Source: Geitlerinema sp. PCC 9228 (GTDB lineage: Bacteria; Cyanobacteriota; Cyanobacteriia; Cyanobacteriales; PCC-9228). Taken from it: DNA of 47,527 nucleotides. Under the pieces are notes generated by a model, which saw only the letters and a list, made by a program, of their open reading frames with translations, did not search any database and had not been told where the DNA came from. The stretch spans positions 1-47,527 of the forward strand of contig NZ_LNDC01000078.1 of the NCBI RefSeq assembly GCF_001870905.1, in the 5' to 3' direction. A program made the position numbers and the translations under genes. Shown one piece after another: positions 1 through 47,527 of the stretch (positions are counted from its first letter, which is position 1; each line of letters opens with the position of its first letter).

Positions 1-701
1 AACAAGAAATCGGCGATCGCAGTGGCGAAGCCAAATCTTTGAACAATCTGGGCCTTGCCTACGAGTCCCTAGGACAGTACCAACCAGCCATCGAGTTCTA
101 CCAGCAATCCTTAGCGATCGAAAAAGAAATCGGCGATCGCGGTGGCCAAGCCAATTCTTTGATAGGTCTGGGCTTAGCCTACCAATCCCTAGGACAGTAC
201 CAACGAGCCATCGAGTACCACCAGCAATCTTTAGCTATCAAACAAGAAATCGGCGATCGCGGTGGCCAAGCCAATTCTTTGATAGGTCTGGGCTTAGCCT
301 ACAAATCCCTAGGACAGTACCAACGAGCCATCGAGTACTACCAGCAATCTTTAGCGATCGAAAAAGAAATCGGCGATCGCCATGGGGAAGCCAGAACGTT
401 ACAAAACTTAGCCCATGCCTACCATCTTACAGGTAGAGTTCAAGAAGGATTTGCTGCCAGTCACCAGGCCAATCAAATTTATATGGAACTTGGACTCCCT
501 ATCGAAGCTTTGCTTATCCCCAAATGGATAAAATCCATCGCTAAATTCGCCCAACGGGGTCGATCGCAATTCATCCTGTGCTTCATCGCTGGCGTTTTTG
601 CCTTTCCCTTTGCCCTTATCGCCCTCATTTGCCTCATTCTCTGGCGCATTCTTCGTAGCAGAGTCCGGAGACTGTTGAAGATTTTGCCCAATAATCGTTA
701 A
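1..701 (+). CDS. TPR-repeat protein, C-terminal part (5' end outside window)
   Basis: The reading frame is open from the left edge, so the true start lies upstream. At least three 40-residue tetratricopeptide repeats follow one another (pattern GLAYxSLGQYQRAIEYxQQSLAI, each ending in EIGDR). A degenerate repeat and a hydrophobic segment near the C-terminus (FILCFIAGVFAFPFALIALI) follow, then a basic tail. TPR repeats of this kinesin-light-chain-like type are protein-interaction scaffolds in cyanobacteria, often behind NB-ARC or CHAT domains, but the N-terminal domain is not visible. The tail suggests membrane anchoring. Adjacent repeats are almost identical at DNA level, and each carries a GCGATCGC site, which points to recent repeat expansion. 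The specific function is unknown. Confidence 0.8.
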   Translation, partial: QEIGDRSGEAKSLNNLGLAYESLGQYQPAIEFYQQSLAIEKEIGDRGGQANSLIGLGLAYQSLGQYQRAIEYHQQSLAIKQEIGDRGGQANSLIGLGLAYKSLGQYQRAIEYYQQSLAIEKEIGDRHGEARTLQNLAHAYHLTGRVQEGFAASHQANQIYMELGLPIEALLIPKWIKSIAKFAQRGRSQFILCFIAGVFAFPFALIALICLILWRILRSRVRRLLKILPNNR

Positions 702-907
702 CAAAATAGGAACAAAACCAAGCAATAAAACATTCTATACCAGTTTTTCGGTTTTAAAAATTCTATTCTTAAATCAATATTTTTATACTCTAGCAACCAA
801 ATTCCGCAACCATCGCCCTCGATCGCTCCTTCAAACCAAGAGCCTCGCCATTGCTTCTAGAAAAAGATAACAAAAATAATTTAATGGCACTTTCCCATCC
901 CCACCTT

Positions 908-1618
908 TTAGAAAATATCCCGCACCGCCATTTGCGCCTCCCAACGCAAATAAGAAGCGCGGCGGAACATCTCTTGACCCGCGTGGAGATAGCTTTCGTC
1001 GTAGTTGAGGGTAAACCATTCCAACTCCTCAATGCCATCGCCAATTTGATTGATACAGTAGTACAAATGTGCCGCTGCTTTCGCCACGGGGGAAGGATTG
1101 GGCATGGAACGAAACTCTTGCTGTGCCTGCCGCCAACAGGAACGACACTGTTCGATGTACTCTTGAAACTCCTCCATCAACGCATCGTCAAACGGGTCTG
1201 CTGCCAGTTCGTCTACTTGGTTGTCTAGCGTCGTGAGAATGTGGTTCAGTAGCCGATTCACCGGTTTGTATACCTGCTGCAACCACTGGTGTAGCTGCAT
1301 GTCGATGTCTTGACCGGCGGTGGCTTGGGTATGCTGGGAAGCACTGGTGCGTTGGCGGCGGTTTTGCTGGCGCGCGCGTTGTTGGGAAGCTGTCGCCTTG
1401 CGTTTGGCTTGGCGTTTGGCATCGTACTGTTTGCGCTTTTGTGGGTCGCTGAGAACCTCGTAGGCGGCGTTAATCCGAACAATGGCATCGTGGTCTCCCT
1501 GGGAAGAGTTGCTATCGGGATGGTATTGTTTCACCAAAATCCGATAGGCTTGCTTGATTTCGGCATAGGTCGCCTGGGGAGATACGTTTAAGGTGGCATA
1601 GTAATTTATTTTTACCAT
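908..1618 (-). CDS. J-domain (DnaJ-like) protein
   Basis: The 236-residue protein starts with a J-domain (about residues 5-68) containing the HPD tripeptide at 33-35 (KQYHPDSN), the motif that stimulates Hsp70 ATPase activity, and ends that domain with the typical NAAYEVLSDPQKRKQYD helix. A basic, Gln-rich linker (about 70-95) follows, then an all-helical C-terminal region with no Gly/Phe-rich or zinc-finger part. It is therefore a type III J-protein, expected to recruit a DnaK to a particular client rather than act as general DnaJ. The client is unknown. The ATG at 1618 is the first start. A tRNA-Thr gene is divergent from it. Confidence 0.85.
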   Translation of the reverse strand: MVKINYYATLNVSPQATYAEIKQAYRILVKQYHPDSNSSQGDHDAIVRINAAYEVLSDPQKRKQYDAKRQAKRKATASQQRARQQNRRQRTSASQHTQATAGQDIDMQLHQWLQQVYKPVNRLLNHILTTLDNQVDELAADPFDDALMEEFQEYIEQCRSCWRQAQQEFRSMPNPSPVAKAAAHLYYCINQIGDGIEELEWFTLNYDESYLHAGQEMFRRASYLRWEAQMAVRDIF

Positions 1619-1664
1619 GACTTTATTTTTTTAGACACTCCTTGCTACAATATAGAATACACAT

Positions 1665-1736
1665 GCCGATGTAGCTCAGTGGTAGAGCAGCCGATTCGTA
1701 ATCGGCAGGTCGTGGGTTCAAATCCCATCGTCGGCT
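1665..1736 (+). tRNA. tRNA-Thr (anticodon CGT)
   Basis: A complete 72-nt cloverleaf can be drawn. The acceptor arms GCCGATG and CGTCGGC pair, the D-arm is GCTC/GAGC, the anticodon stem GCCGA/TCGGC closes the loop TTCGTAA, and the T-loop TTCAAAT is closed by GTGGG/CCCAT. The anticodon CGT reads ACG threonine codons. The 3' CCA is not encoded. A T-rich tract follows immediately and may end transcription. Confidence 0.95.
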
Positions 1737-1882
1737 CTTTTTTCTGGGAGTTTTTGGCAAGTTGGGTTTGCGAAATACCTGGTTGGTGAGGTATTCTTAG
1801 AATATATTCCCAAAATTTGTTCCATCAATCCAGGATCGATTTCCACAGGCAGCAAGCGCTTCCTCCACGGGAATCGTGCTAC

Positions 1883-1909
1883 AAAAAAACCCAGGCTCTT
1901 GGTCTGGGT
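1883..1909 (-). terminator. Rho-independent terminator, minus strand
   Basis: The arms ACCCAG and CTGGGT enclose a 9-nt loop and are followed on the minus strand by seven T residues. There is no minus-strand CDS directly upstream, which supports the RNA candidate ending here. Confidence 0.6.
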
Positions 1910-2090
1910 AGGGTGTCTATTTTCGTTCCTTTGCCACGCAAGAACAATATTCTCTCGCGACTCCAGGACTTTTTGTTTCTGGAGTTATTGCAATTGCAAA
2001 TCTTTCCTACCAAGTTCCCTTCTTCGTGGAACCGCGATGCCAGGTTGGTTTGTGGGAACGATAAAAATAACCGGATTCGGGTAGGAAAAG
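1883..2090 (-). ncRNA. Candidate structured small RNA ending in a terminator
   Basis: Read on the minus strand, the segment folds into successive helices: a 9-bp helix (2080-2088 with 2003-2011), a nested 6-bp helix (2054-2059 with 2014-2019), a 7-bp hairpin (1979-1985 with 1960-1966) and a terminal hairpin followed by seven U (1883-1909). No minus-strand protein gene precedes the terminator, so a free-standing RNA of about 200 nt would explain it. I do not recognise a known family: it lacks tmRNA tag, RNase P and SRP signatures. Confidence 0.35.
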
Positions 2091-2210
2091 GTCGCTAATT
2101 AGTGGATAAAAGTTCGTTTAGGTCGAAGGTGGTTTTTGATTTGTTTTTGTCTGGGCTAGCTGTTTTCGCCAATAGTTCCTAGCCTGGGAAGGTTGTTGAG
2201 AGTTGAGGAA

Positions 2211-2564
2211 ATGGATGCGCGCAGACAGTTACAGTTGATGCTGGAAAGCGATCGCAATTTTCATAAGATTGCATCGATTCGTTCCGTTCCCTTGCGAACC
2301 GATGCCAACCATCTAGAGCGCCGGCAGCACCAGCGGGGCATCAACAATAGTATGATAGCAGTCGCTTTGCTGTACGGGCAACAGCAGTTTAGCCACGGGG
2401 CGCTCATTTTTACCATCACCGACCGGATTTTGCGAGGCACCCCTTATTCCAAACTGCTGGATTGGCTGCGGGGATTGCGGGTGGTTTGCTTGCAGGGTCC
2501 GCCGGATGCCAAAGTCCTCACGGCTTACTGGCATAAAAAGACCAAAAGTCGGGTTAGACGTTAA
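2211..2564 (+). CDS. Small conserved-looking protein, DUF4258-like
   Basis: This 117-residue protein begins at the ATG at 2211; a TTG 18 bases upstream is less likely. The pattern of an R-x-QHQRGI stretch near the middle, a following helix (NNSMIAVALLYG) and a late VLTAYWHKK strand resembles the DUF4258 fold. That family is related to small toxin-like or nuclease-like proteins, but the assignment is tentative. There is no signal peptide or membrane segment. No antitoxin-like partner is visible next to it. It converges with the LCP gene across a short gap carrying two GCGATCGC palindromes. Confidence 0.55.
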   Translation: MDARRQLQLMLESDRNFHKIASIRSVPLRTDANHLERRQHQRGINNSMIAVALLYGQQQFSHGALIFTITDRILRGTPYSKLLDWLRGLRVVCLQGPPDAKVLTAYWHKKTKSRVRR

Positions 2565-2600
2565 GAAAAACAAGCGATCGCTGCGGAAATGGATGTAATT

Positions 2601-4073
2601 TTACTGGTAGCGATCGCTTTTCGTTTGTGTAGGGGGCAATTCCTTTTGGTCGTGCTTTTGCAACCAATCCTTACCCAACTGAATAGTAATATCCGACTGC
2701 AAATTTCCCGTACTCTCAATGCGAACCTCACCAAAACCCAAACGGCGGCGCAAGGCTCTAGCAGTTTCCACATCCCCCTGCTGGGCAACAATGCGAGTTG
2801 TGGGTAGGGGTTGCGGCCAGGGTCGGTCCAAAAAGGTATTGCGATAGCCTTCTTCAACCAAGCTATCAATCAAATCGTAAGCCGCTTCCCGACTTTCCGT
2901 ACTGTTTTGAACCGCCACGCGCACTTGCGAAGGTGTTTTCACCTCATAGCCATCTTCCACCCAACCTATATCAAAGTATTCCGCCATCATGGTGTCAATT
3001 TCTTGGTAGTTGGGCAGCCAATAACTCACATTGTTGTATTCTTCGATATCATTAAACCGACCGGGGAGCATCAGCATTTGCAAATCATCCTTTTGGTGGT
3101 CCAAAGCAAACCCCACCAAAGCCACCAACTCTTCCACGCTGAGGTTGGTATCGATATGGTCTTGAATGACTGACAGAATTTTGGGCAACCGGGTCACCGT
3201 AGACGGTTTCAGGGTTTGTTGCACCATAGCCCGCATCATCATCTGCTGGCGTTGAATGCGACCGATATCCCCCAACCCATCGTGGCGGTAGCGCAAAAAT
3301 TGCAAAGCCTCATCGCCGTTGAGGTGCTGTTCTCCTTTTTCCAAATCGATGTATAAATGCTGGGAGTCATCTTGATACTCCATATCCTTAGGCACGTAAA
3401 CCGTTACCCCACCCAAGGTATCGATGAGCTTTTCCACGCCTTGTACGTTCACCCGCACGTAGCGATCGATGGTAATGCCCCCCAACAGTTCGCTGATGGA
3501 TTTGGCAGCCAGGGAAGGACCGCCGTAGTAGTTGGCTTCGTTGAGTTTGGTGGTTCCCACCCCTTCCACAAAAGCGCGGGTATCCCGGGGAATGTTCAGT
3601 AAGACCAACCGCTCTTCATGGGGGTCAAACCGCACCAGCAGCATCACATCCGCCAATCCATCCAAAGAATTCACCAAAGCATGGTATCCCAAATCTTTTT
3701 TGGGTTTGCGGCTGAGATCGGAAGTAAGCACTTTGGTACCCATCACCAAAATATTTACCGGTCGGGTGAGCTCGGGTAAATTGAGATTGGTTTTGGTTAA
3801 ATCATCCTGGGCAAAAACGGAGGCTTCTTCTGGGGTCAGCTGGCTGCGCATGAGCGGGGTACTGGATAGGGAAACAGCCAGCCAAGCGCCAGCAGTAGCC
3901 GACAGCATGGCCACGCTGCTCATGCCCAAACCGAGCCATATCCAGGTAAAACGGCGTTTTTTCGATTTTTTACGGATTTTCTGCGGTTGGTAAGGTTTGC
4001 GATTGAGGTGGGTGGACTGGGATTGATTGTTGGTGGTCACTGGTTTCCTCACACACACACTTGTTGAACGCAA
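2601..4073 (-). CDS. LytR-CpsA-Psr (LCP) family protein with LytR_C domain
   Basis: The protein has a basic N-terminus, one membrane segment (about residues 45-70), then an LCP domain with the family motifs DVMLLVRFDP, LLNIPRDTRAF and the late FLRYRHDGLGDIGRIQRQQ arginine cluster. A C-terminal LytR_C-like domain (about 380-470) follows. LCP enzymes transfer polyprenyl-pyrophosphate-linked glycans to peptidoglycan or other acceptors outside the cytoplasmic membrane. In cyanobacteria they probably attach cell-wall polysaccharide. The start is uncertain: a TTG at 4073 gives 490 residues, and a GTG at 4040 is an alternative. Confidence 0.88.
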   Translation of the reverse strand: MRSTSVCVRKPVTTNNQSQSTHLNRKPYQPQKIRKKSKKRRFTWIWLGLGMSSVAMLSATAGAWLAVSLSSTPLMRSQLTPEEASVFAQDDLTKTNLNLPELTRPVNILVMGTKVLTSDLSRKPKKDLGYHALVNSLDGLADVMLLVRFDPHEERLVLLNIPRDTRAFVEGVGTTKLNEANYYGGPSLAAKSISELLGGITIDRYVRVNVQGVEKLIDTLGGVTVYVPKDMEYQDDSQHLYIDLEKGEQHLNGDEALQFLRYRHDGLGDIGRIQRQQMMMRAMVQQTLKPSTVTRLPKILSVIQDHIDTNLSVEELVALVGFALDHQKDDLQMLMLPGRFNDIEEYNNVSYWLPNYQEIDTMMAEYFDIGWVEDGYEVKTPSQVRVAVQNSTESREAAYDLIDSLVEEGYRNTFLDRPWPQPLPTTRIVAQQGDVETARALRRRLGFGEVRIESTGNLQSDITIQLGKDWLQKHDQKELPPTQTKSDRYQ

Positions 4074-4123
4074 CGAGCTTTACGTTGGCACCAAAAATGC
4101 CAAAGCGGCCTCGCGTTCCTATT

Positions 4124-4477
4124 TTAGGGGAGACGATCGCTAATTTTACTAACGCCTGGCAACCAAAGTGGGATTTTTTTCCACAAACGCACCATTAACC
4201 CCAAATTTACCAGAAAATAGGTACTGGTCAGGACACTACTGGCAATTAAAAATGGCAGTTGCAGGGTTGCGCTACTGCCAGCACTGGTTTCCAGGAGAAT
4301 ATGCCCCCCCAGCCACAATCCCGCCAGGGTTACAGCCAGGCGGCTGGCAGCCAGTTCGGCGGCATCGCTGTTTTCCCGGCGGCGGTACAAAGTCCACAGA
4401 GCGGGGAAGACTCCCACAATGGGAATCAGGTAGAGAAACATGCGTTGGCGTTGGAAGTGCTGGTTTGCCGGTGCCAT
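4124..4477 (-). CDS. Small integral membrane protein, unknown function
   Basis: The 117-residue protein has three or four hydrophobic segments (about 13-30, 45-62, 73-92) and a basic C-terminal tail. The pattern with an early RxRMFLYLIP and a Tyr-Arg-Arg-Arg loop resembles a short cyanobacterial membrane protein of unknown function. It lies between the LCP gene and the protease gene on the same strand, so these may be co-transcribed. No catalytic motif is visible. Confidence 0.6.
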   Translation of the reverse strand: MAPANQHFQRQRMFLYLIPIVGVFPALWTLYRRRENSDAAELAASRLAVTLAGLWLGGHILLETSAGSSATLQLPFLIASSVLTSTYFLVNLGLMVRLWKKIPLWLPGVSKISDRLP

Positions 4478-4522
4478 ATCCGTTGCTATCTTTTCTGCAG
4501 TGGTGGTGATGTCATGAATGCT

Positions 4523-6157
4523 TTACTCGGTGGCGGTTTGAGTCCACCAAGCAACGGCATAATCTTGGGCAGGGTCGTTGGCTTGGTTTTCGTAGGCGAT
4601 GCGGAGTTTGTAGCGACCGGTTTCGGGGATGGGGAAAAAGATGTGTTCCACACTATCTTCCGCACTCACGGAAGACCAAACGCTCTCGTCGGGGTTGTTG
4701 CTGCCAGCAGGCATCAGGTATAAGTTTAAATCATTCAAACCGCGATCGCGAAATTGCTCGCCTATATCGTAGCGTCCATTGTTATTTTTATCTTGCAGCA
4801 CCACCTTACGATTCCAAGCGATGGTAGCCGAAACGTAGCTCCCTGCCGCCAAAGGCTGGCTGATGGTATATTCTCGATAGTTAGGCTGAGCTGCCCCTTC
4901 TGCATGTACTCGATTGTAATCCCAACCCCGAGCCGGTACAGGGGCATCGGGGGCAAACTGCCCCGGTTGAAATTGTTGCACGGCGCGATAGGCATTGAGA
5001 TGGCCGGTTCCCATTTGCCCGTGTAGGGGAATGCGCCGGTTTTCATAGGCATCTGATTGCAGCCAATTTTGGTTGTTTTTATCCCAAATCGTGCGGGTCA
5101 TGCCCAAATAATTGCCGTTGGTGTCTTCCATTTTATCGGCAGAATTCAGCAACACCGCCTTCATCACTTCCTGGTGGCGGGCATCCAAACTCCAGTGGGG
5201 GCGAGAAGCAGCAATTTGGCGATCGCCGTATTCTTGTAACAATGCTACCGTAGCAGTAACGTGGGGAGCGGCAAAACTGGTACCGGTATCCCGACGAACT
5301 TCACCGTTGGGTTCCACCAGGGGGACGTTGCGACCAGGAGCCAGCAAATGGATGGAACGACGGTCTCCCACATTACTTTCCACCCCTTCCAAGCGGCTTC
5401 TGAATCCCGGGAAAACGCTGCCCAAATTGGCCACATCCACCCGATTGTAAATCCCCTCATCGCCCTGGCTAGAAAACGCCACATTGATGCCATTGTAATT
5501 ATCCGTGGGAATGGGAATGCCGCCGCTGCCTTGGTTGCCTGCCACGGAATAAACCACATTTTCCTGTGCCGCCAGCCAATCCACGCAGAGGGTCAGGGGG
5601 GCATTGCCATCCAAAACAGCCTCGGAGCGAGGATCGAGCGCCAGGGGTTCTCCAAAACTAAAATTGGTAGCGCGTACGTCGCCACTATTTTGCAGGGCAA
5701 TATGTTGGGTACTCAGGCATTCGTAGGCTTGCCGGTCTTGGCTGTAGTCTCCTGCCACCGCCGTAGCATACAAACGCGCCTGCGGTGCCACCCCAGGTAC
5801 GGCTTTATGTTGGGAAATCATGACCCCAGCCACGTTGTGGGCATGCATATCCAAATCACCGTTGACTTTGGCAGGGGCATTGCGCAGAAAAATTCCTTTG
5901 GGAGCGACCGCTGCATTGGCAGGAATTTCTTTATCCATACCGAAGCGACCCGGTCTGCCAATTTCTACCTGACCGATGGCAATTTTGCGCCCTTTTAAAT
6001 TGTAGGGGTCTCCATGCAAGCGCAACGCATCGATGCCCGTTTCTCCCACAGAAGAGGTTAAATAGCTGTACGCTAGGCTGGGAAACGCGATCGCGCCCAT
6101 CCCTAAAGCAACCACCCCTGTTATTTTATGCCATTGCTTTCGATCCCGCACCACCAT
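4523..6157 (-). CDS. Subtilisin-like (S8) serine peptidase, secreted
   Basis: Starting at the ATG at 6157 gives 544 residues with a hydrophobic signal-like N-terminus (about 10-32). The S8 fold is shown by HAHNVAG (105-111, catalytic His region), the oxyanion Asn in VYSVAGNQGSGG and the serine motif GTSFAAPHVTA. The usual catalytic aspartate position in the first strand reads GQVEIGRPG, so Glu appears at residue 65 where Asp is normal. The C-terminal part (about 430-540) looks like a beta-sandwich domain of extracellular proteases. It is probably exported and degrades or processes protein, though the substituted acid leaves activity open. Confidence 0.88.
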   Translation of the reverse strand: MVVRDRKQWHKITGVVALGMGAIAFPSLAYSYLTSSVGETGIDALRLHGDPYNLKGRKIAIGQVEIGRPGRFGMDKEIPANAAVAPKGIFLRNAPAKVNGDLDMHAHNVAGVMISQHKAVPGVAPQARLYATAVAGDYSQDRQAYECLSTQHIALQNSGDVRATNFSFGEPLALDPRSEAVLDGNAPLTLCVDWLAAQENVVYSVAGNQGSGGIPIPTDNYNGINVAFSSQGDEGIYNRVDVANLGSVFPGFRSRLEGVESNVGDRRSIHLLAPGRNVPLVEPNGEVRRDTGTSFAAPHVTATVALLQEYGDRQIAASRPHWSLDARHQEVMKAVLLNSADKMEDTNGNYLGMTRTIWDKNNQNWLQSDAYENRRIPLHGQMGTGHLNAYRAVQQFQPGQFAPDAPVPARGWDYNRVHAEGAAQPNYREYTISQPLAAGSYVSATIAWNRKVVLQDKNNNGRYDIGEQFRDRGLNDLNLYLMPAGSNNPDESVWSSVSAEDSVEHIFFPIPETGRYKLRIAYENQANDPAQDYAVAWWTQTATE

Positions 6158-6288
6158 AAAGTTCAATTCTCCTACGACAAAGCCACCAGATGGTATTACC
6201 AACTACTAATTGAAAATGTAAATAAATTGACAACAATTTGTTAAACTAAAATGACAAACACTGCAGATTGTATTCTAGGCTGGCAAGC

Positions 6289-6996
6289 ATGACCCAAACC
6301 CAATCCCAAAAACCAATTGTTGTCGCTCCTTCTATTCTATCAGCCGATTTTAGTCGTCTGGGAGCAGAAGTGCAGGCTGTCGATCGAGCAGGGGCTGACT
6401 GGATCCATGTCGATGTCATGGACGGTCGCTTCGTTCCCAATATCACCATTGGACCTTTGGTTGTCAAGGCAATTCGCCCCTTAACCGACAAACCCCTCGA
6501 CGTTCACTTGATGATCGTTGAACCGGAAAAATACGTGGAACAATTCGCCGCAGCCGGCGCGGATATTATTTCCGTACATGCCGAACACAACGCTTCTCCC
6601 CACCTACACCGCACCCTCAACCAAATTCGGGAAGCTGGCAAGCAAGCCGGTGTGGTTCTCAATCCTTCTACACCACTGGAATTCATCGACTACGTGTTGG
6701 ATCAATGCGATTTGGTGCTGTTAATGAGCGTTAACCCCGGTTTCGGCGGTCAGAGCTTCATTCCCGGCATTATTCCCAAAATCCGCAAGCTGCGTGCCAT
6801 GTGCGACGAGCGCGGTCTCGATCCCTGGATTGAAGTTGATGGCGGCCTCAAACCCAAAAATACTTGGCAGGTATTGGAAGCCGGTGCCAATGCCATTGTT
6901 GCCGGTTCTGCGGTCTTCAAGGCAGATGACTATGCCACGGCCATAGAAGGAGTTCGCAATAGCAGCCGACCTTCTCAAGAGTTGGTCACCGCCTAA
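6289..6996 (+). CDS. rpe: Ribulose-phosphate 3-epimerase
   Basis: The enzyme interconverts ribulose 5-phosphate and xylulose 5-phosphate in the Calvin cycle and pentose phosphate pathway. The 235-residue TIM barrel shows the full signature: [14 protein letters not shown] at the N-terminus, [17 protein letters not shown] with metal-binding residues, [19 protein letters not shown] and VDGGL with the phosphate-binding GS near the end. The ATG at 6289 fits family length better than a TTG 21 bases upstream. It is monocistronic, followed by a hairpin with a T-run. Confidence 0.97.
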
Positions 6997-7027
6997 CTTC
7001 GCTGATTTCATATCTATCTAAATTTGT

Positions 7028-7055
7028 GGGGTGGGTTTTCCCATCCCATATTTTT
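7028..7055 (+). terminator. Terminator after rpe
   Basis: An 8-bp stem (GGGGTGGG with CCCATCCC, one G-U pair) closes a TTTT loop and is followed within three bases by five T residues. It lies about 30 bp after the rpe stop codon. Confidence 0.65.
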
Positions 7056-7096
7056 AAAGTAAGCCTTTATACGCTTTGAAAATTACTAGATCGATC

Positions 7097-7123
7097 GGGT
7101 GGGCATTACCCACCCTACTTTTT
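7097..7123. repeat. Dispersed GGGTGGGC palindrome, copy 1
   Basis: The perfect arms GGGTGGG and CCCACCC enclose five bases and are followed by TAC and a T-run. Near-identical palindromes occur at 34213-34237 and 46126-46147. It may also end transcripts. Confidence 0.6.
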
Positions 7124-7132
7124 CTGGGAAAA

Positions 7133-7969
7133 TTAAGACCCAACACGCTGTAAAGCTTGCTCCAGTTCCGATAATTCGATAGCCCCGCTGAGGGCTTGTT
7201 CGTTAAGAAAGAAAAACGGTGTTCTATTTAAGCCCAACCGTTGTGCCAACTGCAAATCTTTTTGGATGGCTTGTTGGGCAGCCTCGCTGTTGCGATCGCG
7301 ATTCCAGGCATCCATGTCCAATCCCAACTCGGTAGCAATTTGCTTGTATAACTCTTCCCCTAACCGATCTTGATTTTCAAACAAGCGATCGTGGTATTCC
7401 CAAAACTTCCCTTGTTGCTGGGCTGCCCAGGATGCTTGCGCTGCAGGAACGGCTTGCGGATGAATGGAAGCTAACGGCAAATGCTTGTAAACCAACGTCA
7501 CCCGGTTTTGGTGTTTTTCCATAAATTGTTTTACCGTTTCGTAAGCGCGACGGCAAAAAGGACATTGGAAATCAGAAAACTCCAACAAGACAATATCTTG
7601 CTTGGCAGACCCTTTGGTCGGGGAATTGCCAATTATCGACGCCGGTTCCTTGCTCATTTTCTCTAAAAACGAGCGCCGCGCCTGCCGCATGCCTTGTTGC
7701 TGTTCTTGCTGGTAAGACTGCAAGGTTTCCATCAACACCTGCGGATTGTCGCGCAAAACCTGCAAAACTTTTTGCTCGAACTCAGCGGAGGCTTGCGTAT
7801 CTTCGCTGGCTTCCCCCCCTGCCGAACAACTCGCCAAAACAACGCCGGTCAAAACTGCCGCCAACCACCAAGACAAGCGACGCCAAGAACGCCACATTTG
7901 CTGCCACTGGCGTTTGGTAGCAGCGAACCAGCGGATGCTAGCTTGCCACAAATACAATGGAAAGTTCAT
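7133..7969 (-). CDS. DsbA-like thioredoxin-fold lipoprotein
   Basis: A lipoprotein signal is visible: a Trp/Arg-rich start, a hydrophobic stretch and the lipobox LASC (Cys about residue 48). A coiled, Gln-rich region follows, then a thioredoxin-fold domain with the redox motif FQCPFC (about 135-139) and the cis-Pro loop LNRTPFFFLN. DsbA-type proteins form or rearrange disulfides in the periplasm. The ATG at 7969 was chosen; one at 7897 would give a more compact signal peptide. The longer frame up to 8092 has no support. It lies beyond the terminator of the glycosyltransferase gene. Confidence 0.88.
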   Translation of the reverse strand: MNFPLYLWQASIRWFAATKRQWQQMWRSWRRLSWWLAAVLTGVVLASCSAGGEASEDTQASAEFEQKVLQVLRDNPQVLMETLQSYQQEQQQGMRQARRSFLEKMSKEPASIIGNSPTKGSAKQDIVLLEFSDFQCPFCRRAYETVKQFMEKHQNRVTLVYKHLPLASIHPQAVPAAQASWAAQQQGKFWEYHDRLFENQDRLGEELYKQIATELGLDMDAWNRDRNSEAAQQAIQKDLQLAQRLGLNRTPFFFLNEQALSGAIELSELEQALQRVGS

Positions 7970-8090
7970 AAAAAATTTGCCAACTCCCAGCAATTGGTTC
8001 CCATCTACTATGCCATTTTTGCCGCCAAATTGGGATGGGAAAATGGGAAAATTTGCATAGGAGTTTAGCAGAGTTGCAGGAATTCGATCC

Positions 8091-8132
8091 AAAAAAACCA
8101 GGAAATTGCCTGCTCAATCGACAATTTCCTGG
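8091..8132 (-). terminator. Strong Rho-independent terminator of the glycosyltransferase gene
   Basis: A perfect 11-bp stem (CCAGGAAATTG at 8098-8108 with CAATTTCCTGG at 8122-8132) is followed on the minus strand by seven T residues. It lies just after the stop of the gene ending at 8159. Confidence 0.85.
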
Positions 8133-8158
8133 CACTGTAAGCTACCTTATTTGCCATT

Positions 8159-9274
8159 CTAGGAACTAGAGCTTTTTTGGTAGTTGGATTGCTCAAAATA
8201 CAGGATAGTACGGAACGTTTTCAGCGTTGTCTGCCACCAAAGGTCCAAATCCCGACGCCACAAATAAAAAGGACTCAAAATCGAACTGGTTAAAAATTCC
8301 ATTTCGCAGGCAGTCACCACATCTTCTGGAATGCGGTGGCGATGTTTTTGATAAAATAAGATTGCTTTGAGAATATCTCGCCCCCAAGCCACAGGAAACA
8401 ACAGCGGCCTTTGCCAGGGTTTCCAGCGCAACATGCGGATGCGATGTCTGGCTAAACCAGTGCCCCGTACCAAAGCCAACAGATATTCTTTTTGCAGCCG
8501 TTTGCGGGGAATTTTATGGTATAATTCCATGTTGGCATTGTACCAAACTTCCCAGCCGGCCTTCTGGATGTACATGATGGCTTCCAGGTCTTCGCTGTTG
8601 AGCATGGATCCACCGCAACGACCGCTCAGGGAAGGTTTATCCGGCACGTTGTCTTGCCAGGCTTGCTTGCGAACCACCAATCCGGCAGAAGGCGGCAGCA
8701 TTTTCTTTTGCGGTTCGTAGCAGAAAGGTTCCGACCCCTTTTCGGTTATCGCCAGAAAACAAGCAATGCGTTCAAAATTGGCTGGTGGCGCTCCTTCGTA
8801 ATCCCCGTGGATTTGGCTGCCGTAGGCACCGACCTGGGGATGGTTTTGTGCAAAATGGTAGGCGGCGGCTACCCAGTTGGCATCGGGAATGGTATCGTCA
8901 TCGAGAAAACCAACCAACTCTCCTTTGGCTTCTTTGATGGCGCGAACCCTGGCAAAGGCTGCACCTTGCTGCATTTCTTTACAGTATCGCAGGGGAAACG
9001 TTGCAGACCAGTTGGCTTGATAGTAGCGAACGACTTCTTCTGTGCTATCAGTACTATTGTTATCTACAATCAGAATTTCCCAACGGAATTCGGTTGCTTG
9101 TTGCTGCTGCAAACTTGCCAAAACTTCCGGCAACCTAGCTGCACCATTGAAGGTGGGAATGGCTACGGTTAGTTCGATAGGATGCAGGTTTTCTAATACT
9201 GGGGGGGTGGCTGTTGGTTCTGTGGTTTGGCAACTTGGTGCCAGTTGTTGCCCTACCTTCCAGCTTTGGCTCAT
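8159..9274 (-). CDS. Family 2 glycosyltransferase, HpsE-like
   Basis: The 371-residue protein has a GT-A domain: ELTVAIPTFNG at the start, ILIVDNNSTDST, a GAAFARVRAI helix and the DxD-type motif FLDDDTIPD, followed by a C-terminal helical part rich in basic residues. GT2 enzymes transfer sugars from nucleotide sugars to growing polysaccharides on the cytoplasmic face of the membrane. The sequence resembles cyanobacterial HpsE, which takes part in hormogonium polysaccharide synthesis and gliding, but this is from memory of the family. The start at 9274 has a purine-rich stretch (GAGAGGGAAA) upstream. It is monocistronic. Confidence 0.85.
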   Translation of the reverse strand: MSQSWKVGQQLAPSCQTTEPTATPPVLENLHPIELTVAIPTFNGAARLPEVLASLQQQQATEFRWEILIVDNNSTDSTEEVVRYYQANWSATFPLRYCKEMQQGAAFARVRAIKEAKGELVGFLDDDTIPDANWVAAAYHFAQNHPQVGAYGSQIHGDYEGAPPANFERIACFLAITEKGSEPFCYEPQKKMLPPSAGLVVRKQAWQDNVPDKPSLSGRCGGSMLNSEDLEAIMYIQKAGWEVWYNANMELYHKIPRKRLQKEYLLALVRGTGLARHRIRMLRWKPWQRPLLFPVAWGRDILKAILFYQKHRHRIPEDVVTACEMEFLTSSILSPFYLWRRDLDLWWQTTLKTFRTILYFEQSNYQKSSSS

Positions 9275-9349
9275 GATGTTTCCCTCTCGCTTGATTTCCG
9301 TACTGTATCTTTGCAAAGCTTCAATCTAGAACCAATCTAGAACTGTTAT

Positions 9350-9535
9350 TTATAGCATTCCCTCAAAAGGATCTACACTTAACAAGGCAAGGCATAGCGC
9401 CGAAAATTTTTCGCTATCTATGCCAAGCAAGGATGTCACGACTAACCCAATCACTGGACAAAAATCGACATTCGTGTTGATTGCGTTTGGTTCATCCAGC
9501 CTTGGTCTCGTGGCAGACTCCGTTATTTCGGTCAT
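9350..9535 (-). CDS. Possible 61-residue protein, unknown
   Basis: An ATG at 9535 is preceded by AAAGGTG and opens a 61-codon frame with one mildly hydrophobic stretch (VIGLVVTSLLGI) and no recognised domain. The same DNA forms long inverted repeats typical of a structured RNA, so the frame may be accidental. Confidence 0.2.
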   Translation of the reverse strand: MTEITESATRPRLDEPNAINTNVDFCPVIGLVVTSLLGIDSEKFSALCLALLSVDPFEGML

Positions 9536-9560
9536 GACACCTTTCGCGGGTGCTTTCCAG
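9391..9560 (-). ncRNA. Candidate structured RNA upstream of tsaE
   Basis: Inverted repeats nest coherently. An outer stem joins 9531-9543 with 9429-9442 (13 bp, one bulge, one G-U). Inside it AACC/GGTT and CAATCA/TGATTG (9444-9453 with 9478-9492) form one arm and GTCT/AGAC (9505-9518) another, giving a three-way junction. Next to it GGCATAG/CTATGCC (9391-9424) forms another hairpin. The strand is not certain; minus is preferred because the G-U pair falls there. I do not recognise the family, and no T-run follows. Confidence 0.35.
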
Positions 9561-9676
9561 CCCGAAGAATCCTGCATCCGATCGTGTTAGAATAATTCCC
9601 AATCTACAGTGGTGGAATTGTCTTTCCAACCGCTCGATTGACCTGATTTGCGCTGTTTGCCCAAATAGCAACTTTG

Positions 9677-10174
9677 ATGCAGAAAGTTATTGACTTACCA
9701 GATGCCGCCACTACCTACAAACTGGGCGTTACGTTGGGAGAAACCCTATCCCCAGGTCGAATTTTGCTGTTGGTGGGAGCGTTGGGCACTGGCAAAACCA
9801 CGTTAATCCAGGGAATTGGTGCTGGATTGGGAATTACCGATGCGATCGCTTCTCCCACATTTACCCTTATTAACGAGTATCCTGAAGGCAGGGTGCCTTT
9901 ATATCATTTTGACCTCTACCGCCTGCAACCGGACGAAGTTACCGACCTCATGCCGCAGATGTATACCGATGGCATGGAAGTAGAACCGGGAATTGTTGCC
10001 ATCGAATGGGGCGATCGCTTACCCCATCCTCCCAAAGAAGCTGTTACCATTAGCCTAACCCACCTACACTCAACGCCAACAGAAGATGCCAGGCAGCTAG
10101 AAATCATTCCCGGTACTTCCCCAGAAGCCAATCGAGAAATTTTCGCAGCAATCCCAACGTTGCCACTTAGGTAG
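9677..10174 (+). CDS. tsaE: tRNA threonylcarbamoyladenosine biosynthesis ATPase TsaE
   Basis: TsaE is the small P-loop ATPase that supports the TsaB-TsaD complex in making t6A37 on tRNAs that read ANN codons. The 165-residue protein shows the Walker A motif GALGTGKTT near residue 36, the SPTFTLINEY segment, HFDLYRL and the family motif IEWGDRLP. The length is normal. The ATG at 9677 follows an in-frame TTG. It converges with the hypB end, with only a few bases between the genes. Confidence 0.93.
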   Translation: MQKVIDLPDAATTYKLGVTLGETLSPGRILLLVGALGTGKTTLIQGIGAGLGITDAIASPTFTLINEYPEGRVPLYHFDLYRLQPDEVTDLMPQMYTDGMEVEPGIVAIEWGDRLPHPPKEAVTISLTHLHSTPTEDARQLEIIPGTSPEANREIFAAIPTLPLR

Positions 10175-11021
10175 AAGCCGCCGCTACCTGATTTTCTCCA
10201 GCCGCCAAAATTTCGCGAATCCAATCGTACCAGCTTTCCATACCTTCTCCTGTTGTCGCCGATACCTGAAAGATTTTGATATCGGGATTGGTTTGACGTG
10301 CGTATTCGCAGCATTTTTCCACGTCAAACTCTACATAGGGTAGCAAATCGATTTTATTGATTACCATCACCTGGCTGGCGCGGAACATGTGCGGATATTT
10401 AATTGGCTTGTCATCCCCTTCCGTCACCGAAAGAATCGCCACCTTAGCAGCTTCTCCCAAATCGAATAGTGCCGGACAAACCAAATTGCCCACATTTTCC
10501 AGCATCACGGTAGAATGAAGCGGGGGATGAAGCTGTTTTAACGCCTTGGCAACCATTTCCGCATCCAAATGGCATCCCGTTCCCGTATTTACTTGCATGA
10601 CTTTCGCACCAGTGGCAGCAATTTTTTGCGAATCGTTCGCAGTTTCCTGGTCGCCTTCAATAACTGAAATGGGAATTTCCGACTGCAAATCGCGAATCGT
10701 ACGTACCAAAAACGTAGTTTTCCCAGCACCTGGGGAACTAACCAAATTGAACGCTAAAATATTTCTACCATCAAACCAGCCGCGATTTTGCGCGGCGGTG
10801 AGATTGTTTTTCGCCAGCAAATCCTGTTCCACAGAAATCGTGGTATGGTGGATTTGGGCATGGGTATGGGCGTGGGAACTTTCCTGGTGGTGATGGTCGC
10901 CGTTGTGGTCGTGGGAATGATTGACAATCGTACCATCCGCAAGTACGTGTTGGTGTTCTCCCGTTTCGGGATTGGTAATTTTGGTTTGGGAATTGTCGGA
11001 ACAGCCGCAATTTACACACAT
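10167..11021 (-). CDS. hypB: Hydrogenase maturation GTPase / nickel-binding HypB
   Basis: HypB helps insert nickel into [NiFe]-hydrogenases through GTP hydrolysis together with HypA. The 284-residue protein starts MCVNCGC, a Cys motif of many HypB proteins, followed by a His-rich metal store (about residues 30-60, more than a dozen His). The G domain has SPGAGKTTF (Walker A), VIEGDQET, the internal metal site CHLDAEM, GNLVCP and NKIDLLPY (guanine recognition). The start overlaps the end of hypA by 10 bp, implying coupled translation. It is the last gene of the hyp operon. Confidence 0.96.
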   Translation of the reverse strand: MCVNCGCSDNSQTKITNPETGEHQHVLADGTIVNHSHDHNGDHHHQESSHAHTHAQIHHTTISVEQDLLAKNNLTAAQNRGWFDGRNILAFNLVSSPGAGKTTFLVRTIRDLQSEIPISVIEGDQETANDSQKIAATGAKVMQVNTGTGCHLDAEMVAKALKQLHPPLHSTVMLENVGNLVCPALFDLGEAAKVAILSVTEGDDKPIKYPHMFRASQVMVINKIDLLPYVEFDVEKCCEYARQTNPDIKIFQVSATTGEGMESWYDWIREILAAGENQVAAAST

Positions 11022-11350
11022 GATGCTATCTCCATAGATTGGATTTTTAACTGTTCGCCATCAATAATATCCAGGGATGTACTGCCGCATTCGCAAATTC
11101 CGTAAGGCATATCCAAAGCCAACTCCGCACCGCATTGACGGCATTTGCCTTTCCCTGGAATTTCTATAATTTCTAATGTAGCACCTTGGCAGAGGGTATC
11201 CCGCGCGCAAACATCAAAACAAAAACGTACGGCATCGGGCATAATGGTAGTAAGCTGCCCAACTTCTAAGGAAATTTTGCTAACTTGGGCACCTTGTGCT
11301 TGTTCGCAAGCGATCGCGACAATATTTTGCGTTATCCCCAATTCATGCAT
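11012..11350 (-). CDS. hypA: Hydrogenase nickel incorporation protein HypA
   Basis: HypA is the nickel metallochaperone partner of HypB. The 112-residue protein begins MHELGI, where Met1, His2 and Glu3 are the nickel ligands. It carries a zinc site with two Cys pairs (CRQC near the middle and CECG about 15 residues later). The ATG at 11350 has GGTGGGG just upstream; a GTG at 11359 is excluded because the nickel site must start with MHE. It lies 9 bp after the hypE stop. Confidence 0.95.
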   Translation of the reverse strand: MHELGITQNIVAIACEQAQGAQVSKISLEVGQLTTIMPDAVRFCFDVCARDTLCQGATLEIIEIPGKGKCRQCGAELALDMPYGICECGSTSLDIIDGEQLKIQSMEIASCV

Positions 11351-11359
11351 ATCCCCCAC

Positions 11360-12436
11360 CTAACAAATCCTTGGTAGCTGTTCGCCAACCAACATATCCA
11401 CCACCCGTTCGCTACCAAATCCCGTTTGCATCCAAACCACACCAGCCGCCGCCTCCACAACTTCGCCGATAATTTTACTTTCTTGACCGGCAGGATGGGA
11501 TTGCATAGCTGCCAAAACCGTTTCCGCCGCTTCCTGGGGAACAGCAACCACCAATTTTCCTTCGTTGGCAAGATACAGCGGGTCAAATCCCAAAATCTCG
11601 CAAACCCCTTTGACTTCCTCGCGAATGGGAACTTGCGACTCTTGCAGGCGAATTCCCACGCCAGAAGCGGTAGCAAATTCGTTCAAAACGGTAGCCACGC
11701 CGCCACGGGTGGCATCTCGCATGGCTTTTACCTGGGGGCAAGCGTTGATAATGATATCGACCAAACCGTGTAAAGGCTGACAGTCGCTGGCAACGTTGGT
11801 ATCTAACGCCAGTTCTCCCCTAGCAATTAAAATCGCTGTCCCATGGTCGCCCAGGGGTCCATTTACCAAAATAGCATCTCCCGGTTGCAAGCGATCGCTT
11901 TTTACGTTTATCCCTTCGCGAACCATACCGATGCCAGCTGTATTCAAAAATAACTTATCGGCAGACCCTTTGGGAACGACTTTGGTATCGCCGGTTACGA
12001 TTTGTACGTTGGCAGCTTCAGCAGCTTGTTGGATGCTGGCAGCAACTTTTCGCAAACTATCTACTGCCAATCCTTCTTCGACGATAACGCTACAAGAAAG
12101 ATACAAAGGGGTAGCACCGCTGACCGCCAAATCGTTTACCGTACCATTCACCGCCAACGTACCAATATCCCCGCCAGGGAAAAATAGCGGGTCTACCACA
12201 AAAGAATCGGTGGTAAACGTCAAGCGATCGCCCAATTGTGCTAAAGATTGAATAGGAAAGCTGACCCCATCTTCCAAATCCGCCATTGCCGGATTGCCAA
12301 AACTCCCCACAAAAATATCGTCAATTAAATCCCGCATGGCTTGACCGCCGCTACCGTGTGCCAAGGTAACGGTGGTATCGCGAAATTTTTTCTTGCGAGA
12401 TGGGGATTTGGCGATGTTTTTATTGGTATCGGTCAT
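11360..12436 (-). CDS. hypE: Hydrogenase maturation protein HypE
   Basis: HypE dehydrates a carbamoyl group on its C-terminal cysteine to thiocyanate, the source of the cyanide ligands of the [NiFe] active site. The 358-residue protein has the N-terminal VTLAHGSGGQAMRDLI motif, the ATP-binding DSFVVDPLFFPGGDIG region, and MRDATRGGVATVLNE. It ends in PRIC, preserving the terminal Cys that carries the modification. The ATG at 12436 was chosen because upstream in-frame sequence overlaps hypD and has no homology. Confidence 0.96.
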   Translation of the reverse strand: MTDTNKNIAKSPSRKKKFRDTTVTLAHGSGGQAMRDLIDDIFVGSFGNPAMADLEDGVSFPIQSLAQLGDRLTFTTDSFVVDPLFFPGGDIGTLAVNGTVNDLAVSGATPLYLSCSVIVEEGLAVDSLRKVAASIQQAAEAANVQIVTGDTKVVPKGSADKLFLNTAGIGMVREGINVKSDRLQPGDAILVNGPLGDHGTAILIARGELALDTNVASDCQPLHGLVDIIINACPQVKAMRDATRGGVATVLNEFATASGVGIRLQESQVPIREEVKGVCEILGFDPLYLANEGKLVVAVPQEAAETVLAAMQSHPAGQESKIIGEVVEAAAGVVWMQTGFGSERVVDMLVGEQLPRIC

Positions 12437-12467
12437 GGAAGAATTTTTCAATATCTTGGTGTAGGGG

Positions 12468-13589
12468 TTAACTAGCAGCAGATAGGCGATGGTATTTATA
12501 ATATGCCGCACATGCCCCTTCCGAGGAAACCATACAGGCACCTAACGGATTGGATGGGGTGCAGGCGGTACCAAATACTTTGCAATCGGTGGGTTTGAGA
12601 ATGCCTTGCAGAATTTTACCGCACTGGCAAGCTTTGTGGTCTTGGCTTTGGTAGTGGGGAACGGCAAATTTGACTTCCGCATCGAAGTGGCTGTAGGCAT
12701 CGGCAAGTTGAAAGCCGGATTGGGGGATTTCTCCCAATCCCCGCCATTCAAAACTTTCTCTAGGAACGAATACTTTTTCCATTGCATCGATGGCAACGGG
12801 ATTTCCCTGGGGTTTGACGATACGTTGGTATTGGTTTTCTACTTCCACACGATGGGAAACCATTTGCTGCAATAACATCCAAACCGATTGGAGAATATCT
12901 AAAGGTTCAAAGCCGGAAACAACAACGGGTTTTTGATAGCGATCGCAGATAAACTGGTAGGGTTCGGTACCAATAACCATGCTGACGTGACCGGGTCCAA
13001 TAAATCCATCCAGTTGTAGTTCCCCATTGTCTAGCAAAGCTTGCAAAGCCGGTACCACCAATACGTGGTTGCTAAATACGCTAAAGTTGGGCACTTTTTC
13101 TCGTTCGGCTTGTAGGATGGTTAAAGCGGTGCTGGGGGCAGTGGTTTCAAATCCCAAACCAAAAAAGATAACTTCTTGTTGGGGATTTTCCTTGGCAATT
13201 TGCAACGCATCCAGGGGAGAATAAACCATGCGAATATCGGCACCGTCGGCTTTGGCTTCTAGCAGACTTTTTTTGGTTCCCGGTACCCGCATGGCATCGC
13301 CGTAGGTGGTAAAAATAACATTAGGCATTTCTGCCAAAGCGATCGCATCATCCAATCTTCCCCGTGGCATAACGCAAACGGGACATCCCGGACCATGCAC
13401 CAGTTCGATATTGTCTGGTAAAATGGTTTCCAAGCCGTATTTAAAAATCGAGTGGGTATGTCCCCCACAAACTTCCATGATTTTTAAAGGATTTTGAGCG
13501 CTACGATCTAATTTTCGACTAAATTTTTTAATTTGCTGCAAAACCGCTTGTGCTTTTTGCGGGTCGCGAAATTCGTCAATATATTTCAT
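12468..13589 (-). CDS. hypD: Hydrogenase maturation Fe-S protein HypD
   Basis: HypD binds a [4Fe-4S] cluster and, with HypC, assembles the Fe(CN)2CO unit of [NiFe]-hydrogenases. The 373-residue protein carries all conserved blocks: EVCGGHTHSIFKYG, HGPGCPVCVMPRG, GFETTAPSTA, GFIGPGHVSM and the C-terminal Cys-rich region (CQCGKILQG, CKVFGTACTPSNPLGACMVS). The length is normal. It follows hypC closely and precedes hypE by about 30 bp on the same strand. Confidence 0.97.
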   Translation of the reverse strand: MKYIDEFRDPQKAQAVLQQIKKFSRKLDRSAQNPLKIMEVCGGHTHSIFKYGLETILPDNIELVHGPGCPVCVMPRGRLDDAIALAEMPNVIFTTYGDAMRVPGTKKSLLEAKADGADIRMVYSPLDALQIAKENPQQEVIFFGLGFETTAPSTALTILQAEREKVPNFSVFSNHVLVVPALQALLDNGELQLDGFIGPGHVSMVIGTEPYQFICDRYQKPVVVSGFEPLDILQSVWMLLQQMVSHRVEVENQYQRIVKPQGNPVAIDAMEKVFVPRESFEWRGLGEIPQSGFQLADAYSHFDAEVKFAVPHYQSQDHKACQCGKILQGILKPTDCKVFGTACTPSNPLGACMVSSEGACAAYYKYHRLSAAS

Positions 13590-13624
13590 AACGTTTTATC
13601 TATAAAAATAGGGTTCTTTATCCG

Positions 13625-13870
13625 CTACTGAACCATTTCCATCTGAGAAAGCATATCCAACGTTTCTGCGGCTTCCTCTTCGTCGAGGCGGTTCATGGCA
13701 AACCCGACATGTACCAAAACCCAATCCCCAACACAATCTTCGGGGGAATGTTCTTCGTCAACGATGCAGGCAATATTCACCTGACGTTGAACGCCGCCGA
13801 TGTTGACCGTTGCGAGATAATTTTCTTGGTCGGTTAGTTCGACGATTTGCCCTGGAATTCCCAAACACAT
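13625..13870 (-). CDS. hypC: Hydrogenase assembly chaperone HypC
   Basis: HypC carries the iron ligand unit between HypD and the hydrogenase large subunit. The 81-residue protein begins MCLGIPGQIVE, and Cys2 is the functional residue, which fixes the start at 13870. The much longer open frame upstream has no family counterpart. It is the first gene of the hyp operon. A TATAGT hexamer about 45 bases upstream on the minus strand (near 13910) is a plausible -10 element. Confidence 0.95.
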   Translation of the reverse strand: MCLGIPGQIVELTDQENYLATVNIGGVQRQVNIACIVDEEHSPEDCVGDWVLVHVGFAMNRLDEEEAAETLDMLSQMEMVQ

Positions 13871-14212
13871 AAAATACGGTAAAACTGACACTGCTTGTAC
13901 TATATCAAATGTGTTCTGTAGGGGGAGCGGGATTTTATAAATTTTTAAATAGTCGTCGCCAGTCACTTCGCGAAACGACCGGAGTGTTTTGCTCAGGTCA
14001 GGGAAATTTATGAATGTGGGGAGATGGACGCATTTTCCCGATAGCATTGCTTGCTAGAATCTATTTTCCCCAGGATTAGGAAATGGTTACAAGGGCGACT
14101 TAGAAGATTTCTGAAAAAATAGCAGTTATCTTGAATTTTTACCACTCGCCGGTAATGGTGTTTCGCGAAGCAACCCTACTAAGATGCGCGATTGGTACTT
14201 ACTATTATTTAA

Positions 14213-14413
14213 GAAAATGGTATTGCTATCGGTGACCTCGCAAATTGCAAGCGCTACCAGGCACAATGGCAGCAATATATTGAGGCAATTGCTGGTAAAA
14301 ATAGCGCACAGAATTTTATTTTTACGATGAATAAATGGCTGCCCAAGGGATTCTTCCAATTTCTCTATATTTCTAAAAATCCCTGGTTGATGAAGCGAGA
14401 ATCTCACGAATAG
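14213..14413 (+). pseudogene. Possible C-terminal remnant of a lost gene
   Basis: A 66-codon frame runs from just after a TAA to the TAG at 14411-14413, without an early ATG or ribosome site. Its start ENGIAIGDLAN and a following aromatic/basic helix (QWQQYIEAI) resemble the C-terminal part of FAD-dependent oxidoreductases, where GD-A helps bind FAD. Upstream there is no continuation in any frame. I read it as the tail of a decayed gene, but the family is a guess. Confidence 0.3.
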
Positions 14414-14424
14414 AATTCGTGAGA
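14402..14424. other. Perfect hairpin at the end of the remnant
   Basis: TCTCACGAAT and ATTCGTGAGA form a 10-bp perfect stem with a 3-nt loop, overlapping the TAG stop. No T-run follows, so it may be an old transcript end or an RNA-stabilising hairpin. Confidence 0.5.
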
Positions 14425-14982
14425 GTGTCAACAATCCCTAGTTCGCTATTTTTGTATGGGAGAGGATAATGTTTGGTTTGGCTAATCGCTGTTTTTGGTT
14501 TTGTTTTGAAATTCCAATGGAACTGTCCGAATTTGGCAATTTCTTGTCAACCCCCTAATTGACAGGTATTCTCAATTTTTTGACGGACTTGCGTTGTTTG
14601 AGGGGATTTGGTAGGATAATTTCAATTTTCATAATCAAGGCGTCGTATGTCTAATTTCCCAAATTCGGTCTTTGGAAAGCCTGAGATGCCCATTTTTTCG
14701 TTGCTTGTCTTGGCAAAACCTCTTCCCCGCTTCACATCTATAGCCACAAATTTTACCAATTGAAGGGGAGAGAATTTGACATTTTATCCGTTTTATGGTA
14801 TGCAACCCCTGCTGGGATGAATTCACGTTGGGGAAGGGATGGCTGCCGAAATCGAGTTATTTATTATTATCTTTAACTGCCTGGTTGTGAATGGGATAAT
14901 TTTTCCTGTTGTGGGAGTACTTCTTTCTATTTTCCTTTTTTCTTGGGAAAACCTGTTTGATATGGGATAAATCGAGGATTAT

Positions 14983-15012
14983 AGGGCAACCACGGGGGGT
15001 TGCCCCTACACA
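14983..15012. repeat. GGGCAACC...GGTTGCCCC dispersed repeat
   Basis: AGGGCAACC and GGTTGCCCCT form an inverted repeat followed by ACACAA. Sequences of this type are widely scattered between genes in cyanobacteria and other bacteria. Only one copy is in this window. Confidence 0.55.
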
Positions 15013-15118
15013 AGTTATGGTTTTGATGTTGTGGATGGAGAAGGAAATCGATATTGGTACATTTTCGCAAGCTTGGTAGCCGGCGAATTTGCCAACCTGC
15101 CACCATCCCAGCTACTAT

Positions 15119-16918
15119 CTATTCACTATCCGACGACTCCGGCTGGTATGTAGAAGCCACATACAGTTCTTTGAGTTGGTCTTCGCCCACTGTAGCCGGT
15201 GCTTCCGTAAGCAAACAACGGGCTTGTTGGGTTTTGGGAAAAGCAATCACATCGCGGATGGATTCTTCCCCTGCCATTAACATTACCAAACGGTCTAACC
15301 CGTAGGCAATGCCGCCGTGGGGAGGTGTGCCATAATCTAAAGCTTCTAAGAGAAAACCAAACTTCTGATTGGCTTCTTCGACAGACAAACCAATGGCTTC
15401 AAACACTTTTTCTTGAACTTCCCGCTGGTAATTGCGCAAGCTGCCGCCGCCGATTTCGTAGCCGTTGTAAACCAGGTCGTAGGCTTGTGCCTTGGCATTT
15501 TTCATATCATCTACATCTTCCGGTCTGGGGGCAGTGAATGGATGGTGTAATGCTTCTAGACGTTGTTCGTCGGGATTCCATTCAAACATGGGGAAGTCAG
15601 TAATCCAGACCAGGTCGATTTTGCTGGTATCGATGAGATCGAGTTCTTCTCCCAAAAGCTGACGCAAGCGGTCGAGGGTTTTGTTGACGGTATCGGTATC
15701 GCCAGCGCCAAATAGCAATAAGTGACCGGGTTGGGCACCGGTGCGTTCCAATAGTTCTTGTTTTTGTTCGTCGGTGAGATTGTCTTTGATGGCACCAATG
15801 GTGTCGATTTCCCCGCCTTCGCGAACTCGAATATATGCTAGACCTTTGGCACCGGCTTCGGTGGCTGCTTTGAATAGGTCGCCGCCGGGTTTGATGCGTA
15901 CGTTGGAAATGGTGTTGTCGGCGTTGGGGATGGGCAGAACTTTGACCAATCCGCCGGAGGCAACGGCACCGGAGAAGACTTTGAAGCTACTATCTTTGAC
16001 GATATCGGAGACATTAACCAATTCTAACCCAAACCGCCGGTCGGGGCGATCGCTTCCGTAACGCGACATGGCTTCGTTGTAGGTGAGGCGGGGGAAAGGT
16101 CGCGGTAGGTCGATGCCTTGTACGGTTTTAAAGATATGGCAGATGAGGGCTTCGTTGAGGTCTAAAATGTCATCTACCGACATGAAACTCATTTCCATGT
16201 CTAGCTGGGTAAATTCCGGCTGTCGGTCGGCGCGCAAGTCTTCATCGCGGAAACAACGGGCAATTTGATAGTAGCGATCGCATCCCGCCACCATCATCAA
16301 TTGTTTGAACAGCTGCGGCGACTGAGGCAAAGCAAACCATTCTCCTGGGTTCACCCGGGAAGGCACCAAATAATCCCGCGCGCCTTCGGGGGTAGACCGC
16401 GTGAGAACCGGAGTTTCGATTTCCGTGAATTGGGCTTCGTCTTCCAAAAAGCGGCGAATGGCTTTGACTACTTGATGGCGAATTTGGATATTGCGCATCA
16501 TGCGATCGCGCCGCAAATCCAAATAGCGATACCGCAGGCGTAACTGGTCGCTTACCGATTCAATTTCGCTGTTGGAAACCTGAAAAGGCAACTGCCGGCG
16601 CACGGGATTGAATAACTGAATATCCTCCGCATAAATTTCCACCTCTCCCGTAGGTAGTTTGGGATTGATGGATTCTGTCGGTCGTTCGCTGACCGTTCCC
16701 TTCACCTGCACCACATATTCGTTGCGCAATCGGTCTGCATCATCGTAAGATTGGGGTGTACGGCTAGGGTCGCTAACAATTTGCGCCACCCCAAAGCGAT
16801 CGCGCAGGTCGATAAAAATTACACCGCCATGGTCGCGACGGCGGTCTACCCAGCCGCAAAGGGTGACGGTTTTTCCTATATGTTCTTTTCTAAGTTGACC
16901 GCAATAAAGACTTCGCAT
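15119..16918 (-). CDS. aspS: Aspartyl-tRNA synthetase
   Basis: This class II aminoacyl-tRNA synthetase charges tRNA-Asp. The 599-residue length is that of the bacterial type with a GAD insertion domain. Visible parts are the N-terminal OB-fold anticodon-binding domain ([23 protein letters not shown]), motif 2 region [21 protein letters not shown], the GAD domain in the middle, and motif 3 [15 protein letters not shown] near the end. The ATG at 16918 gives the usual MRSLYCGQL start. It follows mdh on the same strand after 44 bp. Confidence 0.97.
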
Positions 16919-16962
16919 AATTGATTGGTCGGTGTTCGTGGTTTCCCTACATAACTGCAAAC

Positions 16963-17982
16963 TTACCCATTATCTAGCAATTGGGGCGATTCGTCACCAG
17001 CCGCGAGGGCTTTTTTAGCGCGAGAAACATTATCTTTAACTGCCATAGCTGCCGATTGCAAAGCATCCAGTTCCTCAGAAGTTAAATCTAGTTTGACGAT
17101 TTTTTCCACCCCTTGGCAACCCAAAGAACAGGGAACCCCCAAAAATACATCTTCAATGTCGTATTCCCCTTGCAAGTAAGCTGCAGCTGGCAAAATCCGC
17201 TTTTTATCTTGCAAAATCGCCGCCACCATTTCCGAAACCGCCGAAGCTGGTGCAAAATACGCACTGCCGGTTTTCATATGTTCGACGATTTCCTGACCGC
17301 CATGGCGAGTACGTTCGGTCAAACCTTGGATAGTCTCGGCATCCAGCAGTTCGGTTACAGGAATACCGCGCACGGTACAGTAGCGGGGTAATGGTACCAT
17401 TAAATTGCCATGGTCGCCCAAGACCAATGCTTTGACATCGGTAATGGAAACGTTGAGTTCTGCAGCGATAAAGCTTTGAAAGCGGGAAGAATCCAAGACG
17501 CCTGCCATTCCCATAATGCGATGGCTAGGCAAACCACTAGCTTCCCAAGCTAAATAGGTCATTACGTCGAGGGGATTGCTAACCACAATGAAAATGGCGT
17601 TGGGAGATTGCGCTATGGCTTTTTTTGCCGCTTCCATGACAATGGGGGCATTGGTTACTGCCAAATCGGAACGACTCATGCCCGGTTTGCGGGGTTTGCC
17701 GGCCGTAATGACCACAATATCCGATGCGGCGGTATCGGTATAACTATTGGTGCCAATAATAACGCGATCGTGCAGTTCTACGCCCCGCGCTTGGTTTAAA
17801 TCTAAGGCAATTCCCTGGGGAATTCCCGGTATAATATCCAATAGCACCACATCGGCTATATTTTTTTCTACGATTCTTTGGGCTAGGGTACTGCCAACTT
17901 TGCCCGCACCGATGATAGAAACGCGGTTGGTGTGATGGGTTGGTGTTGGCGAATTAGACGAAGGGGAAGCGATGTGGGTCAT
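16963..17982 (-). CDS. mdh: NAD-dependent malate dehydrogenase (LDH/MDH family)
   Basis: The enzyme interconverts malate and oxaloacetate. After a Ser/Thr-rich N-terminal extension of about 20 residues, the Rossmann motif [17 protein letters not shown] and the NAD-ribose Asp (VVLLDI) appear. The substrate site is shown by [30 protein letters not shown] and [10 protein letters not shown] with the catalytic His. The active-site loop with Arg residues (KPRKPGMSR) fits malate rather than lactate. Length (339) is slightly longer than usual because of the extension. Confidence 0.93.
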
Positions 17983-18050
17983 TATAATTTCGATGTAAAT
18001 GTTTGGGGAGGGGCAATTCGCAAATCGCCCCTAGTATGATGGGTTTAGCG

Positions 18051-18308
18051 TTATTTACCGCCGGTTTTTTCCAGCTGATCCAAACGCAGCCAACAAGCCG
18101 GTGTGGGAACGTAAAATTTCACCAAACCATAGTCGCCTTGGGTTTCCAACACTTCCCCGTCGGAGTCAAATAAATAGGAAGGAAAGCGATTGTCGCTGGC
18201 TTGCGCTTCCAGGCTGTTTTCTAGTTTTTCCCGTACGACGCGCACCAAGCTGCCTTTTTTAATGGGTTTCTTTTTGGCTTGTCCTTTTTCTGCTTGTTGT
18301 TCTGCCAT
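18051..18308 (-). CDS. ndhO: NAD(P)H-quinone oxidoreductase subunit O
   Basis: NdhO is a small stromal-side subunit specific to the photosynthetic NDH-1 complex, which drives cyclic electron flow and respiration at the thylakoid membrane. The 85-residue protein has a Lys-rich start and then the conserved core: [38 protein letters not shown] and a tail with [12 protein letters not shown]. It is found only in cyanobacteria and plastids and so supports the assignment of the host. Confidence 0.93.
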
Positions 18309-18391
18309 AGCTGGTTTTGTTTCCTTTTCGTTGGCGATGCTATATGTTCTATTTTAGGTGCGATCGCGCTTTTGATGGTAGGATGCTGAAG

Positions 18392-18547
18392 CTAGCGATC
18401 GCGCCTTTCAGTTTTTGGTGGTTCTTGAGGTGGCGGTTGGCGATTGTTTTGGGAGGCAAACCACCAAAGCGTTTGTGAAAACAGCACTGCCACCAGCAAA
18501 ATCCCGGAAACCCAATAAAACCGCCAAAAAAAATCTTCTTCTTCCAT
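18392..18547 (-). CDS. Small single-span membrane protein, unknown
   Basis: The 51-residue frame starts at an ATG at 18547 with an acidic MEEED head, one transmembrane segment (VSGILLVAVLFSQTLWWF) and a proline-rich charged tail. It lies 84 bp upstream of ndhO on the same strand. No family is recognised. The clean head-span-tail layout argues for a real gene, but its small size leaves doubt. Confidence 0.4.
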   Translation of the reverse strand: MEEEDFFWRFYWVSGILLVAVLFSQTLWWFASQNNRQPPPQEPPKTERRDR

Positions 18548-18693
18548 GAGTTGGATTTCTCTGCCCTCATACCTGCCCCAAGGCAATTAAAACATGCACC
18601 GCCGCAGCCAGCAATCGCTCTCAACTTGACAAACAAATCGTTGCCTCAATTTGGGAATATGGGAAAGGGCTTAGTAAGGAAGAATTGTGCGAC

Positions 18694-20292
18694 ATGATGA
18701 AACACCCCACGCGACATTGGAGTCACTGGCAAAGATTGCTGGTCGGTTTGCTGGTATTGGGCGTCTTCCTGCGATTTTTCAATATCGACTACCAGGTTTA
18801 CTGGTACGACGAAACCATGACTTCCCTGCGCATTTCCGGGCATACGGAAGAGAAACTGATGCGGGAAGTTTACACGGGAGAACCGATAACCGTTGGCGAA
18901 CTGCACCGGCAGTACCAATATCCCAATCCTACTGAAGATTGGCAGGCTGTATTTGATGCGTTGGCCCAGCATAGCGAACATTCTCCTTTGTACTATGTGC
19001 TGGCGCGCTGGTGGCATCAGATTTTTGGCAATTCGGTGGCGATTTTGCGTACGCTATCAGCGTTGTTGGGGGTATTGGTGTTGCCAGGGGTATATTGGCT
19101 GGGGCGCGAATTGTTTGCCCAGAAGACTGTTCCCTGGGTGGCAACGGCGTTGGTGGCGATATCCCCTTTTCACGTTTTGTATGCCAAAGAGGCACGGGAG
19201 TACAGTTTGTGGACGCTTACCATTGTACTTGCCAGTGCGGCTTTGCTGCGGGCTTTGCGTTTGCACCGCACCACCGACTCCCCGCCATCGCGCCCTAAGT
19301 TGGGTTTGGCTTGGGGATTGTATGCTGTGACGGTGGCGTTGGCACTTTACGCGCATCCGTTCTCAGGTCTTGTGGTGTTGGGGCATGGAATTTTTGTGGT
19401 GGTGACGGAATCTCCTCTGAAATGGCAGGGATGGCGACGCATCGGCTTGGCTTTTGTGGCGGCGGTGACTGGTTTGGTTCTGTTTCTGCCTTGGATGCTG
19501 GTGATGGTGGAGAATTTTTCTACCATTGCCCAAAATACAATTTCCACGAGTATTCCCCGTCCGAATTTGCATCTGATTTGGGGATTAAATTTAAGCCGAA
19601 TTTTCTTTGATGTGAATCAAGGAACCAGTCCACTGAATCCGATTTTATATCTTTTGATTGCTTTAACGGTATATGCGATTTACTATGTCTGCCGCCACGC
19701 TTCTACGCGTAGCTGGATTTTCCTGATTACGCTGATGGGCGTCACGGGACTGGCGCTAATCGTTCCCGATGTGGTGGCTGGCGGTCGGCGTTCTAGCATC
19801 ACCCGTTACGGGATTCCCAGCTATTTGGGGATTCAACTGGCGGTTTCTTATTTGCTGACGTTTAAAGTGACGCAGGCGAAAAAATACAGCCGTTTGTATC
19901 GCCGCTGGCGCACCATTGGATTGGCTTTGGCTTTTGTAGGGGTAGTTTCTAGCTTGGTTGCTGCTTTTGTCCCTGTGTGGTGGCACAAGAGCTATGCCAA
20001 AAGCCGCCACCATCCGGAATTGGCGGAGATTATCAATGGGGGCGACCGGCCCTTGGTGTTGAGCAACGATACGGTGGGGATGGTGGTATCGCTGACCCAT
20101 TGCTTGCGCGATGGTGTGACTTTGCAGCTGTTTGGGGACCAAAATTTTCCGCAAATTCCTGCCCGATACCAAGATGTGTTTGTTTATCGCTTTTCGGAGG
20201 AAGATAGAGCGGCGTTCGAGGAGCAAACCAATTCTGAGTTGGTAGAGGCGTTTGAGGATGGTTGGTTGTGGGAGCAGCGATCGCGTTCTTAA
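18694..20292 (+). CDS. Membrane glycosyltransferase, GT39/ArnT-like
   Basis: The 532-residue polytopic protein has about ten hydrophobic spans. In the first outside loop it carries the acidic motif YWYDET near residue 35, the conserved Asp-Glu position of GT-C enzymes such as protein O-mannosyltransferases and ArnT. These enzymes transfer sugars from polyprenyl-phosphate carriers to proteins or lipids on the outer face of the membrane. The acceptor is unknown. Two adjacent ATGs (18694 and 18697) follow a GGAAG ribosome site. It converges with the next gene. Confidence 0.8.
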   Translation: MMKHPTRHWSHWQRLLVGLLVLGVFLRFFNIDYQVYWYDETMTSLRISGHTEEKLMREVYTGEPITVGELHRQYQYPNPTEDWQAVFDALAQHSEHSPLYYVLARWWHQIFGNSVAILRTLSALLGVLVLPGVYWLGRELFAQKTVPWVATALVAISPFHVLYAKEAREYSLWTLTIVLASAALLRALRLHRTTDSPPSRPKLGLAWGLYAVTVALALYAHPFSGLVVLGHGIFVVVTESPLKWQGWRRIGLAFVAAVTGLVLFLPWMLVMVENFSTIAQNTISTSIPRPNLHLIWGLNLSRIFFDVNQGTSPLNPILYLLIALTVYAIYYVCRHASTRSWIFLITLMGVTGLALIVPDVVAGGRRSSITRYGIPSYLGIQLAVSYLLTFKVTQAKKYSRLYRRWRTIGLALAFVGVVSSLVAAFVPVWWHKSYAKSRHHPELAEIINGGDRPLVLSNDTVGMVVSLTHCLRDGVTLQLFGDQNFPQIPARYQDVFVYRFSEEDRAAFEEQTNSELVEAFEDGWLWEQRSRS

Positions 20293-20307
20293 CCAAAGTC
20301 AGCGAAA

Positions 20308-21306
20308 TTAGGAACCGGCTTGGGCGGCTCGTTGTCCGGCGATTTCAGCATTTTGCCGGTATTGGCTCACTTTCTGCTGGGCGGTTTCGTATTGGGGATG
20401 GTTTTGGGGCACGTTGGCCATGAAATTGGCGGCTTGCTGCCAAAGCTGTTGCACCTGATTCCAATCACTTTGGGACTCGGCGTTTTGCGCTAAGTTAGCC
20501 GCTTCGATGGCGGTGTTGACTCCCTGAGTCCAGGGGTCGGGGGTGGGTTCCGGGGTGGGTTCCGGGGAAGGAGAGGGTTCGGGGCTAGCTGCGGGAGAAG
20601 GAGATGCTTCCGGCGTAGGGGGGGTGGTAGCTGGGGGTTCCGCGGCTGGTTCGGGGTCGGAATCGGAAGTTGCGGAAAGGTCCAAAGGGATGGGACGCGG
20701 CCAGTTTGCCCGCCAGCCAGGAATCAGGCGCGTGTACATGGCACCGATCGCTGCTAGCACCAACAGCAAAAGAATACCCAAGATAGGCAACAAACTGCGG
20801 CGACGTTTGCGGATGGCAGGTTCAGTGTCTCCTGTATCTCCTGGAGAAGAACTGTCTTCTTCAGTGGCAGTGGGGAATTCGTCTGGTTCCGCTTCGCTGG
20901 GTAAGTTTTCCGAGAGGGTAGCGGGGGCTGATGCTGGTGGGGAGTCGGCGGGGGTTTCCGATTCTGGGTCGTATTGTTCAAAAACGGATAGGTCTGCCGA
21001 TTGCAGTTGGATTTGTTCGCGCCAGCCAGGGGTTTCGGTACCGGTTTGATAGCCTTCCACCTGTACGGTGTGGATTTGGTCGCAACCAATGCGTTCCATA
21101 CCCTGGCGAATGGTTTTCACGAACATGTCTTGGTTGGGGACTTGCGGTGCTTGCAGGGAAAGGTACAGCCAACCATCGGTGCGTTCGGCGGTGGCTTGTA
21201 CGTCTTGCAGTCCTTTACGCTGGAAAAATTGATTGAAAATAGAGGCGATCGCTTCGGGATTGCCTTGTTCTGCTAGTTGCCGCAGGTTTGGCTTGTTCGG
21301 TGCCAT
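20308..21306 (-). CDS. Cyanobacterial protein with one membrane span and Pro/Glu-rich linker
   Basis: Three parts are visible. The soluble N-terminal domain (about 1-105; QGNPEAIASIFNQFFQRKG) looks like a domain repeated in several cyanobacterial proteins. An acidic Ser/Pro-rich linker leads to a membrane span (about 172-195, LLPILGILLLLVLAAIG). A Pro/Thr/Glu-rich spacer follows, then a C-terminal helical domain (about 255-330) with tetratricopeptide-like helices. The layout suggests a cytoplasmic sensor or scaffold linked to an outer domain. No enzyme motif is seen. Confidence 0.75.
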   Translation of the reverse strand: MAPNKPNLRQLAEQGNPEAIASIFNQFFQRKGLQDVQATAERTDGWLYLSLQAPQVPNQDMFVKTIRQGMERIGCDQIHTVQVEGYQTGTETPGWREQIQLQSADLSVFEQYDPESETPADSPPASAPATLSENLPSEAEPDEFPTATEEDSSSPGDTGDTEPAIRKRRRSLLPILGILLLLVLAAIGAMYTRLIPGWRANWPRPIPLDLSATSDSDPEPAAEPPATTPPTPEASPSPAASPEPSPSPEPTPEPTPDPWTQGVNTAIEAANLAQNAESQSDWNQVQQLWQQAANFMANVPQNHPQYETAQQKVSQYRQNAEIAGQRAAQAGS

Positions 21307-21481
21307 AGCGCTTCTCTTGAGGTCGGAAAAAGCTGGTTGCCGTAGGAGGGATTGTTCGATCGCGAAAAACGCGGAGAAACCATAAATCCAACAGTACCTT
21401 TATATCCTATTTTTCCCACCAAACAAGTACCAAAATGGCCGTACAGTTCTCCGGCAACCAGCATCCCCCAAAACAGGTGCC

Positions 21482-21703
21482 TTATTGCTGTGCGTCTTGG
21501 TTATCTTCTTGTTGTTCGTCTGGGTTTTGCACTTTGGGAATAAAATCAGGGCGTTTTTGATTTTCCCAACCCGCAGGTCGCTTGGAGTTGTACCAAGCAA
21601 TGGAACCAATGGTGACGGCAGCGATAAAGCCGATCGCATATACCAAGGTAAAGCTTAGGGGCAATCCAGCAATGCCGCTGGATGCTTCCATGAAAAGATG
21701 CAT
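21482..21703 (-). CDS. Probable photosystem II assembly protein Psb35-like
   Basis: The 73-residue protein has one membrane span (about 18-38) ending in GFIAAVTIGSIAWYNSKRP, then a conserved-looking GWENQKRPDF stretch and an acidic tail. The span and its flanks match what I remember of Psb35, a small cyanobacterial protein tied to photosystem II and chlorophyll-binding proteins. The assignment is from memory. The ATG at 21703 is used, with another at 21691. Confidence 0.55.
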   Translation of the reverse strand: MHLFMEASSGIAGLPLSFTLVYAIGFIAAVTIGSIAWYNSKRPAGWENQKRPDFIPKVQNPDEQQEDNQDAQQ

Positions 21704-21777
21704 AAAACTGCCTCAGATATCAACGAAAAAACCCAAGTTATTCAATGGGGACGATCCCTAATACTCTATTTTAACAG

Positions 21778-24285
21778 CTAGTCCTCTTCCGGTTCTTCCG
21801 AAGATTCGGAGGTATCTGTTTGGGATGGGGCTGTATTTTCGGAACCGCCACCTTCAGAGGCAGCATCCGGCGATGAGAGAGTAGGTTCCGGCAGCAAAGA
21901 CTCCGGATCGATTTCCGGCAAGGTGTCGTTGGGGTTGTTTTCGGAGGGGGTGGGGGTAGGTTCGCTGTCTGCAGATGTATCGCCGCCACCGTCGGGATTT
22001 TCCAGAATTGGCGTCATGGTGGGTACGGGAGTGGTTTCTGGGGTGGGTTGCGGCGTGGAACGGGGGGCAGGGGCGCTGTTGTCTTGGGTGGGGGTAGGGT
22101 CAGGCGTGGTTTCGTTGGTTTCGGCGGGGTCGGAGGCAGGGGCGCGACGCTGCCGGCGGCGGGGTTGCTCTGGTTGGCGGTTCAGGGGGAGGCTTTCTTC
22201 TTTTTCCGGTTCCACCGGTTTGGCGGTAATCACCCCTTCTCGGTTTTCCAGGGGAGGCAGTTCGGGGAATTCTCTGACCGGCATATCTTCCAAGATAGGT
22301 GCCATAAACTGCCGCCAGCCGTATGCTGCCGTACCGCTGCTGCCCCAGGTGGGTTCGTTGTCGTCGTTGCCCAGCCAAACGCCGGTTACCAGTTGGGGAA
22401 CGTAGCCGATAAACCACAAATCCCGGGCGCGGTCGGTGGTGCCGGTTTTGCCAGCCACCGGGCGATCGCGCAAAGCTGCAGCCCGACCCGTACCGGCATA
22501 TACCACCCGTTGCAGCATCCAGGTGACGATGGCGGCCGTATCTTCATCGAAAACTGGTTGGCCACTGGTGGGGGGTTCGTAAATCACTTCCCCTTCGCGG
22601 TCGATCACCTTGCGGATGCCGTGGGCTTTTATATATTTGCCTTGATTGGCAATGGTGGCGTAGGCGTTGGTTAACTCCAGCAAATTGACCTCCGAACTGC
22701 CCAAAGCCAGGGAATAAGTGGATTTTAATTCTGATTGAATGCCCATCTCGTGAGCCAGGTCAATGGTAGGTTCAAAGCCCACATCCAGCAAAACTTTCAG
22801 TGCCACCACATTGATGGAACGGGCTAAGGCATCCGCCATGGAAACCCAGCCTGCGTGTTTTTGGTTGTAGTTTTGGGGCTTGTAGCCGTCTACTTTGTAG
22901 GGAACGTCTTCGTAAGCTTGGTACGGGGAAAAACCAGCGGCAATGGCAGCTGTATAAATAATCCCTTTAAAGGTCGATCCAGGCTGGCGTTGCGCCTGGG
23001 TCACCCGGTTGAACTCGCTATTTTTAAACTCCGTACCGCCGATCATCGCCCGTACTTCCCCGGTATTGGGGTCAATAGCTACCAACGCCCCTTGGTGGAA
23101 GTTTTCGTAAGCCCCTTCTTCCTCTATCAGGGATTGGATAGTTTCCCGGGCTTGCTGCTGCCAATCGCGATTGAGGCTGGTTTCTACGGTCAAGCCGCCC
23201 CGTTCTAAGGTTTCTGCGGGCAAGACTCGTTGCAGTTCTTTCTGTACGTAGGTGGTAAAGTACGGCGCTTCTGTCTCTAGGCGCTTGGGCAATTTGGGGT
23301 TGAGGTTGAGGGGTTCTGCCATGGCTGCTTTTGCCTGGGCAGCGCTAATAAATCCTTCCTCCTGCATCCGCTGCAAAACCGTATCCCGCCTTTGCTGGGC
23401 TAAATCGGCATTCACCAGGGGAGAATATTCGCTGGGGGCGGCGGGCAACCCGGCTAGCAAGGCCATTTCCGGCAGGTCCAACTTGTCTACGGGTTTGCCA
23501 AAATAGCGCCAGGCAGCATCGGCAATTCCGTATGCCCCCGACCCCAGATAGACCAAATTGAGATATCTTTCTAAAATTTGCTCTTTGGTGAGATTTTGTT
23601 CGATTTTTCTCGCCAGCATGGCTTCGCGCAGTTTCCGTTCCAAGGTTTTTTCCTGGTTGAGAAACACCATGCGGGCAAGTTGTTGGGTAATGGTACTGCC
23701 CCCTTGGACAATTTTTTGGGCGCTGACGTTGCTTTTGGCGGCGCGGAGAATGGCTTGGTAGTCAATGCCTTCGTGTTGGTAAAACCGGCGGTCTTCTGCA
23801 GCAATAAAACTTTCTAGCAATCGGTCGGGCATGGCCGCCAAGCTCACTTGTTCGCGGGTGGCCGGACCTAGTTGCTGCAAAATGGTGCCGTCGGCGGCTT
23901 TGATGGTGAGGGTACCGTCGCGGGCAAAGGTGAGTACTTGGGCAACGTCGGGGAGACTGGCTTTGAGAATTTGATATTCCTGGTATACCCAGGTGGCACC
24001 GCTGGTGCCGGCTACAGCAACGCTTACCCCCAACCAGAACCAAACCCGGCGATAGATGGGGCGACGCTGTTGTTTTTTTTGGGGAGATTGGTTGGTCGGG
24101 GAGGAAGCAGGCGATGGTTGGCGGGAATGGTTGCTTGTTGGGGCTGCCCTGGATGGTTGGGTGGATTCCCATGCCGCCGGTGGTGCGGTTGCCGACTGTT
24201 TTTTGGGGGATTGGCGGGGGGGGTGTCCGGTTTTCGGCAGACGAATCCCCAACTGTTTCAACTTTTTCGCCAATGGATTAGCCAT
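21778..24285 (-). CDS. Class A penicillin-binding protein (PBP1A family)
   Basis: This bifunctional enzyme polymerises and cross-links peptidoglycan. Starting at the ATG at 24285 gives 835 residues. They comprise a basic Pro-rich cytoplasmic head, one membrane anchor (about 75-100), a GT51 transglycosylase domain with AEDRRFYQHEGID and GGSTITQQLAR, and a transpeptidase domain with the SxxK serine in QPGSTFKGI, the second motif SIN in ARSINVV and KTGTTDRARD. A disordered Pro/Glu/Thr-rich tail of about 170 residues follows. The tail is unusually long and may bind partners or extend through the wall. Confidence 0.95.
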   Translation of the reverse strand: MANPLAKKLKQLGIRLPKTGHPPRQSPKKQSATAPPAAWESTQPSRAAPTSNHSRQPSPASSPTNQSPQKKQQRRPIYRRVWFWLGVSVAVAGTSGATWVYQEYQILKASLPDVAQVLTFARDGTLTIKAADGTILQQLGPATREQVSLAAMPDRLLESFIAAEDRRFYQHEGIDYQAILRAAKSNVSAQKIVQGGSTITQQLARMVFLNQEKTLERKLREAMLARKIEQNLTKEQILERYLNLVYLGSGAYGIADAAWRYFGKPVDKLDLPEMALLAGLPAAPSEYSPLVNADLAQQRRDTVLQRMQEEGFISAAQAKAAMAEPLNLNPKLPKRLETEAPYFTTYVQKELQRVLPAETLERGGLTVETSLNRDWQQQARETIQSLIEEEGAYENFHQGALVAIDPNTGEVRAMIGGTEFKNSEFNRVTQAQRQPGSTFKGIIYTAAIAAGFSPYQAYEDVPYKVDGYKPQNYNQKHAGWVSMADALARSINVVALKVLLDVGFEPTIDLAHEMGIQSELKSTYSLALGSSEVNLLELTNAYATIANQGKYIKAHGIRKVIDREGEVIYEPPTSGQPVFDEDTAAIVTWMLQRVVYAGTGRAAALRDRPVAGKTGTTDRARDLWFIGYVPQLVTGVWLGNDDNEPTWGSSGTAAYGWRQFMAPILEDMPVREFPELPPLENREGVITAKPVEPEKEESLPLNRQPEQPRRRQRRAPASDPAETNETTPDPTPTQDNSAPAPRSTPQPTPETTPVPTMTPILENPDGGGDTSADSEPTPTPSENNPNDTLPEIDPESLLPEPTLSSPDAASEGGGSENTAPSQTDTSESSEEPEED

Positions 24286-24410
24286 GTCAATCGCCTTATA
24301 GGTGAAATCGTTGCTGGGACTGGAATGCAAACCAATTTCGAGTCAAACAGCCAGCTGCCATGGTTGGACTTGGTCGGAGGCAGCGCTTGGGGCTAACCTC
24401 CGATTTTTGC

Positions 24411-25463
24411 TCAGACGCCCCCATACTGTCCAATGGCCAAAGCTGTTACCAAGATACCCAATACTAGGAAGGGTTGGGCATTGGCTTGATATTTTACGTC
24501 GTTATTGACCGGATCGCGCAGCAAGTACATATCTTGAAATGTGATTTGGGGAATTACCATTAACAGGAGGATGGTGGCAAAGAGGTTTTGCTGGAGGCTG
24601 ATGAGATAGCCGGCGACACCAATTTGGAACAGGTCGATGGTGAGCGCACAAATCCAAGCAGCTGCGGTGGTACCAAACATGACGGGGATGGATTTTAAGC
24701 CCAATTCGCGATCGCCTTGTACGCTTTTGAAATCGTTCACAATGGCAATGCCCAATCCGGCAAAGCTGTAGAACATGGTCAGTAAAATAACTTGTAGGTT
24801 TAGCGTACCAAACAGGGCGTGTCCGGCACACCAGGGCAGGGCGATGTAACTGGCACCGAGGGCGTAGTTCCCCAGCCAACCGTTTCTTTTTAATTTTAGC
24901 GGCGGTGCGGAATAGATGTAGGCTAAAAATGACCCCACCAGGGCCACCATGGTGACGCTGGGGATTTCGTTGCCCACCCACCAGTCGAGGAAGTAGGCCA
25001 ATCCCAATCCAGCCGCCAGCAACACCAATATTTGGGCAACGACTTGACCCGTACCGATGGCACCGGCAGGAATGGGTCGGTAGGGTTCGTTGATGGCGTC
25101 GATTTCGCGGTCGAAAAAGTCGTTCATGGTTTGCGTATAGCCGGCTAGTAGGGGACCGGAGAGGGTCATACAAGCGATCGCTAAAAGTATATTTTCGATG
25201 GTCCAGCTGAAGTTCCCGGAAGCCGCGGCACCACAGACCACGCCCCAAACCAGGGGAACCCAGGTAATCGGCTTCATCAGTTGCAGTCGAATCCGCCAGA
25301 TGGAGGTTTCTTGGTAGTCTGCCCCGCGCATGCCCAAAATTTGACGGGTTTGGGCGGTGCGGTTGTTGTTATTGTTGTCGGTTTGGGAAGTGTCTTCTGC
25401 AGAAGGTTGGTTTTGCGCTTCGGTGGGTTGGGATTCGGGAGAAGGCGTTGGTTGTCCAGACAT
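24411..25463 (-). CDS. chlG: Chlorophyll synthase
   Basis: ChlG attaches the phytyl or geranylgeranyl tail to chlorophyllide, the last step of chlorophyll a synthesis, in the thylakoid membrane. The 350-residue UbiA-family protein has a disordered Gln/Asn-rich head (about 1-40), about eight membrane spans and the prenyl-pyrophosphate motif NDFFDREIDAINEP, followed by YRPIPAG. The second Asp-rich region reads NDFKSVQGDRELG. The ORF ends close to the neighbouring PBP gene on the same strand. It confirms an oxygenic phototroph. Confidence 0.96.
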   Translation of the reverse strand: MSGQPTPSPESQPTEAQNQPSAEDTSQTDNNNNNRTAQTRQILGMRGADYQETSIWRIRLQLMKPITWVPLVWGVVCGAAASGNFSWTIENILLAIACMTLSGPLLAGYTQTMNDFFDREIDAINEPYRPIPAGAIGTGQVVAQILVLLAAGLGLAYFLDWWVGNEIPSVTMVALVGSFLAYIYSAPPLKLKRNGWLGNYALGASYIALPWCAGHALFGTLNLQVILLTMFYSFAGLGIAIVNDFKSVQGDRELGLKSIPVMFGTTAAAWICALTIDLFQIGVAGYLISLQQNLFATILLLMVIPQITFQDMYLLRDPVNNDVKYQANAQPFLVLGILVTALAIGQYGGV

Positions 25464-25552
25464 AGGGAAGAATATCCGTAAGAACAGATGCTTGGCAGGA
25501 AAAACAGGAATTTGCTGAAAATTTTCAACTGGAAAGCCAGCTGGTTTCAGGG

Positions 25553-26656
25553 TTACTGGGCAAATGAAATGGTTAAATATTGGTTTTGAAATTTGGCACC
25601 GGTAACGGCTTTGTTACGCAGTTGTTGCGGTAAAAAGACATTGTGCCTTTGGTCGCCGGCTTCGATGGTCACTTCGGGACCGTATTGGGTGAGTTTGACT
25701 TGATTTTTATCAAAACTGGGCAAAAATAGGCGTACCTGACGTTGTTCGGTGTCGATGGTTATGGGGGTGGGGGCTTGTATTGCCTGCTGTTGCAGGTCGG
25801 GTAAGGCTTGCACCAACTCTTCCCAACTGTCTCCCTGGCGTTGGGGCAGGGCAGTTACCGGTAGGGGGTCAAACTGGCTGCTGGTGGCTGCCGGCACTTG
25901 GGTTTGTTGGTTGCACAAAACGCCGCCTACGGTCAAGCCTACTTGTTGGGAACTGCCCCACAAATACCGGGCGGTAGCGATCGCGGCTGGGTCGTTGTTG
26001 GTTACCAAAAAGCCGGCTACCCGCTTGGCATCGGTGATGGTGTTGCGCCCTTTTTCCAGCTGGTCGGTAATTTGGTTGAGGGGTTGGTCGATGCGATCGC
26101 TGTTGGACCAGTTCACATTCAACACGGCATTAGTCACCGGCTGTACGAAGGGAGAAAGGGCTTTCGCCAGGTCGGATTCGGCAATTACTTGACGGAACCG
26201 CCGCATGTACCAGCCCATAATTTCCGGCATGCCGATCGTGCGCAGGGTTTCTTGATTGCCGGGACCGTCAAAGACAATCAGGTCGTATTGACCGCTGGCA
26301 TCGTATTCGCGCAGGGCATTTAAAATCAGGGCGTTTTCCATACCTGGCAGTACGGCGAGTTCTTGCCCGTATACGTCTTTAAAAAAGGGGGTTTTGACGT
26401 ATTCGGCTTCCAACCGTTTTAATTCTTCCCAGGATTTTTCCAGAAGGGTGGTGCCTTGCAGCTTCACAGCTTGCAGGTTGGGGGCGATTTCGGTAGGTTT
26501 GTCAGAAACGGTAGTCCCCAACAGCAGGTGGAAGCTGGGATCGACGCTGCATAGCAAAACCCGTTGGTTTTGTTGGGCGTATTTTTTGGCGGTGGCAATG
26601 GCGATGGTGGTTCGACCCGTGCCGCCCTTGCCCAGAAATGTCAAAATCTGCGACAT
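25553..26656 (-). CDS. ArsA/Get3-like ATPase, Get3d type
   Basis: The 367-residue protein opens with a deviant Walker A motif LGKGGTGRTTIA, keeps the switch DPSFHLLLG and a FDGPGNQET region, and ends in a beta-rich domain (about 285-365) resembling the alpha-crystallin fold of the Get3d clade in cyanobacteria and plants. Canonical Get3 inserts tail-anchored proteins. The function of Get3d is not settled. It lacks an arsenite-binding Cys set. The ATG at 26656 is preferred to an upstream GTG. It follows chlG's locus on the same strand. Confidence 0.82.
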   Translation of the reverse strand: MSQILTFLGKGGTGRTTIAIATAKKYAQQNQRVLLCSVDPSFHLLLGTTVSDKPTEIAPNLQAVKLQGTTLLEKSWEELKRLEAEYVKTPFFKDVYGQELAVLPGMENALILNALREYDASGQYDLIVFDGPGNQETLRTIGMPEIMGWYMRRFRQVIAESDLAKALSPFVQPVTNAVLNVNWSNSDRIDQPLNQITDQLEKGRNTITDAKRVAGFLVTNNDPAAIATARYLWGSSQQVGLTVGGVLCNQQTQVPAATSSQFDPLPVTALPQRQGDSWEELVQALPDLQQQAIQAPTPITIDTEQRQVRLFLPSFDKNQVKLTQYGPEVTIEAGDQRHNVFLPQQLRNKAVTGAKFQNQYLTISFAQ

Positions 26657-26830
26657 ATTGCTTGTTCTGACCAAGTTTTTGGTGTACCAGTTGCTTGTTG
26701 CTTGGATGGGAATGGTGGCAGCGTAGTTGGCGTACCGGGGTCAGGGGAACCGCCATGGCAAACCAACTACGAAAACAACCATTCCTATTCGATGCCGGTC
26801 AGCAATGGCTACCGACGGTGCGACAAACGG

Positions 26831-27037
26831 TTATTCGGCTGGTTCTAGTTCGTCTTCAAAAAACCAAGTGGCAAAACCATTGTCGAATTTAACGACGCAG
26901 CCGACGCCGCTACCGTCTACCATTTTGTAGTCGGCAACGGTACCGACGGGGTTTTTCTTTATTTGATTGACCGTTTTGGCAGATACGCGATCGCGAATCC
27001 GACGTACTTTGACTTTTTGACCGATTTCCATTGCCAT
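26831..27037 (-). CDS. DUF2862 protein, PetP-like cytochrome b6f subunit
   Basis: The 68-residue protein has an SH3-like core: EIGQKVKVRRIRDRVS, VGTVADYKMVDGSGVG and a FDNGFATWFFEDELEP end. This is the pattern of the DUF2862 family, which includes PetP, a small peripheral subunit of cyanobacterial cytochrome b6f. Some cyanobacteria carry several paralogues, so the exact role is inferred. Starts at 27037 and 27031 are both possible. Confidence 0.75.
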   Translation of the reverse strand: MAMEIGQKVKVRRIRDRVSAKTVNQIKKNPVGTVADYKMVDGSGVGCVVKFDNGFATWFFEDELEPAE

Positions 27038-27205
27038 TACAATCTACAAGACCAACCCAAAGTTTATCAGTCTAAACGACGCTTCACATATCCTTACATG
27101 GTATCTTGGTGCGGATGCCGGTTGACAAGGGGCATTGGAGTTTCCCTTGCGAGGTAAGGATATTCCCGATGGATTAAACGTACTATACCTAGCTTGAGGG
27201 ATTTT

Positions 27206-27985
27206 ATGCTAGCCAAACGAATTTTGCCCTGTTTGGATGTCAATGCTGGTCGCGTGGTCAAGGGCGTGAATTTTGTCAATTTGCGCGATGCTGGCGACCC
27301 GGTGGAACTCGCCCAGGTGTATAACGATGCGGGTGCTGATGAATTGGTGTTTTTGGATATTACCGCCACCCACGAAGACCGCGATATTATCCTGGATGTG
27401 GTCTACCGCACCGCCGAAAATGTGTTCATTCCTTTGACGGTAGGTGGTGGGGTGCAATCCTTAGAAACAGTTAAAAATTTGTTAAGAGCTGGTGCCGATA
27501 AAGTTAGCGTTAACTCGGCAGCGGTACGCCAACCGGATTTTGTCGATCGCGCCAGCGATCGCTTTGGCAAACAGTGTATTGTAGTAGCTATTGACGCGCG
27601 TCGGGGCAGCGATTCTGCTTCTGGTTGGCAAGTATACGTACGTGGCGGTCGAGAAAATACCGGTCGCGATGCCATTGAATGGGCAAAAGAAGTGGAAGCC
27701 CGAGGTGCCGGCGAACTCCTGGTTACCAGCATGGATGCCGATGGCACCCAAAACGGCTACGATTTGGAACTAACGCGTACGATTTCCGAAGCCGTAGAAA
27801 TCCCCGTTATTGCCTCTGGAGGTGCCGGTAACTGCCAGCATATCTACGAAGCCCTCACCGAAGGCAAAGCCGAAGCTGCCCTATTGGCCTCTTTGTTACA
27901 CTACAGGCAGCTAACCATCGAACAAATCAAAGACTTTTTATCTGAAGGACAGGTTCCGGTACGGCAGCACATCGATAAATTGTAA
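27206..27985 (+). CDS. hisF: Imidazole glycerol phosphate synthase, cyclase subunit
   Basis: HisF forms imidazole glycerol phosphate in histidine synthesis, using ammonia passed on by HisH. The 259-residue TIM barrel shows [19 protein letters not shown] with the catalytic Asp, VFLDITAT, the phosphate site TVGGGVQ, the second catalytic Asp in [13 protein letters not shown] and ASGGAGN. The ATG at 27206 matches the family start. It is immediately followed by the octamer-repeat element. Confidence 0.97.
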
Positions 27986-27989
27986 AGTC

Positions 27990-28137
27990 TGGGAGCGTGG
28001 GAGCGTACCGAGCGTGGGAGCGTGGGAGCGTGGGAGCTTGGGAGCTTGGGAAATATAATGGTTGTTTTCTCCGATGCCCCGACGCTCCGATGCCCCGATG
28101 CTCCGATGCCCCGATCTCCGACGCCCCGACGCCCGAA
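27990..28137. repeat. Octamer-repeat element, left copy
   Basis: Tandem copies of an 8-mer of type GTGGGAGC (with one GCGTACCGA interruption) lead to a core reading GGGAAATATAATGGTTG, then TTTTCTCCGATG and tandem CCCCGATG/CTCCGATG 8-mers. The two arms are roughly complementary, so the element can fold into one long imperfect hairpin. The same element, in the same orientation, occurs at 44300-44546 and in short form at 42883-42929. Confidence 0.9.
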
Positions 28138-28271
28138 CCAAACGCCAAAACCCCCATAAAATCAGGATTTTTGGCGGAATATGAGTTTCTTAAATTCTTA
28201 TAAAAAAACGTGCGATCGCTACTGGAAAATGTTAAGCTATGTAAAAAGGAAAAATTAATTTATGCAAAATT

Positions 28272-28592
28272 ATGATAATTATCCTATTTTTCGTCGTTGC
28301 GTTGGTTGCCTGGTCGCTGCATTTAATGCAAGAAGCGGTCAAGCATCGGGAATTTTCCCTGATGTTGGCTGGGACTTTGGTAGCAGCATCTGCGGCCGCC
28401 ATGATGCTGGTTTACTTTCTCATGCATGGGTACATGGGATATGTTTCCCAAATGAATCAAAATCCCTACTGGCTACCGGACGAGTCCACCGAAGAATCTG
28501 CCAGTCCTTCGGTATGGTACTCCGATAGTTCGCAAAATCGTTGGGAGGCCCGCCAATATTTTTATACCGAGCCTGCCAACCAAAGCCAATAA
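28272..28592 (+). CDS. Small membrane protein, unknown
   Basis: The 106-residue protein has two hydrophobic spans (about 1-20 and 32-52), then an acidic, Ser-rich, Trp/Tyr-containing tail. The ATG at 28272 overlaps a second out-of-frame ATG at 28262. A good terminator follows. It has no recognised family. It is the last host gene left of the nif cluster apart from the tRNA. Confidence 0.55.
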   Translation: MIIILFFVVALVAWSLHLMQEAVKHREFSLMLAGTLVAASAAAMMLVYFLMHGYMGYVSQMNQNPYWLPDESTEESASPSVWYSDSSQNRWEARQYFYTEPANQSQ

Positions 28593-28594
28593 AT

Positions 28595-28622
28595 CCTGCA
28601 GTCCCCCCATGCAGGCTTTTTT
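28595..28622 (+). terminator. Terminator after the small membrane protein gene
   Basis: CCTGCA and TGCAGG form a stem around a 9-nt C-rich loop, followed by CTTTTTT. It starts three bases after the stop codon. Confidence 0.75.
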
Positions 28623-28666
28623 ATCCTTAATTTTTTTTTCTTTCCAATTTTTTTTTGAGAAAATAC

Positions 28667-28696
28667 TTGACAGAATCGGTAGCGATAGGTCATCAT
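28667..28696 (+). promoter_or_regulatory. Possible promoter of tRNA-Ala
   Basis: A perfect TTGACA hexamer (28667-28672) is followed after 18 bases by CATCAT, a weak -10; a CATAAT starts three bases later. It lies about 60 bases before the tRNA. Confidence 0.4.
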
Positions 28697-28753
28697 AATA
28701 AAGCGTCGTTAAAAAGGCAGTTCCAACAAACGCCAAGAACGAATACGGCACCT

Positions 28754-28826
28754 GGGGCTATAGCTCAGCTGGTAGAGCACCTCAATGGCATTGAGGGGGT
28801 CAGCGGTTCGAGTCCGCTTAGCTCCA
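28754..28826 (+). tRNA. tRNA-Ala (anticodon GGC)
   Basis: The 73-nt cloverleaf has acceptor arms GGGGCTA/TAGCTCC, D-arm GCTC/GAGC, anticodon stem CCTCA/TGAGG around ATGGCAT, and T-arm AGCGG-TTCGAGT-CCGCT. The anticodon GGC reads GCC and GCU alanine codons. CCA is not encoded. The nifV stop lies 17 bp downstream on the other strand, so this tRNA marks the left edge of the nif region. Confidence 0.95.
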
Positions 28827-28842
28827 TTTTTTCTCCTCGCTG

Positions 28843-29961
28843 CTAGGCGCGGTGAGATAGTAAGCCCAAAAGCTCTTCATCGGTTAAATTGCGTTTTAAC
28901 TGGGTAGAGAGTTGTCGTGTAACCAAAAGCAGCGATCGCATTTGTTCCGGTTCTAAAACGATACCGTATTGGGATAGTTTGTGGGAGAGAATTCCCCGAC
29001 CGGAATGTTTGCCAACTTGCATTTGTCTTTGCATCCCCACCTGTTCCGGAGAAAACGGTTCGTAAGTTTGGGGATTTTTTAAAACGCCAGCGGTGTGAAT
29101 TCCCGACTCGTGGGCAAATGCATTTTTTCCCACCACTGCCTTCCAACGAGGCAACCCTTCCCCCGATGCCTGTTGTACCAACTGCGAAAGGGAAAATAAC
29201 TGCCGCGTGTCTATAGACAAGTCTACACCATTGATTTGCTTTAAAACCATCACCACTTCTTCTAAGGGGGCATTGCCAGCGCGTTCCCCCAAACCATTCA
29301 CTGTGGTATTGACAGAAGTAGCGCCAGCGCGGATGCCAGCAATGGCGTTAGCAGTAGCCATTCCCAAATCGTCGTGGGTGTGCATTTCAATGGGAATATT
29401 AACCGATTGAACCAGTTTGCGAATGCGATCGCAAGTGGAAAACGGGTCCAAAATTCCGACAGTATCGCAGAAACGAAAGCGGGAAGCGCCCCAATTCTGG
29501 GATTTTTGCGCAATTTCCACGAGAAACGCTTCCTCAGCGCGGGAACTGTCTTCGCCACCAACGGATACCCACAATCCCCGCTTTACCGACCAAGCAATGG
29601 TTCGTTGCAAATACTGCAAAACCAACGCGCGGCTACCTTGAAATTTAACACCAATTTGAATATCGGAGACGGGAATAGAGATGTGAACCCGTTGCAAACC
29701 ACATTCGGCGGAAGCGGCAACATCTTCTATCCGCGCGCGGTTCCATGCCAATAAACGGCTTTTTAAACCCAAATTGGCGATTTGGCGGATGGTTTGCCGT
29801 TCTGCTTCTCCCATAGCGGGGATACCCACTTCAATTTCTGGTATTCCCATTTTGGCTAATTTTTGCGCGATCGCCATTTTCTCCGCCGGTGTAAAGGCAA
29901 CACCAGCAGCTTGTTCGCCATCGCGTAGCGTTGTGTCGTTAATGTTGATTGCTGCGTTCAT
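28843..29961 (-). CDS. nifV: Homocitrate synthase NifV
   Basis: NifV condenses acetyl-CoA and 2-oxoglutarate to homocitrate, the organic ligand of FeMo-cofactor. The 372-residue protein has the DRE-TIM metallolyase signature [19 protein letters not shown] at the start, the metal-binding [13 protein letters not shown] motif, and [20 protein letters not shown], typical of homocitrate and isopropylmalate synthases. The short C-terminal part without a regulatory LeuA domain fits NifV. It is divergent from the main nif genes and ends next to tRNA-Ala. Confidence 0.93.
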
Positions 29962-30866
29962 TGGGAGACTTCCTACAAGGGAACCGATGTTTGTTCGTTT
30001 CAGTTGCTACTAAAATTTTTTCTATTTTCTTTTTAAGCAAAATGCTATCTTTGATACAATCTCTGAAGAAATTTGCCCCAATTGTATAAACCTTAGGATT
30101 TTTTTCCAATTCCCTTAAGAAGAGCTTCATATTTTCTCGATAAACCAACCTTTTTTGCTAAAATATAAAAAAAATAAAAAAACGTTCAAAGAAAACAATA
30201 TCGATCGGGGAACGGGTGGCAAAAGGAAAAGCTATATGGAATTACAAGCCTCTACACACAAGGCTTCTGCGATTTAGCAAAACACAATACAAGCACTTTG
30301 AGTACCACGTAAGTACTCATTCACAAACCCTGTAAAAACGCTGAATTTCCCAACACGATAGGAACAAAAACTGAGTACTGTTTTCCCGAATCTTGTTCCC
30401 TTTTCACCCGAACCACCTACAGAAAAACCCGGACCATTACCCGTTAAAAAAGTTGAAATTTCTTCAAACGCCCACCCTGCGGTCTTCCGTCAAAGTTGAG
30501 TACAGAGGTAATTATTATTAATTATTCAATCACTACCCCTGCGAGTTGGCAACCACTAGGCATTTGATACAAGTTTCAGAACAAGGCAGAACGAGTTCTC
30601 CTGCCGACAATTTCCCAGATCCCCTCCGGAGGGTAGAAGTTACACGCAATTCGCTATTCAAGTACCGCGAACCTACGTAGGGGAAACTAGGGAAATTGAC
30701 ATCCAAACACAATCCGCATAAACCACAATTTCCGAACATTGGAATTCGTAGCAGAGTAGGCAGATTGGCAGATTTGGTATCGGCAGCAATCGCAGTCTGG
30801 CAATTGCCCAGAACTCAGGCAATAGGGGGAACAGAACCACGATTTGTCGCTTTTTGAGGAAATACC
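29962..30866. promoter_or_regulatory. Long divergent nif control region
   Basis: About 0.9 kb separates nifV from the NifX-domain gene and contains no gene. The left part is AT-rich. TGAGTAC occurs three times (30299, near 30372 and near 30496). I found no GTA-N8-TAC NtcA box here. Two 15-base GTA-N9-TAC sites (30302-30316 and 30663-30677) share the pattern GTACC-x-CG. Regulators are not identified. Confidence 0.5.
30299..30319. promoter_or_regulatory. Perfect dyad TGAGTAC-N7-GTACTCA
   Basis: Seven-base perfect arms are separated by seven bases, giving 21 bp, the size of a dimeric repressor or activator site. The half-site TGAGTAC recurs twice downstream in the same spacer. It lies between the divergent nifV and nifX-like genes. 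Confidence 0.5.
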
Positions 30867-31265
30867 ATGACTTCCACCACACCCAGCCAAACCCCGCAGC
30901 CAGCAGCCGCTTCCACAGACATGCCAGTTATACGAGTAGCGGTTGCCAGCAAAGACGACCAACTGGTGAACCAACATTTTGGTCATGCCAAGGAATTTTT
31001 GATTTACGAAGTACAGGGTTCGGTCGCCACCCTGCTGGAAAAACGTTCTATCGAACAGTATTGCCACGGCAAAGACGATACGCCGGGAGATTTGCAAGCT
31101 ATTTTGGACACGTTAGAAGATTGTAGCGCGGTTTTGGTTTCGCGTATCGGTCACGGTCCCGACGACCGTTTGCGAGATGCCGGTATCGAACCAGTACAGG
31201 TATACGACGTTATCGAAACGGCGGTGTTGGACTTTTACGCGCAATACTGTCAAGAAATAAGTTAG
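30867..31265 (+). CDS. NifX/NifB C-terminal-type FeMo-cofactor-binding domain protein
   Basis: After a disordered Thr/Pro/Ala-rich head of about 20 residues comes a dinitrogenase iron-molybdenum cofactor domain: IRVAVASKDDQLVNQHFGHA, EFLIYE, and a late VLVSRIGHGPDDRLRDAGI. Such domains (NifX, NafY, the NifB tail) bind FeMo-co or its precursor NifB-co during assembly. GAGGAAATACC precedes the ATG at 30867; an internal Met about 18 codons later is an alternative. It leads the nifS-nifU transcript, an unusual place for a NifX-type gene. Confidence 0.85.
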   Translation: MTSTTPSQTPQPAAASTDMPVIRVAVASKDDQLVNQHFGHAKEFLIYEVQGSVATLLEKRSIEQYCHGKDDTPGDLQAILDTLEDCSAVLVSRIGHGPDDRLRDAGIEPVQVYDVIETAVLDFYAQYCQEIS

Positions 31266-31292
31266 GAAAGAGGGGAAGAGGGGTTGGTATCA

Positions 31293-31321
31293 GGTATGAA
31301 TACTCCCATGCCCCTCATACC
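31293..31321 (+). other. Stem-loop between the NifX-like gene and nifS
   Basis: GGTATGA and TCATACC pair over 7 bp with a 15-nt loop, about 30 bases before nifS. It may limit or stabilise the transcript. Confidence 0.4.
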
Positions 31322-31353
31322 AGCGATTTGCCGTTCAAAAACAGGAATTTTCT

Positions 31354-32529
31354 ATGACGCCACCAGTTATTTATCTCGACAACAATGCGACTACGAAGGT
31401 TGCTGATGAAGTTCTAGAAACCATGATGCCTTATTTTTGCCAGCAATATGGCAATGCGTCGAGTATGCATACCTTTGGTGGTCGCTTGGAGAAGCAAATC
31501 AAAACAGCGAGGGAACAGGTGGCAGCTTTGATAAATGCCGACCCCAGCGAAATTGTCTTTACCAGTTGCGGTACGGAAGGGGATAATACGGCAATTCGGT
31601 CTGCTTTGGCTGCCAATCCCGAGAAAAAACATATTGTGACCACGCAAGTAGAACATCCGGCGGTGTTACAGCTGTGTCGCCGTCTGGAAAAGCAGGGATA
31701 CGAGGTGACGTATCTTTCGGTAGACCGCAAGGGGCAGTTAAATTTAGATGAGCTGAGAGCTTCTTTGCGAGACGATACGGCTGTGGTTTCGGTGATGTGT
31801 GCCAATAACGAAACTGGGAATTTGTTTCCGGTGGAACGGATTGGTGAGTTTGTAAAGGCAAAGGGAATTTTGTTTCATGTGGATGCCGTCCAGGCGGTGG
31901 GGAAATTTCCTTTGGATATGCAAAACAGTACGATTGATTTTCTGGTTTTATCGGGACACAAAGTTCACGCTGGCAAGGGAATTGGGGTACTGTACGTCCG
32001 CAAGGGGGTTCGCTTCCATCCGCTGCTGGTTGGCGGTCACCAGGAACGGGGAAGGCGCGGCGGTACGGAAAATGTGGCTGCGATCGCTGGTTTGGGAAAA
32101 GCGGCGGAACTCACCCGTTTGGGTATGAATGACGATATTGCCCATATGAAGCAGTTGCGCGATCGCTTGGAACAGGGAATTCTTAGCCAAATTTCTAATT
32201 GCGAACTCAACGGCCATCCCACGCGGCGGCTTCCCAATACGACGAATATTGGCTTTCAGCATATTGAAGGGGAGGCGATTCTGCTTTCTTTGGACCGCTA
32301 CGGGATTTGCGCGTCGTCGGGTTCGGCTTGTACGTCGGGGTCGTTGGAACCTTCCCACGTTCTCAAGGCGATGGGGGTTCCCTATACGCTGCTACATGGG
32401 TCGATTCGGTTTAGTTTGTCGCGGTATACCACGGCGGCTGAGGTGGAACGGGTTTTGCAGGTGATGCCGCAGGTGGTGGACTGGTTGCGGTCGATTTCTC
32501 CGTTTAGCCAGCCGGCTTCGGTGGGATAA
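31354..32529 (+). CDS. nifS: Cysteine desulfurase NifS
   Basis: NifS is a pyridoxal phosphate enzyme that releases sulfur from cysteine for nitrogenase Fe-S clusters. The 391-residue protein starts IYLDNNATTKV. It has VEHPAV (His101, stacked on PLP), HVDAVQAVGK, the PLP lysine in LSGHKVHAGKG (Lys203) and the catalytic loop ICASSGSACTSGS (Cys326), followed by the SIRFSLSRYTT end. The short catalytic loop is that of group I NifS/IscS enzymes. It lies 51 bp before nifU. Confidence 0.95.
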   Translation: MTPPVIYLDNNATTKVADEVLETMMPYFCQQYGNASSMHTFGGRLEKQIKTAREQVAALINADPSEIVFTSCGTEGDNTAIRSALAANPEKKHIVTTQVEHPAVLQLCRRLEKQGYEVTYLSVDRKGQLNLDELRASLRDDTAVVSVMCANNETGNLFPVERIGEFVKAKGILFHVDAVQAVGKFPLDMQNSTIDFLVLSGHKVHAGKGIGVLYVRKGVRFHPLLVGGHQERGRRGGTENVAAIAGLGKAAELTRLGMNDDIAHMKQLRDRLEQGILSQISNCELNGHPTRRLPNTTNIGFQHIEGEAILLSLDRYGICASSGSACTSGSLEPSHVLKAMGVPYTLLHGSIRFSLSRYTTAAEVERVLQVMPQVVDWLRSISPFSQPASVG

Positions 32530-32580
32530 GCGATCTTTTTGAAGTTTTGCAGGTAGCCAGTAGATTTTTGGGAGAAGACA

Positions 32581-33486
32581 ATGTGGGATTATACGGATAA
32601 GGTAATGGATTTGTTTCACCATCCCCACAATATGGGTGCGATCGCGCATTCGGAATGTACGGAGGCAGAGGCAGTGGCGGTGGGGGAAATTGGCAGCATT
32701 GTCTGTGGGGATGCGTTGCGGTTGCATTTGCGGATTGACAAGGCAAGCGATCGTATTGTGGATGCTAGGTTCCAGACGTTTGGCTGCGCCAGCGCGATCG
32801 CTTCTTCGTCGGCGCTGACGGATTTGGTTAAAGGGATGACTTTGGATGAGGCAATGGCAGTTACAAATAAGAATATTGCCGAATTTCTTGGGGGATTGCC
32901 CCAGGAAAAAATGCACTGTTCGGTGATGGGAAAGGAAGCTTTGGATGCTGCTATTGCCAATTATCGGGGAATTTCCCTACATCCGGAAGCGGAAGATGAA
33001 AGTCCTTTGGTTTGCAAGTGTTTTGCAGTGACCGCTGGTAAGATTAAACGGCTGATTCGCGAGAACGAACTAACCACAGCAGCGCAGGTGACGAACTATA
33101 TTAAAGCCGGTGGCGGTTGCGGTACTTGTCTGACGGAAATTGATGAGTTGCTTTGGGACGTTTATCAGGAAAAAATGGGAGAATTGCCGGAAAATTCTCT
33201 AGCAGAGAAGGAAACTTCTCCGGTTTCCCAAAAGCAAGCATCCCGTTTGACGATGGTGGAGAAAATTAATTTAATCCAAGAGGTTTTGGCGGCAGACATT
33301 CGACCGATTTTAGAAGCCGATGGCGGCGATGTTTGCCTCTACGAAGTGGCGGGAAATTTGGTACAGGTAAATCTACAAGGCGCTTGCTGCGGTTGTCCCA
33401 GTTCTACGGCTACTTTAAAACAGTTGATTGAAGATAAATTACGCCAGTCGGTGTCTGAAGATTTGGTGGTGGAAGCAGTTCGCTAG
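32581..33486 (+). CDS. nifU: Fe-S scaffold NifU (three-domain)
   Basis: NifU builds Fe-S clusters for nitrogenase from sulfur given by NifS. The 301-residue protein has the full classical layout. The IscU-like domain (about 1-130) has Cys42, Cys69 and Cys113 in VCGDAL, TFGCASAIASSSAL and MHCSVMG. The BFD-like [2Fe-2S] domain (about 140-185) has VCKCF and GGGCGTC. The C-terminal Nfu domain (about 225-300) has ACCGCPSS. The length is normal. A strong terminator follows, so it closes the nifX-like/nifS/nifU unit. Confidence 0.95.
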   Translation: MWDYTDKVMDLFHHPHNMGAIAHSECTEAEAVAVGEIGSIVCGDALRLHLRIDKASDRIVDARFQTFGCASAIASSSALTDLVKGMTLDEAMAVTNKNIAEFLGGLPQEKMHCSVMGKEALDAAIANYRGISLHPEAEDESPLVCKCFAVTAGKIKRLIRENELTTAAQVTNYIKAGGGCGTCLTEIDELLWDVYQEKMGELPENSLAEKETSPVSQKQASRLTMVEKINLIQEVLAADIRPILEADGGDVCLYEVAGNLVQVNLQGACCGCPSSTATLKQLIEDKLRQSVSEDLVVEAVR

Positions 33487-33541
33487 TTGTATGTTTTCAA
33501 TTATTTTTGTTTTTTAGTACAATCTCCTTAAATCTAGCGCG

Positions 33542-33568
33542 ATCGCATCTTCGGATGCGATTTTTTTT
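33542..33568 (+). terminator. Strong terminator after nifU
   Basis: ATCGCATC and GATGCGAT form an 8-bp perfect stem with the stable tetraloop TTCG, followed by eight T residues. It separates the nifS-nifU unit from the next gene. Confidence 0.9.
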
Positions 33569-33729
33569 GATAAAGTAGTTTTATTTTTTCTTTAGAAAGT
33601 ATCTACCATTTCGTTATATATTTTACTTTTATTCTGGCAAATATTTTTTAGTATAAAAATAGAAAGACACGTACCTTTCCACCGTGTCAAAACAAACAGC
33701 CAAACATACATTCCAGCTAGGAGGTTCTA

Positions 33730-34116
33730 ATGCAAACTGTAGAAACGACTACCAACACACCCCAAGATAAAGAAATTCGCATTTCGCAACCAGCTTTGCA
33801 ACGCATGAAAGAACTGCGCCATCAAATTGAGGGTGATGTCTGCCTGCGAATCGGTGTTCGTCAGGGTGGATGTTCTGGATTGACCTATGTTATGAACTTT
33901 GACGATATTCACCACCACCTTCCTGGCGACAAAATGTTTGATTTTGATGGCTTGAAAGTGGTTTGCGACCCCAAAAGCTTGGAATGTGTTGAGGGGTTAA
34001 TTATTGATTTCAACCATTCGGTTTTGGGAATTGGTGGCGAATTCCAATTCATGAATCCCAGCGCCGAAGCTACTTGCTGTTGTGGTCAATCTTTTGCTAC
34101 TGAAGTCGCTTCTTAA
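33730..34116 (+). CDS. IscA/HesB-type A-carrier protein
   Basis: A-type carriers pass Fe-S clusters or iron to apo-proteins such as nitrogenase components. The 128-residue protein has the family core VRQGGCSGLTYVMNF (Cys48) and the C-terminal NPSAEATCCCGQSF. The usual CGC pair is here Cys116-Cys117-Cys118, so the intervening Gly is replaced by Cys. A strong ribosome site (AGGAGG) precedes the ATG. The gene is flanked by terminators on both sides and so forms its own unit inside the nif cluster. Confidence 0.9.
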   Translation: MQTVETTTNTPQDKEIRISQPALQRMKELRHQIEGDVCLRIGVRQGGCSGLTYVMNFDDIHHHLPGDKMFDFDGLKVVCDPKSLECVEGLIIDFNHSVLGIGGEFQFMNPSAEATCCCGQSFATEVAS

Positions 34117-34158
34117 AAATACAGTCTATAAAACCAATAATTGGATTCCGGCAACACT

Positions 34159-34185
34159 CTCCCTAGGATTCTAGGGGGATTTTTT
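34159..34185 (+). terminator. Terminator after the IscA/HesB gene
   Basis: TCCCTAG and CTAGGGGGA pair around GATT and are followed by six T residues, about 45 bases after the stop. Confidence 0.75.
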
Positions 34186-34212
34186 ATGGAGAAAGCTTCT
34201 GGTAACTTAATT

Positions 34213-34237
34213 GTAGGGTGGGCAGGGCACACCCTAC
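34213..34237. repeat. Dispersed GGGTGGGC palindrome, copy 2
   Basis: GTAGGGTG and CACCCTAC (the latter preceded by CA) form an inverted repeat like those at 7097 and 46126. Confidence 0.6.
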
Positions 34238-34301
34238 TAAATAAAATGTAAATTAATGTAAACATATTTTTTCTAATTTAACAAAAAAAAGATGGGATTT
34301 T

Positions 34302-34343
34302 GTATCTACAAATACTTTTCTGACTGGGAGAATCGTTAATAAT
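34302..34343 (+). promoter_or_regulatory. NtcA box and -10 element of nifH
   Basis: GTA-TCTACAAA-TAC (34302-34315) is a perfect match to GTA-N8-TAC, the site of the cyanobacterial nitrogen regulator NtcA. A TAATAAT -10-like element starts at 34337, 21 bases later, close to the 22-23 bases of NtcA-activated promoters, where the box replaces the -35. The predicted transcript starts near 34350. Activation under nitrogen shortage and high 2-oxoglutarate follows from known NtcA biology. Confidence 0.75.
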
Positions 34344-34446
34344 AAAAATCAGCAGAGGAGAGAAAGTTTTAACCCAGAAAACTGAACGGCTACCTCTACA
34401 GAAATTTTCACCAATACTTCCAACAGATATTTGCAGAAAATTATAG

Positions 34447-35331
<885 letters not shown>

Positions 35332-35346
35332 GTGGTTGTTGAAGTA

Positions 35347-35404
35347 GGCAGCGCCTTGGTTATCTGTAATTTCCAATTTACCCACTCAGATGACCAGCGT
35401 TGCC
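35347..35404 (+). other. Long stem-loop between nifH and nifI1
   Basis: The arms 35347-35366 and 35387-35404 pair over 18 bp with two G-U pairs and one 2-nt bulge around a 20-nt loop. No T-run follows. It may stabilise the 3' end of nifH mRNA or reduce downstream expression. Confidence 0.7.
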
Positions 35405-35454
35405 ATAATTTTCTTGAATGAATCGGATTTTTGGATTGATAGGAGGCAACTCCC

Positions 35455-35817
35455 ATGAGCATTATGGTTCGTGCCATCATTCGGCCGGAGAAGACACCCG
35501 ATGTTTTGCAAGCATTGCTCGATGCTGGTTATCCAGCGGTAACCAAAGTAGATGTATACGGTCGGGGAAAACAACGCGGTTTGAAGATTGGTAACGTTAT
35601 CTACGACGAACTGCCCAAAGAATTGTTGATGGTGGTGGTTCCGGAAGCAGATAAAGAAGCTGTGGTCAGTACCATTTTAGAAAATGCGCGCACGGGAACG
35701 GAAGGCGCGTATGGCGACGGTAAGATTTTTATCTCCCCTGTAGAGGAAATCTATACCGTCAGCACCGGACAGCAAGAAGAAGCATCGGTTCCAACTACCA
35801 ATTTCGCCACAGTTTAA
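35455..35817 (+). CDS. nifI1: PII-like nitrogenase regulator NifI1
   Basis: NifI1 and NifI2 form a complex that binds NifDK and blocks its contact with NifH when 2-oxoglutarate is low and ammonium high. The 120-residue protein is a PII fold with MVRAIIRPEKTPDVLQAL, a T-loop region VYGRGKQRGLKIGNV and the C-terminal GDGKIFISPVEEI. The T-loop is unlike GlnB: it lacks the usual uridylylation or phosphorylation context. GGAGG precedes the ATG. Its place right after nifH is diagnostic of nif clusters of methanogens and anaerobic bacteria. Confidence 0.93.
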   Translation: MSIMVRAIIRPEKTPDVLQALLDAGYPAVTKVDVYGRGKQRGLKIGNVIYDELPKELLMVVVPEADKEAVVSTILENARTGTEGAYGDGKIFISPVEEIYTVSTGQQEEASVPTTNFATV

Positions 35818-35851
35818 TGACTTACCTCGAATAAAAGAACAATTAGAACCG

Positions 35852-35944
35852 GCTATCAGCTTGTACTGGGTTTCCAGTAGAAAGAAATGGAGGGATGCTT
35901 GTGGGTAATTGAGCCAATTCTTTCGATATTTTCAAGCTGGTAGC
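35852..35944 (+). other. Branched RNA structure between nifI1 and nifI2
   Basis: An outer 12-bp stem (35852-35863 with 35933-35944, one G-U) encloses a 6-bp hairpin (35864-35869 with 35874-35879) and a 7-bp stem (35880-35886 with 35918-35924). Together they make a three-way junction ending close to the nifI2 ribosome site. Confidence 0.6.
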
Positions 35945-35972
35945 ACCCCCCACATCACAGGAGGTGGCTTTC

Positions 35973-36368
35973 ATGAAAGAAATTCTAGCTATTATTCGCA
36001 TGAACAAAATCCAAGCAACCAAAGAAGCTTTGGTCAATGCAGGGTTTCCCGGTTTCAATGCGGTGAAAGTAGCAGGACGAGGACAGCAAGCCTTGGATGC
36101 AGAAGTTATTCAAGCTTTGAACAATCATCCCGAAGACACCAATGAAGTTTTGCCGTTACTGGCACACTGTCCGCGTTTGATTCCCAAGCGTTTGGTGAGT
36201 CTGGTGGTTCCCGACGAACAGGTATCCCGCGCGGTGGATACGTTAATCCAAGCCAATCAAACCGGCAATTCTGGCGATGGCAAAATCTTTGTTTTACCAG
36301 TGTTCGACAGCGTCCGCGTACGAACTGGAGAAGTAGGACGGGTCGCTGTTGATGAGATGACTGGCTAG
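35973..36368 (+). CDS. nifI2: PII-like nitrogenase regulator NifI2
   Basis: NifI2 is the partner of NifI1 in direct switch-off of dinitrogenase. The 131-residue protein keeps the PII frame (KEILAIIRMNKIQATKEAL, then VKVAGRGQQA, SLVVPDEQV, GDGKIFVLPVFD). Its T-loop is longer (about 38-70, with Pro/Cys), as in the NifI2 clade. The ATG at 35973 sits under a strong AGGAGG, and the in-frame GTG 9 bases earlier overlaps that site. Only 29 bp separate it from nifD. Confidence 0.92.
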   Translation: MKEILAIIRMNKIQATKEALVNAGFPGFNAVKVAGRGQQALDAEVIQALNNHPEDTNEVLPLLAHCPRLIPKRLVSLVVPDEQVSRAVDTLIQANQTGNSGDGKIFVLPVFDSVRVRTGEVGRVAVDEMTG

Positions 36369-36397
36369 TTGAGATCGTTTGAGAACAGGAGTTTGTT

Positions 36398-38071
36398 ATG
36401 ACCGAACCGAATCAAAATAACCCGCAATGGGAAACCGATACGGATACCTTCCAGGCAACAGAGACATTGATGCGTTCCCAGTCTCCCATTGACGAAACCA
36501 CCACCCAGGAAACGGTTGAGGAAATTATTTCCGCCTATCCTAAAAAAGTTGCCAAAAAGCGCAGCAAGCATATTGTGGTTCGCGACCCAGCGCAGCCAGA
36601 ACAGGAAATTAACGCCAACGTACGTACAACCCCAGGCATTATCACCCAACGCGGATGTTCCTTTGCGGGATGTAAAGGGGTGGTTGTGGGACCGTTTGGC
36701 GATGTCGTTCACATCGTTCACGGACCGGTTGGCTGTTCTTACTATTCCTGGATGACCCGCCGCAATCAGTTCAAAACCCGGGAAGATGGGGAGAACTTCA
36801 TACACTATTGCTTCACCACGGATATGAACGAACACGACCTGGTGTTTGGTGGCATGAATAAGCTGAGGAAGGCAATTCAGGAAGCCTACGACCTGTTCCA
36901 TCCCAGAGCAATTACCGTTCACGCTACCTGTCCGGTGGGTCTGATTGGTGACGATATCCAAGGCGTTGCCAGGGAAATGGCTGAGAAGTTAAATACGAAT
37001 ATAAGTGCCTTTAACTGCGAAGGGTACAAGGGGGTCAGCCAGTCGGCAGGACACCACATCGCCAACAATGAGTTTTTCAAAAAATGGATCGGTCAGGATA
37101 CGGAAACGGAGTCTATTGAAGGCTATACGGTGAATATCCTGGGTGAGTACAACATCGGCGGCGATGCTTGGGAAATCGAGCGGGTGTTGAACAAATGCGG
37201 CATTCAAGTTATTGCGACGTTTAGTGGCGATGGTTCCTACGATGAAGCTACCAAAGCGCATTTGGCGCAGGCAAACTTGGTTATGTGCCATCGTTCCATT
37301 AACTACATGGCAAATATGATGGAAACCAAGTATGGAACCCCTTGGTTGAAGGTGAACTTTATTGGCATTCATGCCTTTGCCAAGAGTTTGCGCAAGTTGG
37401 CTCGTTTCTTTGACGACCCAGAACTGACGCAACGTATTGAAGAGGTGATTGAAGAAGAATTAGCGATCGCTGAAACCCAAATAGCAGAATACCGCCAACG
37501 CCTGGAAGGAAAAACTGTATTCCTCTTTGTCGGTGGTTCCCGCGCCCACCACTACCAAGACCTATTTGCCGATTTGGGTATGAAAACCATCGTCGCCGGT
37601 TACGAATTTGCTCACCGGGATGACTATGAAGGTCGCCAGGCACTGCCGAAAATTAAGGTCGATGCTGACAGCCGCAATATTGAAGAGTTGGAGGTCAAAC
37701 CCGACCCAGAAAACTATCAACCTCCAAAATCCGAAGAAGAATTGGAAAAACTGCGCCAGGAAAAAGTCGTTGGCGAATACACAGGGATGATGCCAGACAT
37801 GGGAGAAGGCACCCTGTTGGTAGACAACATTTCTCACCACGAACTGGATACTCTCATCAAACGGTTCCAACCGGATTTAATTGGTTCCGGTATCAAAGAC
37901 AAATACATCATTGAAAAATTCGGTATCCCCTCCAAACAATTACACAACTACGACTACGGTGGTCCTTATGCTGGCTTTTGGGGGGCTGTAAACTTTGCCA
38001 AAGATGTTGACAGCCGGGTCAACAGCCCCACTTGGCAGTACGTCAAAGCCCCGTGGCAGCAAGCTTCGTAA
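36398..38071 (+). CDS. nifD: Nitrogenase MoFe protein alpha chain NifD, insertion-containing type
   Basis: NifD holds FeMo-cofactor and half of the P-cluster. P-cluster ligands are Cys87 (TQRGCSF), Cys113 (HGPVGCSYY) and Cys178 (HATCPVGL). FeMo-co ligands are Cys297 (NLVMCHRS) and His516 (KQLHNYDY). The catalytic His219 lies in SQSAGHH. At 557 residues it is longer than the usual cyanobacterial chain because of an N-terminal extension (about 40 residues) and a charged insertion (about 405-470) like that of clostridial and green sulfur NifD. The presence of the Mo-type ligands and NifV argue for a molybdenum enzyme. Confidence 0.96.
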   Translation: MTEPNQNNPQWETDTDTFQATETLMRSQSPIDETTTQETVEEIISAYPKKVAKKRSKHIVVRDPAQPEQEINANVRTTPGIITQRGCSFAGCKGVVVGPFGDVVHIVHGPVGCSYYSWMTRRNQFKTREDGENFIHYCFTTDMNEHDLVFGGMNKLRKAIQEAYDLFHPRAITVHATCPVGLIGDDIQGVAREMAEKLNTNISAFNCEGYKGVSQSAGHHIANNEFFKKWIGQDTETESIEGYTVNILGEYNIGGDAWEIERVLNKCGIQVIATFSGDGSYDEATKAHLAQANLVMCHRSINYMANMMETKYGTPWLKVNFIGIHAFAKSLRKLARFFDDPELTQRIEEVIEEELAIAETQIAEYRQRLEGKTVFLFVGGSRAHHYQDLFADLGMKTIVAGYEFAHRDDYEGRQALPKIKVDADSRNIEELEVKPDPENYQPPKSEEELEKLRQEKVVGEYTGMMPDMGEGTLLVDNISHHELDTLIKRFQPDLIGSGIKDKYIIEKFGIPSKQLHNYDYGGPYAGFWGAVNFAKDVDSRVNSPTWQYVKAPWQQAS

Positions 38072-38087
38072 GTCTTTATCCTGGTTT

Positions 38088-38132
38088 TGCGATTGGCTAT
38101 GTTTTCCCCTTCCCTCCCCATAGCCAGTCGCA
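38088..38132 (+). other. Long stem-loop between nifD and nifK
   Basis: TGCGATTGGCTATG (38088-38101) pairs with CATAGCCAGTCGCA (38119-38132): 14 bp with one G-U and a 17-nt loop. It has no T-run. Confidence 0.7.
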
Positions 38133-38173
38133 CCCCAGCCATGCCCCGCTCATTTTTAGGAGAACATTGCACT

Positions 38174-39547
38174 ATGTTAGAAGCTACCCCCACAGAAGTT
38201 CAAGAACGGGAAGCGCTACGCATCAATCCCGCCAAAACTTGCCAACCCATCGGTGCCATGTATGCGGCTTTGGGATTGCACAACTGCTTGCCTCACTCCC
38301 ACGGTTCCCAAGGCTGCTGTTCTTACCATCGGTCTCACCTTACCCGCCACTACAAAGAACCAATTATGGCGGCAACCAGTTCCTTTACTGAGGGAACAGC
38401 GGTTTTCGGCGGTGGTGCGAACTTGCGGCAAGCCTTGACCACCATCTTCAAACTCTACAATCCCGATGTGGTGGCCATCAATACCACTTGCCTGTCGGAA
38501 ACCATTGGCGATGACTTGCCCAGCTTGATTCGGGCAGCGCAAGACGATGGTATTATTCCAGAAGACAAATTGGTGATTCATGCCAATACCCCTAGCTATG
38601 TGGGTACGCATGTCACGGGTTGGTCGAATATGGCAAAGGCGATTGTGGATTATCTGGTGCAGAAATCCGATACGCCCCAGCAACAAATTAATTTAATTCC
38701 CGGTTATGTGGAACCAGCGGATACCCGCCACCTGAAACGCTTTCTCAAAGAATTTGGGGTAGAGTCGGTGGTCTTTCCCGATACCTCCGATGTGGTAGAT
38801 ACGCCGCAAACGGGCGATTTCCGCATGTATCCCAAAGGCGGTACCCCCGTTGAGGATTTAAAAACCGCTGGCGACAGTCTGGCAACGGTGGCGTTAGGAC
38901 CTATGGCCAGCGAAGCGGCGGCAAAATCTTTGCAGAATAAGTGCGATGTCCCCTATCGGGCGCTGGATTTGCCTATTGGTGTGGCAGCATGCGATCGCTT
39001 CGTACAAACGCTTATGGAACTTACCGGAACTCAACCTCCCGAAAGTTTGGTTGACGACCGGGGTCGGCTGGTGGATATCATGACCGACATGCAGCAATAC
39101 TTGTACGGATTGCGCGTCGCTGTTTCCGGTGACCCCGACCAAGTGGTTCCTCTAACCGAGTTCTTAGTTAGCTGCGGTGCCCGTCCGGTTTACGTTATTA
39201 CCGGTACCCCCTCCAAATATTTCCGCAAACGCTGCGAAGAAATCCTCAGCAACACGGTTCCAGAAGCCATTTATAAAGACGACACCGACCTATTCTACTT
39301 GCACCAACTGATTAAAAATAATCCCGTTGATTTATTGGTGACCAACGTCTACGGCAAATACATTGCCCGCGCCGAAGACATTCCTTTGGTACGGTTCGGA
39401 TGGCCCATCTTAGACCGCGTCGGTCACAGCTATTTCCCCACCGTGGGATACCGGGGCAGCATGCACTTACTGTGTACAATTTTGAATACGCTGCTAGAAC
39501 GCAAAGACCGCGACGACCCCGACGAAGTCTTTGAATTGGTGATGTAA
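38174..39547 (+). CDS. nifK: Nitrogenase MoFe protein beta chain NifK, short type
   Basis: NifK completes the alpha2beta2 MoFe protein and supplies the other P-cluster ligands, here Cys23 (KTCQPIG), Cys48 (GSQGCCSY) and Cys106 (NTTCLSETIGDD). The protein is 457 residues, without the N-terminal arm of about 50 residues seen in Azotobacter and ordinary cyanobacterial NifK; a short chain is usual in the clostridial type. The ATG at 38174 follows AGGAGAAC. The longer upstream frame would run through the stem-loop and is rejected. Confidence 0.96.
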   Translation: MLEATPTEVQEREALRINPAKTCQPIGAMYAALGLHNCLPHSHGSQGCCSYHRSHLTRHYKEPIMAATSSFTEGTAVFGGGANLRQALTTIFKLYNPDVVAINTTCLSETIGDDLPSLIRAAQDDGIIPEDKLVIHANTPSYVGTHVTGWSNMAKAIVDYLVQKSDTPQQQINLIPGYVEPADTRHLKRFLKEFGVESVVFPDTSDVVDTPQTGDFRMYPKGGTPVEDLKTAGDSLATVALGPMASEAAAKSLQNKCDVPYRALDLPIGVAACDRFVQTLMELTGTQPPESLVDDRGRLVDIMTDMQQYLYGLRVAVSGDPDQVVPLTEFLVSCGARPVYVITGTPSKYFRKRCEEILSNTVPEAIYKDDTDLFYLHQLIKNNPVDLLVTNVYGKYIARAEDIPLVRFGWPILDRVGHSYFPTVGYRGSMHLLCTILNTLLERKDRDDPDEVFELVM

Positions 39548-39580
39548 TTTCCCACTTGCCCCACCTTCATTCTTGTCCAA

Positions 39581-39618
39581 GCGTTGTAGAAGGTTTGCAA
39601 CCAGGCATTCTACAACGC
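39581..39618 (+). other. Perfect 11-bp stem-loop between nifK and the ferredoxin gene
   Basis: GCGTTGTAGAA and TTCTACAACGC enclose a 16-nt loop and are followed after 12 bases by the ribosome site of the ferredoxin gene. Without a T-run it is more likely a processing or stability element than a terminator. Confidence 0.75.
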
Positions 39619-39640
39619 CCTTCAATTAGGAGAAACAGTC

Positions 39641-39955
39641 ATGAAAACGCCAAAACACCATATTTTTGTTTGCGGTGGATTTCGCTTAAAAGGAGATGCC
39701 CAGGGTGTCTGTGGCAAAAAAGGGTCCGTCTCCCTACTGCAATATTTAGAAACTGAGTTGTGCGATCGCGATTTGGAAGATGTCGTCGTCTCCAGTACCG
39801 GTTGTCTCAAACAGTGCGACAAAGGACCCATCCTCATGGTCTATCCCGAAGGATACTGGTACGGCAGCGTTGACGAAGACACCGTAGACGAAATTCTCGA
39901 TGCCTTAGAATCAGGGGAAGCCGCCAGCGAGTACTTACTCACCAGCAATCCCTAA
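39641..39955 (+). CDS. Thioredoxin-like [2Fe-2S] ferredoxin
   Basis: The 104-residue protein has the ligand pattern of the thioredoxin-like [2Fe-2S] ferredoxins: Cys11 and Cys24 (CGGF, then GVCGKKG) and Cys55 with Cys59 (STGCLKQCDKGP), followed by VYPEGYWYG. Members from Clostridium pasteurianum and Azotobacter are linked to nitrogenase, though the partner reaction is not firmly known. It differs from plant-type FdxH and from 4Fe-4S FdxN of cyanobacteria. It is embedded between nifK and nifE, so a role in nitrogenase assembly or electron transfer is inferred. AGGAGAAAC precedes the ATG. Confidence 0.92.
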   Translation: MKTPKHHIFVCGGFRLKGDAQGVCGKKGSVSLLQYLETELCDRDLEDVVVSSTGCLKQCDKGPILMVYPEGYWYGSVDEDTVDEILDALESGEAASEYLLTSNP

Positions 39956-39995
39956 ATTTGTTTCGTTTCCTGTTCCCTATTCCCTTCTTTTTCCC

Positions 39996-41366
39996 ATGAC
40001 TCAAAGTCCTATTTTCCAAGAACGCGCCAATCAAATCCATCGCAAAGGCGACAATCAACCCTTCGAACTCGCTTGCAACAAAGAAAGCCTCGCCGGTGCC
40101 GTCAGCCAACGCGCCTGCGTCTTCTGCGGTTCCCGCGTAGTTCTCTATCCCATCGCCGACGCCTTGCATCTGGTTCACGGACCCGTCGGCTGTGCCGTGT
40201 ACACCTGGGACATTCGCGGTGCCCTTTCTTCCGGACCCGAACTGCATCGCCTGAGCTTTTCCACCGACTTACAAGAGCGAGACGTTATCTTCGGCGGCGA
40301 AGAAAAACTAACCCGCGCCCTGCGGGAACTCATCGACCGCCACCAACCCAACGCCGCTTTTGTGTACTCCACCTGCATCGTCGGTATCATTGGCGACAAT
40401 TTGGAAACCATTTGCCGTCGAATGAGCGAAGAAAAAGGCATTCCCGTCATCCCCGTTCAATCGGAAGGGTTCAAAGGCAACAAACGCGCTGGCTACAACG
40501 CCGCCTGTCGCGCCATGTTCCGCCTGGTGGGAACCGGAGACACCAGCGATATTTCTCCTCACAGCATCAATATTTTGGGTGATTTTAACCTAGCTGGAGA
40601 AATTTGGATTATTCGCAAATACTTCGAACGTATGGGGGTGCAGGTAGTCGCCAACATCACCGGCGACGGTCGTGTAAGCGATTTAGCCAGGGCCCATGGT
40701 GCGGCTTTAAACGTCGTTCAGTGTTCCGGTGCCACCCTCGACCTCGCCAAAATGATGAAAGAGGACTACGGCATCCCCATCGAACGGGTTTCTTACTTCG
40801 GCGTAGAAGACATGGCAGAAGCCCTGTACCGCGTGGCTAACTTTTTTGACGACGACCCCACCATCTTACAAAGAGCCAAAGAATTGGTTCGCGAAGAACT
40901 TTCCATCCTCTATCCCCAACTGCAAGAACTTCGCAAAGATTTAAACGGCAAAAAAGCCGCCATTTACGTCGGAGGTGCTTTCAAAGCCTTCTCTTTGGTA
41001 AAAGCTTTCCGTTTGTTGGGAATGGATGTGGTTATGGTAGGTTCGCAAACGGGAACCACCGAAGATTACAAGGAACTCCACGAAATCACCGACGAAGGAA
41101 CAATTATTGTGGATGATTCCAACCCATTGGAACTATCTGCTTTTTTAACAGAAAAAAATGTGGATATTTTTGTCGGTGGCGTGAAAGAGCGACCGATTGC
41201 CTACAAGTTGGGAATTGGTTTCTGCGACCACAACCACGAACGCAAAGAAGCGTTGGAAGGTTTTGTGGGCATGTTGAACTTTGCTAAAGAAGTCCACCGC
41301 ACAGTTACGTCGCCGGTTTGGCGATTTGTTCCCCGTAATATTTCTCCAGCCACATTGGAAGAATAA
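39996..41366 (+). CDS. nifE: FeMo-cofactor scaffold NifE
   Basis: NifE with NifN forms the scaffold on which NifB-co is converted to FeMo-co. The 456-residue protein is a NifD paralogue with Cys41/Cys44 (RACVFCGSR), Cys66 (HGPVGCAVY) and the STCIVGIIGDN segment, plus NILGDFNLAGE and FVGGVKERPIAYKLG. The start at 39996 lies 40 bp after the ferredoxin gene; no clear ribosome site precedes it (a pyrimidine-rich TTCCC stretch does), so translation may depend on upstream flow. Confidence 0.95.
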   Translation: MTQSPIFQERANQIHRKGDNQPFELACNKESLAGAVSQRACVFCGSRVVLYPIADALHLVHGPVGCAVYTWDIRGALSSGPELHRLSFSTDLQERDVIFGGEEKLTRALRELIDRHQPNAAFVYSTCIVGIIGDNLETICRRMSEEKGIPVIPVQSEGFKGNKRAGYNAACRAMFRLVGTGDTSDISPHSINILGDFNLAGEIWIIRKYFERMGVQVVANITGDGRVSDLARAHGAALNVVQCSGATLDLAKMMKEDYGIPIERVSYFGVEDMAEALYRVANFFDDDPTILQRAKELVREELSILYPQLQELRKDLNGKKAAIYVGGAFKAFSLVKAFRLLGMDVVMVGSQTGTTEDYKELHEITDEGTIIVDDSNPLELSAFLTEKNVDIFVGGVKERPIAYKLGIGFCDHNHERKEALEGFVGMLNFAKEVHRTVTSPVWRFVPRNISPATLEE

Positions 41367-41373
41367 ACGTAAG

Positions 41374-41447
41374 TTGGGGAATCCCCTGTTCCCTTCCTCA
41401 AGGGGACAGTTTTCCCCGCTTCTCCCTCTCCGTTCCTTGTTCCCCAA
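41374..41447 (+). other. Nested stems between nifE and nifN
   Basis: TTGGGGAA (41374-41381) pairs with TTCCCCAA (41440-41447), and inside it CTGTTCCC (41386-41393) pairs with GGGGACAG (41402-41409) with one G-U. The structure ends seven bases before the nifN start, so it could hide the translation start. Confidence 0.6.
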
Positions 41448-41454
41448 AATAGTC

Positions 41455-42861
41455 ATGACCAAAAAAATCGCTCGCTTTAAAAAGACCCCCGATGCCTACG
41501 TTTCCACCACCAATGCCTGCAAACTCTGCAAACCCATGGGTGCGTGTTTGGCATTTCGCGGCATCGAAGGATGCGTTCCCTACTTGCACGGTTCCCAAGG
41601 ATGTGCGACTTATATGCGTCGCTATACCATCAGCCATTTTCGCGAACCGATGGATATTGCCTCCTCTTCCTTGGGAGAAAAACACGCCGTTTATGGAGGT
41701 GGTCCCAATTTAAAAAAAGGAATTCTCAACGTTATCGATAAATATGGGGCTAATATGGTCGGTATCGCCACCACTTGCCTCACGGAAACCATTGGTGACG
41801 ACTTGCCCATGCTGCTGCAGGAATTTCATGTGGAAATGAAAGAAGCCGAGGTAACGCTGCCAATTCTGGTCAATGTTTCCACTCCCAGCTACAGCGGTAC
41901 CCACATGGAAGGGTTCCACGCCACAGTGCGCGCGGTTGCCGACCAACTGGCAGACCAGCAAGAACCTCCCACAGGCAGCTTGCCGACCTCCTTTGTGAAT
42001 CTCCTGCCAGGATTGGTTTCGCCAGGGGATATTCGCCATCTCAAAGATATTTTGGCTGATTTTGGCATTGCCAGTGTTATTTTGCCCGATATTTCCGATA
42101 CGCTGGATGGTGCCCCGCAAGTAGAATATCAGAAAATTCCTCCCGGCGGTACGCCAGTGGCTCATATTCGCAATATGGGCAATGCCGCAGCCACATTGGA
42201 ATTCGGTAGAACCCATATTTTAACGGGAGATACCGGCGGTCAACTGCTGGCGGAACGATTTGGTGTTCCCCACTATCCCTTGGGAATGCCTATTGGATTG
42301 CAAGAATGCGATCGCTTTTTTGAAGCTTTAGCCACCGCCAGCAACCGTCCTATCCCTGACAAGCACCAGCAAGAACGGGGTCGTTTGGTGGATGCGTATG
42401 TAGACGGACACAAATATATTTCCGGCAAAAAAGCCATCGTCTACGGCGAAGAAGATTTGGTCGTCGCTATGACCTCCTTTTTATCAGAAATCGGCATCAA
42501 ACCCGTCCTCTGTGCCTCCGGTGGCAACAGCGGCTATTTGCAAGAAGCGATCGCAACTGCCACTGGCGATATTCTCTCAGAACCTCCCCTAGTGGAAGAC
42601 AACGTAGACTTCTACGAAATTGCCGACAAAGCGAAATCCCTAGAACCCGACCTCCTCATCGGCAACAGCAAAGGCTTTGCCCTCGCGCGCCAGCTTGAAA
42701 TCCCCATCATTCGCGTTGGCTTCCCCATTCACGACCGCTTTGGTGCCCAACGCATCTTACACCTGGGCTATCGCGGTACCCAAAACTTATTCGACCAAAT
42801 CGTTAACGCTGTCATTGCCAAAAAACAAACCGACTCCCCCGTAGGATATAGTTATTTGTAA
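41455..42861 (+). CDS. nifN: FeMo-cofactor scaffold NifN
   Basis: NifN is the partner of NifE and a NifK paralogue. Starting at the ATG at 41455 gives 468 residues with TNACKLCKPMGACLAFRGIEGC near the start, HGSQGCATYMRR (Cys50), TTCLTETIGDD, and the C-terminal GNSKGFALARQL and VGFPIHDRFGAQ motifs. The N-terminal Cys cluster is like NifN of anaerobes. The longer upstream frame overlaps nifE and is rejected. No good ribosome site is seen at the start, which lies just after the nested stems. Confidence 0.94.
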   Translation: MTKKIARFKKTPDAYVSTTNACKLCKPMGACLAFRGIEGCVPYLHGSQGCATYMRRYTISHFREPMDIASSSLGEKHAVYGGGPNLKKGILNVIDKYGANMVGIATTCLTETIGDDLPMLLQEFHVEMKEAEVTLPILVNVSTPSYSGTHMEGFHATVRAVADQLADQQEPPTGSLPTSFVNLLPGLVSPGDIRHLKDILADFGIASVILPDISDTLDGAPQVEYQKIPPGGTPVAHIRNMGNAAATLEFGRTHILTGDTGGQLLAERFGVPHYPLGMPIGLQECDRFFEALATASNRPIPDKHQQERGRLVDAYVDGHKYISGKKAIVYGEEDLVVAMTSFLSEIGIKPVLCASGGNSGYLQEAIATATGDILSEPPLVEDNVDFYEIADKAKSLEPDLLIGNSKGFALARQLEIPIIRVGFPIHDRFGAQRILHLGYRGTQNLFDQIVNAVIAKKQTDSPVGYSYL

Positions 42862-42882
42862 CTATCTTATTGCTTACTAAGT

Positions 42883-42957
42883 GTGGGAGCGTGGGAGATA
42901 TAATTGGTTGTTTTCTCCGATGCTCCGACCTGCCCTGAGCTTGCCGAAGGGGGTTCC
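42883..42957. repeat. Octamer-repeat element, internal short copy, with nested GAGCTTGCCGAAGG repeat
   Basis: Two GTGGGAGC-type units, the core GGGAGATATAATTGGTTG and TTTTCTCCGATGCTCCGA form a minimal copy of the element found at 27990 and 44300. Directly joined is CCTGCCCTGAGCTTGCCG with AAGGGGG, a sequence type found as a scattered repeat in many bacteria. Both lie in the 142-bp nifN-nifB spacer. Confidence 0.85.
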
Positions 42958-43003
42958 GATCCCCCTCCTCCTCACCTGCCAACCAAACCAAGGAGAACCT
43001 CAA

Positions 43004-44287
43004 ATGACCGTCTCCATCAACTACGAACAACATCCCTGCTTCAATCCCAAAATCAAAGGCAAATTCGGACGAGTTCACCTCCCTGTTGCCCCCAAATGCA
43101 ACATTCAGTGCAACTACTGCAACCGCAAATACGACTGCGTCAACGAAAGTCGTCCTGGGGTCACCAGTAGCATTTTATCCCCACAACAGGCTGTTTTGTA
43201 TATGGATAAAGTTCTCGAAAAACAGCCGAGAATCACCGTTGCCGGTATTGCCGGACCCGGCGATCCTTTTGCCAATCCCGAGGAAACCATCGAAACCATG
43301 CGCTTGTTGCGCGATCGCTATCCCGATCTAATTTTATGCCTCTCTTCTAACGGACTCAACCTAAAACCAGAATATATTCAAGAAATTGCTAAAATCGGCG
43401 TATCTCACGTAACCGTCACCCTCAACGCCATTGACCCCGACATTACCCAAAAAGTCTATCGCTGGGTAAGAGACGGCAAAACCATCTATCAAGGTAGAAA
43501 AGGCGCTGAATTACTCTTACAACGACAACTAGAAGCGATCGCAAATTTAAAAGCCGCCGGCATCGTCGTAAAAATCAACACCATCGTCATGCCAGGCATC
43601 AACGACCACCACATCGTCGAAGTTGCCCAAAAAATGTCCGAAATGGGAGCAGACTTATTCAACGCCATGGCCCTGCTTCCCACCCCAGACACCCCCTTCC
43701 AAGAATTAGGCGAACCCGATGCCAAAACCCTCGCCAAAATTCGCAAAGAATGCGAACAATACCTGCCCCAAATGCGCCACTGTACCCGTTGCCGCGCCGA
43801 TGCCGTCGGGTTGTTAGGCGCAGACCAATCCGAAGAATTCCACGGTTGTCTCATAGCCTGTTCCCAAGCCTTCATTCCCCTCGACCAGAAAAACCGTCCT
43901 TACGTCGCCGTTGCCTCCACCGAAGGCTTACTCGTCAACGAACATTTGGGAGAAGCCAGAGAACTGCAAATTTGGAAACCAACCGAAAACGGCTTCACCC
44001 TCATAGAAACCCGCGCCACCCCAGAACCCGGTTTGGGATTTGAACGTTGGAAACAAATGGCAGAACAACTGCACGACTGTCGCGCCGTCTTAGTCAGCGG
44101 CATCGGTACCACCCCCAAACGAGTTCTCACCAAATACGGCATCCAACCCGTCGAAATGAGTGGCTTTATCGAAATGGGATTGGAAACCATCTACAACGGC
44201 GGCGACGTTAGCAAACTCAAAGGCAAACGCAAATCCATCAACGGCGTTGCTGTTGGTTGCAGCGGCACTGGCGAAGGATGCGGCTAG
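43004..44287 (+). CDS. nifB: FeMo-cofactor biosynthesis radical SAM protein NifB
   Basis: NifB fuses two [4Fe-4S] units with a carbide and sulfur to make NifB-co. The 427-residue protein has the radical SAM motif KCNIQCNYCN (Cys32, 36, 39), the SAM-binding GIAGPGDPFAN, and a C-terminal NifX-like domain (about 295-410; VNEHLGEARELQIW) that binds the product. It ends in a Gly/Cys tail. AGGAGAA precedes the ATG at 43004; the longer frame upstream only reads through the repeats. It is the last gene of the cluster, in contrast to its first place in ordinary cyanobacterial nif clusters. Confidence 0.96.
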   Translation: MTVSINYEQHPCFNPKIKGKFGRVHLPVAPKCNIQCNYCNRKYDCVNESRPGVTSSILSPQQAVLYMDKVLEKQPRITVAGIAGPGDPFANPEETIETMRLLRDRYPDLILCLSSNGLNLKPEYIQEIAKIGVSHVTVTLNAIDPDITQKVYRWVRDGKTIYQGRKGAELLLQRQLEAIANLKAAGIVVKINTIVMPGINDHHIVEVAQKMSEMGADLFNAMALLPTPDTPFQELGEPDAKTLAKIRKECEQYLPQMRHCTRCRADAVGLLGADQSEEFHGCLIACSQAFIPLDQKNRPYVAVASTEGLLVNEHLGEARELQIWKPTENGFTLIETRATPEPGLGFERWKQMAEQLHDCRAVLVSGIGTTPKRVLTKYGIQPVEMSGFIEMGLETIYNGGDVSKLKGKRKSINGVAVGCSGTGEGCG

Positions 44288-44299
44288 TCACAGCGTAGC

Positions 44300-44546
44300 G
44301 AGCGTACCGAGCGTGGGAGCGTGGGAGCGTGGGAGCGTGGGAGCGTGGGAGCCTGGGAGCCTGGGAGCTTGGGAGCCTGGGAGCCTGGGAGATATAATTG
44401 GTTGTTTTCTCCGACGCTCCGATGCTCCGATGCTCCGACGCCCCGACGCCCCGACGCCCCGATGCCCCGACGCCCCGATGCTCCGACGCTCCGATGCCCC
44501 GATGCCCCGATGCCCCGACGCTCCGACGCTCCGACACCCCCACACC
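44300..44546. repeat. Octamer-repeat element, right copy
   Basis: The stretch GCGTACCGAGCGTGGGAGCG is shared with the left copy. About ten GTGGGAGC/CTGGGAGC units lead to GGGAGATATAATTGGTTG, TTTTCTCCGACG, and some fifteen CTCCGATG/CCCCGACG units. Arms are partly complementary, allowing one large hairpin. It fills most of the 347-bp gap after nifB, where no gene is present. Confidence 0.9.
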
Positions 44547-44634
44547 CCCTCCCCATCTTCTTCACATTTCTTCAAAAGCGATCGCATAATAGAAAAAGAA
44601 CCCACAGCAAGCAGGTAACAACCAAGGGGGAACC

Positions 44635-46098
44635 GTGGCAACCACCAAAGAACGTACTAAATGGGATGTGGGGCGATTTTTCCGTACTCTCGCCTACTAT
44701 CGCGTGATTCCATTTGTCGGAAACTTCGACCGCCAGACAAAACCCAAAATCAACCAACCCCAAAAGCAAGGCGTGGTTTTGGTTGCCGGCGCTACCGGTG
44801 GTGTTGGCAAACGAGTCGTTCATCAATTGCAGCAACAAGGATATTCTACGCGATCGCTGGTGCGAGATGCCCAACGCGCCCAAGAAATTCTCGGCAAAGA
44901 TAGCAAAAAAACCGACCTCGTCGAAGCCGATTTAACCCTTCCCGAAACCCTAACCCCGCGCCTGTTTGCCAACATCAGCGCCATTATCTGCTGTAGCGGC
45001 ACCCGCGTACAACCCACAGAAGGCGATACCCCCAACCGGGAAAAATACTACCAAGGCATTAAATTCTACATGCCAGAAGTCGTCGATACACCCGAAGTTG
45101 TCGAATACCGAGGCATCCAACACCTGCTACAAGTAGCTGTCAAAAACGCCAAAGAAACCACCATCTTCGACTTTTCCCAACCTTCCCCAGACCTCAAAGA
45201 AACCTGGGGAGTTCTCGACGACGTGGTCATGGGAGGCGTTAGCGAAAGCAATATCTACCTCACCGACGAAGCCGCTGTCTTTGCTGGCAACATCTCTACT
45301 GCCAACTCCGGCGGTTTTGCTTCCGTGAGAACCCGCAACTTCGCCAACTCCCTAGATTTATCCAACTTTGAAGGCATCCAACTACGGGTCAAAGGCGACG
45401 GCAAACGCTACAAATTTATTCTGCGAACCGACCCCAAATGGGATAGCGTCTCCTACTGCTATTCCTTCGACACCGTCTACAACATTTGGCAAACCGTACG
45501 CATTCCGTTTTCCGAATTTATTCCCGTCTTCCGCGCCAAAACCCGCTACGACAAAGAATCCCTCGACCCCAGCAAAATTTGCTCCATTCAATTGATGTTA
45601 AGCAAATTTGAATACGACCGCCAGCTCAATCCCAAGTTTTCCACCGGCGGCTTCCAAATGCAAATTGCCTCTATCCAAGCCTACGGCGGCAAACAATTGC
45701 CCCATTTTGTCCATATTAGCTCTGCAGGCGTTACCCGTCCCGGTCGTCCCGGTCTGAATTTAGACGAAGAACCCCCAGCGGTTCGCATGAACGAGCAACT
45801 CGGCGGTATTCTTACTTGGAAATTGCGCGGCGAAGAGGCGATTCGCAACAGCGGCTTACCCTATACCATTATCCGTCCTTGTGCCCTCACGGAAGAACCC
45901 GGTGGCAAATCTCTGGTTTTCGACCAAGGGGACAATATGCGCGGACAAGTCAGCCGCGAAGATGTCGCTGAATTGTGCTTGCAAGCTTTAAATCGAGAGG
46001 AAGCTTTTAACAAAACGTTTGAAGTGAAATCTGGCGACGAAAACCGACCAGCCGATTTTGATTGGCAAGGTTGTTTTGCTAACTTGCAGGCGGATTAG
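44635..46098 (+). CDS. Atypical SDR with CIA30 domain (HCF173-like)
   Basis: The 487-residue protein begins with a Rossmann motif VVLVAGATGGVGKRVV (about 47-62). It is interrupted by a CIA30 domain (about 165-350; DFSQPSPDLKETWGVLDDVVMGGVS, GDGKRYKFILRTD), and then resumes the SDR fold (FVHISSAGVTRPGRPG, LRGEEAIRNSGLPYTIIRP). This layout is that of plant HCF173, which promotes psbA translation, and of its cyanobacterial relatives, so a role in photosystem II or thylakoid complex assembly is inferred. A GTG start at 44635 follows GGGGGA. It is a host gene right after the nif island. Confidence 0.82.
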   Translation: MATTKERTKWDVGRFFRTLAYYRVIPFVGNFDRQTKPKINQPQKQGVVLVAGATGGVGKRVVHQLQQQGYSTRSLVRDAQRAQEILGKDSKKTDLVEADLTLPETLTPRLFANISAIICCSGTRVQPTEGDTPNREKYYQGIKFYMPEVVDTPEVVEYRGIQHLLQVAVKNAKETTIFDFSQPSPDLKETWGVLDDVVMGGVSESNIYLTDEAAVFAGNISTANSGGFASVRTRNFANSLDLSNFEGIQLRVKGDGKRYKFILRTDPKWDSVSYCYSFDTVYNIWQTVRIPFSEFIPVFRAKTRYDKESLDPSKICSIQLMLSKFEYDRQLNPKFSTGGFQMQIASIQAYGGKQLPHFVHISSAGVTRPGRPGLNLDEEPPAVRMNEQLGGILTWKLRGEEAIRNSGLPYTIIRPCALTEEPGGKSLVFDQGDNMRGQVSREDVAELCLQALNREEAFNKTFEVKSGDENRPADFDWQGCFANLQAD

Positions 46099-46125
46099 AA
46101 TGGGTTCTAAATTTTAACAATAAGT

Positions 46126-46147
46126 GGGTGGGCGGTGCCCACCCTAC
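46126..46147. repeat. Dispersed GGGTGGGC palindrome, copy 3
   Basis: GGGTGGGC and GCCCACCC enclose GGT and are followed by TAC. It lies between convergent genes and could end both transcripts. Confidence 0.65.
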
Positions 46148-46150
46148 TGT

Positions 46151-46348
46151 TTATTGACCTGCCTTGGCATCCTGTACTGCTAAATAAAAGCTTAAAATGG
46201 CGATAGGAATGCTGGCAGCGAGGATGACGCCTGTTGTTAGCTGGCCAAAATCCGGTTGTCCGGAGGCTAGTTCAAATACCGAACCCACAGCCGAAATGCC
46301 GGATACGCAAGAAATTCCCAAAAGAAGACCACTTTTTACTGTCAACAT
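46151..46348 (-). CDS. Small two-span membrane protein, unknown
   Basis: The 65-residue protein has two hydrophobic segments (about 5-26 and 36-58) with a short FELASGQPDFGQ loop and a charged AKAGQ end. It is oriented with def and starts at the ATG at 46348. No family is recognised, though short proteins of this kind are common in cyanobacteria. Confidence 0.55.
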   Translation of the reverse strand: MLTVKSGLLLGISCVSGISAVGSVFELASGQPDFGQLTTGVILAASIPIAILSFYLAVQDAKAGQ

Positions 46349-46386
46349 GACTTTTTCTGTATACGATAAGTTTGGTATGCAAGAAA

Positions 46387-46950
46387 CTAGGAAATGGGTT
46401 GCACGTCGCTGGCGGAGAACCCATGCTTGCTTAGTTCTTCTGCTAATACTAGGGAATTATCAATGCGATCGACAAACATAATTCCACTCAAGTGATCCAT
46501 TTCGTGTTGGATAGCACGACCTAGCAAGTCTTTTGCCAGCAATTTCTGTGGACGACCGTATTCGTCCTTATACGCCACTTCCACTGCAGCGTATCGTTCT
46601 ACATCCAAATAAACTCCAGGAATGCTCAGACAACCTTCCGGACCCACAATGGTATCCTTGGTATGGCGTTTGATAACGGGATTAATGAGAATCTTGGGTG
46701 GGGTAGCTGCGTTGTCTGGTTCGCAGTCTACCACCAACATCTGTCTCAGAGTTCCTACTTGGGGCGCTGCTAAACCGATGCCATCGGAACTGTACATGGT
46801 TTGCAGCAATTCCTTGGCAAATTTGCGGGTGTTTTGGTCAACTTTAGAAACACGTTTGCAAGATTGACGCAAAACTTTGTCACCTAGGTAGTGTAGGTTG
46901 AGAGGCGGTGCATCTAGTTTTTTCTTTTCAACGAGGACGGTGGAAGTCAT
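46387..46950 (-). CDS. def: Peptide deformylase
   Basis: The enzyme removes the formyl group from the initiator Met of new proteins. All three metal/active-site motifs are present: GIGLAAPQVG, EGCLSIPGV with the Cys ligand, and QHEMDHLSGIMF with two His ligands and the catalytic Glu. The 187-residue length and an N-terminal extension of about 15 residues are usual in cyanobacteria. Confidence 0.97.
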   Translation of the reverse strand: MTSTVLVEKKKLDAPPLNLHYLGDKVLRQSCKRVSKVDQNTRKFAKELLQTMYSSDGIGLAAPQVGTLRQMLVVDCEPDNAATPPKILINPVIKRHTKDTIVGPEGCLSIPGVYLDVERYAAVEVAYKDEYGRPQKLLAKDLLGRAIQHEMDHLSGIMFVDRIDNSLVLAEELSKHGFSASDVQPIS

Positions 46951-47070
46951 AGCTCCTTCTCGAACAGCAATACAACAATACAGGCTTTACTTCTACAATC
47001 TTAACCAATTGTTTCCTTGCTAAGGTAGCATCCTTGCCACGCGATCGCGAAAAATGGAGGAAAAAAACCA

Positions 47071-47487
47071 ATGGTAACTTCTCAATGGGAGAATTTCTCG
47101 CAACATGTTGGCAATTGGGAAGGTTCTTTTGCGCGATACGATGCCACGGGGAAATGGCAAAGCGAAACCCCCACGTTGGTGTCTATAGAACCTTTGCAAT
47201 TGGAAAGCGGCGATGCTAGTATGCGGCTGATATGGCGTCGCTACCAACCCGAAGTTCGGGAATCGGTTTTTGAATACAGTTCTTTGGAAAACAGTGTATT
47301 ATTTTTTGATAACGGTGCTTTTTCCCAAGGTTCCGTGCAATGGGGTCCGTATTCGGAATTTGGTGCCGAATTTGGCTTTATTAGCGGGAAACGTCGCCTG
47401 CGCGTGGTAGAATTATTTAACCGCGACAGCCAGCCAGAACAATTCACGGAAAATACCTCGATACGTTTGGAAGCCCTGTCGCTTTAG
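47071..47487 (+). CDS. DUF3598-like protein, short form
   Basis: The 138-residue protein starts with SQWENFSQHVGNWEGSFARYD, the pattern of the cyanobacterial DUF3598 family of lipocalin-like beta-barrel proteins, and runs through several beta strands to a stop at 47487. Many DUF3598 proteins have two such halves; this one has a single half. No catalytic residues are evident. AGGAAAAAAACC precedes the start. Confidence 0.7.
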   Translation: MVTSQWENFSQHVGNWEGSFARYDATGKWQSETPTLVSIEPLQLESGDASMRLIWRRYQPEVRESVFEYSSLENSVLFFDNGAFSQGSVQWGPYSEFGAEFGFISGKRRLRVVELFNRDSQPEQFTENTSIRLEALSL

Positions 47488-47507
47488 CGCAGGGAGGAAA
47501 AACGAAC

Positions 47508-47523
47508 GGCGACTTTAGTCGCC
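47508..47523 (+). terminator. Possible terminator, cut by the window edge
   Basis: GGCGAC and GTCGCC enclose TTTA shortly after the DUF3598-like gene; any T-run would lie beyond the window edge. Confidence 0.35.
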
Positions 47524-47527
47524 TATA

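Follow-up and report, generated by a model that had tools for sequence, protein, structure and literature searches.

Organization of the nif cluster

The window, meaning the whole stretch of 47,527 nucleotides that was analysed, is contig C78 of the 4.80-Mb, 223-contig genome (G000) of Geitlerinema sp. PCC 9228, and it carries a nif cluster in which two PII-family genes, nifI1 and nifI2, lie beside nifH and nifD. The published genome of this strain comprises 4.77 Mb with 195 scaffolds over 1 kb, and its cluster was described in 2016 as nifXSU, iscA, nifHI1I2DK, fdxN and nifENB, with nifV and arsA upstream (PMC5061849). The window has the same order, nifX-S-U-iscA-nifH-I1-I2-D-K-fdx-E-N-B, with nifV and an ArsA-like gene upstream.

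25553-26674: ArsA-like ATPase, upstream of the nif cluster, named from the sequence by eye
28843-29961: nifV, likewise upstream of the nif cluster
34158..34179, + strand: candidate intrinsic terminator 3' of iscA, a 9-pair stem followed by TTTTTT
34302..34343, + strand: candidate NtcA-activated promoter upstream of nifH, GTATCTACAAATAC at 34302-34315, 22 nt, then AATAAT
34507..35331, + strand: nifH, nitrogenase Fe protein (TIGR01287, 456 bits, over the cut-off)
35347..35408 (approximate limits), + strand: stem-loop in the nifH-nifI1 gap, from folding of the 123-nt gap
35441..35446, + strand: ribosome site AGGAGG of nifI1, from the sequence
35455..35817, + strand: nifI1, PII-family nitrogenase regulator subunit, ATG start, 120 aa, complete ORF
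35959..35964, + strand: ribosome site AGGAGG of nifI2, from the sequence
35973..36368, + strand: nifI2, PII-family nitrogenase regulator subunit, ATG start, 131 aa, complete ORF
36398..38071, + strand: nifD, anaerobe-type, with a long N-terminus and an insert near residues 412-462 (TIGR01282, 686 bits)
38087..39547 (ORF limits; likely real start near 38174), + strand: nifK (TIGR01286, 458 bits)
39641..39955, + strand: 2Fe-2S ferredoxin, from a profile match
39996..41366, + strand: nifE (TIGR01283, 618 bits)
41281..42861 (ORF limits; real start probably downstream of nifE), + strand: nifN, from a profile match
42998..44287, + strand: nifB with a C-terminal NifX-like domain (TIGR01290, 401 bits; Nitro_FeMo-Co domain)

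The nifH gene is single-copy in the genome. NifD matches Clostridium pasteurianum NifD and chain A of PDB entry 9p1x, and NifK, when begun at 38174, matches C. pasteurianum NifK and 9p1x chain B from residue 1. The 123-nt gap between nifH and nifI1 folds at -37.7 kcal/mol (z -2.97), and this stem-loop may set the levels of nifH over nifDK message.

Other G+C-rich hairpins were seen at the same gap in loci L106-L110, and none in the Roseofilum or Hydrococcus loci. On the 3' side of nifB, positions 44250-44600 hold minisatellite-like tandem short repeats that are open in several frames, with peptides such as GSVGAWEP or RRSDAPMP, followed at 44635-46098 by a NAD-dependent epimerase-like protein with an inserted domain, named by eye and apparently unrelated to nitrogen fixation.

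Identity and integrity of NifI1 and NifI2

AGGAGG stands 8 nt upstream of the ATG for nifI1 and nifI2 alike. The start given for nifI2 in the ORF list is the GTG at 35964, which overlaps AGGAGG 35959-35964, so the ATG at 35973 is the likely start. The Pfam P-II profile is covered over its whole length by both proteins (NifI1 79.4 bits, NifI2 77.6 bits, cut-off 25). An AlphaFold2 model of NifI2, built from a 28-sequence alignment, has the PII fold with a mean pLDDT of 84, and the top Foldseek matches of this model are all PII proteins at E about 1e-11; the fold of NifI1 is assigned from full-length profile and sequence matches. The original prediction of two intact genes with complete folds and strong ribosome sites is thus borne out by two full ORFs, whole-profile P-II coverage and AGGAGG sites, the fold being modelled for NifI2 and assigned by profile for NifI1.

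The two proteins are distinct, adjacent paralogues within the nif operon, and the GlnB of the host is only 34-42% identical to them. The NCBIfam GlnB/GlnK equivalog models score NifI1 and NifI2 at 50 and 64 bits, far under the cut-off of 202, as divergent PII proteins should. Assignment to canonical cyanobacterial GlnB was rejected on these scores (50-64 bits versus 202) and on the T-loops, which differ from RGSEY with Ser49. The best PDB sequence match of NifI1 is 9p1x chain H (2e-27) and that of NifI2 is 9p1x chain G (1e-29), the next-best PII protein lying at about 1e-18 in each case. Their earlier naming as NifI1 and NifI2 therefore stands, each being closest to its own NifI type in the PDB and far under the GlnB/GlnK cut-offs.

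Besides these two chains, 9p1x holds nitrogenase alpha and beta chains, which the window NifD and NifK match over almost their full length. Its chain list counts 6 alpha, 6 beta, 12 NifI1-like and 6 NifI2-like chains, which suggests that each alpha-beta pair goes with a trimer made of two NifI1 and one NifI2.

Ligand-site residues

By alignment, the equivalents of the PII residues for 2-oxoglutarate and Mg-ATP are kept as Q40 and K55 in NifI1 and as Q39 and K72 in NifI2, together with a GDGK B-loop in both proteins and R117/R119 in NifI2; the roles of these residues in holding 2-oxoglutarate and Mg-ATP are presumably those known for PII proteins in general. NifI1 differs from that of 9p1x by a B-loop that is 3 residues longer and by a Ser near the C-terminal end, at the GlnB R103 position, where 9p1x NifI1 has Arg, and for this reason the behaviour of its nucleotide site may depart somewhat from that in 9p1x. 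Reading the insert and the missing R103 as decay was rejected, since nearly all bacterial NifI1 proteins aligned have both. The T-loop region of NifI2 is about 6 residues longer than in 9p1x; such a long T-loop is found across bacterial NifI proteins and is no oddity of this host.

A candidate NtcA promoter and the nitrogen control of the host

NtcA-activated promoters have the consensus GTAN8TAC, about 22 nt, and TAN3T. A candidate site of this kind precedes nifH in the window, and each of the nine cyanobacterial loci whose upstream region is intact has a match to at least 8 of the 9 positions, with identical 22-nt spacing, located 205-260 nt upstream of nifH. Dinucleotide shuffles gave a mean of 1.04 matching loci of 9 and a maximum of 4, and the real-DNA controls gave 6 of 71 non-cyanobacterial nifH upstream regions and 7% of 400-bp windows slid along the contig. 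The motif is degenerate, and the nine loci represent about four lineages.

Downstream of iscA, the candidate terminator would split the upstream nifS-U-iscA part from nifH; the number of terminator-like sites in the region is within chance, and the iscA site is argued from its position. The terminator search reported no candidate on the + strand from nifH to nifD. With the candidate promoter before nifH, the candidate terminator after iscA and none between nifH and nifD, we infer a single nifH-I1-I2-D-K unit that is predicted to be NtcA-activated. The sections of the 2016 paper at hand describe no NtcA-type promoter for the PCC 9228 cluster (PMC5061849). The new element here is this candidate promoter, common to the cyanobacterial loci, which would place nifI1I2 under the 2-oxoglutarate/NtcA control of the host.

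The genome carries NtcA (381 bits), GlnB, one Amt and one nifH, with glnB as a separate gene on contig C113, and a second, ordinary cyanobacterial nitrogenase was not found in it. The expectation that NifI1 and NifI2 stand beside the host's own GlnB and NtcA was correct insofar as both are present in the same genome. For Fe-protein ADP-ribosylation by the DraT/DraG system, a search for DraT (PF07357) gave no match in this genome, nor in any control genome. A psbA gene lies about 7 kb from ntcA, both on C58, and ntcA was also reported on the scaffold of a psbA in the published genome, in which chlLNB is absent (PMC5061849). ChlL, of the light-independent protochlorophyllide reductase, likewise had no match in the present assembly, and the other 19 genomes searched scored above the cut-off. 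Another PII-like protein of this genome (L115, contig C133, 2756-4267) directly follows an apparent bicarbonate transporter SbtA and is probably SbtB, named from context only.

Distribution, selection and origin

NifI1 was found in 7 of 386 cyanobacterial genomes, which form a single clade and so represent one or a few events rather than seven. NifD was detected at E 1e-100 or better in 59 cyanobacterial genomes and falls into two types, 7 at 76-100% identity to the window NifD and 52 at 43-49%; NifI1 accompanies all 7 of the window type and none of the 52 ordinary ones. These counts agree with the claim that such control is absent from most cyanobacteria. Three further cyanobacteria with nifI1I2 were named in the 2016 paper (PMC5061849), and Sodalinema spp. 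and Coleofasciculus chthonoplastes PCC 7420 were reported to carry nif clusters with nifI1I2 (PMC12694226; Bolhuis et al. 2010 as cited there).

Among the cyanobacterial relatives sampled, NifI1 is 71-78% identical to that of the window. Among close cyanobacterial relatives, nifI1 has dN/dS values of 0.06-0.14 and nifI2 of 0.05-0.20, which lie within the range of nifD, nifK and nifH, and both genes are under purifying selection of about the strength seen for nifDK. This bears on the reading of nifI1I2 as passengers of a transferred cluster with no regulatory effect in the host, where control would be exerted by NtcA or other transcriptional means only. That GlnB and NtcA were already available in the host speaks for such passengers, but the low dN/dS over several close pairs, the intact ORFs and ribosome sites in the window, and the retention of NifI in every sampled cyanobacterium with this nitrogenase speak against them, making the reading quite improbable. 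NifI is also intact in G116 although nifH and nifD are broken in that assembly, a further point against passengers that is ambiguous in itself.

In that G116 locus (L109, contig C306, about 9300-9840 and 7521-8204), the end of nifH is fused to nifU in one reading frame and nifD breaks off at about 246 residues, with nifI1, nifI2, nifK, nifE, nifN and nifB intact; the damage to nifH and nifD is either real decay of nitrogen fixation or misassembly.

In a tree of concatenated NifH, NifI1, NifI2, NifD and NifK from 49 genomes, the 8 cyanobacterial rows, that of the window among them, fall into a single clade (SH-aLRT 100), next to which stands a deltaproteobacterial MAG (99). Since it groups with an anaerobic deltaproteobacterial lineage, the cluster was probably acquired by transfer. 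Published work puts such cyanobacterial clusters among Desulfobacterota, and the clusters of Sodalinema and Coleofasciculus are, like that of the window, anaerobe-type and Desulfobacterota-like in oxygenic cyanobacteria, although of different lineages (PMC12694226).

A putative direct switch of nitrogenase

In methanogens, the site of NifH on NifDK is blocked by NifI1,2, an effect that 2-oxoglutarate undoes together with Mg and ATP, and ammonium switch-off requires both NifI subunits (PMC9765008). In Methanococcus maripaludis and relatives, NifI1,2 is likewise made of two PII paralogues from the nif operon and targets NifDK, a target that would hold here by analogy; the window operon differs from that of M. 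maripaludis in having a candidate host NtcA-type promoter instead of NrpR control. As far as sequence can tell, the anatomy of the window fits the methanogen mechanism, and the strict pairing of NifI1 with an anaerobe-type NifDK also suits a direct inhibitor; from the methanogen work and 9p1x we infer NifDK binding, reversal by 2-oxoglutarate and ammonium switch-off here as well.

NifI1,2 is thus quite probably a direct PII-type off-switch of NifDK behind a host NtcA-type promoter, acquired together with the anaerobe-type nitrogenase. In the proposed mechanism, the nifH-I1-I2-D-K-fdx-E-N-B module would have come with that nitrogenase from an anaerobic, deltaproteobacteria-like lineage. NifI1,2 would bind NifDK at low 2-oxoglutarate, the nitrogen-replete state, and keep the Fe protein away, and high 2-oxoglutarate with Mg-ATP would make it release NifDK. 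One metabolite, 2-oxoglutarate, would then govern both transcription through NtcA and enzyme activity through NifI1,2.

The nifI1I2 genes and the switch hypothesis are already published, in 2016 for PCC 9228 (PMC5061849) and in 2025 for Sodalinema (PMC12694226). The 2016 paper proposes the same post-translational control and states that it is unstudied in cyanobacteria. A Sodalinema strain with such a cluster fixes nitrogen, and the sections of PMC12694226 at hand report no ammonium test for it; the literature search found no biochemical or physiological (ammonium) test for any NifI-bearing cyanobacterium. If the switch works, some oxygen-producing cyanobacteria block nitrogenase by direct protein action, as anaerobes do, and not by transcription alone, and an enzyme gained by transfer can arrive with its own regulator and become part of the nitrogen circuit of the recipient. 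The question is directly testable, as PCC 9228 serves as a model of nitrogen fixation and of photosynthesis on sulfide.

PII proteins sense ATP/ADP as well as 2-oxoglutarate, and the main trigger of a working switch in a phototroph might be energy charge, through ADP/ATP at light-dark or sulfide changes, instead of ammonium. The NifI1 B-loop, unlike that of 9p1x, would suit such a trigger, as would the Sodalinema strain, which has a cluster of this kind and needs a light/dark regime to fix nitrogen (PMC12694226); yet the known trigger of NifI1,2 is 2-oxoglutarate (PMC9765008), and energy charge is considered unlikely to be the main signal. A related proposal holds that NifI1,2 closes nitrogenase as ATP falls or ADP rises at dusk, or when photosynthesis switches between water and sulfide, while the shared 2-oxoglutarate pool also drives transcription of the operon by NtcA. 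Such a light or energy gate is a speculative idea with a small chance of being correct; if true, it would mean that an anaerobe switch had been rewired into the daily and redox cycle of a phototroph. The 2-oxoglutarate-governed off-switch of NifDK is the preferred reading.

Cys66 of NifI2 and an oxygen signal

The original prediction also allowed that oxygen-linked signals could be added to the switch, that is, that NifI1,2 had gained an oxygen- or redox-linked signal in an oxygen producer. One cysteine, Cys66, lies in the T-loop of the window NifI2, and the 2016 paper ties nifI1I2 to oxygen in words (PMC5061849). Against such a signal, none of the nine other cyanobacterial NifI2 proteins aligned has Cys66, NifI1 has no cysteine, and neither protein bears an added domain. 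Redox sensing through Cys66 was rejected on its absence from the other cyanobacterial copies, and this part of the prediction is not supported, leaving an acquired oxygen or redox signal very improbable. In 9p1x, NifI2 also carries a cysteine at the corresponding alignment position, and a T-loop cysteine is therefore no mark of oxygenic hosts.
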